Of a stretch of 64,000 nt of DNA, positions 1-64,000 are shown in pieces. Where the stretch lies: the NCBI RefSeq assembly GCF_025790165.1, contig NZ_CP094970.1:1674001-1738000 (forward strand), written 5' to 3'. Position 1 is the first letter of the stretch. The number at the start of each line of letters is the position of its first letter. The position numbers and the translations under genes are program-made. The notes beneath the pieces were generated by a model, which searched no databases, was not told where the DNA came from, and was given only the letters and a program-made list of their open reading frames with translations. The DNA is from Solicola gregarius (GTDB lineage Bacteria > Actinomycetota > Actinomycetes > Propionibacteriales > Nocardioidaceae).

Positions 1-1553
<1,553 letters not shown>

Positions 1554-1655
1554 GGGTTCCTCCTGCATACTGGGGCGCTGGTCATCAGCGCCGAGTGGTG
1601 TTCTTGCGTCTCGGGTGCTCAAGGCGAGCGCGGCTGCGCAGTCGCCGGCAGATCC

Positions 1656-1676
1656 CTTGAGTCTGTCGTTATCAAC
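1656..1676 (-). promoter_or_regulatory. HAIR-like operator (HspR site) upstream of dnaK
   Basis: On the minus strand the site reads GTTGATA-N7-ACTCAAG. The actinobacterial HAIR consensus for the heat-shock repressor HspR is CTTGAGT-N7-ACTCAAG. The dnaK-distal half (1670-1676) keeps only the TTGA core and the proximal half (1656-1662) is perfect. It lies about 100 bp upstream of the dnaK start, where HAIR sites repress dnaK operons. Confidence 0.65.
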
Positions 1677-1723
1677 TTAGCGGACGACGCAAGTATTCCC
1701 AGGTCCGGGGCCCGTACGTAGCA

Positions 1724-1782
1724 GAGTTCGCGGACTTTTCGGTCGTACGCGACGCGTACAGCACCGAAAAGTCCGCGAACTC
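1724..1782 (-). terminator. Long nested palindrome after the AhpD-like gene
   Basis: Perfect 20-bp inverted arms (1724-1743 and 1763-1782) enclose a second palindrome, GTACGCG-A-CGCGTAC (1745-1759). It begins 11 nt after the stop of the AhpD-like gene on the minus strand, the position of a factor-independent terminator, although there is no T tract. It also separates that gene from the dnaK promoter. Confidence 0.6.
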
Positions 1783-1793
1783 CTGCGCATGGA

Positions 1794-2279
1794 TCAGCCC
1801 GGCACCGCGGCGAACGTGCCCGGCTCGTACGCGCCGCCCTTCGTGCGGGTGGTCACGAGGAGTCGGTTGGCGGCATTGATCATGGCGACGACGTACACCA
1901 GGGCGGTCAGCTGCTCGTCGTCGTAGTGCTCGCGAACCGCTGCCCAGGTCTCGTCGGAGACGCCGGTGTCGGCGTCGGCGAAGCGCGTACCCTCCTCCGT
2001 CAAGGCAAGCGCCGCGCGTTCGGCGTCGGTGAACACGGTCGACTCGCGCCACGCGGCCACCAGGTTGATCCGCACCGCAGGTTGGCCCGCGGCCGCCAGC
2101 TCCTTGGCGTGCGCGTCAACGCAGAAGCCGCAGCCGTTGAGCTGGCTGGCGCGCAGCTCGACGAGCTGCATCGTCGACGCCGGCAGCGCCGACCGCATGA
2201 TCACCATGCTCATGTTGGCGAACTGCTTGCCGAGCTCTGCGCCGAGCTCGTTGTCGTTCAGGTCGAAACGGGGTTCCAT
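1794..2279 (-). CDS. Carboxymuconolactone decarboxylase / AhpD-like protein
   Basis: A 161-residue all-helical protein of the AhpD/CMD family. The redox motif C50-x2-C53 with H57 (GCGFCVDAHAKEL) is that of alkylhydroperoxidase AhpD-type proteins rather than the Cys-less decarboxylases, so a peroxide- or thiol-linked reductase role is likely; the substrate is unknown. The start is the ATG at 2279, giving the N-terminus MEPRFDLN; the frame is open upstream but lacks family similarity. It is divergent from an ECF41 sigma factor. CMD-family genes are the classic genomic partners and targets of ECF41 factors, and an ECF41-type promoter lies just upstream, so the sigma factor very probably drives this gene. 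Confidence 0.9.
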   Translation of the reverse strand: MEPRFDLNDNELGAELGKQFANMSMVIMRSALPASTMQLVELRASQLNGCGFCVDAHAKELAAAGQPAVRINLVAAWRESTVFTDAERAALALTEEGTRFADADTGVSDETWAAVREHYDDEQLTALVYVVAMINAANRLLVTTRTKGGAYEPGTFAAVPG

Positions 2280-2320
2280 CAGGTCGTCCTCACTCCTCGG
2301 TTTGCATCGAACGACCACAA

Positions 2321-2347
2321 GACGGTGGCGACCGGGGCGGCGTAACA
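2321..2347 (-). promoter_or_regulatory. ECF41-type promoter for the AhpD-like gene
   Basis: Minus strand reads TGTTACG-N16-CGTC. The described ECF41 promoter is TGTCACA-N16-CGTC. It sits about 40 bp before the AhpD-like start codon and is the strand-opposite partner of a second such promoter at 2383-2409. Confidence 0.7.
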
Positions 2348-2382
2348 ATCCGTCGGGGGTGACGTACGCCATGCCTGGTCGG

Positions 2383-2409
2383 TGTTACACAGGGGCGAGC
2401 CTCGGCGTC
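2383..2409 (+). promoter_or_regulatory. ECF41-type autoregulatory promoter for the sigma gene
   Basis: TGTTACA-N16-CGTC on the plus strand, 37 bp before the sigma-factor ATG, with the spacing known for ECF41 targets. This indicates positive autoregulation. Confidence 0.72.
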
Positions 2410-2445
2410 TTGTGCACGACAGTCGAAGAGAAGGGCGGAGCCGGC

Positions 2446-3339
2446 ATGGACAGCGAACAACCGCAGCCAGCTGCCACCGAAGCGTTCGTCACGCACCGGA
2501 ACCTGCTGTTCACCGTCGCGTACGAGATGCTCGGCTCGGCGGCCGACGCCGAGGATGTACTTCAGGAGACCTGGCTGCGGTGGGCGAGTGTCGACCTCGC
2601 GACGGTCCGAGATCCGCGCGCGTACTTGGTCCGGATCGCCACCCGCAGGGCGCTCGATCACCTGCGCACGCTCGGTCGGCGAAAGGAGTCCTACGTCGGC
2701 CCGTGGCTGCCTGAGCCGTTGCTCACCGCACCCGACGTGGCCGAGGACGTCGAGCTCGCCGAGCACGTTTCGATGGCGATGCTGCTGGTGATGGAGACCC
2801 TCGCCCCGATCGAGCGGGCGGTGTTCGTGCTGCACGAGGTATTCGAGTTCGGCTACGACGAGATCGCCGACGCCGTCGACAGGACGCCCGGCGCAGTCCG
2901 GCAGCTCGCGTATCGGGCACGGGTGCACGTCAGCGCCCGCCGGCCGCGCGGCGAGGCGTCCCGAGCGAAGACTCGCGCAGCGCTCGAGGCATTCCGGCGG
3001 GCAGTGGCGACCGGGGAGCTGCAGCCCCTGCTCGACGTGCTCGCCCCCGATGTCGTCCTGCTCACCGACGGCGGCGGAGTTGCGCAGGCCGCGCTCGCTC
3101 CCGTCGTCGGTGCCACGGCCGTTGCCGACGTGCTGACGGCGGGCCGCCCCAACCTCGCCGAGAGGTCACTGGTGGCCGCCCACGTCAACGGCCACCCGGC
3201 TCTGGTCATGCAGCTCGAGGGCGAGGTCGACTCCGTGCTGGCCGTGCGCATCGACGACGGACTGGTCACCGGGTTGTACGTCGTACGCAACCCGGAGAAG
3301 CTGTCGCGGGTAGAGCGCGAGACCGCCGTGGGCCGCTGA
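2446..3339 (+). CDS. sigJ: ECF41-family (SigJ-like) RNA polymerase sigma factor
   Basis: A 297-residue extracytoplasmic-function sigma factor. Region 2 (about 12-75, with DAEDVLQETWLRW) and region 4 (about 105-170, DEIADAVDRTPGAVRQLAYRAR) are followed by a SnoaL-like C-terminal domain (about 180-290). Group signatures are present: WLPEP (87-91) between the sigma regions, DGGG in the extension and NPEKL at the end. ECF41 factors lack an anti-sigma factor; the fused domain acts as an internal modulator. The ATG at 2446 was chosen because the frame upstream runs through the promoter. It is divergent from the AhpD-like target. Confidence 0.92.
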   Translation: MDSEQPQPAATEAFVTHRNLLFTVAYEMLGSAADAEDVLQETWLRWASVDLATVRDPRAYLVRIATRRALDHLRTLGRRKESYVGPWLPEPLLTAPDVAEDVELAEHVSMAMLLVMETLAPIERAVFVLHEVFEFGYDEIADAVDRTPGAVRQLAYRARVHVSARRPRGEASRAKTRAALEAFRRAVATGELQPLLDVLAPDVVLLTDGGGVAQAALAPVVGATAVADVLTAGRPNLAERSLVAAHVNGHPALVMQLEGEVDSVLAVRIDDGLVTGLYVVRNPEKLSRVERETAVGR

Positions 3340-3363
3340 CGTAGGGCCCCCCTGGGCCGCACG

Positions 3364-4803
3364 CTATTGCGGGACGCGCCGGCGTGTCTCCGCACGGACG
3401 TGCGGCTCACGGAGGTTGCTCGTACTGACGATCGCCAGCACCACGATGCCGAGTCCGAGCCCGACCACCATCCACCACACACCCCGCTCGGCACTCGTGT
3501 ACGCGCGGCCGTCGGCGGCGACCGAGCCCACGATGGTCCCGGAGATCGCGACACCCAAAGTGGTGCCGGTCTGCCGGCCGACCGAGGCCAACGACGCGGC
3601 GACCCCGGCCATCGAGCGAGGCATCGCGGCGACGGCGGTGTTGGTGATCGGCGGGTTGACCATCGCGAGGAAGACGCCGAACAGCAGGGACGTCGCGAGC
3701 ACCGCCGCCAGCGGTGTCGCGGGTCCGACCCGAAGCGATGCTGCACCGCCGGCGGCCAACGCGGCGCCCGCGATCACCAGCGGCACCCGCGGGCCGCGCG
3801 TTCCGACGATCCGACCGGCGAACGGGGAGAGCACCACGACGACCAGCCCGAGCGGGAGGAGACACAGGCCGGCCGCGAGCGCCGACAGGTCGCGTACCTC
3901 CTGCAGGTACAGGGTCGTGACGAACAGGTACGCCCCGAACCCACACAGTGCGAGCATCGCCATCAGGATGGCCGAGCTCAGCGGCACGCTGCGGAAGAGG
4001 CGCAGTTCCAACAGCGGCTCGGCGCGGCGCGGCTCGTACGCGACGATGCCGACGACGCCGAGTGCGGAGACGGCGAGCAGGCCGACGATGACCGGAGAGG
4101 TCCAACCGAACCGACCCGACTCGATGGTCGCGCTCACCACGCCGCAGAGCACCAGGGCGACGAGCGTCTGACCTACCGGGTCGAACCGCCGAGCGCGCCC
4201 GGCGCGCGACTCCGGCACGTACAGCGCGGTGCACACGATCGCGGCGACCACGATCGGCACATTCACCCAGAAGACGAACCGCCAGCCGAGCCCCTCGACG
4301 ATGACGCCGCCGACGATCGGGCCGAGCACCAGCGCCAGGCCCGTCATGGAGCCGAACACGCCGATCGCCCGCGCGCGCTCCGCCGCATCATGGAACGTCG
4401 ACGCGATGATGGCGATCGCCACCGGGTTCAGCATCGTGCCGCCGACGGCCTGCAGCGCACGCGCGGCGATCAACCACCCGATGCTCGGCGCCAGGCCGCA
4501 GAGCATCGAGCCGAGCCCGAAGACCGCGAGCCCGATCTGGAACGTACGCCTGCGGCCGACCCGGTCACCGGTGGATCCGCCCAACACCAGGAAGCTCGCC
4601 AGCACGAGGGTGTACGCGTCGACGACCCATTGCAGCCCGGACACCGAGGCATGCAGGTCGCGCCGGATCGCCGGCAGCGCGACGTTGACGACCGAGATGT
4701 CCATCACCACCACGACGATGCTCACGCAACAGATCGCGAGCACCAGCAGTCGGCGCCGCCGGTCGAGCTCTCCGGATGCGTCGCTCCTCATCGTCGAAGT
4801 CAT
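3364..4803 (-). CDS. MFS drug exporter, DHA2 (EmrB/QacA) family
   Basis: A 479-residue membrane protein with about 14 predicted transmembrane helices. The DHA2 signatures are visible: DISVVNVALPAIRRDL in helix 1, GDRVGRRRTFQIG in the loop between helices 2 and 3, and GPIVGGVI in helix 5. It is a proton-driven exporter of unknown substrate. It is divergent from a MerR regulator with only 24 bp between the starts, so MerR control is likely. The last 17 or so codons lie in a 45-bp sequence (3371-3415) also found at 29411-29455, so the very C-terminus may come from a dispersed repeat. Confidence 0.9.
   Translation of the reverse strand: MTSTMRSDASGELDRRRRLLVLAICCVSIVVVVMDISVVNVALPAIRRDLHASVSGLQWVVDAYTLVLASFLVLGGSTGDRVGRRRTFQIGLAVFGLGSMLCGLAPSIGWLIAARALQAVGGTMLNPVAIAIIASTFHDAAERARAIGVFGSMTGLALVLGPIVGGVIVEGLGWRFVFWVNVPIVVAAIVCTALYVPESRAGRARRFDPVGQTLVALVLCGVVSATIESGRFGWTSPVIVGLLAVSALGVVGIVAYEPRRAEPLLELRLFRSVPLSSAILMAMLALCGFGAYLFVTTLYLQEVRDLSALAAGLCLLPLGLVVVVLSPFAGRIVGTRGPRVPLVIAGAALAAGGAASLRVGPATPLAAVLATSLLFGVFLAMVNPPITNTAVAAMPRSMAGVAASLASVGRQTGTTLGVAISGTIVGSVAADGRAYTSAERGVWWMVVGLGLGIVVLAIVSTSNLREPHVRAETRRRVPQ
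3371..3415. repeat. Dispersed 45-bp repeat, copy 1 (inside the MFS 3' end)
   Basis: Matches 29411-29455 at about 39 of 45 positions, including the palindrome CGCCGGCG and GTGTCTCCGC. Here it lies within coding sequence; the second copy is one arm of an intergenic hairpin. Confidence 0.55.
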
Positions 4804-4810
4804 GGTTTCG

Positions 4811-4829
4811 ACGCTAGAATCTAGAGCGT
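4811..4829. promoter_or_regulatory. Probable MerR operator between divergent starts
   Basis: ACGCT-N9-AGCGT with the inner palindrome CTAGAATCTAG (4814-4824). It fills most of the 24-bp gap between the MFS and MerR genes and overlaps the MerR start codon, so both mRNAs are probably leaderless or nearly so. Confidence 0.6.
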
Positions 4830-5295
4830 GCTCGAAGTCAACAAGGAACGTTCCGCCGTACCCGACGCCGGGCTCAGCATCGCCGAGGCCGCGGCCCGCA
4901 CCGGGGTCGGCGTGCACACGCTGCGGTACTACGAACGCGCCGGTCTGGTCGTCACCACAGTCGGCCGTACGAGCGGCGGCCGTCGGCGCTATCGCCAACT
5001 CGACCTCGACTGGATCAACGTCTGCACGCGGTTGCGCGCCACCGGCATGCCGATCAGGACCATCCGCGAGTACGCCGAGCTCGTATCCGCCGGGCGCGGG
5101 AACGAGCAGGACCGTCTCGCTCTCCTCGAGGCTCACCGCGCAGATGTGCTCGCGAAGCTCGCCGAGGTAAAGGAGAACCTCGAGCTCATCGACCACAAGA
5201 TCGACGTCTACCGTGGCCGGCTCGCCGCCGGCGACGCCGACCGGCTCTGGGCACCGACTGACGCGTCCGGGGATAGCCGATCGAAACGGCCATAG
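4828..5295 (+). CDS. MerR-family transcriptional regulator
   Basis: A 155-residue regulator. The N-terminal winged helix-turn-helix (about 15-85) has the family motif HTLRYYERAGLV, then a dimerisation coiled coil (about 90-140). There are no Cys clusters for metal binding, so it belongs with the small-molecule or multidrug type. The start is a GTG inside the palindrome; there is no Shine-Dalgarno, as expected for a leaderless transcript. It is divergent from the DHA2 exporter, which it probably controls. Confidence 0.88.
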   Translation: MLEVNKERSAVPDAGLSIAEAAARTGVGVHTLRYYERAGLVVTTVGRTSGGRRRYRQLDLDWINVCTRLRATGMPIRTIREYAELVSAGRGNEQDRLALLEAHRADVLAKLAEVKENLELIDHKIDVYRGRLAAGDADRLWAPTDASGDSRSKRP

Positions 5296-5400
5296 AGCGC
5301 CAAGATTGGCTGACGGGCCAACAGTCGTTGGCACGACGCGCGATCGCCGCAACGGAAGCAGGGATTTCGTTTGGCTAGCACGCGCAGCAAGTCGGTAGAT

Positions 5401-5424
5401 ATGTAGCGTACCTACATGTACGCT
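5401..5424. promoter_or_regulatory. Overlapping palindromes upstream of the membrane protein/oxidase operon
   Basis: ATGTAG-N5-CTACAT (5401-5417) overlaps AGCGTAC-N6-GTACGCT (5405-5424), just ahead of the GTG at 5432. This is a probable operator; the regulator is unknown. Confidence 0.45.
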
Positions 5425-5431
5425 CCGAGGC

Positions 5432-5974
5432 GTGAGTGAGACGCCCCAGCACGATCGGCCGTCGAGGGACCCGAGCGGACCGGCGTACCCGCCGGGCACA
5501 GCCGTTCCCGGCGAGATGGCGGCACCGAACTACGGTCCACAGCCGTACCGGCCGCCGCCACCCCGTAAGGGTCCGAAGCCGCGCGGCCAGGCGGCGTTCC
5601 GTTGGATCCTCGTCGTCGTCCTCGGCGTCCACGCGGCACTCGCGTTCGGGCAGTCGATCCTCGCCGGGATGTACCTCTCCGGCAGCCTCGACGCGATGGA
5701 GGTCCACGGGGCGATCGGAAGCTCGCTTGTCGCCGTGACGATGCTGCAGGGCGTCGCGAGCCTGTTGTTCCTCTTCCCCGGCGGGGGCCCGTGGTGGCCG
5801 TTGCTCGCCGCGGTCGTGCTCTTCTTCGTCGAGGGTCTCCAGATCGGCATGGGGTACGCGCGCACGCTCGGCCTGCACATCCCGCTCGGCGTGGCGATCA
5901 TCGTCGTGACGATCATGATGTTCGTCTGGTCATTGCGCTGGAAGGCCAAACCGCCGAAGGCACCGACGCCATGA
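5432..5974 (+). CDS. Hypothetical Pro-rich membrane protein
   Basis: A 180-residue protein not recognised as a named family. A cytosolic tail rich in Pro, Gly and Tyr (1-50) precedes four hydrophobic segments (about 57-78, 95-112, 118-140, 146-168) and a short basic end. It starts at GTG 5432 after the paired palindromes. Its stop overlaps the start of the multicopper oxidase (ATGA, 5971-5974), so the two are translationally coupled and the protein may help anchor or assemble the oxidase; that role is inference. Confidence 0.8.
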   Translation: MSETPQHDRPSRDPSGPAYPPGTAVPGEMAAPNYGPQPYRPPPPRKGPKPRGQAAFRWILVVVLGVHAALAFGQSILAGMYLSGSLDAMEVHGAIGSSLVAVTMLQGVASLLFLFPGGGPWWPLLAAVVLFFVEGLQIGMGYARTLGLHIPLGVAIIVVTIMMFVWSLRWKAKPPKAPTP

Positions 5975-7521
5975 GGCTCAGCCGCCGCCGGTTCATCGGG
6001 CTGTCCAGTGGGCTCGTCGTCGCCACCGCACTGCCCGGGTGCGCCCTCACGAAGGAGTACCAGACGGGCGCTGAGGTCAGCAGCACCGCCGAGCTGCCGA
6101 AGCCGTTCAATGTGCCACTGCCCATTCCCAGGGTCGCGGACGCCGAACGACGCAACGGCGCCGACCACTACGCGATCACCCAGCGCACCGCGGAGATCGA
6201 GATCCTGCCCGGCAAGAAGACACCGATCCTCGGGTACGACGGCGAGTTCCCCGGCCCGACCATCGTGTCCCGGTCCGGCACGCCGACCGTCGTACGGCAC
6301 ACGAACGCGCTCGACATACCCGTCGTCGTACACCTGCACGGCGGGCACACGCCGTCCGTCAGCGACGGGTTCCCGACCGACTTCGTGATGCCCGCGGGAA
6401 GCCACGAGTTGCCGCACGGCCACGCAGCGAGCGGCCGCATCAAGCATGGCCACTTCGACTACGAGTACCCGATGAAGCAGCGCGCCGCGACGCTCTGGTA
6501 CCACGACCACCGGATGGACTTCACGGGACCGACCGTCTACCACGGGCTGGCCGGGTTCCACCTGATCCACGACGACGAGGAGGACGCCCTCCCACTGCCG
6601 AAGGACGAGCGCGACGTACCCCTGATGATCACCGACCGCGCATTCGACGGCGACGGTGCGTTCGTCTACCCCGCGCTCGATCCGACGATGCTCGAGGAGC
6701 CTGGCGTCGAGGACGACTACATGGCCGGCGTACTCGGCGACGTCGTGCTGGTCAACGGCGCACCGTGGCCCGAGCTGGAGGTCGATGCCGCGCGGTACCG
6801 GTTCCGAATCCTGAACGCATCGAACGCGCGCCGCTACCGGCTGCAGCTCGACCCGGGGCCGTCCGACGGCGACCCGTTCACGCAGGTCGGCTCCGACGGC
6901 GGGCTGCTCGCGGAGCCACACGGGCTCGGCGACATCCTGATCGCGCCGGCCGAACGCTTCGACGTCGTGGTCGACTTCGGCAAGTACGACGTCGGTGACA
7001 CCGTCACGATGCGCAACGGACTCGGCGACGGTTCCACAGAGAACGTCATGCGCTTCCGCGTTGTACGCAAGGCGAGCGACGACAGCCGCATCCCCGACAC
7101 GCTCAGCGAAGTCGAGGAGCTCGACGCCGACGCCGCAACCGTGACCCGAGAGTTCGAGTTCGCCAGAGCCACGTCGAGCACCGGGCACGACGACATGTGG
7201 CTCATCAACGGGAAGCCGTACGACCCCGAGCGCGTCGACACCCGACCGACACTCGGCGAGATCGAGCTGTGGCGCTTCGTCACCGACGTGCACCACCCGG
7301 TGCACGTGCACCTCGACCCGTTCCAGGTCGTCCGCCGCGGCGGACGACCTGGCCCCGGCACGTACGACGAGGGTTGGAAGGACACCGTCGACATCAGGCC
7401 CGGCGAGGTGGTCGAGGTCGCGATCCGGTTCGCGGACTACGCGGGCATGTACGTCATGCACTGCCACAACCTCGAGCATGAGGACATGATGATGATGTCC
7501 AACTTCGAGACCATGGAGTAG
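5971..7521 (+). CDS. Multicopper oxidase, Tat-exported, probable lipoprotein
   Basis: A 516-residue cupredoxin enzyme of the CotA/bilirubin-oxidase type, oxidising phenols or metal ions with reduction of oxygen to water. The N-terminus has a twin-Arg motif (RRRF, 5-8) and a lipobox ending at C24 (LPGC). All four copper motifs are present in order: HLHGGH (near 121), WYHDHRMD (near 177), HHPVHVHLDPF (near 443) and the type-1 site MHCHNLEHEDM near the C-terminus. Its outer-face location suggests copper tolerance or oxidation of extracellular phenolics. It is second in an operon with a small membrane protein. Confidence 0.92.
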   Translation: MRLSRRRFIGLSSGLVVATALPGCALTKEYQTGAEVSSTAELPKPFNVPLPIPRVADAERRNGADHYAITQRTAEIEILPGKKTPILGYDGEFPGPTIVSRSGTPTVVRHTNALDIPVVVHLHGGHTPSVSDGFPTDFVMPAGSHELPHGHAASGRIKHGHFDYEYPMKQRAATLWYHDHRMDFTGPTVYHGLAGFHLIHDDEEDALPLPKDERDVPLMITDRAFDGDGAFVYPALDPTMLEEPGVEDDYMAGVLGDVVLVNGAPWPELEVDAARYRFRILNASNARRYRLQLDPGPSDGDPFTQVGSDGGLLAEPHGLGDILIAPAERFDVVVDFGKYDVGDTVTMRNGLGDGSTENVMRFRVVRKASDDSRIPDTLSEVEELDADAATVTREFEFARATSSTGHDDMWLINGKPYDPERVDTRPTLGEIELWRFVTDVHHPVHVHLDPFQVVRRGGRPGPGTYDEGWKDTVDIRPGEVVEVAIRFADYAGMYVMHCHNLEHEDMMMMSNFETME

Positions 7522-7529
7522 CGCGCGGG

Positions 7530-9146
7530 TCAGAACCGGTCGGGGTCGGCAGCGTTCCAGTCCGGCTGCCACGACCGGGGTACGTCGGAGAGCAGCTCGC
7601 CCGGTTGCAGCCACTCGTACATCTGCGCGTACGAACGCGTGTCGAGATGCCCGACGATCCGGCGCAGCATGTGCGGGCGCAGCTCGTCGGGGCCCGGTAC
7701 GCCCATCGAGGCGATGATCTGGGTCGCCTCGCGCACCGTCGCCTCGTGGTATCGGTACGCCCGCTCGCCCTTGTCCTCGACGTCGAGCGCCCGCGCACGC
7801 CGAGGGTCCTGGGTCGCGACGCCGACCGGGCAGTGGTTCGTGTGGCACCGCTGCGACTGGATGCAGCCGACGGACATCATCATCGCCCGCGCCGCGTTGG
7901 TGTAGTCAGCGCCCTGGACGAGTCGCTTCACGAGGTCGGCGCCGGTCGCAACCTTGCCCGAGGCACCGATGCGAACGCGGTCCCTCAGATCCGTGCCCAC
8001 CAAGGCGTTGTGCACCGACATCAGACCCTCGGTGAGCGGTGTGCCCACGTAGTTCTCGTACTCCAGTGGCGCCGCACCCGTACCGCCCTCCGCGCCGTCG
8101 ACGACGATGAAGTCGGGAGTGATCTGCTCGTCGCGCATGGCCTTGCAGATCGCGAGTACGTCGGCCCTGCTGCCGACACAGAGCTTGAACCCGACGGGCT
8201 TTCCGTTCGCGAGCTCGCGCAGGCGCGCGATGAAATGCACGAGCTCACGCGGCGTACCGAACTCGCTGTGCGACGCAGGGCTTACACACTTCTCGCCGAC
8301 CGGCACGGTACGCGCCGCCGCGATCTCTGCGGTGACCTTCGCTGCCGGCAGCACGCCACCGAGGCCGGGTTTGGCGCCCTGGCTGAGCTTCAGCGACACG
8401 CATTTGACGGCTGGGTGAGCGACCTTGTCGGCGAACACCGCGGCGTCGAAGCCGCCGTCCTTCGTACGCGCGCCGAAGTAGCCGCTGCCGATCTCCCAGA
8501 TGAGATCGCCGCCGTGCTCCAGGTGGTAGGGCGTCAGCCCGCCCTCCCCGGTGTCGTGTGCGAAGCCGCCGAGCGCGGCACCCTTGTTGAGTGCTCGCAA
8601 CGCGTTCGCCGAGAGCGCGCCGAAGCTCATCGCCGATACGTTCAGCAGCGACATGTCATACGGATGCGCACAGTCGGGGCCACCGACCCGTACGCGATGC
8701 GGCTCGGGCGCCGGGTCGACCGGTGCCGTCGAGTGCACGAGGTACTCGTACCCGAGCTCGTTGACATCCAGCTCGGTGCCGTACGCCTTCTCGCCGTGGA
8801 TGCCCTTCGCCCGCTCGTAGATGATCGACCGGACGTCGCGGTTGAACGGACGCCCGTCGAAGTTGCGCTCGATGAAATACTGCTGCAGCTCCGGGCGGAT
8901 CGACTCCAACGTGTACCGCAGGTGGCCGACCAACGGGTAGTTGCGCAGCAGCGAGTGCCGGCTCTGCAGGACGTCCCACCCGGCAATCGCCAGCGCGGCA
9001 ACGACGATCGCGAACGCCACCCACCACCCGGGAGCGCCGAGTCCCGCGACTCCCGAGAGCACGGCGAGCGCGATGAGTACGACGAACACGACGAGGCGGA
9101 TCACGTAATCGGTTGTACCACCAACGGCACTCGGCCGATCCGTCAC
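7530..9146 (-). CDS. FMN-binding glutamate-synthase-family protein
   Basis: A 538-residue protein. Two N-terminal membrane segments (about 12-62) precede a GltB-like FMN/(beta-alpha)8 domain (about 130-500). The cluster motif CIQSQRCHTNHC has the C-x5-C-x4-C spacing of the [3Fe-4S] site of glutamate synthase. There is no glutaminase domain, so it is not a full GOGAT; relatives are stand-alone membrane-attached FMN proteins of uncertain substrate. The start is GTG 9146. Its stop lies 8 bp from the multicopper oxidase stop (convergent genes). Confidence 0.88.
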   Translation of the reverse strand: MTDRPSAVGGTTDYVIRLVVFVVLIALAVLSGVAGLGAPGWWVAFAIVVAALAIAGWDVLQSRHSLLRNYPLVGHLRYTLESIRPELQQYFIERNFDGRPFNRDVRSIIYERAKGIHGEKAYGTELDVNELGYEYLVHSTAPVDPAPEPHRVRVGGPDCAHPYDMSLLNVSAMSFGALSANALRALNKGAALGGFAHDTGEGGLTPYHLEHGGDLIWEIGSGYFGARTKDGGFDAAVFADKVAHPAVKCVSLKLSQGAKPGLGGVLPAAKVTAEIAAARTVPVGEKCVSPASHSEFGTPRELVHFIARLRELANGKPVGFKLCVGSRADVLAICKAMRDEQITPDFIVVDGAEGGTGAAPLEYENYVGTPLTEGLMSVHNALVGTDLRDRVRIGASGKVATGADLVKRLVQGADYTNAARAMMMSVGCIQSQRCHTNHCPVGVATQDPRRARALDVEDKGERAYRYHEATVREATQIIASMGVPGPDELRPHMLRRIVGHLDTRSYAQMYEWLQPGELLSDVPRSWQPDWNAADPDRF

Positions 9147-9159
9147 CGGGCCGTGCCGA

Positions 9160-9330
9160 TCAGTCGGATACGCGCACCAGCCTGGCGCTGTCGTCCCACA
9201 GCGCGCGTGCCAGATCGTCTCGGCGGGCCAGCTCGGACGGTTCCGGCCAGGTGAGCCGCCCTCGGCGTAGCGCGGCGTACGTACGCCCGGCCGGTGCAGT
9301 GGCGAGTCCGAGGGCGAGGTCGAGGATCAC
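9160..9330 (-). CDS. Small hypothetical protein coupled to the ECF transporter
   Basis: A 56-residue protein beginning VILDLALGLATAPAG and ending in a charged stretch with Arg/Asp and Trp residues. I do not recognise it. The GTG start overlaps the stop of the EcfT gene by four bases (GTGA, 9327-9330), which is typical of translational coupling and is the main support. It is last in the TPP-regulated operon, so a thiamine-linked role is possible but not shown. Confidence 0.55.
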   Translation of the reverse strand: MILDLALGLATAPAGRTYAALRRGRLTWPEPSELARRDDLARALWDDSARLVRVSD

Positions 9331-10025
9331 CAGCCCGCGACGTACAGCGCGATGGGTACGGCGGCGAGCGCGATGCCCATGACGAGCAGGGCCGTGTCGG
9401 ACCTGTGCCACGGCGCCGGCTCCGCCCACGTACGAGTTGTGGCCGAACCGAAGCCCCGGGACTCCATCGCGACCGACAGGCTCGTCGCGTCACGCATCGC
9501 CGACACGAGCAGGCCGAACGTCAGCCCGGCGGCGTGGCGCGCCCTCGAGACCGGTCCGCGCGTCGGCCCGAACCCGCGTGCTCGCCGGGCCCGGTCGAGC
9601 TGCGACCATGTCTCGCCGAGACGCTCGAATCTCTGCAGCGCCGCGGACAGCGCAACGACGGGGCGCGCCGGCAGTCTCAACCGCTGACCGAGCTGGTCGG
9701 CGAAGCGCGCGGGGTCGACGTACGCGGCGAGCACCGCCCCCGGCAGCGCAAGGACGAGGATCCGCAAGCCCGCGACGACCGCTTGCTCGACATCGTGCCC
9801 TCCGAGCAACCAGGTCGAGTACACGACCGACAGTCCGGCGAAGACAACGACAGCGATCCGGAGCCGGATCCCGCGCCAACGCGGCACCAGCAGCAGACCG
9901 GCGATCGCGTACGCACCGAGGGCGCACGCGGCGATCGGGAGCGACTGCACCGCGTACGACGCCGGCAGGGCCAGTAGTCCGATCCCGATCAGGACCAGTG
10001 GGTTGGAGCTCGGGCCGACCCTCAT
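9327..10025 (-). CDS. ykoC: ECF transporter transmembrane protein EcfT (YkoC-like)
   Basis: A 232-residue T component of an energy-coupling-factor transporter. About five hydrophobic segments are separated by the cytosolic coupling helices that carry the two Ala-Arg-Gly type motifs (RARRARGFG near 150 and AMESRGFG near 200), which bind the ATPases. It overlaps the upstream ATPase gene by four bases (ATGA). Part of the ykoE-D-C thiamine-precursor operon behind a TPP riboswitch. Confidence 0.88.
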   Translation of the reverse strand: MRVGPSSNPLVLIGIGLLALPASYAVQSLPIAACALGAYAIAGLLLVPRWRGIRLRIAVVVFAGLSVVYSTWLLGGHDVEQAVVAGLRILVLALPGAVLAAYVDPARFADQLGQRLRLPARPVVALSAALQRFERLGETWSQLDRARRARGFGPTRGPVSRARHAAGLTFGLLVSAMRDATSLSVAMESRGFGSATTRTWAEPAPWHRSDTALLVMGIALAAVPIALYVAGW

Positions 10026-11476
10026 CCGACGAGGCCGCCGCTCAGCGAAACCTCGTCGGAGGCAAGGGCGATCAGGTCGGCATCGTGCGTCGCGACTGCG
10101 GCGGTCGCACCGGACCGGCGCGCGGACACGACCCAGCCCGCGACCGCCGCCCAGGTGTTGCGGTCCTGGCCGACGGTCGGCTCGTCCAGCAGCATCGCTC
10201 CCGGGCGGTGCGCGAGCGCGGCGACGAGCGCGAGCCGGCGCTGCTCGCCGCCGGACAGCTGGTACGGGTTGGCGTCCGCGAGCGCCGTCAGGCCGAACAG
10301 CTCGAGCAGCACGTCGCCGTCGACGGGGATGCCCAGGTGGTATGCCGTGCGGGTGACTTCGTCGCGTACGCGCGTCGTGAGGAAGCCGTGTTCGGGCGAC
10401 TGCGGGACCCATCCGATCCGACGAGCGAGGTACGCCGAGCGCCACTTGTGCGGCGGCGCCTCCTCGCCGGCGTCGACCCGGCCGCGTGTCGGCGCGATCA
10501 GGCCGGCGCATGCCGCGACCAGCGTCGACTTCCCCGATCCGGACGGCCCGGTCACGGCGGTCAGGCGCCCCGGACCGAGCTCGATGTCGATTCCGCGCAG
10601 CGCCTGCGCTGTCACTGCGCCGCGGATCGTGCGCGTGCGCAGGTCGACATGGAGGCCCTCGGCGGCGATGCGTGCCGGCGCCTCGAGCGGCTCGGTCAGC
10701 GCGGTCGGCACCGCCTGCGGGAGCGGCGCGGGCAAGTCCGGCATCCAGACCCCGGCCGACGCCATCGGCTCGGTCTGCTCGCGTACGAAGGTGTCGGGAG
10801 TGCCGTCGAAGATCCGACCACCGTGCTCGTCGAGCACCACGACCCGGTCGACCTCGTCGAGCCAGGGTGCGATGCGATGCTCGACCACGACGAGCGTCGC
10901 GCCCGTGCGGGCGACCGCGTCGACGACTGCGGTACGTACCGCCGCGGCACTGCGGTCGTCGAGCATCGAGGTCGGCTCGTCGAGCAACAGCATCCCGGGA
11001 CGCAGCGCAAGGACACCGGCCAGGGTGAGGCGCTGCGTCTCCCCTCCCGAGAGCGCGCGGGTCGGACGGTCGAGCGGGTACGGCAGACGTACGGCTTCGA
11101 CGGCGGCCTCGATCCTCGGCCACATCTCGGACCGCGGGACGCCGGCGTTCTCCATGCCGAACGCGACATCGCGGCCAAGGCGATCGGCGACGGTCGAGTC
11201 GAGCGGATTCTGCAACAGCAGCCCCACCCGACCGTCGACGTCGACTCGCCCCGACAGCTCCCCCGCGGTCGTCGTGCCGAGTACCCCCGCCAGCGCGCGC
11301 AGCACGGTCGACTTGCCCGCCCCGCTCGGGCCGGCGAGCAACAGTCGCTCTCCCGGCTCGATGCGTAGGTCGAGGCCGTCGATGACTCGCTGCCGCCGCG
11401 AGATCGGGCGCCAGCCGAAGGCGGCCAGCGTCGCCCCAACGGGCGTCACGCGCTCCGGCGCGTACGTACGACTCAC
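10022..11476 (-). CDS. ykoD: ECF transporter ATPase with two fused ABC domains (YkoD-like)
   Basis: A 484-residue protein with two complete nucleotide-binding domains in tandem. Domain 1: Walker A GPSGAGKST near 48, signature LSGGETQR, Walker B LLLDEPTS. Domain 2: Walker A GPSGSGKST near 275, signature LSGGEQRR, Walker B LLDEPTV. A fused pair replaces separate EcfA and EcfA' subunits, as in YkoD. It powers uptake of thiamine or its hydroxymethylpyrimidine precursor. The start is GTG 11476, 10 bp after the S-component stop. Confidence 0.9.
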   Translation of the reverse strand: MSRTYAPERVTPVGATLAAFGWRPISRRQRVIDGLDLRIEPGERLLLAGPSGAGKSTVLRALAGVLGTTTAGELSGRVDVDGRVGLLLQNPLDSTVADRLGRDVAFGMENAGVPRSEMWPRIEAAVEAVRLPYPLDRPTRALSGGETQRLTLAGVLALRPGMLLLDEPTSMLDDRSAAAVRTAVVDAVARTGATLVVVEHRIAPWLDEVDRVVVLDEHGGRIFDGTPDTFVREQTEPMASAGVWMPDLPAPLPQAVPTALTEPLEAPARIAAEGLHVDLRTRTIRGAVTAQALRGIDIELGPGRLTAVTGPSGSGKSTLVAACAGLIAPTRGRVDAGEEAPPHKWRSAYLARRIGWVPQSPEHGFLTTRVRDEVTRTAYHLGIPVDGDVLLELFGLTALADANPYQLSGGEQRRLALVAALAHRPGAMLLDEPTVGQDRNTWAAVAGWVVSARRSGATAAVATHDADLIALASDEVSLSGGLVG

Positions 11477-11486
11477 CCGTCGACGC

Positions 11487-12110
11487 TTACGACGCGTTGC
11501 GCTCGTGGTGCTCGCGCCCCGCCGCGAACGCGTCGAGCGCACCGGTCGCGGCGAGTGCACGTACCAGCGCCCAGCCACCGACGCCGGCCACGACGGCACC
11601 CGAGAACGCGAACATCGCGAGGTACGCCAGCCGGTAGCCGAACTCCCAGTCGGGGAAGTAGGAGTACCACTCGTACACCGACTCGATCGCGCCCGCGAGC
11701 GCACCGGCCAGTCCAGCGACGACGAACCCGAAGCGCTTGTAGAGGAAGATCGCGAGCACGATCTCGACGCCAAGCCCTTGCAGCAAGCCGGACACCATCA
11801 CGCTGCCGCCCCACTGGTTGCCGAGGAGGTACTCGACGTTGGCGGCGATCAGCTCGCAGGCCATCGCGGCGCCGGGCTTGCGTACGACCAGGCCGCCGAT
11901 CACGCCGCCGAGGAGCCACGGGCCGGCGAGCAGCCCACCACTTGGAGGGAAGGCGTTGGTCGCCGCGCCGATCACGGCGTGCAGCTGGTCCCAGCCCCAG
12001 AACGCGACGCCGACCGCGACGCCGAGCATGGCGACCGTGACGATGTCGACGGTGCGGTACGCGAACCGAGAGCCGTATCCGATCGCGCGGGACGTAGTTG
12101 CAGAACTCAT
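11487..12110 (-). CDS. ykoE: ECF transporter substrate-binding S component, YkoE family
   Basis: A 207-residue membrane protein with about six hydrophobic segments and the YkoE pattern (FWGWDQLHAVI near 37, then NAFPPSGGLLAGPWLLGG). S components bind vitamin with high affinity; YkoE is tied to thiamine or hydroxymethylpyrimidine. The ATG at 12110 is 8 nt from GGGAG, which lies inside the 3' strand of the TPP aptamer, so TPP binding should block initiation. First gene of the ykoE-D-C operon. Confidence 0.9.
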   Translation of the reverse strand: MSSATTSRAIGYGSRFAYRTVDIVTVAMLGVAVGVAFWGWDQLHAVIGAATNAFPPSGGLLAGPWLLGGVIGGLVVRKPGAAMACELIAANVEYLLGNQWGGSVMVSGLLQGLGVEIVLAIFLYKRFGFVVAGLAGALAGAIESVYEWYSYFPDWEFGYRLAYLAMFAFSGAVVAGVGGWALVRALAATGALDAFAAGREHHERNAS

Positions 12111-12111
12111 T

Positions 12112-12206
12112 GTCTGACTCCCTTCGCCGGTGCTAACCGGTGCAGGTTCAAGGGTCTGCGGCTGCTCCGCACTCTCAGCGCCCTACGCGGCGCTCCCCTG
12201 TCTGTG
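12112..12206 (-). promoter_or_regulatory. TPP riboswitch (THI element)
   Basis: Read on the minus strand, the conserved THI-box blocks appear in order: GACAGGGGAGC, GCTGAGAGTGC, GACCCTTGAACCTG, CCGGTTAGCACCGG and GAAGGGAGTC. The terminal stem pairs GAC (12202-12200) with GTC (12118-12116). GGGAG in the 3' strand doubles as the ykoE ribosome site, so control is probably translational. Confidence 0.95.
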
Positions 12207-12244
12207 TGCCGCCACTGTAACAGCGACGGTTCCCACGAGATCTC

Positions 12245-12631
12245 TCAGTCGAACAGCCCTGGCTTGCCGAACATCCGCGCCGTCGCGCGGGCCGACGGCT
12301 GGCCCGCGTCCGGGTCCGCGCCGGCACCGATCAGCACCGAGACGACGAGATCCTCGCCCTTGAACACCGCGCCCGCGAGCGGGCTCTGCCCGCGGTCGTT
12401 GAGCCGATTCACATCCGCACCGCGTTTGACGAGGTCCTGCACCGTGGCGGCATGGCCGTGGTAAGCGGCGAGCATCAGCAGCGTGTTGCCGTCCGCGTCC
12501 GTGAGCTCGACGGGGACGCCTGCCTCGACGTACGCGCCCAGCCGCTCGGTCTCACCGTCTCGGGCGAGGTCGAACAGCTGGTGGGCGAACTCCACGACGT
12601 CGGCGTCGACCTCGTCGCCGCTCGGGTCCAT
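12245..12631 (-). CDS. Ankyrin-repeat protein
   Basis: A 128-residue protein made of about three ankyrin repeats; GNTLLMLAAYHGHAATVQDL and GQSPLAGAVFKGEDLVVSVL are canonical units with the TPLH-like turn. There is no signal peptide, so it is cytosolic and probably mediates protein contacts. The ATG at 12631 follows GAGGAG. It stands alone, downstream of nothing on its strand, and its partner is unknown. Confidence 0.88.
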   Translation of the reverse strand: MDPSGDEVDADVVEFAHQLFDLARDGETERLGAYVEAGVPVELTDADGNTLLMLAAYHGHAATVQDLVKRGADVNRLNDRGQSPLAGAVFKGEDLVVSVLIGAGADPDAGQPSARATARMFGKPGLFD

Positions 12632-12766
12632 CGTGGTCTCCTCGCCGTCCGCACAGGCGTGTGACCCCGACGATACAGATTGCTCACCGCGAGACGGCGG
12701 CCCGCGGCGAACACCGCGGCTGGTAGATTCCGTGCGTCGCGTCCGCCGTGATCCCGGAGGAGTCGA

Positions 12767-14035
12767 ATGCCGCGCGAACGCCCCGTCATACACCTGCACA
12801 TCGGTGCCATGAAGACGGGTACGACGCACCTGCAGGAGCTGATGACGGCCAACGCCGACGAGCTCGCTGCCGCCGGTTGCCTCTTCCCGGTGACGAAGGG
12901 CCGTTACTCGCAGACCCTAGCCGCGCGCGACGTGATGAACATGACCGCAGACGACGTCACGCTGCGCCGAGCGCGCGGCGAGTGGGACCGGGTCGTGCAG
13001 GAGATGTTGTCGTACGACGGCCGGGCTGCGATCTTCTCGATGGAGTTCCTCAGCTTCGCCCGCCGCCGGCCGGCCGGCCGGATCGTGGGGTCGTTCGGGG
13101 ACGCACCCGTGCACGGCATCCTGACCGTACGCGACGCGGCGACGGCCATCCCCGCGCAGTGGCAGCAGGCGATGCAGAGCCAGCGCACGACGCCGTGGCA
13201 CGAGTTCGCCGGGCAGGTCATCGCGAACCCACCCGACTACTCGGCCGCGGGCGCGCGCACCTTCCGGCGTACCCAAGACATCCCGCGGATGCTCAGCGCG
13301 TGGCTTCCGCACATCCCGCCCGAGCAGTTCACCGTCGTCACCCTGCCACGGCCCGGCGCTCCGCGGCACCTCCTGTGGGAGCGCTTCGCGGCCGCGGTCG
13401 ATCTCGATCCCGCCGTCGCGAAGCGGTCGGCACCGCGCAACAACGAGTCGATCGGCGCCGCGTCGGCCGAGCTCATCCGGCGCATCAACGAACGGCTCAG
13501 TGACATCGCGATCTCCGACTACCGCGGCACGATGCGGCACGCGCTCGCGATCAAGATCCTCTCCGACCGGGTGTCGACCGAGGGCAAGGCGCCGGTCAAC
13601 AACGCGTTCCTGGAGTTCGCCGCCGCTGCGAATGCGCGCGCACGTGCGGCGATCGAGGAGAGCGGCGTACGCGTGATCGGCGATCTCGACGACCTACCGG
13701 TCGAAGCCCCGGCACCGTCGCTCGACGACACCGCACTCGACTCACCGTCCGATGCCGACGTCATCGACGCGGCCGCGTACGCCATGCCGCGAATGCGGCG
13801 GGTAGTCGCGCAACGCGCGAAGCAGCTTCGCCGGGCGCATCAGAAGGTGTCGGTACGAAAGGTGCTGGCCGATCTGCCCGAGGCGCGCGACGCCGAGGCG
13901 GTGACGAAGCGGTGGACGTCTGCCGCGGACCCTGCCGAAGCGGCAGTCACCGACCTCACGGCGATGTGCCGCGCGGCGATCGACCTCGGCATCCGGCTGC
14001 GCGCGGCCGGCGTGAAGCGCGCGGTGGAGGCGTGA
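12767..14035 (+). CDS. Sulfotransferase-like P-loop protein, copy 1
   Basis: A 422-residue protein. HLHIGAMKTGTTHLQ (residues 9-23) resembles the PAPS 5'-phosphosulfate loop of sulfotransferases (PKxGTT), and a VRDAATAIPAQWQ segment near 125 sits where the 3'-phosphate loop with its Arg and Ser is expected. The last 130 residues form an extra helical, Arg/Ala-rich domain. It may sulfate a cell-surface or small-molecule acceptor; the acceptor is unknown. Followed at once by a paralogue (14038-15294), and a shorter third copy is at 46995. Confidence 0.75.
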   Translation: MPRERPVIHLHIGAMKTGTTHLQELMTANADELAAAGCLFPVTKGRYSQTLAARDVMNMTADDVTLRRARGEWDRVVQEMLSYDGRAAIFSMEFLSFARRRPAGRIVGSFGDAPVHGILTVRDAATAIPAQWQQAMQSQRTTPWHEFAGQVIANPPDYSAAGARTFRRTQDIPRMLSAWLPHIPPEQFTVVTLPRPGAPRHLLWERFAAAVDLDPAVAKRSAPRNNESIGAASAELIRRINERLSDIAISDYRGTMRHALAIKILSDRVSTEGKAPVNNAFLEFAAAANARARAAIEESGVRVIGDLDDLPVEAPAPSLDDTALDSPSDADVIDAAAYAMPRMRRVVAQRAKQLRRAHQKVSVRKVLADLPEARDAEAVTKRWTSAADPAEAAVTDLTAMCRAAIDLGIRLRAAGVKRAVEA

Positions 14036-14037
14036 AC

Positions 14038-15294
14038 ATGGCCGGCGACGCACCCGGAGTCTTCCTGCACATCGGCGCGATGAAGACCGGCACGAAGTAC
14101 CTCCAGAACCTGATGGAGGCCAATGCCGACTCGCTGGCCGACGCCGGATACCTCTTCCCGGTCGACGGCGGCTGGGGCGAGCAGGTGCTCGCGACCCGCG
14201 AGGTGCTGCACATGACGGGCGACCCTCGCGTACGCCGGCGCGCCGAGGGCAGCTGGCAGCGTCTCGTCGACCGCATGCGCAACTATGACGGCAATGCGTC
14301 CGTCGTTTCGATGGAGTTCCTCAGCTTCGCGCGACGACCAGGGATCGAGCGGATCATGTCGTCGCTCGAGGGCGTCGACACGCACATCGTGCTGACCGTT
14401 CGCGACGCGACGAGGGTGATTCCGGCGCAGTGGCAGACGTCGGTGCGCAACGGTCATACCGAGGCATGGCGCGATTTCGCCGAGCAGGTGATGGCCGGTC
14501 CGGAGTCCGAGTCCGACGGCTACAAGGTGTTCCGCCGGGCACAGGATGTCGAGTCGATCCTCGAGCGCTGGTTGCAGTTCGTACCCGCCGACCACGTGCA
14601 CGTGGTCACCGTCCCACCGAGCAGCGCGCCGCGTACGTTGCTGTGGGAGCGGTTCGCGTCGGTCCTCGGTGTCGACCCGGCCGCATGTGCGAAGCCGCCA
14701 CCGACCAACAACGAGTCGATCGGTCAGGCATCGGCCGGGCTGGTACGTCTGGTCAACCTCGAGCTCGGCGACATCACCGTCTCCGAGCGGTCGACGGTCA
14801 AGACCGAGCTGGCCAACCGGATCCTGGCAATGCGAGTGTCGGAGGAGCCGCGGGCACGGACGAGCCGGGCGCTTCGTGAGTTCGCTGCCCACGCGAACCA
14901 GCAGAGTCGAGACGCGATCGCATCTACCGGGGTCGATCTCGTCGGCGATCTCGGCGACCTGCCCGTCGTCGCCGCGCACCCGCCCGACGAGGGTCCCGAC
15001 GAGCTGCGGATGCCGACGAACGACGAGTACCTCGAGGCGGCGGCATTCGCCATTCCGCATCTGCACGCGGTCGTCGACAAGCGTGCTCGTCGCCTGCGCA
15101 AGAAGGCGGTCGCGGTCGACGACGTACTCGACCGGCTACCGCCGCCAACCGAGACGAAGCCCTCCCGCTGGGCCGACGCCGCCGATCCACTCGACGCAGC
15201 GGTCAAGGAGCTCACCGCCGTGGTACGCGTCGCGATCGATCTGCAGCAGCGCATCTACGCACTGCAGGACGGCAAACCCATCGCGACGGGATGA
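14038..15294 (+). CDS. Sulfotransferase-like P-loop protein, copy 2
   Basis: A 418-residue tandem paralogue of the preceding gene with the same order: VFLHIGAMKTGTKYLQNLM at the N-terminus, SMEFLSFARR, LTVRDATRVIPAQWQ, LLWERFA, NNESIG and a C-terminal helical domain. I chose the ATG at 14038 because GGAGG lies 7 nt upstream; a GTG at 14032 overlapping the previous stop is possible. The two genes clearly form one transcription unit. The duplicated proteins may act on related acceptors or pair as a complex (inference). Confidence 0.75.
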   Translation: MAGDAPGVFLHIGAMKTGTKYLQNLMEANADSLADAGYLFPVDGGWGEQVLATREVLHMTGDPRVRRRAEGSWQRLVDRMRNYDGNASVVSMEFLSFARRPGIERIMSSLEGVDTHIVLTVRDATRVIPAQWQTSVRNGHTEAWRDFAEQVMAGPESESDGYKVFRRAQDVESILERWLQFVPADHVHVVTVPPSSAPRTLLWERFASVLGVDPAACAKPPPTNNESIGQASAGLVRLVNLELGDITVSERSTVKTELANRILAMRVSEEPRARTSRALREFAAHANQQSRDAIASTGVDLVGDLGDLPVVAAHPPDEGPDELRMPTNDEYLEAAAFAIPHLHAVVDKRARRLRKKAVAVDDVLDRLPPPTETKPSRWADAADPLDAAVKELTAVVRVAIDLQQRIYALQDGKPIATG

Positions 15295-15304
15295 CCTGCG
15301 CGGC

Positions 15305-16471
15305 TCATTGCAGTCTGCGGCCGCGCCGCCAGGTGCTGTGCACGAGAGGTACGCCGGGCCGATAGGCCAGATGGATGTACGACGGTGCGTCGAGCACGAC
15401 GAAATCGGCGCGCGCACCGGGGCGCAGCGTGCCCACATCGTCGCGACGTAAGGCGGCCGCGCCCCCGGCGGTCGCCGACCAGAGTGCCTCTGCCGGCGAC
15501 ATGGACATCTCGCGCACCGCCAACGCGATGCACAGTGCCATCGATGACGTGTAACAGCTGCCGGGGTTGCAGTCCGAGGCGAGGGCGACCGTCGCTCCGG
15601 CACCGAGCAGCCGGCGGGCATCGGGGTACGGCGAGCGCGTCGAGAACTCGACACCGGGCAGCAAGGTCGCGACGACACCGGTCTGCGCCAACCCGTCGAC
15701 ATCGGCGTCGGTGAGGTACGTGCAGTGGTCGGCGGATGCCGCTCCGACCTCGCAGGCGACCTGCACGCCCGGACCGTGTCCGAGCTGGTTGGCGTGGATG
15801 CGGGGCGCGAGTCCGGCCGCCTTGCCCGCATCGAGCACCGCTCGCGACTGGTCGGCGTCGAAGGCTCCGCGCTCGCAGAACACATCGATCCACCTGGCAT
15901 GCTCCGCGCACGCGTCGAGCATCGGGCCGGTGACGACGTCGACGTACGCGCCCGGATCGTCGGCGTACTCGGGTGCGACGATGTGCGCGCCGAGGAACGT
16001 CGTCTCGTCACTGAAGCGCCGCGCGATCGCGAGCGCTCGTCTCTCATCGGCGACGTTCAGGCCGTAACCGCTCTTTATCTCGACGGTCGTCGTACCTTGT
16101 CGGGCCATCTCCGAGGTGAGCCGGGCAACCTGCGCGATGAGCATCTCGTCGGTCGCGCCGCGGGTGGCGGAAACGGTCGTGCGAATGCCGCCGGCCGAGT
16201 ATGGCTGCCCGGTCATCCTTGCCGCGAACTCCTCGGAGCGGTCGCCGGCGAACACCAGGTGGCTGTGGGAGTCGACGAATCCGGGTACGAGCGACCGGCC
16301 GGCGATGTCGACACTCTCGTCCGCGGCCGGCGCGCTGCGCTGCGGACCGACCCAGGCGACATTGCCGTCGTCGACAAGCATCGCGGCGCTGGGCACGACG
16401 CCGATGCCGTCTCCGTACGCCGGGTCGTTCGTGACGATCTCCGCCGCACCGGTCACCAACACGCTGCTCAT
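15305..16471 (-). CDS. hutI: Imidazolonepropionase
   Basis: A 388-residue amidohydrolase-superfamily enzyme that opens 4-imidazolone-5-propanoate to N-formimino-L-glutamate, step three of histidine breakdown. The metal motif [12 protein letters not shown] (near 70), EIKSGYGL (near 135), HANQLG and the late ASDCNPGS match HutI. The start ATG overlaps the hutF stop (ATGA, 16468-16471). Last gene of an M20-hutF-hutI operon. Confidence 0.93.
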
Positions 16472-17652
16472 ACACGCTCCCAACATGCCCTGATCGCCCG
16501 ATCGAGGTCGCGAGCGACGTCGTCGATCCGGACGTGTCGTCCTTCCTGCACGATCGGCTCGTTCCCGACAACGACCTCGCGTACGTCGGCCGGCGCCGCC
16601 GCGAACACCAATGAACCGGGACCCGGATCGCTGCCGGCGAGGCGTACCGAGTCGTACGCGACACGTACCCGGTCGTCGGTCGCAGCGAACCCGAGCGAGC
16701 GGTGTCCATCGGAGGTCGCCGCGGCGAGCAGCGCACCCGCCTGCCAGGTGCCTCGCCGCCCGGACACGAGGCGTTCGTCGAGCTCGACGGCGCGCATCTC
16801 CTCGAACATGTCGACGACGGCGTTGCTGTCCGAGCCGAGTGTGAGTGTGGCACCGGCGTCGCGGAGTGCATCGGCAGGCCCGACGCCGTCGGCGAGGTCG
16901 CGCTCGGTCGTCGGGCAGAAGCACGCGTACGTACGGCTCGCGCCGAGTGCGGAGATGTCCGCAGCGCTCAGATGGGTCGCGTGTACGGCGGTGGCGTCGG
17001 TCTCCCACACGCCGCGCTCCGAAAGCAGTGCCGTCGGCGTCATGCCATGCACGGCTCGGCATTCGTCGTTCTCCGCGGGCTGCTCCGAGAGGTGGACGTG
17101 CAGTGGCGCACCGTGCGTCGTCGCCCACGCGACGACGCCGGAGATCTGTTCGGCGGGCACGGCGCGTACCGAGTGCACCGCCGCCCCGACCACCACGTCG
17201 GGATCGTCCGCGTACGTCGCGTGCAGCGCATCGACGCGCTCCGCCCAGGCGTCCACATCGCCATCGGTGTAACGGCGTTGCACGCCGTCGACCTCGCGGC
17301 CGAACCCACCCGACAGGTAGCACGTGTCGAGCAGCGCGACCCGGATGCCCGCCGCCTTTGCTGCCTCGACAACCGCCTCGCCCATGGCGTTCGGGTCGTC
17401 GTACGTGCCGCCGTCGGCGGCGTGGTGCAGGTAGTGGAACTCGCCGACCGAGGTGATGCCCGCGAGCGCCATCTCGGCGTACGTGGCGCGGGCGAGGTCG
17501 TACAGCAGATCGGGGTCGAGGGCGCCCGCGAGCGCGTACATCTGCTCGCGCCAGGTCCAGAACGTGCCCCCGCCGCCATGCGTACGACCGCGCAGCGCAC
17601 GGTGGAACACGTGGCTGTGGCAGTTTGCGAAACCGCCGATCTCGTAGCTCAT
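16468..17652 (-). CDS. hutF: Formimidoylglutamate deiminase, short N-terminus
   Basis: A 394-residue amidohydrolase that converts N-formimino-glutamate to N-formylglutamate and ammonia. Motifs include [17 protein letters not shown] (zinc, near 10), [16 protein letters not shown] and [10 protein letters not shown]. Most HutF proteins are about 450 residues, with roughly 50 residues of beta-sandwich before the HSH motif; here HSH is only 12 residues from the ATG, and the upstream frame runs into the neighbouring gene without that domain. The N-terminal part therefore seems lost. Overlaps hutI by four bases; 16 bp downstream of the M20 gene. Confidence 0.88.
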
Positions 17653-17668
17653 CGCTCGACCCGCGCGC

Positions 17669-18874
17669 TCATGGACGTACCAGGTCGGCGACAACGCTCG
17701 TGAGCGCGCGTACGCCCGCGACGCAGTCGTCCCACTCGGCATGCTCTGCGGGTGAGTGCGAGACGCCGGTCGGGTTGCGTACGAAGAGCATCGCGGTCGG
17801 AATGCCGTACGTCGACAGCACACCCGCGTCGTGTCCGGCACCGGTCGGGAGCACGGGGGCGTCGCCGAGCAGGCGGGCCAGGCGGTCGCGCAATGCGCGG
17901 TCGAACGCGACAACGGCGCTCGTCGACTCGGGCGTCATCGCGACGGTTGTGTCGTCCCGGTGGGCGCGGTCGGTCGCCTGGGCCGTCACCCGTTCGACCA
18001 GCCCGTCGAGGGTCTCGCCGTCGGCGGCGCGGGCGTCGAGCCATCCCGTGACCTTCGACGCGATGGCGTTGGTGCCGTTCGGGTGCACCTCGACGCGGCC
18101 GAACGTCGCGCGTGCACCGGTCAGGCGCGCCTGTTTGTTCGCCGCGAGCACCGTCATCGCGTACGTCAGCATCGGATCGCGCCGGTCCTCCATCCGGGTC
18201 GCACCCGCGTGGTTGGCCTCGCCCGCGAAGTCGAAGCGGTAGCGGCCGTGCGGCCAGATCGCAGACGCGACGCCGACCGCGTCATCCGAGTCGACCAGCG
18301 AGCGGCCCTGCTCGACATGCAGCTCGACGAACGTGCCCATGCGGCCGAGCAGCTCATGGTCCGCGCCGAGGCGTTCGGGGTCGCGGCCGCGTGAGCGCAG
18401 CGCCTCGTCGAGCGTCTGGCCGTCGCGATCGCGCAGGCCGCGGGCATGATCGGGCGCGAGCGTACCCGTGAGCAGCCGAGACCCCGCGCAGGCGATGCCG
18501 AACCTCGCGCCCTCCTCGTCGGCGAAGTTCGCGACCACGATCGGGCGGGCCGGTTCGACGCCCTGCGCGCGCAGCTCGTCGACCGCGGCGAAGGACGAGA
18601 CGACGCCGAGCGGTCCGTCGTACGCACCGCCGTCCGGCACGGAGTCGAGATGCGACCCGAGCAACACGGCGTTCCCCGCCGCCGGGTCGCCCCACCAGGC
18701 GAACTGGTTGCCGTTGCCGTCCTCCGCGAGGTCGAGACCTCGGTCCGCCGCCTGCGCAGCGAACCACTCGCGCAGCTCCATGTCGGCGTCGTTCCAGGCG
18801 TACCGGTGGTAGCCGCCGGTCTGCGGGTCGCGGCCGATGCCGCGCAGCTGCGACCACATCTGCTCGAGGCTCAT
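17669..18874 (-). CDS. M20-family amidohydrolase (allantoate amidohydrolase-like) in the hut operon
   Basis: A 401-residue metallopeptidase-fold hydrolase with GSHLDSVPDGGAYDGPLG (near 80; metal His and Asp), DEEGARFG (near 120), ELHVEQG and AGHDAG. By sequence it resembles allantoate amidohydrolase or N-carbamoyl amino acid hydrolases. It lies at the head of the hutF-hutI operon, where a N-formylglutamate deformylase is needed and no HutG is visible, so that activity is a reasonable inference. I chose ATG 18874 (GAGG 9 nt upstream) over an ATG three codons earlier. Confidence 0.85.
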   Translation of the reverse strand: MSLEQMWSQLRGIGRDPQTGGYHRYAWNDADMELREWFAAQAADRGLDLAEDGNGNQFAWWGDPAAGNAVLLGSHLDSVPDGGAYDGPLGVVSSFAAVDELRAQGVEPARPIVVANFADEEGARFGIACAGSRLLTGTLAPDHARGLRDRDGQTLDEALRSRGRDPERLGADHELLGRMGTFVELHVEQGRSLVDSDDAVGVASAIWPHGRYRFDFAGEANHAGATRMEDRRDPMLTYAMTVLAANKQARLTGARATFGRVEVHPNGTNAIASKVTGWLDARAADGETLDGLVERVTAQATDRAHRDDTTVAMTPESTSAVVAFDRALRDRLARLLGDAPVLPTGAGHDAGVLSTYGIPTAMLFVRNPTGVSHSPAEHAEWDDCVAGVRALTSVVADLVRP

Positions 18875-18931
18875 GGCTCCCATCCTCGCGTACGAGGCGC
18901 GCAATGCCACCGGGAGAGACCGGCGGCAGCA

Positions 18932-18945
18932 TCTCGGATGCGAGA
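18932..18945. promoter_or_regulatory. hut operator 1: 14-bp palindrome
   Basis: TCTCGGATGCGAGA, between the divergent M20-hutF-hutI operon and the nitroreductase gene. Its exact reverse complement, TCTCGCATCCGAGA, lies upstream of hutH (24549-24562). The shared site in the only two hut promoter regions marks it as the probable operator of the hut regulator. Confidence 0.7.
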
Positions 18946-18962
18946 CGGAGCACAATCACCGC

Positions 18963-19595
18963 ATGGACTTCCAGGACGTTGTCGCCCGTCGGCGGATGAT
19001 TCGCAACTTTCAGGACGGCCCGGTCGAGCCCGCGACGGTCGACCGGATGCTGCACAACGCGGTACGCGCACCGAACGCGGGCTTCAGCCAGGGGTGGGCA
19101 TTCCTGGTACTCGACGATCGGGACGACGTCGCGCGCTTCTGGGAGGCCACGTCACCCGACCCGGACGCGGACAGCTCGTGGCTCGCCGGGATGCGCCGCG
19201 CACCCGTGATCATCGTCCCGCTCGCGAACAAGGACGCCTACCTCGATCGGTACGCCCAACCCGACAAGGGCTGGACCGACCGCGACGAGGCACGCTGGCC
19301 AGCCCCGTACTGGGACATCGACACCGGCATGGCGGCGTTGCTGATCCTGCAGACGGCCGTCGACGAGGGGCTCGGCGCCTGCCTCTTCGGGATCCCACCG
19401 GACCGGATCGACGCCTTCCGGACCGCGTTCGAGGTCCCCCCGGCGTACCGCCCGATCGGCGCGATCGCCGTCGGGCACCCCGCCGAGGGCGGCGCCTCCG
19501 GCTCACCGACCCGGCGCGCACGGCGGCCGCTCGACGAGGTCGTCCACCACGCCCGCTTCCAGCCCACCACCCCGCCCGAGCCAACAGAACCGTGA
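18963..19595 (+). CDS. Nitroreductase-family protein
   Basis: A 210-residue FMN-dependent nitroreductase/oxidoreductase. The N-terminal RRMIRNFQDGPVEP and APNAGFSQGWAFLV segments bind the FMN phosphate, and IDTGMAALLILQTAVDEGLGA is the family's central helix. The substrate is unknown. The ATG at 18963 lies 17 bp after the hut operator, so it may be controlled with the hut genes. Its last codons and stop coincide with a fragment of the repeat found twice downstream. Confidence 0.88.
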   Translation: MDFQDVVARRRMIRNFQDGPVEPATVDRMLHNAVRAPNAGFSQGWAFLVLDDRDDVARFWEATSPDPDADSSWLAGMRRAPVIIVPLANKDAYLDRYAQPDKGWTDRDEARWPAPYWDIDTGMAALLILQTAVDEGLGACLFGIPPDRIDAFRTAFEVPPAYRPIGAIAVGHPAEGGASGSPTRRARRPLDEVVHHARFQPTTPPEPTEP

Positions 19596-19650
19596 CAGCA
19601 CCAGGCGCGCGGCTCAGCAAACGATCCGGGGTGGAGGTGGGGTGTAGGCC

Positions 19651-19698
19651 ACGGATCCCCGGCGAAACGTCAAGCGAACGCAGTGAGCCGGGGTCCGT
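19651..19698. repeat. Hairpin with conserved 23-nt loop, copy 1
   Basis: Arms 19651-19663 and 19687-19698 pair over about 12 bp around the loop at 19664-19686 (GAAACGTCAAGCGAACGCAG plus TGA). The same loop, 21 of 23 bases identical, caps an unrelated, longer stem at 19979-20063. Located 3' of the nitroreductase gene. Confidence 0.6.
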
Positions 19699-19706
19699 GC
19701 CCGACA

Positions 19707-19799
19707 CCCCAGCATCGAACAGAACCGTGACCAGCAACACCACCCGGCAGTAGCAACCCGCGCCGCCCGGCGCACACGTCCGCCAGGCGCGCCCGTACG
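19707..19799. repeat. 93-bp direct repeat, copy A
   Basis: About 87 of 93 bases are identical to 19849-19941 (offset 142). It begins CCCCAGCATCGAACAG and ends GCGCCCGTACG. A shorter degenerate piece (AACAGAACCGTGA...) lies at 19584-19607, over the nitroreductase stop codon. No frame in it resembles a known protein. Confidence 0.75.
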
Positions 19800-19848
19800 C
19801 GTTCGGCTGAGCGATCGTCAGACTCGCTGAGGATCGGGCACGCCGACC

Positions 19849-19941
19849 CCCCAGCATCGAACAGAGCCGTGACCAGCAACAGCACCAGGCAGTAGCAACC
19901 TGCGCCGCCCGGCGCACGCGTCCGCCGGGCGCGCCCGTACG
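19849..19941. repeat. 93-bp direct repeat, copy B
   Basis: Second copy of the unit at 19707-19799. The two copies and the flanking hairpins fill the 495 bp between the convergent nitroreductase and Nudix genes; I see no gene in this stretch. Confidence 0.75.
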
Positions 19942-19978
19942 AATGTGCGGCCGTCATGCGTCGGCGTAGCGCCGTTCA

Positions 19979-20063
19979 CGTCAGGTGGGTTCGGCTCGCG
20001 GGGCACGGCGAAACCTAAAGCGAACGCAGTGAGCCGGGCCCCGCGAGCCGAACCCAACTGACG
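19979..20063. repeat. Hairpin with conserved 23-nt loop, copy 2
   Basis: Arms 19979-20009 and 20033-20063 are complementary over 31 bp with two mismatches. The 23-nt loop at 20010-20032 (GAAACCTAAAGCGAACGCAG plus TGA) matches that of the hairpin at 19651-19698. It starts 28 bp after the Nudix stop on the minus strand and may act as its terminator. Confidence 0.7.
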
Positions 20064-20090
20064 CCCAAAGGAGCCGAAGGCGACGGCGAG

Positions 20091-20651
20091 TCAGCCGAGC
20101 AAGCCCACGGAAGCGAGCGCCTGGCGGAGGAGTGCACCGCGGCCACCCTCCATCTCGGAGAGGACCTCCTCCTTCGCGATGTCGCGTGGAGGCATCCAGT
20201 CGAGCGCGAGCGCGTCCTGGCGCGGTGTGCAGTCGCCGCTGACGGGCACGACGTACGCGAGTGCGACGGCGTGCTGACGCTCGTCGGAGAAGGTGGACTC
20301 GCCGGGCCACGGGAAGTACTCGGCGACGGCGAACGGCACGACGCTCACGGGCACCTGCGGCAGAGCGGTTGGCCCGAGATCCTTCTCCAGGTGGCGGCGC
20401 AGTGCGTCGCGTACGGTCTCGCCGTGGAGCACGCGGCCCGACACGAGCGTGCGTGTCATCTCGCCGCTCATCGACGCGCGCAGCAGCGTACCGACCTCGC
20501 GGACGGCTCCGTCGGCATCGACGCGGACCGGCACGGCTTCGACGTACAGGATGGGCACGCGGGCCCGGGTCTCGGCCAACTCACCCTCGGTGAGCCAGCC
20601 GCCGGCCGGCTCGGACGGGTTGTTCGGATCGGGCGTACGCACGGAACTCAT
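20091..20651 (-). CDS. Nudix-like protein (DUF4916 type)
   Basis: A 186-residue cytosolic protein. GRVLHGETVRDALRRHLEKDLG (near 90-111) has the spacing of a Nudix box, though its glutamates are only partly conserved, so hydrolase activity is uncertain. The flanking strands (TLLRASMSGEM, DERQHAVALAYVVPVSG) fit the fold. The ATG at 20651 gives MSSVRTPDPNNPSEP. It is divergent from the cold-shock gene and convergent with the nitroreductase across the repeat block. Confidence 0.75.
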   Translation of the reverse strand: MSSVRTPDPNNPSEPAGGWLTEGELAETRARVPILYVEAVPVRVDADGAVREVGTLLRASMSGEMTRTLVSGRVLHGETVRDALRRHLEKDLGPTALPQVPVSVVPFAVAEYFPWPGESTFSDERQHAVALAYVVPVSGDCTPRQDALALDWMPPRDIAKEEVLSEMEGGRGALLRQALASVGLLG

Positions 20652-20739
20652 GGGCTCGATTGTCCAGTATCGAACCAACGCTCGCCGACCCGCGCGACGC
20701 GTGGTCACGCAGGTGGCCCCACGCATGTTAGGTTGGGCC

Positions 20740-20927
20740 TGGTTGTGATGAGCAGTTCGTCGTACGTTTCTCCAGAGCGCCCGCGGCTTTCGTCTGCGGG
20801 CGTTCGTTTGATGTGCCGTCCAGGTCGATGGCCTGTGGCCTTTGCGGGACGCGTCATGAGGTGCGGCTGGTCAGCCAGCGGGTCAGCATCAGTGCTGGTT
20901 CGTATTCGTTTGTGAGAAGGAAAGATA
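20740..20927 (+). promoter_or_regulatory. Long 5' leader of the cold-shock gene
   Basis: About 190 bp without a gene upstream of cspA. It contains the stem GCCCGC-N11-GCGGGC (near 20779-20801) and ends with a GAAGGAAAG ribosome site. Long structured leaders that change fold with temperature are typical of cspA mRNAs. The transcription start is not determined. Confidence 0.4.
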
Positions 20928-21131
20928 ATGGCACAAGGCACAGTCAAGTGGTTCAACGGCGAGAAGGGCTTCGGCTTCATCTCGCAGGCTGACGGTGGTG
21001 CGGACGTATTCGTCCACTACACCGCCATCGTCGCCGACGGGTACCGCACCCTCGATGAGAACCAGAAGGTCGAGTTCGATGTCACGCAGGGCCAGAAGGG
21101 CCTGCAGGCGGAGAACGTACGCCCGCTCTGA
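20928..21131 (+). CDS. cspA: Cold-shock protein CspA family
   Basis: A 67-residue OB-fold single-stranded nucleic-acid chaperone. RNP1 (KGFGFI) and RNP2 (VFVHY) are intact, with the opening [19 protein letters not shown]. It melts mRNA structure in the cold. The GAAGGAAAG ribosome site and the strong terminator 13 bp after the stop indicate a single-gene transcript. Confidence 0.97.
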
Positions 21132-21144
21132 TTCGTTTCGCTTC

Positions 21145-21175
21145 GACGCCCCGACCGGTTTCCGGTCGGGGCGTC
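21145..21175 (+). terminator. cspA terminator
   Basis: Perfect 14-bp stem (21145-21158 with 21162-21175) and a TTT loop, 13 bp after the cspA stop. Confidence 0.85.
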
Positions 21176-21200
21176 GTCGCGTTTCAGGCGGCATGTTTAC

Positions 21201-21253
21201 CATGCTTACGTGGTAAGCATGCACTGTGCACGGCGAATTCACCATGCACAGTG
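21201..21253. repeat. Two stacked inverted repeats between cspA and hutU
   Basis: CATGCTTAC-GTG-GTAAGCATG (21201-21221) is followed by CACTGTGCA (21222-21230) pairing with TGCACAGTG (21245-21253). They lie in the convergent gap 3' of both cspA and hutU, so a terminator for the hut transcript is most likely. Confidence 0.5.
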
Positions 21254-21286
21254 GACGCTTGCCGTGCAAGGTACGCACGGCGCGAG

Positions 21287-22954
21287 CTAGCCGAACGTAG
21301 CCGAGCCCTCCCGCATCGGGATGCGTACGCCCCGCTCCGCGGCGACGTCGTCGGCGCGGTCGTAGCCGGCGTCGACGTGCCGGACGACGCCCATGCCCGG
21401 GTCGTTGCTGAGCACCCGCAGGGCCTTCTGACCCGCGATCTCCGTGCCGTCGACGACCACGACCTGTCCGGCGTGGATCGACCGTCCGATGCCGACGCCA
21501 CCGCCGTGGTGGATCGACACCCATGACGCGCCGGAGGCGACGTTGACCATCGCGTTCAGCAGCGGCCAGTCGGCGATCGCGTCAGACCCGTCGAGCATCC
21601 CCTCGGTCTCGCGGTACGGCGAGGCGACCGAACCACAGTCGAGGTGGTCGCGCCCGATCGCGATCGGCGCCTCGACGACTCCGCGTGCGACGAGCTCGTT
21701 GAATCGTTCACCGGCCAGCTCCCGCTCGCCGTACCCGAGCCAGCAGATCCGTGCCGGCAGCCCCTGGAACCGCACGCGCTCCTGCGCCTTCCCGATCCAG
21801 CGCGCGAGGTGCTCGTTCTCCGGGAACAGCTCGAGGACCGCCTTGTCGGTCGCGGCGATATCGGCGGGGTTGCCCGACAGCGCGGCCCAGCGGAACGGCC
21901 CCTTGCCCTCGCAGAACAGCGGCCGCACGTACGCGGGCACGAACCCGGGATATTCGAAGGCGCGCTCGAAGCCGCCCTCCTTGGCCTCCGCGCGCAGCGA
22001 GTTGCCGTAGTCGAACACCTCCGCACCGGCGTCCTGGAACCCGACCATCGCCTGGCAGTGGCGCGCCATCGACTCGCGCGCCCGCTCGGTGAAGTCCATC
22101 GGCGACTTCTCCCGCTCCGCCACCCAGTCCTCGAAGTCCACGTCGCTCGGCAGGTACGCGAGCGGGTCGTGCGCGCTCGTCTGATCGGTCACGATGTCGA
22201 TCTCGACGCCACGGGCCAGCAGCTCGGGGAACATCTCCGCCGCGTTGCCCAACACACCGATCGACAGCGGCCTCCGCGCCCGCTTGGCGTCCTCGGCCCG
22301 GCGTACCGCATCGTCGAGGGAGTCGGCCTGCTCGTCGAGGTAGCGGTGCTCGATGCGCCGGTCGATGCGCGACTGGTCGACCTCGACGCAGATGCACACG
22401 CCGTCGTTCATGGTGACGGCAAGGGGCTGCGCGCCGCCCATGCCGCCGAGCCCGGCGGTCAGCGTGATCGTGCCCGCGAGCGTGCCGCCGCGCTTCGCCG
22501 CCACAGCACCGAATGTCTCGTACGTGCCCTGCAGGATGCCCTGCGTGCCGATGTAGATCCACGACCCGGCGGTCATCTGGCCGTACATCATCAGCCCGGC
22601 GGCCTCGAGCCGGCGGAACTCCGGCCACGTCGCCCAGTCGCCCACCAGGTTGGAGTTCGCGATCAGGACCCGCGGCGCCCACTCGTGGGTCTGCATGACG
22701 CCGACGGGCCGTCCCGACTGCACGAGCAAGGTCTCGTCGGGTTTCATCCCCTGCAGCGTGCGTACGATCGCGTGGTACGACGGCCAGTCGCGCGCTGCCT
22801 TCCCGGAGCCGCCGTAGACGACCAGCTCCTCGGGATGCTCGGCGACCTCGGGGTCGAGGTTGTTCATCAGCATCCGCATCGGCGCTTCGGTCTGCCACGT
22901 ACGCGCGGTCAACGTCGTGCCGCGCGGTGCGCGTACGGTCGGTGCATCGGTCAT
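21287..22954 (-). CDS. hutU: Urocanate hydratase
   Basis: A 555-residue NAD+-dependent urocanase, step two of histidine degradation (urocanate to imidazolonepropionate). Diagnostic segments include [12 protein letters not shown] near 48, [33 protein letters not shown], the NAD site [15 protein letters not shown] and the catalytic region [16 protein letters not shown] near 447. Full length. The start overlaps the hutH stop (ATGA, 22951-22954), giving a tight hutH-hutU operon. Confidence 0.97.
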
Positions 22955-24492
22955 GACAGGACTCCCGTTGCTGATTGAGCCGCGGCGACGACCGCGCCGC
23001 TGCGTACGAGTTCGGTGATCGCTTCGATGTCGGGCGCGAGGAACCGATCGGGGCCGGGCCCTTCGACGCGCTCGCGCAGTACGTCGATGACGGCCTTCGT
23101 GGCGGCCGCCGGTTCTAGTGGCGCGCGCAGCTCGATGCCCCGGGCGGCCGTGACGATCTCGATCGCCAGCACCTGGCCGAGCAGGTCGACGGCCTTGCGG
23201 AGCTTGCGCGCGGCCGACCAGCCCATCGACACGTGGTCCTCCTGCATGGCGCTGCTCGGGATGGAGTCGACGCTTGCCGGTACCGCGAGCCGCTTGAGCT
23301 CGGAGACCATCGCGGCCTGGGTGTACTGCGCGATCATGTGACCGGAGTCGACTCCGGGGTCGTCGGCCAGGAACGGCGGAAGTCCGTGGCTTCGTGCCTG
23401 GTCGAGGAAGCGGTCGGTACGCCGTTCCGCCATGCTCGCGACGTCGGCGACCGGAATCGCCAGGAAGTCGAGCACGTACGCGACCGGCGCGCCGTGGAAG
23501 TTGCCGTTCGACTCGACTCGCCCGTCGTCGAGGACGACCGGGTTGTCGATCGCCGAGGCGAGCTCGCGCTCGGCAACCATCGCGGCATGGTCGGCAGTGT
23601 CGCGCGCGGCACCGTGTACCTGCGGGGCGCAGCGCAGCGAGTACGCGTCCTGCACACGTGGGTCCTCGGGTCCACGGTGGCTGGCGACGATCGGAGAACC
23701 CGAGAGCACGGCACGCATGTTGGTGGCGGCGACGGCCTGCCCGGGGTGGGGGCGCAGTGCCTGCAGATCGGCGGCGAGCACCCGATCGGTGCCGAGCAGG
23801 CCCTCGATGCTCATCGCGGCGGCGACGTCGGCGGTACGCAGGAGCAGGTCGAGGTCTGCGAGCGCGAGTGTCAGCATGCCGAGCATGCCGTCGGTGCCGT
23901 TGATGAGCGCGAGACCCTCCTTCTCGGCGAGTACGACCGGCTCGATGCCGTGGTCGTACATCGCCTCGGCGGCGGCGCGTACATCCCCGGTCGCGTCGGT
24001 CACCTCGCCCTCACCCATCAGAGCGAGCGCGCAGTGCGAGAGCGGGGCAAGGTCGCCGGAGCAGCCGAGGCTGCCGTACTCGCGTACGACCGGCGTCAGT
24101 CCCGCGTTGAGCAGCGCGACGAGCGCTCGCACGGTTTCGAGGCGTACGCCGGTGTGTCCGGTCGCAAGCGTCGACAGCCGCAGCAGCATCAGCGCGCGTA
24201 CGACCTCCTGCTCGACTGGCGGGCCCGAACCGGCCGCGTGCGAGCGGATCAGGCTCTTCTGCAGCGCGGTCCGTTTGGCGGGCTCGATGTGGCGGGTCGC
24301 CAGCGCGCCGAACCCGGTCGACACCCCGTACGCGGGCGTCGCCGACGCGGCCAACTTGTCGATCACGCCGCGGGTCGACTCGATCGCGGCGACGGCAGCG
24401 TCGTCCAGCTCGACCGTCGCACCATCGCGCGCGACTGCGACGACGTCGGCTCGAGGCAGCGGACCGGTGCCGACTCGGATGGGTTCGCTCAT
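22951..24492 (-). CDS. hutH: Histidine ammonia-lyase
   Basis: A 513-residue lyase that deaminates L-histidine to urocanate. The MIO cofactor triad is Cys144-Ser145-Gly146 in [14 protein letters not shown] rather than the commoner Ala-Ser-Gly; the family pattern allows Cys there. [12 protein letters not shown] and QEDHVSMGW are also intact. I took ATG 24492 (GGAG close upstream) over an in-frame ATG three codons earlier. The hut palindrome lies 57 bp upstream. Confidence 0.96.
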
Positions 24493-24548
24493 GGTCTCCA
24501 TTGCACCGCGCCCGGCACCGTCATGCCAGTCATTGCCAGCAGTAGCGA

Positions 24549-24562
24549 TCTCGCATCCGAGA
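24549..24562. promoter_or_regulatory. hut operator 2: 14-bp palindrome
   Basis: TCTCGCATCCGAGA, the exact reverse complement of the site at 18932-18945, placed upstream of hutH-hutU. Confidence 0.7.
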
Positions 24563-24591
24563 CGTACCGGTCGGGAAGAGTTCGCCACGGA

Positions 24592-24618
24592 TGTCGATTC
24601 GGCCCGGAACCGTTCGAC
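24592..24618 (+). promoter_or_regulatory. ECF42-type promoter for the DGPF-sigma pair
   Basis: TGTCGATT-N15-CGAC. ECF42 targets are described with TGTCGAAA-like -35 and CGTC/CGAC-like -10 boxes. It lies about 50 bp before the DGPF gene. Confidence 0.55.
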
Positions 24619-24670
24619 GCATGGGTGAGAGGCTGGGAACCGCCCGGCCGCCGTGACCGAAGGAGTCATC

Positions 24671-25027
24671 ATGCCCCGCTTCCTCACGATCGTTCACCAC
24701 GACGAGCAGAACCTGCCCACCGGAGACCCGAGCCCGGAACTGCAGAAGCAGATGGGAGAACTGTTCGAGGAGATCAGCAAGGCCGGCGTCATGCTCGACA
24801 TGGCCGAGCTGACCCTCACCTCCGAGAGCACCCGCATCTCCGGCGCCGGCGGCAAGGTGACCCATATCGACGGCCCCTTCGCCGAGAGCAAGGAGGTCGT
24901 CGGCGGCTATACCATCGTGCAGACCAAGACCCGAGCCGAGGCCGTCGAGTGGGCGCGACGGTTCATCGAGATCCAGTCCCAGCACGATCCGTGCACCGCA
25001 GAGGTCCGCGAGATCAAGGAGGGCTGA
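24671..25027 (+). CDS. YCII-related DGPF-domain protein
   Basis: A 118-residue ferredoxin-like-fold protein with the namesake motif DGPFAESKEVVGGY near residue 73. Genes of this type are the standard partners and targets of ECF42 sigma factors, and the sigma gene starts 4 bp after this stop. The biochemical role is not established. The ATG at 24671 follows AGGAG. Cytosolic. Confidence 0.92.
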   Translation: MPRFLTIVHHDEQNLPTGDPSPELQKQMGELFEEISKAGVMLDMAELTLTSESTRISGAGGKVTHIDGPFAESKEVVGGYTIVQTKTRAEAVEWARRFIEIQSQHDPCTAEVREIKEG

Positions 25028-25031
25028 CCGG

Positions 25032-26267
25032 GTGGCGACGACGGACGTGCCCGAGACCGTTGCGACGGTGTTCCGGATCGAGTCTGCCCGGATCATCGCG
25101 ACGACGGCTCGGATCGTCCGCGACCTCGACATCGCCGAGGAGATCGCCCAGGACGCACTCGTCGCCGCGCTCGAGCAGTGGCCCGAGTCGGGCGTCCCGG
25201 ACAAGCCGGGCGCCTGGCTCGTGACCACCGCCAGACGCCGCGCCATCGACCTCGTCCGTCGCAAGGAGACGTACGCCCGCAAGCTCGCCGAGGTCGGCCG
25301 CACGCTCGAGGACATCGCACCGCCCGAAATCGCGGAGGCCGACGAGATCGACGATGATCTGCTGCGGCTCATCTTCACCGCCTGCCATCCGGTGCTGTCG
25401 CAGGAGGCGCGGATCGCGCTCACCCTGCGACTGCTCGGCGGGCTGACCACAGACGAGATCGCGCGTGCGTACCTGACCTCCGAGTCGACCGTGGCACAGC
25501 GCATCGTGCGCGCGAAGCGCAAGCTCGCGCGATCGGGGGTCGAGTTCGAGGTTCCGTACGACGAGGACCGCGCGGCACGACTCTCATCGGTACTCGAGGT
25601 CACCTACCTGATCTTCAACGAGGGCTACTCCGCGACCGCAGGCGACGACCTCGTACGCCCCGCACTGTGCGAGGACGCGCTCCGGCTGGCGCGCATCTTG
25701 CAAGGCCTGATGCCCGATGAGCCCGACGTACACGGGCTCGCCGCCCTGCTGGAGTTCCAGGCCTCCCGCACCGCGGCGCGTACAGGCCCCGACGGCGAGC
25801 CGGTACTCCTGGCCGACCAGGACAGAACCCGCTGGAACCAGTCGTTCATCCGCCGCGGCCTCGCCGCGATGCGCCTGGCGGGCGATGGGCCTTACGCGGT
25901 GCAGGCGGCCATCGCAGGCTGTCACGCCGCCGTTCCGCGTTACGCCGACACCGACTGGGAGACCATCGCACGCCTCTACGCGCGGCTCGCCGTCCTCACC
26001 CCGTCACCGATCGTCGAGCTCAACCGCGCCGTCGCGGTCGCCGAGGTGAACGGACCGGCCGCCGGGCTTGCGATACTCGAGCCGTTGGAGTCCGAGCCGA
26101 CGCTGGCCTCCTACCACCTACTGCCCAGCGTCCGTGGCGACCTACTCGCCCGGCTCGGCCGTGATCCGGAGGCCCGGGCCGAGTTCGAGCGCGCCGCGTC
26201 GTTGACCCGCAACGTACGCGAGCAGCAGCTCCTTCTGGGCAGGGCAGCACAGTCCGCGGTCGACTGA
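25032..26267 (+). CDS. ECF42-family RNA polymerase sigma factor
   Basis: A 411-residue sigma factor. Region 2 (about 10-75; EEIAQDALVAALEQWP) and region 4 (about 110-165; LGGLTTDEIARAYLTSESTVAQRIVRAKRK) precede a long C-terminal extension with tetratricopeptide-like helices (about 180-405), which in this group is needed for activity and replaces an anti-sigma factor. GTG start, 4 bp after the DGPF gene. It should drive the promoter at 24592-24618. Confidence 0.93.
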   Translation: MATTDVPETVATVFRIESARIIATTARIVRDLDIAEEIAQDALVAALEQWPESGVPDKPGAWLVTTARRRAIDLVRRKETYARKLAEVGRTLEDIAPPEIAEADEIDDDLLRLIFTACHPVLSQEARIALTLRLLGGLTTDEIARAYLTSESTVAQRIVRAKRKLARSGVEFEVPYDEDRAARLSSVLEVTYLIFNEGYSATAGDDLVRPALCEDALRLARILQGLMPDEPDVHGLAALLEFQASRTAARTGPDGEPVLLADQDRTRWNQSFIRRGLAAMRLAGDGPYAVQAAIAGCHAAVPRYADTDWETIARLYARLAVLTPSPIVELNRAVAVAEVNGPAAGLAILEPLESEPTLASYHLLPSVRGDLLARLGRDPEARAEFERAASLTRNVREQQLLLGRAAQSAVD

Positions 26268-26416
26268 GGCGCACGCCGTACGAAGGCACGCGGCGGCAGG
26301 TTTCAGGGGTCGCGGAACGGGAACGATTGCATGCCGGGACTATCCCGATCGCCGCGGACGGTCTATCGTCGGCGCGGCATCAAAGTCAGGGATGACCGAC
26401 TCGATGAGGAGTTGTC

Positions 26417-29362
26417 GTGCGCAAGAAGAGCTGCATCCTGGTCGCATCGATCGCGGCCGCGACCGGGCTGACGGTCATCAACCCCGCGACCGCGTCGCCG
26501 AGTTCGGACCCCGCGGGCGGCAACGACTCGCCGGCCGTCTCGTCCGCCGGGCACGATCGAAAGGGCTTCTACGACTCCCGCGAGGGCACACCGGCCCAGC
26601 TGGCAGCGACTACGCAGGAGACCGCCACCGACAAGCAGAGCGCCAGCGTACGCGCGTTGCGACGCTCGGTCGGACCCGACGCGATGGTCTCGATCGACCC
26701 GGTGACGGGCACCCCGCGCAACCTCTCCAGCCGCGACGGGTACCTCACGGCCGCCAGCTCCGCGCCCGCACGACGCGTCGCGATGGCGTACGTGCGCCAA
26801 CACGTCGATGCGCTCGGGCTCACCCGCGACGACGTCGCCACCTTCCATCTGCGCAGGTCCTACACCGACCCCGTCGGCACCACCCACCTCGCGTGGGAGC
26901 AGGTCGTCGACGGCATCCCGGTGTTCGGCAACGGGCTCGAGGCACATGTCACCGATGCGGGTGAGCTGATCTCGCTGCAGGGCTCGCCAGTCGCCGACCT
27001 CGGCGACATGTCCGCCGAGGAGTCGACGACTCCCGCCGTCTCCGCCGGGGCGGCCCGAAGTGACGCGGCAGAGGACGTCGGCGGCCAGGCCGACACATCC
27101 GCGACCAAGCGCGCGAACCGCTCGACGACGACGGTCTGGGACAACGGCGACCGCGCCGGGCTGGTCTGGTTCGCCGAGGGCGACGGCGTACGTCTCGGCT
27201 GGGACACCTACACGCAGGCCGGCGACGGGCTCGCGTACACCCACGTCGTCGACGCCACGAGCGGCGACGTGCTGTACCGCCGCGATCTCGTCGACTTCGA
27301 CAAGGGCGACGCCTGGACGTACGAGAACTACCCGGGTGCGAAGCGCGGCGGTGACGCCACCAAGGTCAACGTGTTCAAGCAGGGTTGGCTCAAACGCACG
27401 GCGAAGTGGCTGAACGGCAAGTACGCGGTCGCCTGGAGCGACGTCGACGACGACAACCAGGTCGGCACGTCCGAGAAGACGCCCGTGCCGGGCACCAAGA
27501 AGCACCCGCAGTTCACCCTGAAGCCGCTCAAGGGCATCAACCCGCTGTGCAAGAACTCCGTGTGCACCTGGGATCCCGAGACGCCGAACTCGTGGAAGAA
27601 GAACCGCAAGGCCGACGTCACCAACGCGTTCGTCGCGGCGAGCAAGTACCACGACTACCTCGCGAAAGGGCCGTTCGGGTTCACCGGTGCGGCGGGCAAC
27701 TTCGAGTCGAACGACCGAGACCCGGTGCTGCTGAACGCCCTCGACGGCGCCGACACCGCCGACGGCCTGCCCGATGCGAACCACATCGACAACGCCAACA
27801 TGGCCACGCCGCCCGATGGCACGCCGCCGACGATGCAGATGTACCTGTGGCACCAGCCGGGTACGAGCAACGAGGAAGACCCGTTCCTACCGGCCAGTGG
27901 TGCGTTCGACACGTCGGTGCTCCTGCACGAGTACACCCACGGACTGTCGAACCGCCTGGTCACCGACGCCGCCGGCAACTCGACCCTGAACAGCCTGCAG
28001 GCCGGCTCGATGGGTGAGGCGTGGAGCGACTACTACGCGATGGACTACCTGGCCGCCAAGGGCCTCGTGAAGGACAGCCCGAGAAAGGACGGCCAGGTGC
28101 TCGAGGGCGAGTACGTCGCCGCAGGTCAGCTGTTCCGTACCCAGGCGATGGACTGCCCGGTCGACTCGAAGCAGCGGAACTGCCGTGACCTCGATGGCGC
28201 GAGGGGCGGCTACACCTACGGCGACGTCCCGACGATCGGCGGCTCGCCCGAGGTCCACTCCAGCGGCGAGGTGTGGTCACAGACGCTGTGGGACGTACGA
28301 GAGGCACTCGGCCACCGTACGACCGGCATGCTCGCGACGCGTGCGATGGAGCTGTCGCCGGACGACCCGAGCATGCTCGACATGCGCAACGCCATCCTGC
28401 AGGCCGACAAGGTCGCGTACGACGGCGTGCACGAGGCGCGGCTGTGGAAGATCTTCGCCAACCGCGGCATGGGCTGGTTCGCCGGCTCGACCGACGGCGG
28501 CGACACCCGCCCGGCCGAGGACTTCAAGACGCCCCCGGCACCCCAGAAGCCGATGGGCACGCTGCAGGGCAAGGTGACCGACGCGATCGGCGGCGAGCCG
28601 GTCGAGGGCGCGATCGTGCACATCACCGGACACGACTCCGACTACATCGGCAGCTTCGCCGATACCACCGACGCATCGGGCACGTACACGATCCCGAACG
28701 TGCCGGTCGGCAAGTACGCGAAGGTGGTCGTCTCGACCCCGGGCTACGAGGTCATCACCAAGGCCGTTCGGGTCAAGTCGCCCGGCACTGCGAGCAACTG
28801 GTCGATTCGCAAGGACTATGCGGCCGGCAGTGCCGGCGGTGAGGTCACGTCCTTCGACGGACCCGACTACACGCCGTACGCGTGCGGACCCGCGGGCGCG
28901 ATCGACCTGAGCCAGGGCACCGGCTGGGGCAGCACCACTGGCGACGACGAGGGCACACCGACCGGTACGCCCGAGCCGAAGGCGATCACGGTCAAGCTGT
29001 CCGAGCCGATCGACATCACCGCCGACGAGACGACGACCGCGTTCGCCGTCGACCCGACCGCCACCTGTGGCGACTCCGGAAGCAGCTCGACGGGTGAGTA
29101 CACGATCGAGGTATCGGCCGACGGCGAGTCGTGGGAGACCGCGGTCGACGGCACCGGCGACAACGCGTTCGGCGAGGAGAACCGCTTCGTCTACACGAAC
29201 GTGCCGTCCTCCGTCGATGCGGCCGGGGTCGAGTACGTACGCTTCACGATGCTCAGCCCGCAGGTGCCCGATTTCGGCACCAACTGCCCCGATGGCCCGT
29301 ACGGCGGCTGCCAGTACATGGACATGACCGAGCTGGAGGTCTTCGGCACGCCGGCCGCTTGA
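26417..29362 (+). CDS. Secreted M36-family zinc metalloprotease (fungalysin type)
   Basis: A 981-residue exported protease. Signal peptide 1-26 (MRKKSCILVASIAAATG...), FTP propeptide domain (about 60-200), then the M36 catalytic domain with HEYTH at 504-508 and the third zinc ligand Glu in GEAWSDYY near 533. A carboxypeptidase-regulatory-like beta domain (about 715-795; GTLQGKVTDAIGGEPVEGAIV) and a discoidin-like C-terminal region (about 810-978) follow; these probably bind substrate or cell wall. GTG start. Actinobacterial relatives digest extracellular protein. Monocistronic, followed by a long hairpin. Confidence 0.93.
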   Translation: MRKKSCILVASIAAATGLTVINPATASPSSDPAGGNDSPAVSSAGHDRKGFYDSREGTPAQLAATTQETATDKQSASVRALRRSVGPDAMVSIDPVTGTPRNLSSRDGYLTAASSAPARRVAMAYVRQHVDALGLTRDDVATFHLRRSYTDPVGTTHLAWEQVVDGIPVFGNGLEAHVTDAGELISLQGSPVADLGDMSAEESTTPAVSAGAARSDAAEDVGGQADTSATKRANRSTTTVWDNGDRAGLVWFAEGDGVRLGWDTYTQAGDGLAYTHVVDATSGDVLYRRDLVDFDKGDAWTYENYPGAKRGGDATKVNVFKQGWLKRTAKWLNGKYAVAWSDVDDDNQVGTSEKTPVPGTKKHPQFTLKPLKGINPLCKNSVCTWDPETPNSWKKNRKADVTNAFVAASKYHDYLAKGPFGFTGAAGNFESNDRDPVLLNALDGADTADGLPDANHIDNANMATPPDGTPPTMQMYLWHQPGTSNEEDPFLPASGAFDTSVLLHEYTHGLSNRLVTDAAGNSTLNSLQAGSMGEAWSDYYAMDYLAAKGLVKDSPRKDGQVLEGEYVAAGQLFRTQAMDCPVDSKQRNCRDLDGARGGYTYGDVPTIGGSPEVHSSGEVWSQTLWDVREALGHRTTGMLATRAMELSPDDPSMLDMRNAILQADKVAYDGVHEARLWKIFANRGMGWFAGSTDGGDTRPAEDFKTPPAPQKPMGTLQGKVTDAIGGEPVEGAIVHITGHDSDYIGSFADTTDASGTYTIPNVPVGKYAKVVVSTPGYEVITKAVRVKSPGTASNWSIRKDYAAGSAGGEVTSFDGPDYTPYACGPAGAIDLSQGTGWGSTTGDDEGTPTGTPEPKAITVKLSEPIDITADETTTAFAVDPTATCGDSGSSSTGEYTIEVSADGESWETAVDGTGDNAFGEENRFVYTNVPSSVDAAGVEYVRFTMLSPQVPDFGTNCPDGPYGGCQYMDMTELEVFGTPAA

Positions 29363-29389
29363 TCTCATCCGCCCCGGGCACGCCCCCAC

Positions 29390-29452
29390 CCGTGAGCCGG
29401 ACGTTTGAGTGCGACACGCCGGCGTGTCTCCGCTCGAACGTCCGGCTCACGG
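29390..29452 (+). terminator. Long nested hairpin after the M36 protease
   Basis: CCGTGAGCCGGACGTT (29390-29405) pairs perfectly with 29437-29452 and the stem continues with few mismatches; the top holds ACACGCCGGCGTGT (29414-29427). Its right half (29411-29455) is the second copy of the repeat at 3371-3415. It starts 28 bp after the M36 stop. Confidence 0.65.
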
Positions 29453-29486
29453 TGGGTTGCGCTTAGGGTCGGGTCGGAGGTACGCG

Positions 29487-30272
29487 ATGAGTCGTCCGGT
29501 CCCCGCTGCCACGTCCGCGCTGCGGGTGCTGAGGTTCCTGTCCACCCAAGCGGCGCCTGTGCCCGCCGCGCGGGTTGCCGACGCCGTCGAGCTGCCGCGC
29601 TCGTCGGCGTATCACCTGCTCAGCGCGATGGAACGCGAAGGATTCGTGACGCACTACGCCGACGACCGGCTGTGGGGCATCGGCCTCGCGGCGTACGAGG
29701 TCGGCGTCGGCTACTCACGCCAGGAGCCCCTCGCCCGCCTCGCCCGGATGCCGATCGCGCGGCTGGTCGACACGGTCGGGCAGTCGGCGCATCTCGCGAT
29801 CCTGCACGGCCGCGAGGTGGTCTACGTGCTGGAGGAGCGCGCTCCGGGCAAGCCCCCGCTGGTGACCGATGTGGGCGTACGCCTGCCGGCGGCCCTGACG
29901 GCGTCGGGGCGGGCGATCCTCGCAACGCTGTCCGCGTCCCAGGTGCGCGCTCTCTTCCCCGACCGAAGCGCATTCGTCGAGCGCCACGGCCGCGGCCCGA
30001 CGACACCGACCGCGCTGCGGCACCTGCTGACCGACACACGTATCCGCGGCCACGCGACCGAGGACGGCGAGGTCACGCCCGGTTTCGCCTCCGTCGCCGT
30101 GGCCATCGACAGCCCGCCCGGCGCCGCGACCTTCGCGAGCGTCGCCGTCACGTACGACAGCGAACGCGATACGCCGGAGCCGGCGGAGCTGTCCGCCGCC
30201 GTACGCGAGGCCGCCGCCGCGATCGCGACCCGGCTGCGGGGCGCGTCCGCGCGTACGCTCGGCCCACGCTGA
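29487..30272 (+). CDS. IclR-family transcriptional regulator
   Basis: A 261-residue regulator with an N-terminal winged helix (about 5-65; PAARVADAVELPRSSAYHLLSAMEREGFV, read as two segments) and a C-terminal IclR effector domain (about 80-255; GQSAHLAILHGREVVYV). The ATG follows GGAGG. It is not next to an obvious target, but IclR-type regulators commonly accompany hut genes in Actinobacteria and the hut units are 5-10 kb away, so it is the best local candidate for binding the shared hut palindrome (inference). Confidence 0.88.
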   Translation: MSRPVPAATSALRVLRFLSTQAAPVPAARVADAVELPRSSAYHLLSAMEREGFVTHYADDRLWGIGLAAYEVGVGYSRQEPLARLARMPIARLVDTVGQSAHLAILHGREVVYVLEERAPGKPPLVTDVGVRLPAALTASGRAILATLSASQVRALFPDRSAFVERHGRGPTTPTALRHLLTDTRIRGHATEDGEVTPGFASVAVAIDSPPGAATFASVAVTYDSERDTPEPAELSAAVREAAAAIATRLRGASARTLGPR

Positions 30273-30290
30273 CCTTGCCCCGCCCGGTTT

Positions 30291-30370
30291 GCGACCGGTT
30301 ACGCCCAGATCGCATTCCCAAAGCGACCGGTTACGCCCAGATCCACTAGGAAGCGACCGGGGCGTAACCG
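30291..30370. repeat. Tandem and inverted 21-bp units upstream of the EtfD-like gene
   Basis: GCGACCGGTTACGCCCAGATC occurs at 30291-30311 and is nearly repeated at 30323-30343. A third unit begins GCGACCGG (30353-30360) and then runs in reverse (GGCGTAACC), able to pair with unit 2. It lies between the IclR stop and the EtfD-like promoter; terminator or repeat element. Confidence 0.6.
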
Positions 30371-30392
30371 ATCCCAAACGACCACCACAAGT

Positions 30393-30404
30393 TACCGACC
30401 GGTA
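30393..30404. promoter_or_regulatory. Operator-like palindrome upstream of the EtfD-like gene
   Basis: TACCGACCGGTA, in the context AGTTACCGACCGGTA. The same word with one compensated pair change (AGTTACTGACCAGTA) precedes the FadE5-like gene at 50061-50072. A shared regulator of fatty-acid oxidation is inferred. Confidence 0.6.
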
Positions 30405-30486
30405 GGATAGGCGGACCCGACCGAAGTCCGCGGGCAGAACGCAGTAGCGTGCTGTCGGTGGATCCCCGGCCCTGAGGAGTGCCGAC

Positions 30487-32664
30487 ATGCAGATTGTCGC
30501 CATCGTTGTGTCGTTGGCCATCACGGTGGTCACGGTCCCTGTGCTCGTGCTGGCGATCAGGCAGTTGCTCGGCGTCGTCCGGATGGGCCAGCCTGCGGTC
30601 GGCCGCACCGACAACCCCGGCGCTCGTACGCTCACCATGCTCAAGGAGACCGTCGGGCACACGCGGATGCTGCAGTGGACGTGGATCGGCATCATGCACT
30701 GGTTCGTGTTCGCCGCGTTCATCTTCCTGAGCACGGCGGTCGGCGGCGCGTACTTCCAGCTCTTCGACGTCGACTTCCAGTGGCCGATCGTCGGACACTG
30801 GTACCCGTTCGAGTGGTTCAGCGAGTTCATCGGACTGTTGGGCACCATCGGCATCGTCGTGCTCGTCATCTACCGGCAGGTGAAGCATCCGCGCCGACTC
30901 GAGCGGGGCAGCCGTTTCTTCGGCTCGACGTTCTGGCAGGCGTACTTCGTCGAGCTCTTCGTGCTGCTGGAGAGCAGCGCGATCCTCTTCATCCGCGGCG
31001 CGGAGTACAACCTCGGCGTCGCCGAGGGGCACGACAACGCCACGAGGGCGCACTTCCCGCTGTCGTCGTACGTCGGCGACCTCTACCCGTCGTCGGTGAG
31101 CGCGAACGAGAACCTCGTCTACACGATCGCGATGCTCAAGATCGTGCTCGCGATGATCTGGCTGCTGGTCATCGCCCGCAACCTGACGATGGGCGTGGCG
31201 TGGCACCGCTTCACCGCATGGTTCAACATCTGGTTCAAACGCGAGTCCGACGGCAGCAGCGCCCTGGGCGGGTTGCAGCCGATCATCGTCGACGGCAAAC
31301 CGCTCGACTTCGAGAACATCGAGGAGCTCGACGAGGACGCCGCACTCGGCGTCGGCAAGGCCGAGGACTTCACCTGGAAGGGCATCCTCGACTTCACCAC
31401 CTGTACGGAGTGCGGCCGCTGCCAGAGCCAGTGCCCGGCATGGAACACCGAGAAGCCGCTGTCGCCGAAGCTGCTGATGATGGGGCTGCGCGACCACGCG
31501 TACGCCAAGTCCACGGGCGACGAGGGCGCCGCCGAGCGAAGCCTGGTGGGCAAGGCTGACGAGGACAGCTGGTTCTACAACCCCGAGGGCGGCGACTTCG
31601 TCATCGACGAGGACGTACTCTGGTCATGTACGAGCTGCGGCGCGTGCGTACAGCAGTGCCCGGTCGACATCGAGCACGTCGACCACATCGTCGACATGCG
31701 CCGTTACCAGGTGCTGGTCGAGTCGAACTTCCCGACCGAGCTGAACCAGCTGTTCAAGGGCCTGGAGAACAAGGGCAACCCGTGGAACATGTCGCCCAAC
31801 GCGCGCATGGACTGGGCGAAGGACCTCGACTTCGAGGTCAAGCAGGTCGGTTCCGATGTCGAGGACCTCTCAGAGGTCGAGTGGCTGTTCTGGGTCGGGT
31901 GTGCCGGCGCGTACGAGGATCGTGCCAAGAAGACGACCCGTGCGGTCGCGGAGCTACTGCACCTCGCCGATGTCGACTTCGCGGTGCTCGGCGACGGCGA
32001 GACCTGCACGGGTGACCCGGCCCGACGGTCGGGCAACGAGTTCGTGTACTCGATGCTCGCGATGCAGAATGCCGAGGTCTTCAAGGAGACCAAGGCGAAG
32101 AAGGTCGTCGCGACCTGCGCCCACTGCTTCAACACCCTGAAGAACGAGTACGCCGAGTTCGGCGTCGAGCTCGAGGTCGTCCACCACACCCAGTTGCTCA
32201 ACCGGCTCGTACGCGAGGGCAAGCTGACGCCGGTCGCGCCGTCCGGCAACGGTGCAGTCGCCGGCAAGACGATCACGTACCACGATCCGTGCTACCTCGG
32301 GCGGCACAACCAGGTGTACGAGCCGCCGCGCGAGCTGTTGAACGTCCTCCCCAACACGACGTTCAACGAGATGCCGCGCAACTCCGAGCGATCCTTCTGC
32401 TGCGGCGCGGGCGGCGCACGGATGTGGATGGAAGAGTCGATCGGCCAGCGGATCAACGTCAACCGCACCGAGGAGGCCATCGCCACCGGCGCCGACCAGA
32501 TCGCGGTCGGCTGTCCGTTCTGCCGGGTGATGCTGTCCGACGGTCTCACCCTGAAGCAGTCCGAGGGTGAGGCGAGCGAGGAGGTCGAGGTGCTCGACGT
32601 CGCACAGATGCTGCTGGCCTCGGTCAAGCGCGGCGACGAGCCGGGGCCGAGCCCGGCCGAATAG
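30487..32664 (+). CDS. etfD: Membrane Fe-S oxidoreductase, EtfD-like (Rv0338c type)
   Basis: A 725-residue protein. Five or so N-terminal membrane helices (about 1-245, NarI-like) are followed by two [4Fe-4S] motifs, CTECGRCQSQCP near 305 and CTSCGACVQQCP near 380, and two CCG domains (CAHCFNTLKNEY near 545, SFCCGAGGARMW near 638). This is the architecture of the mycobacterial EtfD, which passes electrons from acyl-CoA dehydrogenases via EtfBA to the respiratory chain. It has a palindrome in common with the FadE5-like gene and a strong terminator after the stop. Confidence 0.88.
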   Translation: MQIVAIVVSLAITVVTVPVLVLAIRQLLGVVRMGQPAVGRTDNPGARTLTMLKETVGHTRMLQWTWIGIMHWFVFAAFIFLSTAVGGAYFQLFDVDFQWPIVGHWYPFEWFSEFIGLLGTIGIVVLVIYRQVKHPRRLERGSRFFGSTFWQAYFVELFVLLESSAILFIRGAEYNLGVAEGHDNATRAHFPLSSYVGDLYPSSVSANENLVYTIAMLKIVLAMIWLLVIARNLTMGVAWHRFTAWFNIWFKRESDGSSALGGLQPIIVDGKPLDFENIEELDEDAALGVGKAEDFTWKGILDFTTCTECGRCQSQCPAWNTEKPLSPKLLMMGLRDHAYAKSTGDEGAAERSLVGKADEDSWFYNPEGGDFVIDEDVLWSCTSCGACVQQCPVDIEHVDHIVDMRRYQVLVESNFPTELNQLFKGLENKGNPWNMSPNARMDWAKDLDFEVKQVGSDVEDLSEVEWLFWVGCAGAYEDRAKKTTRAVAELLHLADVDFAVLGDGETCTGDPARRSGNEFVYSMLAMQNAEVFKETKAKKVVATCAHCFNTLKNEYAEFGVELEVVHHTQLLNRLVREGKLTPVAPSGNGAVAGKTITYHDPCYLGRHNQVYEPPRELLNVLPNTTFNEMPRNSERSFCCGAGGARMWMEESIGQRINVNRTEEAIATGADQIAVGCPFCRVMLSDGLTLKQSEGEASEEVEVLDVAQMLLASVKRGDEPGPSPAE

Positions 32665-32680
32665 CGCCCACCACGAGAGC

Positions 32681-32710
32681 CGGCCCCGATCGATCGCTCG
32701 ATCGGGGCCG
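32681..32710 (+). terminator. Terminator of the EtfD-like gene
   Basis: Perfect 13-bp stem (32681-32693 with 32698-32710) and a 4-nt loop, 17 bp after the stop. Confidence 0.85.
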
Positions 32711-32751
32711 TCGCGCGTAAGGCTGCCGGGGGTCGCGGCCGAACGCGCGGT

Positions 32752-33009
32752 CTACAGGACGGCGGCGACCCTGCTGCTCCAGTCCGGACGCAGCTTGTAC
32801 TGCGGGCAGATCGTCCCGTTCTCGTGCCGACCGTCGATCCCGCAGAACGGGCAGGGTCCGGTGCGGGTGTGCGGATCCATGCTCATGCAGGATCCGATCC
32901 GCTCGCCGCGAACCTCGTAGTCGAACACCATCACCGCAGGAGCTCCACAGGTGCAGACCTCGCCCGGCTGCGCCGGCCGTCGCCCTCGCTGTCGCTTCTT
33001 CCCAAACAT
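32752..33009 (-). CDS. Small Cys-rich (zinc-ribbon-like) protein
   Basis: An 85-residue cytosolic protein with a basic N-terminus (MFGKKRQRGRR) and metal-binding Cys in the order C-x-C, C, C-x2-C and C (CTCG, GSC, CPFCG, ICP). I do not recognise a named family. The ATG at 33009 follows GGGAG by 8 nt. It is divergent from a GntR regulator whose upstream palindromes also face this promoter, so co-regulation is likely. Confidence 0.75.
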   Translation of the reverse strand: MFGKKRQRGRRPAQPGEVCTCGAPAVMVFDYEVRGERIGSCMSMDPHTRTGPCPFCGIDGRHENGTICPQYKLRPDWSSRVAAVL

Positions 33010-33058
33010 GGCGGTCACTCCCTTTCCAGCCACGCGGTGCAGCATCGCTACCCGGCTA

Positions 33059-33116
33059 CCTCACTAGTGAGGCAGATAACTAGGTTACCACCATCCTCGC
33101 CACTTCACTAGTGAAG
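33059..33116. promoter_or_regulatory. Twin GntR operators
   Basis: Two perfect 14-bp palindromes, CCTCACTAGTGAGG (33059-33072) and CTTCACTAGTGAAG (33103-33116), centres 44 bp apart (about four helical turns). Core CACTAGTG; one faces the Cys-rich gene and the other abuts the gntR start. Confidence 0.8.
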
Positions 33117-33133
33117 CAGTTAGGCTATGCCGC

Positions 33134-33901
33134 ATGACGATCGACTACACCGATCCGCGTTCCCCCTCGCAGCAGATCGCCGACGATCTTCGCGAGCAGA
33201 TCAACGCCGGCCGGTTCGCCGCCGGCGACCCGCTTCCCTCGGAGCGAACCCTCGTCGACCGGTACGGCACAGCGCCGCAGACGACCCGGCAGGCGATCGC
33301 GGTCCTCAAGTCCGAAGGCCTGGTCGTCGGGCGTCCCGGCCGCGGCATCTTCGTCCGCGAGCGGCTGCCGATCGTACGGGTCGGCTCCGATCACCGGGCA
33401 CAGTGGCGCAAGCGCACGGGCCAGTCACCGATGCAGGCCGAGGCGGAAGCGAACGGCCTGTCCTGGTACCAGGAGGTGCTTGCGCTGGAGACCGTACCCG
33501 CCCCCGACTGGGTGGCCGACCGGTTCGAGATCGAGCACGGCAAGGAGGTCTTCGTACGCCGCCGCCGCACATGGATCGAGGACGTACCGACGCAGCTGGC
33601 CGACAGCTACTACCTCCTGGCCGACGTCGAGGGCACCCGGATCATGTCCGAGGACACCGGCCCGGGCGGAAGCTACGCACAGCTCGAGGAGCGGGGCCTC
33701 ACCCTGGCACGCTTCCGCGAGGAGATCGGCATTCGGATGCCGACCCCGAACGAGACGCGGCAACTCCGGCTCGGTCCCGGCATCCCGGTCGCCGAGATGT
33801 GGCGCGTCGCGTTCACCGACGAGCGTCCGATCGAGGTGTTCAGATCGGTGCTGGCCGGCAACAGCCACGTGTTCGTCTACGAGTTCGACGCACCGATGTA
33901 G
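33134..33901 (+). CDS. GntR-family regulator, HutC subfamily (UTRA domain)
   Basis: A 255-residue regulator. The N-terminal winged helix (about 8-75; SPSQQIADDLREQINAG, LPSERTLVDRYG, TTRQAIAVLKSEGLV) is followed by a UTRA effector domain (about 95-250). The ATG is 17 bp from the second palindrome, with no clear Shine-Dalgarno, so the transcript may be nearly leaderless and autorepressed. The effector is unknown; despite the HutC subfamily name there is no link to the hut genes here. Confidence 0.9.
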   Translation: MTIDYTDPRSPSQQIADDLREQINAGRFAAGDPLPSERTLVDRYGTAPQTTRQAIAVLKSEGLVVGRPGRGIFVRERLPIVRVGSDHRAQWRKRTGQSPMQAEAEANGLSWYQEVLALETVPAPDWVADRFEIEHGKEVFVRRRRTWIEDVPTQLADSYYLLADVEGTRIMSEDTGPGGSYAQLEERGLTLARFREEIGIRMPTPNETRQLRLGPGIPVAEMWRVAFTDERPIEVFRSVLAGNSHVFVYEFDAPM

Positions 33902-33910
33902 CCCCTGGAC

Positions 33911-34528
33911 TCACGCCTCCGGGTCGGTCGCCCCGGACGGCGGCGCGAGCATCGTCATCAGCGTGTCGACGAACGTCGCCCGCGGAATCCTTCCCCGGGC
34001 GTGGCCCACCAGGGTCGGCACCGCGGCGCGCTGGAACGCGTCGTTGATCAGCATCGTGGCAACCACTCTCGGTTCGACGTCCGCACGGATGTCGCCGGCC
34101 GCCTGACGCTCCCCGAGGTACGCCGCTACCGCGACAACGCCACGATGCGGGCCATAGTCGTTCTCCCGCATGAACGCGGCGAGCCGTTCGCGCAGATCCG
34201 CGTCCGCCTGGGCCGCCACGAGCACGACCAATCCGGACTCGAGGAACTGCTGCACGCCGACGGAGATCCGGATCAGAGCGGAGCGTACGTCGGTGTCCAG
34301 AGAGTCGCTCTCGAGGCGCATGGGTCCCAGCGTGTGCTGGAAGGCGGAGGTGAGCAGGCCGGCCCGATCACCGAAGTGATAGAAGATGCTCCCTTCGGAC
34401 ACGCCTGCCATCTCGGCGACCGCCCTGGTCGTCAACTTCGCCACGCCTTGCTCGCGGAGCAGGTCGAGCGTGGCGCGCAGGATCTGCTCTCGCCCACCGG
34501 AGGGCGGGCGTCCACGGGTACGGGTCAT
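33911..34528 (-). CDS. TetR-family transcriptional regulator
   Basis: A 205-residue repressor. The N-terminal helix-turn-helix (about 12-60; TTRAVAEMAGVSEGSIFYHFG) precedes a ligand-binding C-terminal domain. ATG 34528 is preferred over a GTG one codon earlier. It is divergent from a DHA2 exporter, with two identical-type palindromes in the gap, so it is the likely local repressor of both genes. Confidence 0.9.
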   Translation of the reverse strand: MTRTRGRPPSGGREQILRATLDLLREQGVAKLTTRAVAEMAGVSEGSIFYHFGDRAGLLTSAFQHTLGPMRLESDSLDTDVRSALIRISVGVQQFLESGLVVLVAAQADADLRERLAAFMRENDYGPHRGVVAVAAYLGERQAAGDIRADVEPRVVATMLINDAFQRAAVPTLVGHARGRIPRATFVDTLMTMLAPPSGATDPEA

Positions 34529-34561
34529 CACCGGGTCAGCGTAGCGGTTCAGACTATTTAT

Positions 34562-34612
34562 TGAGTTCCCACTCAGGATATGTCAAGGTACGCAAAGTTG
34601 AGTGCTTACTCA
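34562..34612. promoter_or_regulatory. Twin TetR operators TGAGT-N4-ACTCA
   Basis: TTGAGT-N4-ACTCAG occurs at 34561-34576 and again at 34598-34613, centres 37 bp apart, between the divergent tetR and MFS genes. TATTTA and GTAAAT AT-rich boxes flank them. Confidence 0.75.
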
Positions 34613-34638
34613 GTAAATACCTCCACCGAAGGGGTGCC

Positions 34639-36069
34639 ATGACCACCACCGTCGACAATCCGTCCGCCCTCACGACCACGCGCGGCCGACTCATCCTGGC
34701 CCTGCTCTGCGGCGTCGCCTTCCTCGACCTCATCGACGCGACGATCGTCAATATCGCCCTGCCGTCAATCCGAGACGACCTCGGCTTCTCCGTCCAGCAA
34801 CTGCAGTGGGTGCCGAGCGCGTACCTACTGACGTACGGCGGCTTCATGCTGCTCGGCGGACGTGCCGCCGATCTGCTCGGCCGCCGGCGGGTCCTGCTCG
34901 CCGGTCTCACGGTTTTCGCCGTCGCCTCGCTGGTCGGCGGCCTCGCCAGCGACGCCGGGGTGCTCGTCGGGTCACGTCTCGCACAGGGCATCGGGGCGGC
35001 GGCGACCATGCCTGCGGCGCTGTCGATCCTGACGACCACCTTCCACACCAGATCCGACCGCAATACGGCCATCGGGGTGTGGGGCGGCGTCGCCGGCCTC
35101 GCGTCCGCAGTCGGCGTTCTACTGGGCGGCGTACTGACCGAGGGGCCCGGCTGGCGCTGGGTGATGTTGATCAACCCGATCATCTGCGCCCTCCTGGTGG
35201 CGCCCGTGCTGCGGCTGCTCCCGGACGACCGTCCGGCCGAGCGCAGGCGCGGCTTCGACGCCCCGGGCGCGGCGCTCGCCACCGGCGCAATGCTGTTGCT
35301 CGTCTACACCCTCGTCGAGGCACCGGACCACGGCTGGAGCGCGGCGCGAACCGTACTCGGGCTCCTCGGCACGGCCGTGCTGGTTGCGTTGTTCCTAGCG
35401 GTCGAGATGCGCAGCAGCCGGCCCCTGGTGCCGCTGTCGATCGGCCGCGTGCCGGGCTTGCTCGCCGCGAACGTGGTCCAGTTGACGACTCTCGCCGGGT
35501 TCTTGTCGATGTTCTTCTTCCTGACCCTCTACATGGAGAATGTACTGGGCTTCTCGCCGGTCAAGACGGGACTCGCTTACCTGCCGGTCTGCATCATCGT
35601 CGGAGTCTCGGCCGGCGTCGGTTCGCAACTGATCGTACGCGTCGGCACGCGCGCGATCATCGTCGTTGGCTCACTCGTCACGGCCGCAGGCATCTTCTGG
35701 CTCTCACGTATCCCGGCGGATGGGTCGTACGTCACCGACGTACTCCCGGGCATGGTCGTCCTGTCGCTCGGCGTCGGGTCGCTGTTCGTGACGGTAACCG
35801 CCGCGGCGAACGCCGGAGTCGAGCCGGAACGCGCAGGTCTCGCCGCGGCGCTGCTGAACTCGTCGCAGCAGATCGGGGGCGCCCTCGGCCTCGCGATCCT
35901 CTCGGCGATCGCGACCTCGAGGACGGACCACCTGCTCGCGACCGGCGCCGATCCCACCAGCGCCCTGACCGACGGTTTCGGTCGCGGTCTCGCGGTCGGT
36001 GCAGCCTTCCTCGTACTGGCCGCGTTGCTCGGCCTGCGCACTGTCAACACCCGAGCAGCAGAGGCGTAG
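34639..36069 (+). CDS. MFS drug exporter, DHA2 (EmrB/QacA) family
   Basis: A 476-residue protein with about 14 transmembrane helices. LDLIDATIVNIALPSIRDDL lies in helix 1 and GRAADLLGRRRVLLAG in the loop after helix 2. It is a proton antiporter for drugs or metabolites; the substrate is unknown. The ATG follows a GAAGGGG ribosome site. Divergent from, and probably repressed by, the TetR protein. A strong terminator follows. Confidence 0.9.
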   Translation: MTTTVDNPSALTTTRGRLILALLCGVAFLDLIDATIVNIALPSIRDDLGFSVQQLQWVPSAYLLTYGGFMLLGGRAADLLGRRRVLLAGLTVFAVASLVGGLASDAGVLVGSRLAQGIGAAATMPAALSILTTTFHTRSDRNTAIGVWGGVAGLASAVGVLLGGVLTEGPGWRWVMLINPIICALLVAPVLRLLPDDRPAERRRGFDAPGAALATGAMLLLVYTLVEAPDHGWSAARTVLGLLGTAVLVALFLAVEMRSSRPLVPLSIGRVPGLLAANVVQLTTLAGFLSMFFFLTLYMENVLGFSPVKTGLAYLPVCIIVGVSAGVGSQLIVRVGTRAIIVVGSLVTAAGIFWLSRIPADGSYVTDVLPGMVVLSLGVGSLFVTVTAAANAGVEPERAGLAAALLNSSQQIGGALGLAILSAIATSRTDHLLATGADPTSALTDGFGRGLAVGAAFLVLAALLGLRTVNTRAAEA

Positions 36070-36107
36070 GTGGGTCACCTGGACCCATCGGGCGCGGCAC
36101 GCACACG

Positions 36108-36152
36108 CGTACGACTGCCACTCACTCCCCTGTGGTGAGTGGCAGTCGTACG
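36108..36152. terminator. Bidirectional terminator, 18-bp stem
   Basis: Perfect 18-bp arms (36108-36125 and 36135-36152) with a 9-nt loop, midway between the convergent MFS and ABC permease genes. Confidence 0.85.
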
Positions 36153-36159
36153 AGGCTGA

Positions 36160-36975
36160 TCACGCGTCGCGGCGTACGAACCGCATTGCTGCAAAGGCGA
36201 ACAACACCGCGGTCTCGAGGCAGAAGACGCCGAAGCCGGTCCACGGCGCGAGCAGATCCGGGTTGAAGTTGACCACGGTCGAGATGTTCGAACCGGCGTT
36301 GCCCGGCATCAGCTTCATCAGCCAGTCACCGGTCTGCCCCGGGACCAGCAGCACCAGGTTGCCGACGACGAAGATCAAGGCCAGTGCTATCGAGATCGCC
36401 GCTGCGGTATGTCGTACGAGGAAGGCGAGCGCGGCCGAGAAGAGTCCGAGCGCGGCGAGGTACAGGCCGCTGCCGAACATCGCCCGGATGACGCCGTCGT
36501 CGCCGAGCGACAGACCGACACCTTCGGCGTCCAGGAACGGGTTGCCGGCGAAGTAGCCGGCGAACGCGGTGACGGTGCCACCGACGAACAGGACCGCGGC
36601 GAGCACGGCGCTCTTGGCCAGCAGTACCCGCTTCCGGCGGGGAGTCGCGGTCAGAGTCGTGCGGATCATGCCGTTCCCGTACTCGTTCGACACTGCCAGC
36701 ACACCGAGCACCACGGCGGTTACCTGCGCGATCATCATCCCCCAGGTGATGAACGCGCCGGCGGGCTCGCCCGCCTCGCCACTCGCGATCCCGTCGGCGG
36801 TGGTCGCACAGATCAACGCAGTGAGTCCGGCCCCGAACCCGAGCAGCGCGACCATCGTCCAGACGCTGGAGCGTACGCTCCACAGCTTGATCCACTCGGC
36901 GTGTAGTGCGTTGGACAAACCCGGGTTGCCCGCCTGCGTACGAACGGGCGCGCGGGTCGCTTCGATCGCGGTCAT
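36160..36975 (-). CDS. ABC-2 type transporter permease
   Basis: A 271-residue membrane protein with six hydrophobic segments (about 40-62, 80-100, 125-146, 165-190, 197-215, 243-263). SNEYGNGMIRTTLTATPRR near 105 is the usual cytosolic segment of ABC-2 permeases next to the ATPase contact. It overlaps the ATPase gene by four bases (ATGA). An exporter of unknown substrate; such pairs often give peptide or drug resistance. Confidence 0.88.
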   Translation of the reverse strand: MTAIEATRAPVRTQAGNPGLSNALHAEWIKLWSVRSSVWTMVALLGFGAGLTALICATTADGIASGEAGEPAGAFITWGMMIAQVTAVVLGVLAVSNEYGNGMIRTTLTATPRRKRVLLAKSAVLAAVLFVGGTVTAFAGYFAGNPFLDAEGVGLSLGDDGVIRAMFGSGLYLAALGLFSAALAFLVRHTAAAISIALALIFVVGNLVLLVPGQTGDWLMKLMPGNAGSNISTVVNFNPDLLAPWTGFGVFCLETAVLFAFAAMRFVRRDA

Positions 36976-37886
36976 GAGGTCGCTCCTACGGTCGCGTGGT
37001 ACTCCACGCTGTCTGCGGTCAAGGTCATGAAGGCGTCCTCCAGGGAGGACCGAACCAAGGTCAGCTCGTGCAGGTGGAGGCCGGCAGAGCCGGCGAGATC
37101 GCCGATCTGCGCCGCCGATCGGCCCTGCACGTGCAGTTCGTCGCCGTCGATCGACACCTCGCAGTGCTCGCGTCGCAGCAGCTCGGCGAGTCGGCCGCGC
37201 TCCGGCGCCTTGATCCGTACGTACGACGCGGCGTGGTCGGAGATGAAGTCCGCCATGCTGCAGTCGGCGAGGATCTGTCCGCGCCCGACCACCAGCAGGT
37301 GCTCGGCGGTCACCGCCATCTCGGACATCAGGTGGCTGGACACGAAGACCGTGCGGCCCTCCGCTGCGAGCCGCTGCATCAGCCCGCGTACCCAGCGGAT
37401 GCCCTCCGGGTCGAGGCCGTTGACCGGCTCGTCCAGGACGACGACCGGAGGGTCACCGATCAGGGCGGCGGCGATGCCGAGGCGTTGGCCCATGCCGAGC
37501 GAGAACCGGCCCGCGCGATTGTCAGCGACCGACTCCAGCCCGACCAGGCCGAGCACCTCGTCGACGCGTTTCATCGGGATGCCGTTGCTTGCCGCCATCC
37601 AGCGAAGGTGATCGCGGGCCGTACGACCGGGGTGGATCGCGTGTGCGTCGATGAGCGCTCCGACCTCGCGCAACGGGGCGGGCAGGTCGTGGTAGCGCCG
37701 GCCCGCGACCGTGACGCTGCCGCTCGTCGGGCGGTCGAGCCCGAGGATCATCCGCATGGTTGTCGACTTCCCGGCGCCGTTCGGTCCGAGGAAGCCGGTC
37801 ACCCGACCGGGCTCGACGGCGAAGTCGATCGAGTCGACCGCGCGGGTCGGCCCGTACGTCTTGGTGAGTGCGTTCGCGACGATCAT
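36972..37886 (-). CDS. ABC transporter ATP-binding protein
   Basis: A 304-residue ATPase with Walker A GPNGAGKST (near 38), a signature FSLGMGQRLGIA in place of LSGGQ, Walker B VVVLDEPVNGLDP and a C-terminal regulatory region (about 215-300). The LGMGQR-type signature and the partner permease mark it as a DrrA/BcrA-like exporter ATPase. ATG 37886 was chosen; a GTG five codons earlier is possible. Confidence 0.92.
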   Translation of the reverse strand: MIVANALTKTYGPTRAVDSIDFAVEPGRVTGFLGPNGAGKSTTMRMILGLDRPTSGSVTVAGRRYHDLPAPLREVGALIDAHAIHPGRTARDHLRWMAASNGIPMKRVDEVLGLVGLESVADNRAGRFSLGMGQRLGIAAALIGDPPVVVLDEPVNGLDPEGIRWVRGLMQRLAAEGRTVFVSSHLMSEMAVTAEHLLVVGRGQILADCSMADFISDHAASYVRIKAPERGRLAELLRREHCEVSIDGDELHVQGRSAAQIGDLAGSAGLHLHELTLVRSSLEDAFMTLTADSVEYHATVGATS

Positions 37887-37975
37887 GATGCGACCGTCCA
37901 CAGGAGTCGTGTGTTCATGTCGTACAGCGTCGTTCGGACGTACCCCCGAGCACATCGGGGACGGCCCCAGAGCCG

Positions 37976-38016
37976 ACCCCGAGTGACCCCTGAGCCGCCG
38001 GGGCGTAACTCGGGGT
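37976..38016 (-). terminator. Possible terminator of the M15 peptidase gene
   Basis: ACCCCGAGT (37976-37984) pairs with ACTCGGGGT (38008-38016) around a 23-nt loop, just after the M15 stop. There is no T tract. Confidence 0.4.
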
Positions 38017-38021
38017 ATCCG

Positions 38022-38864
38022 TCAGTCGCCGAAGATGCCGCCGTCGTGACGATGCGCCCGGCCAGACGGGTCGATCTGGAAGTGTTGCCAGTCGGCGCTT
38101 CCCAGCCAGCCGAACCCGGCCCGACGCATTGCGCGTACGACGCCCTGCGCACCGGAGCGGTACGTGATGCGATGCGGGCGCGAGCGGAAGTTCCACCAGC
38201 GATTGGGTTTGAAGCCGCGCGCGGACCGGTACGGGTTCTCCCAGGTATTGATGTCGATCGAGCGCCCGAGACTGTGCGGGCTCAGATCGCTCGGACTGCC
38301 GACGATGCCGCGGCAGTTGAACGCCGAGGTGTTGCCGGCCCCCATCGACTTGAGGTCGTTGGCGCCGTGTAGCTTCCGGCTCCAACCGAACCGGTCGACT
38401 CGGAACATGTGCCGGATCGGAAACCTGCCACGATAGATCCCTCGGAAGGCACGTACGGTGTTGCGGGCGATCGAGCGATGGACGACCAGCTCTCCACGAT
38501 GCCGGTAGCCGTCGTAGCCCCAGTAGTTCATCCGGATGAGCCGCAGCTTGCGTCGCCCGACCGGGCAGCCACGATGCCAGCTGCGGCCGGTCATCGACCG
38601 CCACACCTTCGTTGGGATGCGCATGACGTGTGGATGCATCCCCCGCGCCGTGGGCCGCGGCTGCCGAGGCAGCCGGATGCGAGGGCGCGGCGCCTTCTTC
38701 GGAAGCTTCACCGGCGCGATACGTACGCCCGCCGACGCCGCGTGGGTCGTGGGTCCAACGCGTTCGTTGCTCGCGGGAGCTCCGGCCGGACCGACGACGG
38801 CGCCACCGACGGCGAGCGCGACGGCGCTCGTCATGAGCAGGGTCCGACGGGTGATCGCCCGCAT
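38022..38864 (-). CDS. Secreted M15-family (D-Ala-D-Ala carboxypeptidase-like) protein
   Basis: A 280-residue exported protein. A signal peptide with twin Arg (MRAITRRTLLMTSAVALAV) precedes a Pro/Arg-rich linker (about 45-75) and an M15-type domain. Zinc ligands fit SPHSLGRSIDIN near 195 and the C-terminal WQHFQI. It probably trims peptidoglycan stem peptides outside the membrane. The ATG at 38864 follows GGAGG; an ATG four codons earlier lacks a ribosome site. The mature protein is unusually rich in Arg. Confidence 0.85.
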   Translation of the reverse strand: MRAITRRTLLMTSAVALAVGGAVVGPAGAPASNERVGPTTHAASAGVRIAPVKLPKKAPRPRIRLPRQPRPTARGMHPHVMRIPTKVWRSMTGRSWHRGCPVGRRKLRLIRMNYWGYDGYRHRGELVVHRSIARNTVRAFRGIYRGRFPIRHMFRVDRFGWSRKLHGANDLKSMGAGNTSAFNCRGIVGSPSDLSPHSLGRSIDINTWENPYRSARGFKPNRWWNFRSRPHRITYRSGAQGVVRAMRRAGFGWLGSADWQHFQIDPSGRAHRHDGGIFGD

Positions 38865-38962
38865 ACCGCCTCCCATGGCCGACCTGCCGAGTCAACCACG
38901 CCTCGGACCGGACCGCTCGGAAACCGCCCCGCATCACCTTGACGCCACAGTGATGCTTGCGT

Positions 38963-38992
38963 TGACGTCATTGTGGTGTCATGATGACGTCA
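38963..38992. promoter_or_regulatory. Paired TGACGTCA boxes at the RHH gene start
   Basis: TGACGTCA at 38963-38970 and again at 38985-38992, spaced exactly 22 bp (two helical turns). The second box covers the first base of the start codon. A ribbon-helix-helix autorepressor bound as two dimers would fit. Confidence 0.6.
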
Positions 38993-39540
38993 TGAACCTT
39001 TCGCAGTACGTCGAGCGTCTCCGCGCCGACCTGACCGACGCAGCGGCGGCCGGCGACGACGAGATCCGCTCCGCCGCGGAGCGGTTGGCCCAGGCGCTGA
39101 GCCCGTCGACCCGGATGGTGATGCTCGAGGCGCTGTCCGACGCGACCGCCGAGATCACCAGCGAGCTCGAGCAGGCGACGGTCGAGGTACGGCTCAAGGG
39201 TCGTGAGCCCGAGTTCGTCGTGAGCGAGGTCTACTCCGAGCCGGTGGCCCCACCTCCTCCTCCGACGCCTCCGACACCCCCGCCGGCGCCGGGCGCCGAC
39301 GACGCCGAGAGCGACGTGGTCGCCCGCGTGACGGTCCGGATCCCGGAATGGCTCAAGGCACGCGCCGAAGACCTCGCGACGGAGCAGGCGCAGTCGCTCA
39401 ACGCATGGATCGTCAACGCCATCAAGTCGGCATCTGGCGATCGAGCCGTCAACATCGATCTCGATCTCGGCTCGGGCCGGATCAACGTGGGCCATCCGTA
39501 CGGCCCTCGCTCCCGACGCGTCCAAGGCTGGGCGCGCTAG
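38992..39540 (+). CDS. Ribbon-helix-helix (HicB/Arc-like) protein
   Basis: A 182-residue protein. The N-terminal part (1-80) is helical, a Pro-rich linker (about 84-100; PPPPPTPPTPPPAPG) follows, and the C-terminal VARVTVRIPEWLKARAEDLATEQ...NAWIVNAI (about 108-145) has the strand-helix-helix pattern of RHH DNA-binding proteins such as Arc and HicB. No toxin of the HicA type is adjacent. It is probably the repressor of its own operon, with DUF4097 and a small protein downstream. No Shine-Dalgarno is visible; likely leaderless. Confidence 0.78.
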   Translation: MNLSQYVERLRADLTDAAAAGDDEIRSAAERLAQALSPSTRMVMLEALSDATAEITSELEQATVEVRLKGREPEFVVSEVYSEPVAPPPPPTPPTPPPAPGADDAESDVVARVTVRIPEWLKARAEDLATEQAQSLNAWIVNAIKSASGDRAVNIDLDLGSGRINVGHPYGPRSRRVQGWAR

Positions 39541-39615
39541 CCGACACCACACCGACAACCCAACGCAGGGCGTACGCGCCGTGCGGCGGGTTCGTACACC
39601 CGAAAGAGGCACCAC

Positions 39616-40455
39616 ATGCACACCTTCGACACTCCCTCACCGGTTCAGCTGCGGGTGAGCAACCGCGCCGGGCGCGTTTCGATCGAGGCCGCCGACGTCA
39701 CCGAGTCGACCGTGGAGCTCACCGCGCTGAGCCCCGAGGCGGACGAGGCGATTGCGGAGGCGATCGTCGAGCAGCGCGGCTCGCATATCGTCGTGGATCT
39801 TCCCCGCGGACGGCCGGGCCTGTTCCGCTCCCGCAGTCCGAAGGTCGCGATCGACATCACGGTGCCGACCGGGTCGAACCTCCGCGCCAGCCTGCAGTCC
39901 TCCGACCTGCGTACGACCGGCGCGTTGAACGACGCCCATGTCGAGGTCGGTTCGGGCGACATCGTCATGGACACCACCACCGGCTCGGCCCGGCTGCAGA
40001 ACGGATCGGGCGACGTCCAGATCGAGCAGTGCCACGGCGACATCGTGGTGACCTTGGGCTCCGGCGACGTCCGCGTCGGCACCGTGCGCGGCAAGGCACA
40101 GACGCGAAGCGGGAGCGGCGACGTGACGATCGAACACGCCAAGGGTGTCGTGACGGCGGCGTCGGGTTCGGGAGACATAGCCGTGAGTTCGAGCGACTCC
40201 GGACTCACCGCGAAGACAGGGTCGGGCGATGTCCGGGTGCACAGGGCGCGGTCGGGCGAGGTCCGGGTGACAACCGCCTCGGGCGATGTCGACGTCTCGG
40301 TCGATCACGGCACCGCCGTGTGGCTCGATCTGAACACCCTCAGCGGCGCAGTACGTAACGAGCTCGACGCGATCGACGGTCCCGACGAGACCGAGCAACA
40401 GCTGAAACTCCGAGTCAAGACCGCCAGCGGCGACATCTCCGTCGCCCGCTCGTAG
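39616..40455 (+). CDS. DUF4097-family beta-strand-repeat protein
   Basis: A 279-residue protein of short beta strands with a recurring SGD turn (GSGDIVM, GSGDVQI, GSGDVRV, GSGDVTI, GSGDIAV, GSGDVRV, ASGDVDV, ASGDISV), indicating a right-handed beta-solenoid. No signal peptide or membrane segment is seen, so it is cytosolic here. The family's function is not established; members often sit with regulators. The ATG at 39616 is 75 bp after the RHH gene on the same strand. Confidence 0.88.
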   Translation: MHTFDTPSPVQLRVSNRAGRVSIEAADVTESTVELTALSPEADEAIAEAIVEQRGSHIVVDLPRGRPGLFRSRSPKVAIDITVPTGSNLRASLQSSDLRTTGALNDAHVEVGSGDIVMDTTTGSARLQNGSGDVQIEQCHGDIVVTLGSGDVRVGTVRGKAQTRSGSGDVTIEHAKGVVTAASGSGDIAVSSSDSGLTAKTGSGDVRVHRARSGEVRVTTASGDVDVSVDHGTAVWLDLNTLSGAVRNELDAIDGPDETEQQLKLRVKTASGDISVARS

Positions 40456-40480
40456 ACACCACGAAGAATTGGAGAGGACC

Positions 40481-40657
40481 GTGATCAGGCCCATGAACCA
40501 CACGATCGAGATGATCGCCGCTCAGTACGAGACGTACGTTCGCGACCAGGCGAGGCGCCACCGTGCGTACGACGACGAGTTCGAACCGTCGACCCGCCGA
40601 CGCCGTTCGAAGGCCAACCAGCGGATCGCCGGCGCGACCGACCCGAGCGAGCTCTGA
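40481..40657 (+). CDS. Small basic hypothetical protein
   Basis: A 58-residue protein rich in Arg, Gln and Tyr (IAAQYETYVRDQARRHRAYDD...STRRRRSK). The GTG at 40481 follows GGAGAGG; an ATG four codons later is possible. Same strand and 25 bp after DUF4097, so third gene of the RHH-DUF4097 cassette. Not recognised. Confidence 0.6.
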   Translation: MIRPMNHTIEMIAAQYETYVRDQARRHRAYDDEFEPSTRRRRSKANQRIAGATDPSEL

Positions 40658-40664
40658 GGTGCCG

Positions 40665-41240
40665 TCAGATCTTCGTACGGTGGAAGTTCGCGTACGACCG
40701 CGACGGTGTCGGACCCCGCTGGCCCTGGTACCGCGAGCCGTACTTCGCCGTCCCGTAAGGATGGTCTGCGGGAGAGCTGAGCCGGAAGAAGCAAAGCTGC
40801 CCGATCTTCATCCCGGGGTACAGCTTGATCGGCAGCGTGGCGACGTTCGCCAGCTCGAGGGTGACGTGCCCGGAGAACCCCGGGTCGATGAAGCCGGCCG
40901 TCGCATGGGTGAGCAGGCCCAGCCGACCGAGCGACGACTTGCCCTCGACCCGGGCCGCGATGTCGTCGGGAAGGCTCACCTGTTCGTACGTCGAGCCGAG
41001 CACGAACTCGCCGGGATGCAGGATGAACGGCGAACCCTTCTCGGCGATGACCTCCTGGGTCAGGTCGGACTGGTCCGCGGCCGGGTCGATGTGCGGGTAC
41101 ATGTGGTTCTGGAACACCCGGAAGAACTTGTCGAGCCGCATGTCGATGCTCGACGGCTGGATCATCTCGGCGTCCCACGGATCGAGTCGGATCCGCGACC
41201 GGTCGATCTCGGTCAGGATGTCGTGGTCGGAGAGCAGCAC
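40665..41240 (-). CDS. dcd: dCTP deaminase
   Basis: A 191-residue trimeric nucleotide enzyme that deaminates dCTP on the way to dUMP; actinobacterial members can be bifunctional deaminase-dUTPases. Signatures: [11 protein letters not shown] (28-38), [13 protein letters not shown] near 110, and [21 protein letters not shown] near 125, which carries the catalytic Glu. GTG start at 41240, giving the conserved MLLSDHDIL opening. Convergent with the small gene, 7 bp between stops. Confidence 0.95.
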
Positions 41241-41305
41241 CCTGTGAATGTACCGAACGCCCCGAGACCATGCCGCGCCTCGGTCCGACGCGGCGCATCG
41301 ACGGG

Positions 41306-41336
41306 TTGCGCGAGGCCGCCTCGTTGGGACTAGTAT
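41306..41336 (+). promoter_or_regulatory. Possible tRNA-Gly promoter
   Basis: TTGCGC-N19-TAGTAT ending 15 bp before the tRNA. The -10 box is good, the -35 box weak and the spacing long. Confidence 0.4.
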
Positions 41337-41351
41337 CCTGTGTCGCAGCGC

Positions 41352-41425
41352 GCGGATGTAGTTCAATGGCAGAACCTCAGCTTCCCAAGCTGATAGTGCG
41401 GGTTCGATTCCCGTCATCCGCTCCA
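41352..41425 (+). tRNA. tRNA-Gly (anticodon CCC)
   Basis: The 74-nt cloverleaf folds completely. Acceptor GCGGATG/CATCCGC, D arm GTTC/GAAC, anticodon arm TCAGC-TTCCCAA-GCTGA with CCC at 41384-41386, T arm GCGGG-TTCGATT-CCCGT, then an encoded TCCA end. Confidence 0.97.
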
Positions 41426-41466
41426 CAGCAAGGCCCCGGGCCAGAGGGAGACCTCGGACCCGGGGT

Positions 41467-42057
41467 CTACACCTGCACCGGACGGCCGACGTACCCGGCG
41501 AGCCTCGCGTAGACGTCGGCGCCGGCATCGACGTCGACGACAGGGCCGAACTGTCCGTCGTCACTACGGGCGTCCGCGGGCACATTGTCTCCGAACCAGT
41601 CCAGCGCGGCCTCGCCCAGGACAGGATCGAGGTCGTTCACCTGACCGGTGACGTGAGCGAGATCCCAGGAGTGGACGGTGAACTCATGCGTGTAGGCGTC
41701 GAGCACCTCACGGCCCGACATGACCGCCCACGGCATGGTGCAGCTCTTGCCCAGTGCAGCATCGGCCGACCAGACCTGCTCGAAACCGGCCCGCGCCCCG
41801 CGGAACTCATCAGCCCACCCACCGGTGATGTCGGTAGCGGGGTCGGTCACCGCGCTCGCATCCTCGCCCCGGCCGGCGGCCGCGAGCTTGCGTAGCACGG
41901 CAATGAGATGCGCAACGAGCGTTCCAGCGTCGTAGTCCGCGCATGGCGTCGGGTGGCCGAAGTCGTCACCGCGGAGCGCGTCCACCTGGCGTTGGGTCTG
42001 GTCGAGCGCGGAACTCAACTGCGGACGCGGATCAGCGGATCCACCGGTCTCGGTCAT
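41467..42057 (-). CDS. Maleylpyruvate isomerase/DinB-fold protein (TIGR03086-like)
   Basis: A 196-residue four-helix-bundle protein. An N-terminal MIP-type domain with [15 protein letters not shown] and [17 protein letters not shown] (His about 51) and [28 protein letters not shown] near 130 carries the His ligands expected for the metal site. Relatives use mycothiol as thiol cofactor, in keeping with an actinobacterial host. The substrate is unknown. ATG 42057 follows GGGAGG. One of three such proteins here. Confidence 0.85.
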
Positions 42058-42184
42058 CAGGCATTGCCTCCCAGGCTTGCGATCAGTTGCGCACACGGTA
42101 TGGGTCGCCTCTGACAAGACGCATCGCTGCGGGAGCTCGACCCGGATTCCCAGGCGATGGTGCGGCTCGTACGCAGCCCAGGTT

Positions 42185-42805
42185 TCATCCCAGCCGCTGC
42201 TGTAGGACGTCGGCACCCGGGCCTGCAAGGTCGCGCGCTACCCCGGCACGTCCCGCCAGCACCATCAGCACTGCCTCGGCGGGTCCGTGAGCCTCGGGCC
42301 CCTTGCCGTATGACCAGTCGAGGTCGTCCGCAATCAGGCGTACGCCCCGCGCGTTCCAGAAGCCGCGCAGCGGTGGGGCCGTGACCGCGAACGGGAGCGC
42401 GTATTGCAGTCGTTCCTCGGGGATGACGCGCGTCTTGCCGAGAGGCCGGCGGATGTCCTGCTGATGAATGAGCGCATCGACGAGACCGACCCGGCCTCCG
42501 AACCTTGCCGTCGCGCCCTGCGGATCCAGGTGCGCGCGCAAGTACGCGATCAGCTGGTGCGGATCGAGATCGGCATACTCCGCCAACGCAACGTCGTTGA
42601 GATTGCCGAACCGGAACCGCGCGCGTACGAACCGACGAAGCAGATCGCCCTTGTCGTGCTCCTCGTAGCTGATGGCATGGGCGACGACATCGCGGACCCG
42701 CCACCTCGAGCACAGGCTCGCGACCTCCCACTCGTCGGCGGTCAGGTCCTCCAGGAAGTCGGCCAGCTCCGAGCGTTCCTGCCGCGCGAGCGCCATCACG
42801 TCCAT
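42185..42805 (-). CDS. Maleylpyruvate isomerase/DinB-fold protein (TIGR03083-like)
   Basis: A 206-residue protein. MALARQERSELADFLEDLT then SLCSRWRVRDVVAHAISYEEH (metal His about 48) and LVDALIHQQDIRRPLG (His about 138, the HxxD-type motif) define the mycothiol-dependent MIP fold. The start is ATG 42805 after GGGAGAA. Same strand as the neighbouring MIP protein (128 bp gap) and downstream of an ECF41 sigma gene; whether they share a transcript is unclear. Confidence 0.87.
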   Translation of the reverse strand: MDVMALARQERSELADFLEDLTADEWEVASLCSRWRVRDVVAHAISYEEHDKGDLLRRFVRARFRFGNLNDVALAEYADLDPHQLIAYLRAHLDPQGATARFGGRVGLVDALIHQQDIRRPLGKTRVIPEERLQYALPFAVTAPPLRGFWNARGVRLIADDLDWSYGKGPEAHGPAEAVLMVLAGRAGVARDLAGPGADVLQQRLG

Positions 42806-42945
42806 CCGGACTTCTCCCGTACGCACCTAGGGGTCACCGGGTGAAGATACCGCTCGAGACCGACCGGCCCCCCGGCGCGACGCCGCAAGACTCGCCACCG
42901 CCGTGACGACAAGGGTCACGACGACGACACCGAGGGCTCAGCAGT

Positions 42946-43060
42946 GAGTTGATCTCCGGCGCAGGTACGTGGTGGCCACCGTTGACGAACGGCAGCTCGT
43001 TCTGGTGCAACGCGTGCAGCACGAGCTTGACGCCCACGACCAACCGAGGGCGACCGCGTC
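42946..43060 (-). other. Gene-like remnant downstream of the second ECF41 gene
   Basis: The minus strand reads ...VGVKLVLHALHQNELPFVN, then GGHHVPAPEINSLLS, without a start or ribosome site and in a frame different from the sigma factor. The composition looks protein-like rather than random GC-rich shadow, but I cannot name a family. It could be the decayed end of the sigma factor's former target gene. The remaining 42806-43072 holds nothing else that I see. Confidence 0.2.
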
Positions 43061-43072
43061 CGCGGAGCGCCG

Positions 43073-44017
43073 CTAGGTCGACTTCGGCGTTGTCCAGGGC
43101 CGCAGCTTCTCGGGGTTTCGTACCGCCCAGATCCGTTGCACGCGGTCGGCCGCGACATCGAACGCCAACACGGCCGCCGTGTCGCCGTCGAGATCCACGA
43201 TCAGGCCGGGCCGGCCGTTGACGGTCCGCTGCTGGAGCGTCATCTCGGGTACGCGGTCGGACAGATCGATGAAGTAGCGGGCGATCTGCTCGCTGCCCTC
43301 GACGGGTTCGAGTGCGGCGGCGACCAGCCCGCCACCGTCGGCAACGGCGGTCGCCGCGGGGTCGAGCAGGCCGATCAGAGCCTCGATGTCCTTGGCCTCC
43401 CACGCCCGCTTGAAGTCCCTGACGACTTCGGCACTCAGCGGAGCCGGCGTCGAAGTCGCGTGCGACGAGCGAACGCGGCGGCGCGCGGACGTGGCCAACT
43501 GACGGCAGGCCGCCGGCGTACGTCCGACGATCTCCGCCACCTCCGCGAACGGATACCGGAAGACATCGTGCAGGATGAACGCGACCCGCTCTGCCGGCGT
43601 CATCGACTCCAGTACGACGAGGAAGGCCATGTTGACCGACTCGTCGAGCGTGACGCGATCGGCAGGGTCGTCTGCCGCCCCGCCGGACGATCCGTCGAGC
43701 CATTCGCCACGGTCGGGCAGCGGCTCCGGGATCCACTCGCCGACGTACCGCTCCCGCCGCGCACGAGCGGAGCCGAGCAGGTCGAGGCAGATGCGGCTGG
43801 CGACCTTCGTCAACCAGGCTCCGGGCGACTCCACGGCCTCCCGTTTCTCCGGCGACATCGCGTACCAGCGGGCGTACGTCTCCTGCACGACATCCTCGGC
43901 GTCGCCCATCGAGCCGAGCATCCGGTAACCGAGGTTGATCAGTTGACGCCGCTCCCTCATCAGAGTGTCGAGGCTCGGGTCGGCCTGCCCCTCTCCTGAT
44001 CCGGACTCGTTCGTCAT
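43073..44017 (-). CDS. ECF41-family RNA polymerase sigma factor, second copy
   Basis: A 314-residue factor with region 2 (GDAEDVVQETYARWY near 50), the linker motif WIPEP near 108, region 4 (FAEVAEIVGRTPAACRQLATSARRR near 175) and a SnoaL-like C-terminal domain with DGGG and the terminal NPEKL motif. Same group as the sigma factor at 2446 but clearly a different paralogue. ATG 44017 is 9-10 nt after GGAGG. An ECF41-type promoter lies upstream, implying autoregulation. No intact CMD-type target is next to it. Confidence 0.92.
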   Translation of the reverse strand: MTNESGSGEGQADPSLDTLMRERRQLINLGYRMLGSMGDAEDVVQETYARWYAMSPEKREAVESPGAWLTKVASRICLDLLGSARARRERYVGEWIPEPLPDRGEWLDGSSGGAADDPADRVTLDESVNMAFLVVLESMTPAERVAFILHDVFRYPFAEVAEIVGRTPAACRQLATSARRRVRSSHATSTPAPLSAEVVRDFKRAWEAKDIEALIGLLDPAATAVADGGGLVAAALEPVEGSEQIARYFIDLSDRVPEMTLQQRTVNGRPGLIVDLDGDTAAVLAFDVAADRVQRIWAVRNPEKLRPWTTPKST

Positions 44018-44059
44018 ATCGCGGCGACCTCCTCTGCCTACGTCCACCGTCACCACTCC

Positions 44060-44086
44060 GACGAAACACGACGCCCGGCTGTGAGG
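44060..44086 (-). promoter_or_regulatory. ECF41-type promoter of the second sigma gene
   Basis: Minus strand reads CCTCACA-N16-CGTC against TGTCACA-N16-CGTC; the TCACA core, spacing and -10 all fit. It ends 43 bp before the start codon. Confidence 0.6.
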
Positions 44087-44121
44087 CAATGCCCAGCCCG
44101 AGGGCCTCGGGTACGCCCGAC

Positions 44122-44577
44122 TCACCCGGTCGGCAGCGGCCGATCGTTCACGATCTGCTTCATCACCAGGGTCGAGTTGAGCCGCTGCACGCCGGGGAGC
44201 GTCGCGAGCTCGTCGTCCTCGAGCTGCTGGTACGCCGCGAGGTCGCGGGTGACGATGCGAAGCAGGTAGTCGGGGTCGCCGAACAACCGTTGCGCCTGCA
44301 CCACGTTCGGGATCCTCGCCGCCGCCTGCTCGAAACCGAGTAGTGTGTCGCGGTCCTCCTGGCGCATCGTGACGAACACGAGTGCCTCGAAGGTCAGCCC
44401 GAGAGCGGCCGGATCGACCACGGCACGGTAGCCCTTGATCGTGCCGGCGCGCTCGAGGGCGCGTAGCCGACGATGGCACGGCGAGACGCTGAGGCGTACA
44501 CGATCGGCCAGCTCGGTAAGCGTGATCCGCCCCTCGCCCTGCACGACGGCAAGAATCTCCCGATCGGCTCGATCCAT
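44122..44577 (-). CDS. Lrp/AsnC-family transcriptional regulator
   Basis: A 151-residue regulator. The N-terminal helix-turn-helix (about 5-60; LTELADRVRLSVSPCHRRLRALERAG) precedes a RAM effector-binding domain (about 70-145; NVVQAQRLFGDPDYLLRIV). It senses amino acids as an oligomer. Divergent from a LysE-type exporter, the classic LysG/Lrp-exporter arrangement. Its start codon is inside a 12-bp inverted repeat, which suggests autorepression. Confidence 0.92.
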   Translation of the reverse strand: MDRADREILAVVQGEGRITLTELADRVRLSVSPCHRRLRALERAGTIKGYRAVVDPAALGLTFEALVFVTMRQEDRDTLLGFEQAAARIPNVVQAQRLFGDPDYLLRIVTRDLAAYQQLEDDELATLPGVQRLNSTLVMKQIVNDRPLPTG

Positions 44578-44590
44578 GCGGGAGATTCTT
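44551..44590. promoter_or_regulatory. 12-bp inverted repeat spanning the lrp start codon
   Basis: AAGAATCTCCCG (44551-44562) and CGGGAGATTCTT (44579-44590) with a 16-nt spacer containing the start codon (44575-44577). A likely operator for the Lrp protein, although placed unusually far into the gene. Confidence 0.6.
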
Positions 44591-44683
44591 CCACCAACAG
44601 AGTCTCCTGCGCCAGAAATAGGGAGCACCTTCGGGCCGATCGACCCTAGCCTTGCCGGATCTACACCGTCGGAAGGAGCCGGC

Positions 44684-45295
44684 ATGGCCGTGAGTTCCGT
44701 GCTCTCGTTCTGGCTGCTCGCCGCGCTCCTGATCGTGGTGCCGGGTCCGGACTGGGCGTTCGCGATCGGCGCGGGTCTGCGGCGGCGGGTGCTTCCGGCG
44801 GCGACCGGCATCGTGCTCGGCTACCTGATCATGACGGTCGTGGTCGCCGCCGGTCTCGGCTTGCTGATCGCGTCGACCTCCGCCGCCCTGACGTTGCTGA
44901 CGGTCGCCGGCGGCGCGTACCTGATCTGGCTCGGCACGAGTACGTTGCGACATCCGGCAACGCTCGCCGATCCGATCGCGGGATCGCGTACGTCGTGGAC
45001 GACGGTCCTGCAGGGCGTGCTGGTCAGTGGGCTCAACCCGAAGGGGCTGCTGATCTTCCTCGCACTGCTCCCCCAGTTCAGCGACCCCGACGCCACGTGG
45101 CCGGTTCCGATCCAGCTCGCAGCGCTCGGCGCGACGTTCGCGCTCACCTGTGCGGCGGTCTACCTCTGTGTCGGGTCAGCGGCAAAGATTCTGCTCCGTG
45201 CCCGGCCGTCCGTCGCGCGCATCGTGTCGCGAGTATCCGGCGCCTCGATGGTCGCCCTCGGCTGCCTTCTGCTGGTCGAGCACCTCACCGCATGA
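44684..45295 (+). CDS. LysE/RhtB-family amino acid exporter
   Basis: A 203-residue protein with six hydrophobic segments. The family opening FWLLAALLIVVPGPDWAFAIGAG (read as PGPD at about 20-23), the following GxxxG region and the central GLNPKGLLIFLALLPQF near 118 are diagnostic. It exports amino acids or related metabolites. The ATG follows GAAGGAG. Divergent from the Lrp regulator, which probably activates it on amino-acid excess. Confidence 0.92.
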   Translation: MAVSSVLSFWLLAALLIVVPGPDWAFAIGAGLRRRVLPAATGIVLGYLIMTVVVAAGLGLLIASTSAALTLLTVAGGAYLIWLGTSTLRHPATLADPIAGSRTSWTTVLQGVLVSGLNPKGLLIFLALLPQFSDPDATWPVPIQLAALGATFALTCAAVYLCVGSAAKILLRARPSVARIVSRVSGASMVALGCLLLVEHLTA

Positions 45296-45302
45296 AACGG
45301 CG

Positions 45303-46349
45303 TCAGTGCGATGGTTCGCCACCGGGCGCTTCGCTCCCGCGCTCGGCGACGGCCTCGGCCTCGGCCTTCGCATCGCTCACGGCCTTCTCGGCGAGCTTGG
45401 CGGCCTCAGCTGCCGCCGCGACCGCGTCGGTCGAGTCGTCGGACGCCGCGCCGTCGGCGCGCGCCCGCGCATCGGCCGTCTGTGCATGGTCGGCGAACGC
45501 GCCCGTGATCGTACGCACCGCCTCGGTCAGCTCGCCGGGGATGACCCAGAACGTGTTGTTCGGACCACCGGCCAGGTCTGGAAGAGTCTCGAGATACTTG
45601 TACGCGAGCAGCTGCGGGTCCGCACGGTACTTATGCACCGCCTGGAAGACTCGCTCGACGGCCTTCGCCTCGCCGTCGGCTCGCAGGACCCGAGCCTGCT
45701 GCTCCCCTTGCGCGACCAGAATGTCCTGCTGCCGCGTACCCTCCGCGGTGAGAATCTTCGACTGTCGATCACCCTCGGCGTGCAAGATGATGGCGCGCTT
45801 GTCGCGCTCAGCGCGCATCTGCTTCTCCATCGCCTCCTGGATCGAAGGCGGCGGATCGATCGCCTTGATCTCCACCCGGTTGACACGGATCCCCCACTTG
45901 CCGGTCGCGTCGTCGAGTACACCCCGCAGTTGCGCGTTGATCTCCTCGCGAGACGTCAACGTACGCTCGAGATCCATGCTGCCGATGACATTCCGCAACG
46001 TCGTGACCGTCAGCTGGTCGATCGCCTGCAGGTAGTTCGCCACCTCGTACGACGCCGCGCGCGGATCGGTGATCTGGTAATAGAGAACCGTGTCGATGTG
46101 AACGACCAGGTTGTCCTCGGTGATCACCGGCTTCGGGTCGGACGAGTACACCTGCTCGCGTACGTCGAGCTTGTTACGTACGCGGTCGGCGACCGGAACG
46201 ATGAAGTTCAGGCCGGGTTGCAGTGTCGCCCGGTAGCGACCGAAGCGCTCGATGTTGTACCTGTGGGCTTGCGGAACGATCCGCACCGTCGACATGACCA
46301 GGAACACCACCAGGACCGCTGCGACGATGATCGGCACCAGGACTTCCAT
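45303..46349 (-). CDS. SPFH/band-7 membrane protein (stomatin-like, QmcA type)
   Basis: A 348-residue protein. One N-terminal membrane helix (about 4-24), a band-7 domain (about 25-190; VPQAHRYNIERFGRY, RNVIGSMDLERTLTSREEIN) and a coiled coil rich in Ala, Glu and Lys (about 185-340). It forms membrane microdomain scaffolds with the partner NfeD protein, encoded 19 bp upstream on the same strand. The acidic Ala-rich tail beyond about 290 is a lineage-specific extension. Confidence 0.92.
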   Translation of the reverse strand: MEVLVPIIVAAVLVVFLVMSTVRIVPQAHRYNIERFGRYRATLQPGLNFIVPVADRVRNKLDVREQVYSSDPKPVITEDNLVVHIDTVLYYQITDPRAASYEVANYLQAIDQLTVTTLRNVIGSMDLERTLTSREEINAQLRGVLDDATGKWGIRVNRVEIKAIDPPPSIQEAMEKQMRAERDKRAIILHAEGDRQSKILTAEGTRQQDILVAQGEQQARVLRADGEAKAVERVFQAVHKYRADPQLLAYKYLETLPDLAGGPNNTFWVIPGELTEAVRTITGAFADHAQTADARARADGAASDDSTDAVAAAAEAAKLAEKAVSDAKAEAEAVAERGSEAPGGEPSH

Positions 46350-46368
46350 CAGATTTTCCGCCTTCCAG

Positions 46369-46806
46369 TCACGGCAGGAGATCGTGTGGGTAGACGATCG
46401 CCGTCGCGCCCTCGATCTCCATCACGTCCACCGCAGCGCCTTCGGGGATCACGGTGCTCTCATCGAGGGCGCGCGCCGACCAGTGCTCGCCGGACAGCTT
46501 GATGAGTCCGCGGTCGGCGGTGACCTCCTCGAGCACCGTCCCCTTCCTGCCGATCAGCGCATCGCTGCCGTCGCGCATCGCGGGCGCCTGTTTCAACTGG
46601 CGCAGCGCGATCGGGCGCACGATCAGCAGACCGGCGGCGCCGGCGACGGCGAAGGCCAGCACCTGCAACACCCACGTCGCACCGAGACCGGCGACGACGG
46701 CGGCGACCAACGCAGCTCCGCCGAGAATTCCGAACGCCAAGGTCAGGGAGAAGAACTCTGCGGCCCCTAGGGCCGCAGCTGCCACCAACCAAGCAATCCA
46801 CGACAC
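46369..46806 (-). CDS. NfeD-family membrane protein
   Basis: A 145-residue protein. Two or three N-terminal membrane helices (about 3-55) precede a C-terminal OB-fold (about 75-140; GRKGTVLEEVTADRGLIKLSG). GTG start 8 nt after GGAGG. First gene of the two-gene NfeD-band-7 operon; the two proteins act together in the membrane. Confidence 0.9.
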   Translation of the reverse strand: MSWIAWLVAAAALGAAEFFSLTLAFGILGGAALVAAVVAGLGATWVLQVLAFAVAGAAGLLIVRPIALRQLKQAPAMRDGSDALIGRKGTVLEEVTADRGLIKLSGEHWSARALDESTVIPEGAAVDVMEIEGATAIVYPHDLLP

Positions 46807-46994
46807 CGAATCGGCCTCCTGCGGTCTATCCAAACTACCTCGCGATGACGAGGCCGACACGCCGAGCGACGATCCGACGCCTCACCGACCAATGGACGAC
46901 CACGACATGCGTGCGCATTCGCGCCGTCCCATCACCCCGCATTCGCACTAGGCTTCGTCATGCGCCGAGCCGACGACGGATGGGGAAATGCCTG

Positions 46995-48002
46995 ATGGGG
47001 TCCAGCCCGACGTACTACCTGCATGTCGGTCAGCCGAAGACGGGAACGACGTTCCTCCAGTCGCTGCTGCGCGAGCACCGCGCGGCACTCACTGCCGACG
47101 GCGTGCTCTATCCGTCACTCGGCAAGTACGGAAGATTTCTCGCCGCGCTCGACGGTCGTGACAAGCGCACGTACCGCGGCAGGTCGTTCGACAGCGAGGG
47201 CAAGTGGGCTCGCTTCGTCTCCGTCACGAGCGACTTCGCCGGGCAGGTGGTGTTCAGCCACGAGCTCATGGGAGCGCCGCGCCAGGCACAGCAGCCAACC
47301 TCACTGCGCGAGCTCGAGGGGTTCGACGTGCACATCATCGTCACCGCTCGAGACCCGGGTCGACAGATCCCCTCTTGTTGGCAGCAGTCGCTTCGCCACG
47401 GCGGCACGGCGTCCCTGGAGGAGTACGTCGACGCGGTCGTCAGCAGCGGGCGGCTCGCCGGTCAGCCCCTCGAATCCCTGCTCGCCAACTGGGCGCACCA
47501 TCTCCCTGCACAGCGGATCCATCTCGTCACGGTTCCGCCGGTCGGATCGTCCCCGGCCGAGCTCTGGCGCCGGTTCTGCACGGTGATCGGCGCCGACTCG
47601 ACCCGTTACCGCGTACCCGCGCACGTACGGTCCAACACGAGTCTCGGGGTTGACCAGCTGGAGCTGCTCCGGCGGGTCAACGTCGCCGCCGCGTCGCGGC
47701 TCGACCGCGACCAGCACCGCAAGCTCGTCCGCCGCCTGTACGCACTGAACGTACTGCCGACGACACCGACGAGCGCCCGCCCCGTACTGCCGCGCTCGAT
47801 GACACACGTCGCCGAGCGGATGGCCGACAACTGGATTTCCTCGATCTCGGAGCACGGCTACGACGTCGTCGGCGATCTGGACGACCTACGCCCGCGCGTA
47901 CCGGAGTTCGAGCCCGACTCCTGGGACGCCGATCGGGCCCTCTCCGCGAGCGCCGAGGCGACGGTCGACCTGCTGCTCGCGTCCGCTGGACGCTCCCGCT
48001 AG
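46995..48002 (+). CDS. Sulfotransferase-like P-loop protein, copy 3 (short form)
   Basis: A 335-residue relative of the tandem pair at 12767-15294. YYLHVGQPKTGTTFLQSLL (residues 7-25) has the true PKTGTT loop, closer to canonical sulfotransferases than the AMKTGT of the pair; VTARDPGRQIPSCWQQSL is the 3'-phosphate segment and EHGYDVVGDLDDL matches the others. It lacks their last 90 residues. ATG 46995 is preferred to ATG 46980 because of a GGGGA site. Its TAG shares CTAG with the stop of the opposite gene. Confidence 0.78.
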   Translation: MGSSPTYYLHVGQPKTGTTFLQSLLREHRAALTADGVLYPSLGKYGRFLAALDGRDKRTYRGRSFDSEGKWARFVSVTSDFAGQVVFSHELMGAPRQAQQPTSLRELEGFDVHIIVTARDPGRQIPSCWQQSLRHGGTASLEEYVDAVVSSGRLAGQPLESLLANWAHHLPAQRIHLVTVPPVGSSPAELWRRFCTVIGADSTRYRVPAHVRSNTSLGVDQLELLRRVNVAAASRLDRDQHRKLVRRLYALNVLPTTPTSARPVLPRSMTHVAERMADNWISSISEHGYDVVGDLDDLRPRVPEFEPDSWDADRALSASAEATVDLLLASAGRSR

Positions 48003-48403
48003 TCGGAGTCGAGTCGCTCGGCGACCGTTGCGTCGACCGCGTCACGGAAGTCCGGCACCTCGTCGTACAGCCTGCCGAAGGCCTCCCGGGTCAGGTGCAG
48101 CAGCTCGAGCGGGGTCTCGGCGGTGACCGTCGCGGTCCGTAGCCGGTGTTCGTGCAGCGACATCTCGCCGACGATGTCGCCGGGCGACAACCGCGCGATC
48201 TCCTCACCCTGGCGGCGTACGACGACCTGGCCGGCCATGATCAGGTACACCTGGTCGGGCGGGCTTCCCTCGATGATCATCGACCACCGCTCCGGCACGG
48301 TCACGATGGAACCGGCGGCCGCGATCTGGTTCATGTGGGCGTCGGAGACGCCACGGAATCTCGGAAGTTCCTTGATGCGCTCCGGGCGCTTCAGGATCGG
48401 CAT
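47999..48403 (-). CDS. Cyclic-nucleotide-binding-domain protein
   Basis: A 134-residue protein that is a single Crp-type beta-barrel: VPERWSMIIEGSPPDQVYLIMAGQVVVRRQGEEIARLSPGDIVGEMSLHEH (read across about 40-95) contains the phosphate-cassette region GEMSLHEHRLRTATV. There is no DNA-binding domain. It may sense cAMP or only use the fold for contacts. Third on the minus strand after tauE and the Rrf2 gene, though 100 bp apart. The stop codons here and in the opposite gene share four bases. Confidence 0.85.
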   Translation of the reverse strand: MPILKRPERIKELPRFRGVSDAHMNQIAAAGSIVTVPERWSMIIEGSPPDQVYLIMAGQVVVRRQGEEIARLSPGDIVGEMSLHEHRLRTATVTAETPLELLHLTREAFGRLYDEVPDFRDAVDATVAERLDSD

Positions 48404-48503
48404 CCGTACCTCGCTCGAGTTCGACAACACGAAGAGTTACCGCGACCGAGCCTGCGGCATGCCGGCGTCGATGTCCAGCGCCGGTGTCGTCCACCGGGAA
48501 CGG

Positions 48504-48962
48504 TCAGTGGGGTTTCCATGCTTCCTCGTCGGACGTACGCGCGGCGATGTCGTCGCGCAGTTTGCCGTCGGCGAGGTCCTGGATGCTGACGTTCTCGAAT
48601 ACGTCGCGGAGGCTGCTTCGCGCGGCGATCCACACATGCTGGAGGATCACCGCCGAGTCGTTGTAGCTGACCCCCTCGGGCCGCAGCCCGTACACGCTGA
48701 CCAGCGGTCCGTCGACGGCACGGATGACGTCGGCGATATGGATGTCGGCCGCGCTGCCCGCGAGCCGCCACCCTCCCGACTGTCCCCGTTGGCTGACGAC
48801 GATGCCGGCGCGACGCAGATCGGCGAGGATCGCCTGCAGGAACCCGTGTGGGATGTCCTGCAGGCGTCCGAGCTCCTCGGCCGACACCGGGCCGCCGTCA
48901 TCACGCCCGGCGATCTCGATGAGGGCGCGCAGTGCATAATCCGACTTGGCCGATACCCGCAT
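48504..48962 (-). CDS. Rrf2-family transcriptional regulator
   Basis: A 152-residue regulator. MRVSAKSDYALRALIEIA and the winged helix (LGRLQDIPHGFLQAILADLRRAGIV, then SQRGQSGGWRLAG) are typical of Rrf2. It has no Cys at all, so it cannot bind an Fe-S cluster like IscR or NsrR and belongs with the CymR-like, sulfur-responsive type. The neighbouring TauE exporter on the same strand fits control of sulfur metabolism (inference). Confidence 0.9.
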   Translation of the reverse strand: MRVSAKSDYALRALIEIAGRDDGGPVSAEELGRLQDIPHGFLQAILADLRRAGIVVSQRGQSGGWRLAGSAADIHIADVIRAVDGPLVSVYGLRPEGVSYNDSAVILQHVWIAARSSLRDVFENVSIQDLADGKLRDDIAARTSDEEAWKPH

Positions 48963-49021
48963 GGCACCAAGTCTCTCAGAAATGTAGACAGACTCGATGT
49001 TCGGCCGCGCCAACGCGCCGG

Positions 49022-49921
49022 TCAGGCGCTGACGCCGTCGACCGCCTGCTCCGGTACGACCGCCCGGGAACGCCGCTCTGCACGGACCGACACGAGAAGC
49101 ATCTGGGCCCAGATCAGCGTCCAGGCGATCGCCGCCAGGGCGACGTACACGCCCTCGATGCCGACGGACTCGAGCACCGTCTTGAGGTTCGTCAAGACGA
49201 TGATGCCACCGGCCGCGACCCCGAGGATTCGAGCGGGCAGGTGGCGTACGAGCCAGGCCGCGACCGGCGCGGCGATCACGCCGCCGATCAGCAGCGCCAG
49301 GACCCAGCCGAAGTTGATGCCCTGGCTACCCAGCGCGAACAAGAACCCGAGCGAGGCGCCGATGGCGACCACGAACTCGGACGTGTCGATCGAGCCGACG
49401 ACCTTGCGCGGCTCGAGCTTGCCCGACGACAGCAGCGAAGTGGTGCCGACCGGGCCCCATCCGCCGCCGCCGATGGCATCGCAGATGCCGGCGACGACAC
49501 CGAGCGGAGCGAGGAAGGCGGCCTTCAGCTTGCCCTTGAACTGCGGACGCTCGCCGCCGAGTCGCAGGAACCGCCAGAGCACGTACCCACCGAGCGACAT
49601 CAGCAGGATCGCGACGAACGGCTTCGCGGTGTCGCCGTTGATGTTCGCCAGCAGGGTCGCGCCGAAGAAGGCACCGATACCCCCGGGCACGGCCATGATG
49701 CCGACGATGCGCCAGTCGACGTTGCCGAACTTCCAGTGCGCCGCGCCCGAAACGAGCGTCGTACCGACCTCGGAGAGGTGCACGGCCGCGGAGGCCGCGG
49801 CCGGCGAGATGCCGACGGCGAGCATCAGCGTGGACGACGTGACGCCGTACGCCATGCCGAGTGAGCCGTCGATCAGCTGGGCGAAGAGGCCGACGAGGCC
49901 GAGCACGATCAGGTTTCGCAT
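49022..49921 (-). CDS. TauE/SafE-family sulfite/anion exporter
   Basis: A 299-residue protein with about eight membrane segments and the repeated family motif (LIDGSLGMAYGVTSS near 17 and the second GICDAIGGGGWGPVGTTSLL near 145). Such proteins export sulfite, sulfonates or related anions. The first gene of a minus-strand run with an Rrf2 regulator 59 bp downstream, so the pair is likely co-regulated in sulfur metabolism. Confidence 0.92.
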   Translation of the reverse strand: MRNLIVLGLVGLFAQLIDGSLGMAYGVTSSTLMLAVGISPAAASAAVHLSEVGTTLVSGAAHWKFGNVDWRIVGIMAVPGGIGAFFGATLLANINGDTAKPFVAILLMSLGGYVLWRFLRLGGERPQFKGKLKAAFLAPLGVVAGICDAIGGGGWGPVGTTSLLSSGKLEPRKVVGSIDTSEFVVAIGASLGFLFALGSQGINFGWVLALLIGGVIAAPVAAWLVRHLPARILGVAAGGIIVLTNLKTVLESVGIEGVYVALAAIAWTLIWAQMLLVSVRAERRSRAVVPEQAVDGVSA

Positions 49922-49929
49922 GCTGTAAT

Positions 49930-49952
49930 CCTAATTGATTAATACTAGTGAA
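49930..49952. promoter_or_regulatory. AT-rich promoter/operator region of tauE
   Basis: TAATTGATTA (49932-49941), a 4-2-4 inverted repeat, is followed by ACTAGT. It stands out in 70 percent GC DNA and lies just upstream of tauE; a possible Rrf2/CymR-type site. Confidence 0.35.
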
Positions 49953-50060
49953 CAACGTGACTTACGCACCATACAACACATAGCGTCGAGAAGCGCAACC
50001 GATGACCAAAGACACGTCGCTGCGCCTTGTCTTTGTTACTCTCGGGTAGCAGACTTGAGT

Positions 50061-50072
50061 TACTGACCAGTA
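50061..50072. promoter_or_regulatory. Operator-like palindrome upstream of the FadE5-like gene
   Basis: TACTGACCAGTA in the context AGTTACTGACCAGTA, 45 bp before the GTG start. It is the counterpart of TACCGACCGGTA at 30393-30404; the changed bases remain paired. Confidence 0.6.
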
Positions 50073-50116
50073 CGTACGCTGCGGACGCCGCAGCCGGATG
50101 ACCGAGGGTGGGTCGC

Positions 50117-51976
50117 GTGAGCCACTACAAGAGCAATCTGCGAGACATCGAGTTCAACCTGTTCGAGGTGTTCCGCATCGGGGAGCTGCTCGGAACGGGC
50201 CCGTACGAGGACCTCGACCTCGACACGGCCCGGAGCATCTTGCACGAGATCGACCGAATGGCGCGCGAGGACCTCGCACCGTCGTTCGCCGAGTCCGACC
50301 GCAACCCGCCGGTGTACGACCCCGAGACGCACTCGGTGACGATGCCGGAGGCGTTCAAGAAGAGCTACCGCGCGTGGATGGACGCCGAATGGTTCCGGCT
50401 CCAGCTCCCGGCCGAGCTCGGCGGGCAGCCGGCGCCCAACTCACTGGTCTGGGCGAGCTCGGAGTTCGTACTCGGCTCCAACCCACCGATCTGGATGTAC
50501 GCGTGCGGCCCGAGCTTCGCCCGGATCGTGTACCAGAACGGCATCGAGCGCGACCGTAAGATCGCCCGGCACATGGTCGACCGCGGCTGGGGCGCGACCA
50601 TGGTGCTCACCGAGCCCGACGCCGGCTCCGACGTCGGCGCCGGGCGCGCCAAGGCGACCCTGCAGGACGACGGCACCTGGCACATCGAGGGCGTCAAGCG
50701 CTTCATCACCTCGGCCGAGCACGATATGGCCGAGAACATCGTGCATCTCGTGCTCGCCCGCCCACAGGGCGTCGAGGGCGCGGGCGGGCCGGGCACGAAG
50801 GGCCTGAGCCTGTTCGTCGTGCCGAAGTACCACTTCGACGTCGAGTCCGGCGAGCTGACCGGCGAGCGCAACGGCGCGTACGTGACGAACGTCGAGCACA
50901 AGATGGGCATCAAGGTGTCCACGACCTGCGAGGTGACGTTCGGCGAGAACGAGCCGGCCCGCGGCTGGCTGCTCGGCGAGGTGCACAACGGCATCGCGCA
51001 GATGTTCCAGGTCATCGAGAACGCCCGGATGATGGTGGGCACGAAGGCGATCGCCACCCTGTCCACCGGCTACCTCAACGCCCTCGAGTACGCCAAGGAG
51101 CGCGTCCAGGGCGCCGATATGGTCGACCCGGCCAAGACGGCTCCGCGCGTGACGATCACCCACCACCCCGACGTACGCCGGTCGCTGATGACCCAGAAGT
51201 CGTACGCGGAGGCGCTGCGCGCCCTGGTGATCTACACCGCGACGTTCCAGGACCGCGTCGCGATCGCGCAGTCCAAGGGCGAGTCCGACGCACTGGCCGA
51301 GAAGGTCAACGACCTGCTGCTGCCGATCGTCAAGGGGTACGGCTCGGAGCGCTCGTGGGTGCTCCTCGGCACCGAGTCGCTGCAGACGTTCGGTGGGTCG
51401 GGATTCCTGCAGGAGTACCCGATCGAGCAGTACGTACGCGACGCCAAGATCGACACGCTGTACGAAGGCACGACGGCGATCCAGGGCCAAGACCTGTTCT
51501 TCCGCAAGATCGTCAAGGACAAGGGCCAGGCGCTCACACACCTGGCCGGCGAGATCCAGCAGTTCGTCGAGTCCGAAGCCGGCAATGGGCGGCTCAAGAT
51601 CGAGCGCGACCTGCTCGCGAAGGGACTCGAGGACGCCCAGGGCGTACTCGGTGCGATGTTCGGCGATCTGATGGCAGCCGACGCCAGTGCCGAGAACGGC
51701 GACGTACGCAACCTCTACAAGGTCGGTCTCAACACCAGCCGGCTGCTGATGGTGCTCGGCGACGTCGTCTGTGCGTGGCTGCTGCTGCGGCAGGCGGAGG
51801 TCGCGCTGGACAAGTTGAGCGGTGACGTATCCGCGTCCGACGAGTCGTTCTACGAGGGCAAGATCGCGGCCGCGCAGTTCTTCGCGCGGACTGTGCTTCC
51901 CCGCATCGCCGCCGAGCGCGCGACGGTGGAGGCGACCGACCTGTCGCTGATGGACCTCGACGAAGCCGCCTTCTGA
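50117..51976 (+). CDS. fadE5: Acyl-CoA dehydrogenase, FadE5-like
   Basis: A 619-residue flavoenzyme that oxidises acyl-CoA to trans-2-enoyl-CoA. It has the long form with a C-terminal extra helical region (about 470-600), and the opening [18 protein letters not shown] and ending LMDLDEAAF closely resemble mycobacterial FadE5 (611 residues). The FAD-binding [13 protein letters not shown] (near 170) and [11 protein letters not shown] segments are intact. GTG 50117 is preferred because GAGGG lies 8 nt upstream. The promoter has a palindrome in common with the EtfD-like gene. Confidence 0.93.
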
Positions 51977-51993
51977 CTCGGTAGGCGGCACCC

Positions 51994-52052
51994 GCCCGGT
52001 GCGCCGCGCGTCCGACTGGCAACGAGCCGGTCGGGGGTGCGGCGCACGGGGC
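51994..52052 (+). terminator. Terminator of the FadE5-like gene
   Basis: A long imperfect hairpin: GTGCGCCGC (51999-52007) pairs with GCGGCGCAC (52039-52047) and an inner stem CCGACTGGC/GCCGGTCGG closes around 5 nt. Confidence 0.75.
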
Positions 52053-52061
52053 GGTTTCGCG

Positions 52062-52803
52062 TCAGGCGAGCCATGCCGTTCGGTGCTCGGCGATGAACTC
52101 CTGGACCGAGCACGGCGCACGACCCGTCACCGCCTCCACCACCGGCGAGACCACCGCGAACCCGCCGGCGCCGACCCGCTGATAGAGATCGCGCATGATG
52201 CCGGCCGTCCACTCGTCGAGCCCGACCAGCTCGCCGTCGACCGGTGGGTCGGCGGCCCGGATCGAGGATTGCCGCGACTGCCACCCCGGCGATGTCCCGT
52301 GCATCCACCCAGGCGATCGGCGTACCGCCCGACGGCAGGCTCAAGACCCGGTGGTCCCGGATCGCGTCACGATAGAACCGTGGGTCGGTCAGAACCTGCT
52401 GGAACCAGGACGGGCGTAGAACCGTCCAGCTCGTCGCCCGCTGGGTGACCGCGCGCTCGACGCGACGTGCCCAGTGATCGCTCTCGAGCTCGGCCGCACC
52501 CTGCTCCGACACCAGGACGGTATGACTCGTCGGGCTGAGCTCGACGAGCTGGCCGACCAGATCCGGAGCATCGGGGCGGTCCGGTCGCATCAGGTAGATG
52601 GCATCCACACCTGTCACCGCGTCGCGCCAGGTCGCCTGGTCGTCCCAGTCGAAGAGAACCGACCGGACGGCCGTCCCGGCGTGCGGTTTCGCGGCCCGGG
52701 ATGACCCCGAACGGATAGCAACGTCGGCAGCGCCCTCGAGCCGGCGTACGACCTCGCTGCCGGTCTTCCCGCGGCCGCCGGTCACGAGGACGGTGCGCGT
52801 CAT
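52062..52803 (-). pseudogene. NmrA-like NAD(P)-binding reductase, frameshifted with an internal deletion
   Basis: The N-terminal frame (from ATG 52803) has the Rossmann motif VTGGRGKTGSEVVRRLEG, then MRPDRP and WTVLRPSWFQQ, up to AVAAILDPG. It then runs out of family similarity into an Arg-rich tail. Another frame carries the family's C-terminus, LDEWTAGIMRDLYQRVGAGG up to TAWLA and a stop at 52062. The roughly 50 residues that normally join them are missing, so this is a deletion near 52260-52290 plus a frame change. Overlaps the stop of the MDR gene (ATGA). Confidence 0.8.
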
Positions 52804-53831
52804 GCGGAGTCCGCGAGACGTACGACCAGCTTGCCGGTGATGGTCGTGCCTGCCTGCAACATGCCCAGCAGCGCATCGGGCACCTGATCGATACCGTCCA
52901 GCACGGTTTCGGTGTGCTTCAGCTGACCGTCGAGCACCCAGGGGAGCACGTCCGCCCGAAACGCCGGCAGCTGGTCGAGGTGATCGGTGACGAGAAAGCC
53001 CTGTGCGGTGGCCCGCTTGGTCACCAGTTCGTACAGGTTGCGGACGCCGTACGCTTCCCGGCCGTCGTACCCGCTCGCCATGCCGCAGAGCGCGAGCCGG
53101 CTTCCGACATTGAGCCGACCGATCGCCGCCTCCAACTGGGCGCCGCCGACGTTGTCGAAGACCACGTCGATGCCGTTCGGCGCGGCGCGGTCGAGCTGGT
53201 CGCCGACGTCACCGTCGTGGTAGTCGAACGCGTGGTCGTAGCCGAGGTCATCGACCAGGTGTTGAACCTTGGCCGCCGAGCCCGCGCTGCCGATCACGCG
53301 CTCGGCCCCACGGAGCTTCGCAATCTGACCGGCGATGCTGCCGACGGCGCCGGCCGCACCGGTCACGAACACCGTGTCGCCGGGCTGGACCGATGCCACC
53401 TTGGTGATCCCTATCCACGCGGCGAGGCCCGTGCTCCCCAACGCGCCCAGGTACGCCTCCGGCGGGGTACCGGCCAGATCGAGCGGGGCCACCGCGGCGG
53501 CGTCGACGACGACCGACTCGCGCAGTCCCATGAAGTGCTCGACCACCTGACCCGGCTCGATGCCGTCTGCGCGGGACTCCACCACCACTCCGAGCGCCCC
53601 ACCATCCAGCGGCGCGTTGAGCGGGAACGGCGGGATGTACGACGGGCGGTCATCCATCCGACCGCGCATATACGGGTCGACCGAAATGTGGGTGTTGCGG
53701 ACGAGGAGCTGGCCCGGTTGCGGCTCGGGAACGCTCACCTCGACCAGTGCAAGGTCGGCCGCGGCCGCCCGGCCCCGCGGTCGGCGTACCTGGTGCCACT
53801 CACGCGATACTCCAGCAACTGTGACGGTCAT
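52800..53831 (-). CDS. Zinc-independent MDR NADP-dependent oxidoreductase
   Basis: A 343-residue quinone/enone reductase of the prostaglandin-reductase/leukotriene-dehydrogenase type. VDPYMRGRMDDRPSYIPPF near 52 and the NADP motif VFVTGAAGAVGSIAGQIAK near 150 fit; there are no zinc ligands. It reduces alpha,beta-unsaturated carbonyls with NADPH. Divergent from MarR, with the broken NmrA-like gene behind it (4-bp overlap). Confidence 0.92.
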   Translation of the reverse strand: MTVTVAGVSREWHQVRRPRGRAAAADLALVEVSVPEPQPGQLLVRNTHISVDPYMRGRMDDRPSYIPPFPLNAPLDGGALGVVVESRADGIEPGQVVEHFMGLRESVVVDAAAVAPLDLAGTPPEAYLGALGSTGLAAWIGITKVASVQPGDTVFVTGAAGAVGSIAGQIAKLRGAERVIGSAGSAAKVQHLVDDLGYDHAFDYHDGDVGDQLDRAAPNGIDVVFDNVGGAQLEAAIGRLNVGSRLALCGMASGYDGREAYGVRNLYELVTKRATAQGFLVTDHLDQLPAFRADVLPWVLDGQLKHTETVLDGIDQVPDALLGMLQAGTTITGKLVVRLADSA

Positions 53832-53856
53832 TGTGGTGTCCCTCCGATGATGGATA

Positions 53857-53912
53857 CTTGATTGCCTCAAGCATCACCCTTGCAGACTTACTTTAGACGA
53901 TCAAGTTTCTTG
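53857..53912. promoter_or_regulatory. MarR operators in the MDR-marR gap
   Basis: CTTGA-N5-TCAAG (53857-53871) and the shorter CAAG-TTT-CTTG (53902-53912) share the CTTGA/TCAAG half-site. They sit next to the MDR and marR starts respectively. Confidence 0.6.
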
Positions 53913-53917
53913 GTACG

Positions 53918-54367
53918 ATGAGACCCATGGCACTGATATCAGGTTCCGTCTCGGAGGCCACCGAAGCTGAGCGGGCAATGTTCGATTTCGTCGATGCCTA
54001 CGACCGCGCGTACGAAGCCGCCGCGGCCAGGCATGACCTGACGGTCGCGCAGGCATGCGTCCTGGGCCGGATCACGGCTCCCCGAGGTATGGGCGAACTC
54101 GCCGACGAGCTCGAGTGCGATGCCTCGAACATCACTCAGATCATCAGCAGGCTTGAGACTCGCGAACTCGTCGAGCGGCGACCGAACCCCGCCGACCGCC
54201 GCTCTCGGCAGATCACCCGCACGATCACCGGCGAAGCGCTGAACCGCGCGTTCGAGGCATCCTTCGAGTTCGCCAGGGGCGCTGCAGCCAACCTCAGCGT
54301 CGAGGAGCAGGACGAACTGGCAACCCTGCTTCGCAAGGCGCTCACCGGCAAGGACCGCAGCGAGTGA
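53918..54367 (+). CDS. MarR-family transcriptional regulator
   Basis: A 149-residue regulator with a winged helix (about 45-115; MGELADELECDASNITQIISRLETRELVERRPNPADRRSRQI read in two parts) and dimerisation helices at both ends. ATG 53918 lies 5 bp after a CTTG half-site; ATG 53927 is an alternative. Divergent from the MDR reductase, which it probably represses until a small phenolic or enone ligand binds. Confidence 0.9.
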   Translation: MRPMALISGSVSEATEAERAMFDFVDAYDRAYEAAAARHDLTVAQACVLGRITAPRGMGELADELECDASNITQIISRLETRELVERRPNPADRRSRQITRTITGEALNRAFEASFEFARGAAANLSVEEQDELATLLRKALTGKDRSE

Positions 54368-54397
54368 CCGTTCGAGCCTGCACGCCGCACCTGGACG

Positions 54398-54733
54398 TCA
54401 GGCCTGGGCAGCTCCTTCGGTGAGGCGCAGCACGACGACCCCACCGAGGATCAGTGCGAGCGCAGCTGCCCGAGCGATCGTCACGGGCTCCCCGAGCCAG
54501 ACGACTCCCGCGACGACTGTCCCGATGGCGCCGATGCCGACGAAGACCGCGTACGCAGTGCCGACCGGAAGCGATCTCATCGCGTAGCTCAGCCCAAGCA
54601 GGACGGCGACCGTGAGCACTGCGCAGCCGATGATCGGAAAGAACCGGGTGAAGCCCTCGGTCAGCCGAATGCTGTGCGCCCAGGCGATCTCGAGCAGTCC
54701 GGAGAGAAGCAGGACTGCCCAACCGGCGTTCAT
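54398..54733 (-). CDS. sugE: Small multidrug resistance protein, SugE/Gdx type
   Basis: A 111-residue, four-helix membrane protein. Glu15 in GLLEIAWA is the essential proton/substrate acid, and LPVGTAYAVFVGIGAIGT near 56 is the SugE/Gdx version rather than the EmrE version of the motif. Members of this subtype export guanidinium or some quaternary ammonium compounds. The ATG overlaps the aldo-keto reductase stop (ATGA). No guanidine riboswitch is visible; control is by the TetR divergon instead. Confidence 0.88.
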   Translation of the reverse strand: MNAGWAVLLLSGLLEIAWAHSIRLTEGFTRFFPIIGCAVLTVAVLLGLSYAMRSLPVGTAYAVFVGIGAIGTVVAGVVWLGEPVTIARAAALALILGGVVVLRLTEGAAQA

Positions 54734-55563
54734 TCGCCCGCCAGTTCGGCACGCACGCGGCCGTCGAGGACGACGGCGTCGGCGGCCAGGTTGTCGCGGA
54801 GGTGTGCGCGTGAGCTCGTCCCGGGGATGACCGCGAGCCCGGGGCTCTGCTCCAGCGCCCACGCGAGGGCGAGCGCAGCGGGTGCGACGCCGGCCGTGGC
54901 CGCCGCCTTTGCGACGCGCGAGTCCGGTGCGAGCACGCCTCCGTTGCCGAGTGGCCGGAAGGCGAGGAACGGGATGCCGAGCTCGGTCGCATGGTCGAGC
55001 ACTGCACGGCCGGAGGTGTCACCGAGATGGAACTCGTTCTCGACCGATGCGATCTCGGTGATACCGCGGGCTTGGTCCAGCAACTCGACGCTCACGTTCG
55101 AGACGCCGATGCTGTCGATCAGCCCCTCGGCGCGCAGGTCGGCCACCACTCCCACCGTCTCCTCGTACGGGATCGGCGCGTCCGGCATGTTGCGCACGTG
55201 CACGAGCTGCAGGCGCTCGACCCGCAGCGTACGCAGGTTGTCGTGGACGGCTGCCCGAAGTGCGGCAGGCTCGACGGCAGCGACGAACCCGCCATCGGGC
55301 GTACGCACGGCGCCGATCTTCGTAGCGATGAGCAGGTCGGTCGCGTACGGCCGCAGCGCCTCGGCGACCAGCCGGTTCGCGACTCCGGGGCCGTAGTAGC
55401 CGGAGGTGTCGATCAGGCGTACGCCTGATTCGACGGCGGTCCGGAGCACCCGGCGCATTTCGCCGGGATCCGACGGCTCACCCAAAGCGCGCGGTCCGGT
55501 GAGCTGCATCGTGCCGAAGCCGACGCGACCAACGCGGCTGCCGGCGATGTCGATCGTTGTCAT
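54730..55563 (-). CDS. Aldo/keto reductase
   Basis: A 277-residue NADPH-dependent TIM-barrel reductase. The catalytic set is visible: Asp in LIDTSGYYG (near 50), Tyr of the same segment, Lys in LIATKIGAV (near 82) and His in LQLVHVRNMP (near 118). The substrate is unknown. Upstream partner of the SugE-like exporter (4-bp overlap) and divergent from a TetR repressor, pointing to an aldehyde- or xenobiotic-response unit. Confidence 0.92.
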   Translation of the reverse strand: MTTIDIAGSRVGRVGFGTMQLTGPRALGEPSDPGEMRRVLRTAVESGVRLIDTSGYYGPGVANRLVAEALRPYATDLLIATKIGAVRTPDGGFVAAVEPAALRAAVHDNLRTLRVERLQLVHVRNMPDAPIPYEETVGVVADLRAEGLIDSIGVSNVSVELLDQARGITEIASVENEFHLGDTSGRAVLDHATELGIPFLAFRPLGNGGVLAPDSRVAKAAATAGVAPAALALAWALEQSPGLAVIPGTSSRAHLRDNLAADAVVLDGRVRAELAGE

Positions 55564-55578
55564 GGTGACCCCCTCTAT

Positions 55579-55640
55579 CTAACTGGACACACTGTCCGGT
55601 TGACCTCACCCTAACACAACCGGACACTTCGTCCAGTTAG
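55579..55640. promoter_or_regulatory. Mirror-image pair of TetR operators
   Basis: AACTGGACA-CAC-TGTCCGGTT (within 55579-55602) and AACCGGACACTTCGTCCAGTT (within 55617-55640). The 24-bp right block is the reverse complement of the left at 20 of 24 bases. They fill the gap between the aldo-keto reductase and tetR. Confidence 0.75.
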
Positions 55641-55641
55641 G

Positions 55642-56238
55642 ATGGTGACCATGGACCTGCCGACCGACGATCCCCCGGAGCGAGCCGACGCGGCCGCGAA
55701 CCGCAAGCGAATCCTCACGGCGGCCGGGCGCCTCTTCGCTGAGCGAGGGCCGGACATCACGATGAGCGATGTCGCCGCGGCCGCCGGCGTCGGCCGGGGC
55801 ACGCTGTATCGGCGGTATCCCGACGTACGCTCCGTCGCTACGGCCCTGCTCGACGCGCACGAGCGCGAGCTCCAGCAGTCCTTGCTCTCCGGCGCGCCGC
55901 CGCTCGGCCCGGGCGCACCACCGCGAGAGCGGCTCGACGCGTTCTACGCAGCCATGGTCGACCTGCTCGAGCAGCACCTGCCGCTCGCCCTCGGCGCGGA
56001 GCAGGGCGCCGCGCGATTTCGCACCGGTGCGTACAGCTTCTGGCGTACCTTCGTCAGCTCGCTGCTGCGCGAGAGCGGTGGTGACGATGCTCTGGTCGAC
56101 GCCCTCCTGGCACCGCTTGCTCCCGAGGTCTATCAGTTCCAACGACACGAGCGAGGGAGGTCGACGCGTGCGATCAAGGCCGCGCTCACCCGACTCGCCG
56201 AGGTCGTGCCGGACGACACGACATCGGTGCCTCGATAG
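55642..56238 (+). CDS. TetR-family transcriptional regulator
   Basis: A 198-residue repressor with an N-terminal helix-turn-helix (about 20-65; ITMSDVAAAAGVGRGTLYRRYP) and a TetR-type C-terminal domain. ATG 55642 lies 2 bp after the operator; ATG 55651 is an alternative. Divergent from the aldo-keto reductase/SugE-like operon, which it is likely to repress. Confidence 0.9.
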   Translation: MVTMDLPTDDPPERADAAANRKRILTAAGRLFAERGPDITMSDVAAAAGVGRGTLYRRYPDVRSVATALLDAHERELQQSLLSGAPPLGPGAPPRERLDAFYAAMVDLLEQHLPLALGAEQGAARFRTGAYSFWRTFVSSLLRESGGDDALVDALLAPLAPEVYQFQRHERGRSTRAIKAALTRLAEVVPDDTTSVPR

Positions 56239-56247
56239 CCTGCTGAG

Positions 56248-56883
56248 GTGGACGAACCGCAGAGGAAGCCGCCGTCTGCCTGGTGGTACGCCGTCGCGGC
56301 GGCCGTCTTCGTACTCGGGCTCGCTCCGCTCGCCGTCGTCGCGACCAACGCGCTCGGTGGCCTGCTGGACTACGAGGTGCACGACTTCGACGACGCGAAG
56401 TCCACCGAGATCGAGGTGGCCGACGACCCGGTCGCGATCTACACGACGTACGACGGTGTCGGCACCGTCCGCTGCAACGGTGTCGGACCGGGTCTCGACG
56501 CACCCGACAACGCGGACGGCGCGGCGCAGGCAGCCGTTTTCCCGCTCGACCATCCGACCTGGAACTTCGAGTTCTCGAACGGCGCGGAGGTGTGGCACCG
56601 GGTCGCCGTGACGCCCGGCGACTGGGACACCGGCACGTACTCGATCGCGTGCAACCTGGTCTCGCCGGGGGCCGGCAGCCCCGAACCGCAACTGGGGTAC
56701 GCCGACAACCCGTCGGTCCTCGGCACGATTCTCGGCGTGGTGATCTCTGTCGGGATCGCCGGCCTCGCAACGCTCGCGGCGCTGATCATCGTGGTCGTGG
56801 TCGCCGTCAAGCGATCGCGAGTGAAACGGCCTCCGCTTCCGGACCGTCCGGTGTTCCCGCCGGGGCCGCCCCCGGCGTACTGA
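56248..56883 (+). CDS. Hypothetical membrane protein with an extracytoplasmic domain
   Basis: A 211-residue protein. A membrane segment (about 13-36) leads to an outside domain (about 40-155) with two Cys that could form a disulfide (VRCNGVG, SIACNLV), a second segment (about 160-188) and a Pro-rich basic tail. Not recognised. GTG start 9 bp after tetR. The layout resembles small sensor or anchor proteins, but no function can be assigned. Confidence 0.75.
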   Translation: MDEPQRKPPSAWWYAVAAAVFVLGLAPLAVVATNALGGLLDYEVHDFDDAKSTEIEVADDPVAIYTTYDGVGTVRCNGVGPGLDAPDNADGAAQAAVFPLDHPTWNFEFSNGAEVWHRVAVTPGDWDTGTYSIACNLVSPGAGSPEPQLGYADNPSVLGTILGVVISVGIAGLATLAALIIVVVVAVKRSRVKRPPLPDRPVFPPGPPPAY

Positions 56884-56889
56884 GCGATG

Positions 56890-57594
56890 TCAGGCGGCCC
56901 GCGGGCGCCTGATCGCCGGGCGCTGCGGGATCGAGCCGCCGTCGAATAGATGCACACCCAGGTCGACGCCGTCGAGACCCAGACCGTACGTAGCACCGGG
57001 ATCCGCGGCCTCGAGCAGCGTCGGGACCCAGTCGGAGCACGTGATCGGCGCGTCGTGGCGCTGTCGGGGCGCGATCTGACCCGGCCACGCCAACAGCGTG
57101 GGCGTTCTGGCTCCGTGCGATCCCACCAGCAGTACGAGCGTCGAGCGGTACTGCTCGCTTCGGCGCAGCGCCGCGTCGAGCGCCCCGACGCCGTCGTCGG
57201 CGTCGGCGCCCGGCAGCGAGAGGTACACCGCCCAAGGGGCGTCGCGCCGCAGGCCGAGGAAGGCGATCGCCGGATCGACGTAGTCGTACCCTGCGGCGTC
57301 GTACCCACGGTCGGCGAGGAGGTCGAGCACGAGGTGCAGGGCCGGCGGGCCCGGCGTGCCGGCGACGGCCGTGAACCGGGTGCCCGACTTCGAGAGTCGG
57401 TCGAGATTCGCAGTGGCGGCGCCGTCACCCGCGTACGCGCCGATCCGCGATGCGTCGAGATCGGTCTTGATGACGAGGATGTTCGGGCTGGTCGGCCGGT
57501 GCGGATCGGCCACCGCACCGAATGGCTGCTCGATGGAGGCGTTGGTTCCAAATGGCACGAGCGCATCGGGCGCCGTGGTGAGGACATGGCTCAT
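56890..57594 (-). CDS. Shrunken, probably non-catalytic sulfatase paralogue
   Basis: A 234-residue protein that aligns with both ends of the adjacent sulfatase: SPNILVIKTDLDAS then ANLDRLSKSGTRFT, and later WPGQIAPRQ...LGLDGVDLG. About 200 central residues are missing. The formylglycine motif C-x-P-x-R, the metal DD pair and the GKWH segment are absent. The frame is intact over 234 codons and the ATG follows GGAG, so it may be expressed. Decaying duplicate or repurposed binding protein; both remain possible. Confidence 0.75.
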   Translation of the reverse strand: MSHVLTTAPDALVPFGTNASIEQPFGAVADPHRPTSPNILVIKTDLDASRIGAYAGDGAATANLDRLSKSGTRFTAVAGTPGPPALHLVLDLLADRGYDAAGYDYVDPAIAFLGLRRDAPWAVYLSLPGADADDGVGALDAALRRSEQYRSTLVLLVGSHGARTPTLLAWPGQIAPRQRHDAPITCSDWVPTLLEAADPGATYGLGLDGVDLGVHLFDGGSIPQRPAIRRPRAA

Positions 57595-57668
57595 GTCGAC
57601 TCCAATGTGGGGAAGAGGAGTGCTCGAAACGTAGAGCGCCGAATCGGTCAAGGCACGGAGGCGCGCCG

Positions 57669-59087
57669 TCATCCGATTTCCGGATACGTCAGCAAGGAGG
57701 CGTCGACGCTCTCCCACGCCTGCCGGAGAGACGCAAGGTCGGCGGACCGCCGCGTCGCGAGATCGGCCTGCTCGCGTACGTCGGCGGCCAGGTCGTACAG
57801 GTGGTCGGTGCCGTCGATTCGTACGTACTTCAGGTCTCCACGGCGCAGGGCGCGCCCGTCGCGCATCCGCCAGAACATGTCCCGCTCGCCGAGGCCGCGC
57901 CTGCGGAACACGTGCTCGACCAGACTCACTCCGTCGAGCGGGTACTCCGGATCGGGCTCGGCTCGGGCAAGCTCGAGGAACGTCGCCGTCCAGTCCGTCG
58001 TGTAGACCGGAGTGTCGTCGACCTGACGCGGCGCGATCTCGCCCGGCCAGCTGAGGATCATCGGCACCCGGATGCCGCCCTCGCTGACGCTTCCCTTGTT
58101 GCCGCTGAGCGGCCACTGGTACGAGAACCGCTCGCCGCCGTTGTCGCCGGCGAAGAGGATGATCGTATCGCGCAGCTGGCCGGTACGGCGCAGCGTGTTG
58201 ACGACGCGGCCGATGGAGCGGTCGAGCGACTCGACCATCTCCCGGTACGTGTCGAGCGAACCGCCGTCGTTGTGGAAGAGCACGCCCTCCTCACCCGCCT
58301 GCATGCGTTCGGTGAGCTCGTCGCTGACCGCCTTGTCGCGCGGGCCCTCCCACGGCCAGTGCGGCGTAGTGAAGTTGATGTTCAGCAGCCACGGCTTGTT
58401 GTGCCGGCGCCCGATGAAGCCGACCGCCTTCTCCGTGATGATGTCGGTGTAGTACCGCGGGTCGCGGGTCTCGTCCTCGCCGTCGTACAGGTCGTAGTCG
58501 CCGTTGTGGTTGTACTTCGAGAAGTAGTCGAGCCCGCCCGAGTAGTTGCCGTAGAACTCGTCCCATCCGCACTTCTGCGGACCGAACCACGGCAAGTAGC
58601 CGCCGTGCCACTTGCCGAACATCGCGGTGTCGTACCCCTGCGCCTTGATCAGCGACGCGAGCGTCGGGTGCTCCGGCGGGATCCCATCGCGCTCGTTGGG
58701 CTCGCCGATCGGCTCGGGCAGCCCTCCCGGGATGCGACCGGGGTGGCGGCCGGTGTACAGCGCGACGCGGTTGGGCGAGCACACGGCCGACGCGGCGTAC
58801 CCCTGCGTGTAGCGCACGCCCGAGCGCGCGAGCCGGTCGAGGTACGGCGTGCGGATGTCCGGGGACCCGTACGAGCCGAGGTCGGCCCAACCGAGATCGT
58901 CGGCGAGGATCACCAGGATGTTCGGCTGCCGCAGGCTACGACCGCTCGCCATCGGCGCGAACGGCTGCTCGACCGCGGCGTTCGCCCCGGACGTACGCGT
59001 GCCGATCGCGGCGCCTGCCGTGACCGCTCCCGCCAGGCCGGTGAAGCGGCGCCGGGTGAGCGATGCGGCGGGTCTCGTGCGCTCCAT
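57669..59087 (-). CDS. Sulfatase (alkaline-phosphatase superfamily), Tat-exported
   Basis: A 472-residue enzyme. A twin-Arg signal (TRRRFTGLAGAVTAG) is followed by the metal-binding LADDLGWADLGSYG (near 60) and AVCSPNRVALYTGRHPG near 102, whose C-S-P-N-R is the formylglycine site. MFGKWHGGY, TPHWPW and AGDNGG are further active-site segments. It cleaves sulfate esters outside the cytoplasm. ATG 59087 follows GGAGG. The maturase that makes formylglycine is not in the window. Its degenerate paralogue follows 74 bp downstream. Confidence 0.92.
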   Translation of the reverse strand: MERTRPAASLTRRRFTGLAGAVTAGAAIGTRTSGANAAVEQPFAPMASGRSLRQPNILVILADDLGWADLGSYGSPDIRTPYLDRLARSGVRYTQGYAASAVCSPNRVALYTGRHPGRIPGGLPEPIGEPNERDGIPPEHPTLASLIKAQGYDTAMFGKWHGGYLPWFGPQKCGWDEFYGNYSGGLDYFSKYNHNGDYDLYDGEDETRDPRYYTDIITEKAVGFIGRRHNKPWLLNINFTTPHWPWEGPRDKAVSDELTERMQAGEEGVLFHNDGGSLDTYREMVESLDRSIGRVVNTLRRTGQLRDTIILFAGDNGGERFSYQWPLSGNKGSVSEGGIRVPMILSWPGEIAPRQVDDTPVYTTDWTATFLELARAEPDPEYPLDGVSLVEHVFRRRGLGERDMFWRMRDGRALRRGDLKYVRIDGTDHLYDLAADVREQADLATRRSADLASLRQAWESVDASLLTYPEIG

Positions 59088-59213
59088 CAATCCTCCATTA
59101 AGTTCAGTTGATTACTGCACTTTATCACGGTCGTACTCCCCGTCGACGCCGCCGCCGATCGATGGCCGAGACGCGCGGTGACGCAGAGTGATGAGCCTCG
59201 GTAGGGTCACCGC

Positions 59214-60005
59214 ATGACACTCCAGGACTCTGTCGACGCTTGGCACGATTGCGCGACCCGCGTAGTCGCCCTGCTCCGAACGCTCCCCGCCGACGCGTGG
59301 GACGAGCCGACCGACTGCCCCCGGTGGACGGTCCATGACGTCGCTGCGCACCTTGCCTCGATCGAGACCGAGATCGCCTCCGGCGTCGGAACGGAACCGG
59401 ACAAGGCGATCTCGGACGTCACCGACGAGTACACCCAGGAGGGCGTCGACGCCCGGTCCGGCGTACCCCACGCCGAGGTGGTCGACGAGCTCGAGCGTGC
59501 TGTCGAGGCACGACGAGCGCAGCTGGATGAGCTCGACGTCGACCCCGACGCGACGCCGGAGCGCACGCCCGGCGGAATCGGCTGGAGCTGGAAACGCCTG
59601 TTGTCCAACCGGGTTGTCGACCTGTGGGTACACGAACAGGACATCCGTGAGGCCGTCGACGCACCGGGCGGCACCGACAGTGCGGCGGCAGCGCACACCG
59701 TTCGAGTCTTCGGGACCGCACTCCCGTATGTGCTCGGCAAACGCGTCGCCCCGCCGCCAGGTACGTCGGTGCGTTGGGTCGTCTCGGGAGAGGTTGGGTT
59801 CGACGTGACGATCCGCATCGGCGAGGACGGCCGCGCCCATCCGGCCGATGATGTAGCCGATCCGACGACGCGCCTCGATCTCGACGAGCGCGCGTTCACC
59901 AGGTTGGCGGCCGGGCGCCGCTCCGCTGCCGATCTCGCCATCGGGGTCGGCGGCGACGCTGCGCTGGCGCGACGGGTCCTCGACGCGATGTCCGTCATCG
60001 GATGA
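59214..60005 (+). CDS. Maleylpyruvate isomerase-family mycothiol-dependent protein (TIGR03083)
   Basis: A 263-residue protein. A DinB-like helical bundle (about 5-165) with TDCPRWTVHDVAAHLASIETE (metal His near 45) and LWVHEQDIREAVD (HxxD near 140) is followed by an SCP2-like lid domain (about 180-260). Relatives isomerise maleylpyruvate or transfer mycothiol. It overlaps the following SDR gene by four bases, so the two probably act in one pathway. Confidence 0.9.
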   Translation: MTLQDSVDAWHDCATRVVALLRTLPADAWDEPTDCPRWTVHDVAAHLASIETEIASGVGTEPDKAISDVTDEYTQEGVDARSGVPHAEVVDELERAVEARRAQLDELDVDPDATPERTPGGIGWSWKRLLSNRVVDLWVHEQDIREAVDAPGGTDSAAAAHTVRVFGTALPYVLGKRVAPPPGTSVRWVVSGEVGFDVTIRIGEDGRAHPADDVADPTTRLDLDERAFTRLAAGRRSAADLAIGVGGDAALARRVLDAMSVIG

Positions 60006-60937
60006 AGTGGACAGTCGCCAACATCCCGGACCTGCACGGTAACTGGACGATGATCACCGGCCCGACCGGCGGCCTCGGCGTGCACACCTCGCTCGAGCTC
60101 GCGCGCAGGGGCAGCAACATCATCCTCGCTGCCCGCAACCTCGAACGGGCCCGTGAGGTCGCGAGCCAGATCCACGCGACGGCACCCGGGGTCGCCGTCG
60201 ATGTCGTGCCACTCGACCTCGGCGAGCTGACGTCCGTACGCAGCGCGACGGACCTGATCCGGCGCGATCACAAGCGCATCGACGTACTGATCAACAATGC
60301 GGGTGTCATGGCCCCGCCGGAGCGTCGTACGGCCGACGGGTACGAACTGCAGATCGGCACCAACCACATCGGGCACTTCGCCCTCACCGCGCGACTGTGG
60401 CCGCTGCTCCAGGAGAGCAGGTCGCGGGTCGTCACGATCTCGTCGCTGTTGCACACGAGCGTGCGCGGCATCGACCTCGGCTCGCTCGACCACGCCGGTG
60501 AGCCACGCCGCTACCGTCGCTGGCGCTCGTACGGCGAGTCGAAGCTCGCGAACCTGCTGTTCAGCCAGGAGCTTCACCATCGTTGTACGGAGGCGGGCGT
60601 CGGTGTCGTGAGCGTGGCCGCGCACCCCGGCTTCGCGTCGACCAACCTGCAGACGACCGGACCGCAGCTCGAGGGACGTACGGTCGGCTCGCTCGGCCTC
60701 GGCATGATGACGAAGGTCTTCGCCCAGCCTGCGCACGCGGGGGCATGGCCGATCCTGATGGCCGCGACCACACCGATGCTCGCGGGCGGCTCGTACGTCG
60801 GGCCGGGCGCGATGCGCCAGACCCGAGGCGCTCCTCGCCTTGTCGGCATGTCGAGCGCGGCCCGAAGCCGCGAGTACGGCCAGCAGCTGTGGGCCGCGAC
60901 GGAGCAGGCGATCGGGGAGCGGTTCCCCGTGGGCTGA
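60002..60937 (+). CDS. Short-chain dehydrogenase/reductase
   Basis: A 311-residue retinol-dehydrogenase-like SDR. The cofactor motif TGPTGGLG replaces the usual TGxxxGIG at about 19-26, then NNAG (near 98), the catalytic Ser in VTISSLLHTS and YGESK (near 180). It oxidises or reduces an alcohol/ketone of unknown identity with NAD(P). Translationally coupled to the MIP-family gene (ATGA). Confidence 0.93.
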   Translation: MKWTVANIPDLHGNWTMITGPTGGLGVHTSLELARRGSNIILAARNLERAREVASQIHATAPGVAVDVVPLDLGELTSVRSATDLIRRDHKRIDVLINNAGVMAPPERRTADGYELQIGTNHIGHFALTARLWPLLQESRSRVVTISSLLHTSVRGIDLGSLDHAGEPRRYRRWRSYGESKLANLLFSQELHHRCTEAGVGVVSVAAHPGFASTNLQTTGPQLEGRTVGSLGLGMMTKVFAQPAHAGAWPILMAATTPMLAGGSYVGPGAMRQTRGAPRLVGMSSAARSREYGQQLWAATEQAIGERFPVG

Positions 60938-61025
60938 CGCCACCTGCAGACGAGAGTCGCCGAATCGCTTGACGCGGTGGGCAATTGAACCGATGGTAGG
61001 TGCACCCATCTGCGAAAGGCTCGTT

Positions 61026-63779
61026 GTGCGTCCACACATCGTCCGTGTCTTCACCGCGGCCGCCGCGAGCGGCCTCGTACTCGCCCTCACCCCGTCGGTC
61101 GTCGACACCGCAGCGGCCGAACCCGTGCCCGATGCCGTCGACTACTGCGAGGGCCAGTGCGACTACATCCTCCCGCCCGGCCAGGCCGGCAACGCCACGA
61201 TCAAGGAGCTGCTGGCGTTCCTGCAGACCGGTAAGCGACCGGCACACTTCTCCGACCAACTCGGGAAGTACGAGGATCTCGTACGCGGCTACAGCGGACT
61301 CACCGACGACCAGCTGGACAGGTTCTTCAACGACGAGTCGTTCGGGGTGCCCGACGACGAGGTCGCGAGCACGATCCATCCTCGCGACGACGTGACGATC
61401 GTGCGGGACAAGCGTGACGGCGTACCGCACATCACCGGTGAGACCCGCGCGGGCACGATGTTCGGAGCCGGGTACGCGGGCGCGGCCGACCGCTTGTTCG
61501 TGATGGACGTGTTCCGCCACCTCGGGCGCGGAAACCTCACCTCCCTCGCGGGCGGGGCGGTCGGCAACCGCGAGTTCGAGCAACAGATCTGGCGCATCGC
61601 GCCGTACACGAACGCCGAGCTGCGCCAGCAGTTCGACGATCTGGCCGACCTCGGCGAGGTGGGTGTGCGGATGCAGCAGGACGCCAGGTCATGGGTGAAG
61701 GGTGTCAACGCGTACATCGCCGAGGCACGCAAGGGCGCTGAGCTACCCGGCGAGTACGTGGCGCTCGGGCACCCCACTGGTCCGACGAAGTGGAAGGTCA
61801 CCGACATCCTCGCGACCGCGGCCGTCGCGGGCGGGATGTTCGGCAGTGGCGGCGGATCCGAGATGCAGTCCGCGCTCGCACTGATCGAGGCCCGCGCGCG
61901 GTACGGCAAGACCCGCGGAATCGAAGTGTGGAAGGCGTTCCGCGCCGCCGAGGATCCCGAGACAGTCACGACCGTCGACGAGTCGTTCCCGTACGGAACC
62001 GATGCGCTCACCGAGGGTACGGTGCTTCCCGATCGCGGCAGCGTACGCGCGGCCAACTGGGTGACCGATCGCAAGGGCAGCGCAAAGGACTCCCGGCGTA
62101 CGCCGCGGCCGACCGGCCGATCGCTGAAGGGATTCGCGAACGACGGCGTACTGCCGGACGGATTCCTCGACGAGCCGACAACGATGATGTCGAACGCGAC
62201 TATGGTCTCGGGCGAGCACACCGAGAGCGGCAACCCGGTCGCGGTGTTCGGCCCGCAAACGGGGTTCTTCGCACCTCAGCTGTGGATGGTCCAGGAGCTT
62301 CAGGGGCCGGGTGTCAGCGCGGCCGGTGCCTCGTTCGCCGGGCTCAACTTCGCCGTGCTCGTCGGTCGTGGCCAGGACTACGCATGGAGCCCGACGTCGG
62401 CGATGCAGGACATCACCGACTCGTACGCGGTGCGCCTGTGCAACCTGAAGACCGGAGCGCGTGGCACGCTGACGTCCCGCGGCTACCGGTTCCACGGCGA
62501 CTGCCTGCCGATCCGTCGGGTCAAGCGGCACAGCTCTTGGAAGCCGTCGCTGGGCGACCAGACGCCGAAAGGGTCGTACACGCTGGTCGCAGACCGCACG
62601 AAGCTCGGCATCATCACCCACCGGGCGAACGTCTACGGCAGGGCAACGGCGTTCACGTCGCTTCGCAGCACCTTCATGCACGAAGGTGACGCCGCGGCGG
62701 CGTTCCTCGCCATGAACGACCCCGAGCAGGTTTCGTCCGCCGAGGACTTCCAGCGAGCCGCCTCGCGCGTCAACTACACCTTCAACTGGTTCTACGTCGA
62801 CGATCAGGACATCGCGTACTTCAACTCAGGGGCGAACCCGATCCGACCCGACGGCGCCGACGCGAACCTCCCGACCGAGGGACGCAAGCGGTACGAGTGG
62901 AAGGGCTGGCACGCCGACGACAACTCGGCCGACTACACGTCGTTCGAAGAGCATCCGCAGGCCGTCGACAAGGACTACCTCGTCAACTGGAACAACAAGC
63001 AGGCACCCGGCTACAACGCCGCCGACGGCAACTTCATGTTCGGATCGGTCCACCGGGCACAACTGCTCGACGATCGCGTACGCGCACAGATCGACTCCGG
63101 CGAGAAGTTCACCCGCGCCTCGCTGGTCAGCCTGGTCGAGGAGGCCGGCCTCGAGGACCCACGGGCCGACCGACCACTCGGACTGCTGCTCGACGTCATC
63201 GGCGACCGACCGATCAAGGACCAGGAGCTCGCCACGGCGGTCCAGAAGCTGCGGGTGTGGCGAGAGTCGGGCGGCCTACGAACGGCGGGAACGTCGGAGA
63301 AGCCGAAGTTCAAGCACAGCAGGGCGCTTCGCGTCCTCGACGCATGGTGGCCTCGGGTCGTCCGGGCCGAGTTCCGGCCCAAGCTGCACAAGGGTCTCTA
63401 CGCGAGCCTGCTCGGTGCGGCACCTATCCTGTCGGGATACTCGCACCGCGGAAACGCCAGCGCCGATGCGTGGAGCAGCTGGATGAGCAAGGACCTCCGG
63501 CGGATCCTCGGCCGCAGCGTCGACGCACCGCTACCGCGGCTCTACTGCGGCGAAGGCACCGTGGCAACCTGCCGCAAGGTGCTACTCAAGTCGCTGGACG
63601 CGGCGCTCGACGTACCGAAGAAGCAGGTGTACCCGGCTGACGGCACCTGCAAGGCGGCCGACCAGTACTGCGCCGCGCAGACCCTCCATCAGTCGCTCGG
63701 AGGCATTACCCAAGACCCGATCCACTGGCAGAACCGCTCGACGTTCCAGCAGGTGATCGAGTTCCCCGGCGGGCGGTGA
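61026..63779 (+). CDS. Secreted penicillin-acylase-family N-terminal-nucleophile hydrolase
   Basis: A 917-residue exported precursor. Signal peptide about 1-31, then the alpha chain, which begins with an extra N-terminal region. The beta chain should start at Ser389 in TTMMSNATMVSGEHT: self-cleavage before this Ser creates the nucleophile. GPQTGFFAPQLW and the downstream Asn (FNWFYVDDQD) fit the family. The substrate may be an acyl-homoserine lactone, a lipopeptide or a beta-lactam side chain. GTG 61026 follows AAAGG; the first membrane-export residues begin there. Monocistronic. Confidence 0.9.
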   Translation: MRPHIVRVFTAAAASGLVLALTPSVVDTAAAEPVPDAVDYCEGQCDYILPPGQAGNATIKELLAFLQTGKRPAHFSDQLGKYEDLVRGYSGLTDDQLDRFFNDESFGVPDDEVASTIHPRDDVTIVRDKRDGVPHITGETRAGTMFGAGYAGAADRLFVMDVFRHLGRGNLTSLAGGAVGNREFEQQIWRIAPYTNAELRQQFDDLADLGEVGVRMQQDARSWVKGVNAYIAEARKGAELPGEYVALGHPTGPTKWKVTDILATAAVAGGMFGSGGGSEMQSALALIEARARYGKTRGIEVWKAFRAAEDPETVTTVDESFPYGTDALTEGTVLPDRGSVRAANWVTDRKGSAKDSRRTPRPTGRSLKGFANDGVLPDGFLDEPTTMMSNATMVSGEHTESGNPVAVFGPQTGFFAPQLWMVQELQGPGVSAAGASFAGLNFAVLVGRGQDYAWSPTSAMQDITDSYAVRLCNLKTGARGTLTSRGYRFHGDCLPIRRVKRHSSWKPSLGDQTPKGSYTLVADRTKLGIITHRANVYGRATAFTSLRSTFMHEGDAAAAFLAMNDPEQVSSAEDFQRAASRVNYTFNWFYVDDQDIAYFNSGANPIRPDGADANLPTEGRKRYEWKGWHADDNSADYTSFEEHPQAVDKDYLVNWNNKQAPGYNAADGNFMFGSVHRAQLLDDRVRAQIDSGEKFTRASLVSLVEEAGLEDPRADRPLGLLLDVIGDRPIKDQELATAVQKLRVWRESGGLRTAGTSEKPKFKHSRALRVLDAWWPRVVRAEFRPKLHKGLYASLLGAAPILSGYSHRGNASADAWSSWMSKDLRRILGRSVDAPLPRLYCGEGTVATCRKVLLKSLDAALDVPKKQVYPADGTCKAADQYCAAQTLHQSLGGITQDPIHWQNRSTFQQVIEFPGGR

Positions 63780-63839
63780 GCGTCGGGGTAGATGCGGCGC
63801 CGCGCTCCGGTGGGCTCTGGGTGGTCGGTCCTCCCTCGG

Positions 63840-63929
63840 TTCCGGCTTTCACCTTTCCGTGCGCGGCGCTTCCGCCTTCACCTTTCCGTGCGCGGCGCTT
63901 CCGCCTTCATCGTTTCCCGTTTGCGGCGG
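63840..63929. repeat. Three tandem copies of a 29-30-bp unit
   Basis: TTCCG-(G/C)-CTTTCACC-type units start at 63840, 63870 and 63899; the first two share TTTCCGTGCGCGGCGC and the third is diverged (TCGTTTCCCGTTTGCGGCG). No gene is visible in 63780-64000. Confidence 0.7.
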
Positions 63930-64000
63930 TGCAGACCGATAGGCGGCGACGAGATCCGTACCCGGGCGGCTCGGGTTGCTGGTCGGCTTTCCCAGCTTTT

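Follow-up and report, generated by a model that had tools for sequence, protein, structure and literature searches.

Hairpins H1 to H4 form a real, small and apparently undescribed set of gene-end hairpins in which the loop is conserved. Two of them lie in the window, a 64,000-nucleotide stretch of the Solicola gregarius genome (G000, 4.9 Mb), another lies elsewhere in the same genome, and the fourth belongs to one other species of the genus (G001), which served as the comparison. Across the four, pairing of the stem is kept, the stem letters have changed, and the loop is kept. Each hairpin stands at the 3′ ends of convergent genes. The set is tentatively explained as U-less bidirectional terminators or 3′-end protectors, a reading that we hold at a little under an even chance, in which the loop would be constrained by recognition while the stems drift by compensation.

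Two hairpins between convergent genes

The two hairpins that the preliminary description placed at 19651-20063 of the window are both present at about those positions. As it had also noted, they lie between convergent genes: a nitroreductase family gene on the plus strand (18963..19595, Pfam PF00881, E 4.7e-24, start codon assumed), which ends at 19595, and a DUF4916/NUDIX gene on the minus strand (20091..20726, Pfam PF16262, E 8.1e-78), which ends at 20091. H1 begins 42 nt past the nitroreductase stop codon, and 27 nt separate H2 from the stop codon of the DUF4916/NUDIX gene.

H1 is larger than first described, as its inner stem (13 bp and a single bulged T) runs outward to 19638-19711 on the plus strand. 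The RNA fold contains 23 pairs with small bulges (19638-19645/19704-19711, 19647-19648/19701-19702, 19650-19655/19694-19699, and 19657-19663/19687-19693), and a covariance model, for which H1 is among the source sequences, matches it at G000:C1:1693651-1693698 (E 2.9e-9). H2 (19979..20063, plus strand) is recovered as an inverted repeat, by RNA fold, and by the covariance model. Its arms, 19979-20009 and 20033-20063, are 31 nt each and 94% complementary. The folding energies are −50.4 kcal/mol for the H1 stretch and −71.8 kcal/mol for the H2 stretch, with z scores of −5.0 and −7.0 against dinucleotide shuffles.

The loops, located on the plus strand by sequence and pattern searches, are GAAACGTCAAGCGAACGCAGTGA in H1 (19664..19686) and GAAACCTAAAGCGAACGCAGTGA in H2 (20010..20032). 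They are identical at 21 of 23 positions, so the shared 23-nt loop stands as first described. The accompanying statement that the stems are unrelated is slightly overstated: the outer stems differ, while inner pairs are common to H1 and H2, and likewise to H3 and H4. For H1 and H2, the likeness takes the form of a 38-nt direct repeat (89%) that includes the loop and reaches 4 nt into the left arm and 11 nt into the right.

The block also holds the duplication that had been given as 93 bp. Two direct copies do exist, although their length is 99 bp and they are 93% identical. Direct-repeat comparison places copy 1 at 19701..19799 and copy 2 at 19843..19941, both on the plus strand; copy 1 starts within the outer part of the right arm of H1. 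The 14-nt motif AACAGAACCGTGAC, found inside the 99-bp repeat, occurs a third time at 19583..19596 (plus strand), where it covers the nitroreductase stop codon. Since the motif recurs across the stop codon, the block has the appearance of a duplication that arose locally, around the nitroreductase 3′ end.

A second site in two species

A pattern search of 294 genomes of the family, allowing up to 3 mismatches, returned one further loop, H3, in G001 (3837504-3837586; 30-nt arms, 93% complementary, loop GTAACCTCAAGCGAACGCAGTGA). A relaxed pattern returned a weaker match in G000 that also folds, H4 (1189861-1189943, minus strand), with a stem of 28 perfect base pairs followed by an A·G mismatch, a C-G pair, and the loop GAAACGTAAAGCGTCAGCAGTGA. 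Further copies with compensatory stems had been predicted, and pattern and covariance-model searches thus supplied two. The covariance model of H1 to H4, applied to G000 and G001, gave exactly four matches at E 3.5e-11 to 2.9e-9, which are the members themselves, with the next at E 4. All four pattern matches in strong hairpins in these two genomes carry the loop. A candidate at G001:C1:456202-456224, intergenic between two minus-strand genes, equals the H2 loop over 18 nt and was rejected as a further member, having no enclosing stem.

H3 and H4 share one orthologous gap, between a convergent membrane-protein gene and an isochorismatase-like gene (both named by eye from translations), in two species that are 81.6% identical over collinear DNA. 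H4 starts 13 nt past the stop codon of its upstream gene; H3 lies 23 nt past the corresponding stop and 2 nt from the opposite one. At this shared position the stems differ and the loops run in opposite orientations, an inversion that recombination or template switching between palindrome arms would produce.

Following H4 is a second, imperfect 99-bp tandem pair (stretch L035:1154-1351). No similarity is evident between its unit and the 99-bp unit of the window, and the H3 site of G001 has no such pair. The 99-bp duplication is therefore probably a neighbour of the hairpins and not a member of the family.

Loop conservation and stem covariation

The loop consensus of the four hairpins is C[GWAACNNNAAGCGNNNGCAGTGA]G. 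Identity over its 23 positions is 21 for H1/H2, H1/H3, and H2/H3, 19 for H4/H1 and H4/H2, and 17 for H3/H4. For comparison of the stems, the four sequences were aligned without gaps over 12 pairs and the loop, with the one bulged T of H1 removed. Ten of the 12 innermost pairs contain double-sided changes, the covariation expected of a structured RNA, here in only four sequences. Paired cells amount to 95.8%, a share that is 68% after shuffling and no higher than 54% with a slid register. The covariation score is 0.97, versus 0.42 shuffled and at most 0.29 slid, although the slid control is generous to a structure that was derived from the sequences under test. The suggestion of a conserved loop on a covarying stem is therefore supported, both by the existence of H3 and H4 and by inner-pair covariation above the two controls. 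Homology over whole arms was considered and set aside, the best values against shuffles being P ~0.03 (H1/H4) and ~0.1 (H2/H3) before correction for six comparisons.

Hairpin stability was likewise rejected as the cause of loop conservation. Under the nearest-neighbour model, shuffled loops on the same stems fold equally well or better, so stability in that model does not explain why the loop is kept. By these energies, the functional readings that remain for the loop would be recognition or a tertiary fold, and the neutral one would be common descent.

Common descent is rather unlikely in our judgement. It would have ancestral hairpins duplicated locally, after which quasi-palindrome correction (template switching) would maintain perfect arms with no need of selection, and the loop would be conserved only through its position outside them. 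The perfect or near-perfect arms are consistent with this, as are the imperfect duplications adjoining both G000 loci, and the inverted loop of H4 is an expected product of inverted-arm recombination. The inner stems also point to shared ancestry, with similarities of 8/12 (H1/H2) and 9/12 (H3/H4), a level that no more than one of 110 other hairpin arms attains. However, the remainder of the convergent gap does not align between the species, and a loop free of constraint should have diverged likewise, yet 17-21 of its 23 positions remain.

Distribution of the loop

Beyond the genus, the covariance model found nothing convincing in the 294 family genomes, where weak matches at E 0.04-0.7 are expected by chance at that many genomes. 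The proposed covariance-model check thus yielded two more copies within the genus and no convincing ones in the family. The exact pattern CGNAACNNNAAGCGNNNGCAGTGAG (C-loop-G) has 6 matches in 84,980 named genomes (near-genome records possibly omitted), all stemless and at chance level. Set against four of four strong-hairpin matches in the genus, these argue that the presence of the loop in hairpins is not due to chance. As far as can be seen, the loop set is restricted to the genus. No relatives of the hairpins were found in phages or plasmids, and no mention of the loop sequence, including GAGCGAACGNAGTGAGCGAG, was found in the literature searched.

A conserved loop with a covarying stem is the usual sign of a structured RNA, and H1 to H4 could be independent small RNAs or riboregulators that engage a target through the loop, by pairing or binding. 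This seems very improbable, although parts of the loop do recur elsewhere. No promoter-like site was detected in 19400-20300 with a sigma-70-type consensus, and placement is always between convergent gene ends. No Rfam family matches at gathering score, and sub-threshold matches are nearly all of generic miRNA type; at E ≤ 10 the hairpins themselves match only generic hairpins of microRNA type and, weakly and in part, sX9. The phage-associated long hairpin RNAs “skipping-rope” and “Drum” combine a long, variable stem with nucleotides that are conserved near its tip. H1 to H4 differ from these in giving no such Rfam match at E ≤ 10 and in being chromosomal, at convergent sites, in one actinobacterial genus.

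The recurring part is the 3′ half of the loop, GCGAACGNAGTGAGC, which appears in other hairpins and in viral contigs and is treated here as a lead. Hairpins with a ~17-bp stem and a loop containing AGCGAACGAAGTGAGC occur in two genomes from a different genus of the family (weak model matches). In G441, a genome of another actinobacterial family, the 15-mer GCGAACGCAGTGAGC has 12 copies, and the eight distinct contexts that were read all fall inside one dispersed hairpin repeat with the conserved stem CTGTCAAGGG...CCCTTGACAG. The 20-mer GAGCGAACGNAGTGAGCGAG occurs in 53 IMG/VR viral-contig stretches, versus ~0.2 expected when scaled from a 16-base reversed control with 15 occurrences.

It is conceivable, though a long shot, that the loop contains a general, undescribed cap, GC-GAACGNAGTGA-GC, which tops stems of any sequence in actinobacteria and in many viruses and has a conserved partner that reads it, with H1 to H4 as an elaborated version. 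The GCGAACGCAGUGAGC / GAGCGAACGNAGTGAGCGAG cap can be drawn as tandem sheared G·A pairs, A-U, C-G, and a GNA triloop. A stem of at least 5 pairs encloses GAGCGAACGNAGTGAGCGAG in 4 of 28 distinct viral contexts (permuted mean 0.6), and actinobacterial instances of the recurring part show no stem excess under the same scoring; for these reasons the general cap stays a lead.

As separate observations, GAGCGAACGNAGTGAGCGAG in viral contigs often lies outside long open frames (e.g., L135:9597-9616 and L282:2063-2082), and some viral copies, together with a related 16-mer at L176:1301-1316, crown stems of different sequence.

Other palindromes of the genus

Strong hairpins were surveyed in 800 kb of each species, with crude gene calls. 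The majority fall into families in which the stem is conserved, such as GCCGAGGTACGG, TGAGCCGCACGTTT, TTTACCATG, TGACGAGAGA, and GAGTTCGGTGCGAATTGCAC, from which H1 to H4 are distinct in having a conserved loop and divergent stems. Several orthologous gaps hold different palindrome families in G000 and G001, which indicates that palindromes turn over.

This richness in dispersed, exchangeable palindromes lends some credit to a different reading, unlikely but deserving consideration, in which H1 to H4 are a non-autonomous mobile palindrome (REP- or MITE-like) inserted at gene 3′ ends, with the loop read by a transposase or recombinase. G001 keeps the nitroreductase/DUF4916 gene order, and the gap that spans 495 bp in G000 is 36 bp there, without the whole block or any hairpin of the H1/H2 kind, which favours this reading. 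Similarly, the H3 loop is closer to those of H1 and H2 (21/23) than to that of its positional counterpart H4 (17/23).

Against mobility, there are only four copies, target-site duplications were not seen, and neither the nitroreductase/DUF4916 block nor the H3/H4-site block (“locus B”) is multicopy, the latter being found nowhere else. The Y1 (RAYT-type) transposase domain PF01797 is absent from both G000 and G001, with positive controls, and Pfam identified no nuclease or transposase among the eight neighbouring proteins submitted, so the suggested linked enzyme did not materialize and the mobile repeat raised at the outset gains little positive support. REP/REPIN elements with a RAYT (Y1) resemble H1 to H4 as repeated extragenic palindromes, and the genus has several palindrome families with the conserved stem typical of REPs. 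In REPs the stem is normally the conserved part, accompanied by a GTAG/CGTC foot and many copies; in H1 to H4 the loop is conserved and the stem variable, and no foot is shared, a CGTC start being present only in H2.

Two other kinds of palindrome were also noted. Hairpins with the palindromic core GCGACACGCCGGCGTGTC and partly different complementary stems, found at 29381-29461 of the window and at 1260687, 1402892, and 1497083 of G000, are possibly a second loop-conserved set. A repeat of nested palindromes, in which TTTACCATG...CATGGTAAA encloses a centre resembling GGCGAATTC, has six copies in the 800 kb surveyed of G000 (1070361, 1192684, 1288311, 1402068, 1503005, and 1664800) and was not found in the matching G001 stretch; window positions 21205-21270 look similar to it.

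A possible role at gene ends

The gap between convergent genes near stop codons is the normal position of a 3′-end hairpin. At both loci a GC-rich hairpin lies downstream of the stop codon, 2-42 nt away. A scan found no consensus terminator and no U-tract after the hairpins, the plus-strand stems being followed by GCATCG and CCCAAAGG. The early view that these are not plain terminators holds insofar as they lack a U-tract and their loop greatly exceeds the usual length, but all copies are near stop codons between convergent genes.

Under the preferred explanation of terminators or 3′-end protectors, each hairpin would act between its convergent genes, most likely as RNA and on transcripts arriving from either side, by terminating them without a U-tract or by shielding the 3′ ends of both converging mRNAs from exonucleases. 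We infer here that the hairpins are transcribed, that they terminate or protect, and that the loop has a binding partner. The stem would only have to pair, and its letters could drift by compensatory change. Template switching from one arm to the other may assist this drift and would at the same time account for the loop inversion in H4. Conservation of the 23-nt loop sequence would reflect either recognition by some partner or a particular tertiary fold that the loop adopts.

Parallels for parts of this explanation are known. In Streptomyces clavuligerus, many structured 3′ ends lack a U-tract and bidirectional ends also occur (PMC8269248), and Bacillus cereus terminators show compensatory stem switches (PMC5381666). 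The U-lacking “I-shaped” bidirectional 3′-end hairpins of high-GC actinobacteria are like H1 to H4 in their position at stop codons, convergent genes, GC-rich stem, missing U-tract, and compensatory pairing. In contrast, H1 to H4 have a 23-nt conserved loop common to separate loci, whereas terminator loops are short, with an optimum of 4-8 nt (PMC8269248). A loop so far above this optimum counts against a gene-end role, as does its opposite direction at the orthologous H3/H4 site. The loop also occupies only two genome loci, which means that a loop-binding partner would serve very few sites.

Hairpins at gene ends are usually treated as interchangeable, as structures in which pairing counts and the loop does not. 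If stems turn over between sister species at one site while a long loop stays fixed, then some bacterial 3′-end hairpins would carry a recognized loop. With two loci in two species, the idea of loop recognition is directly testable.
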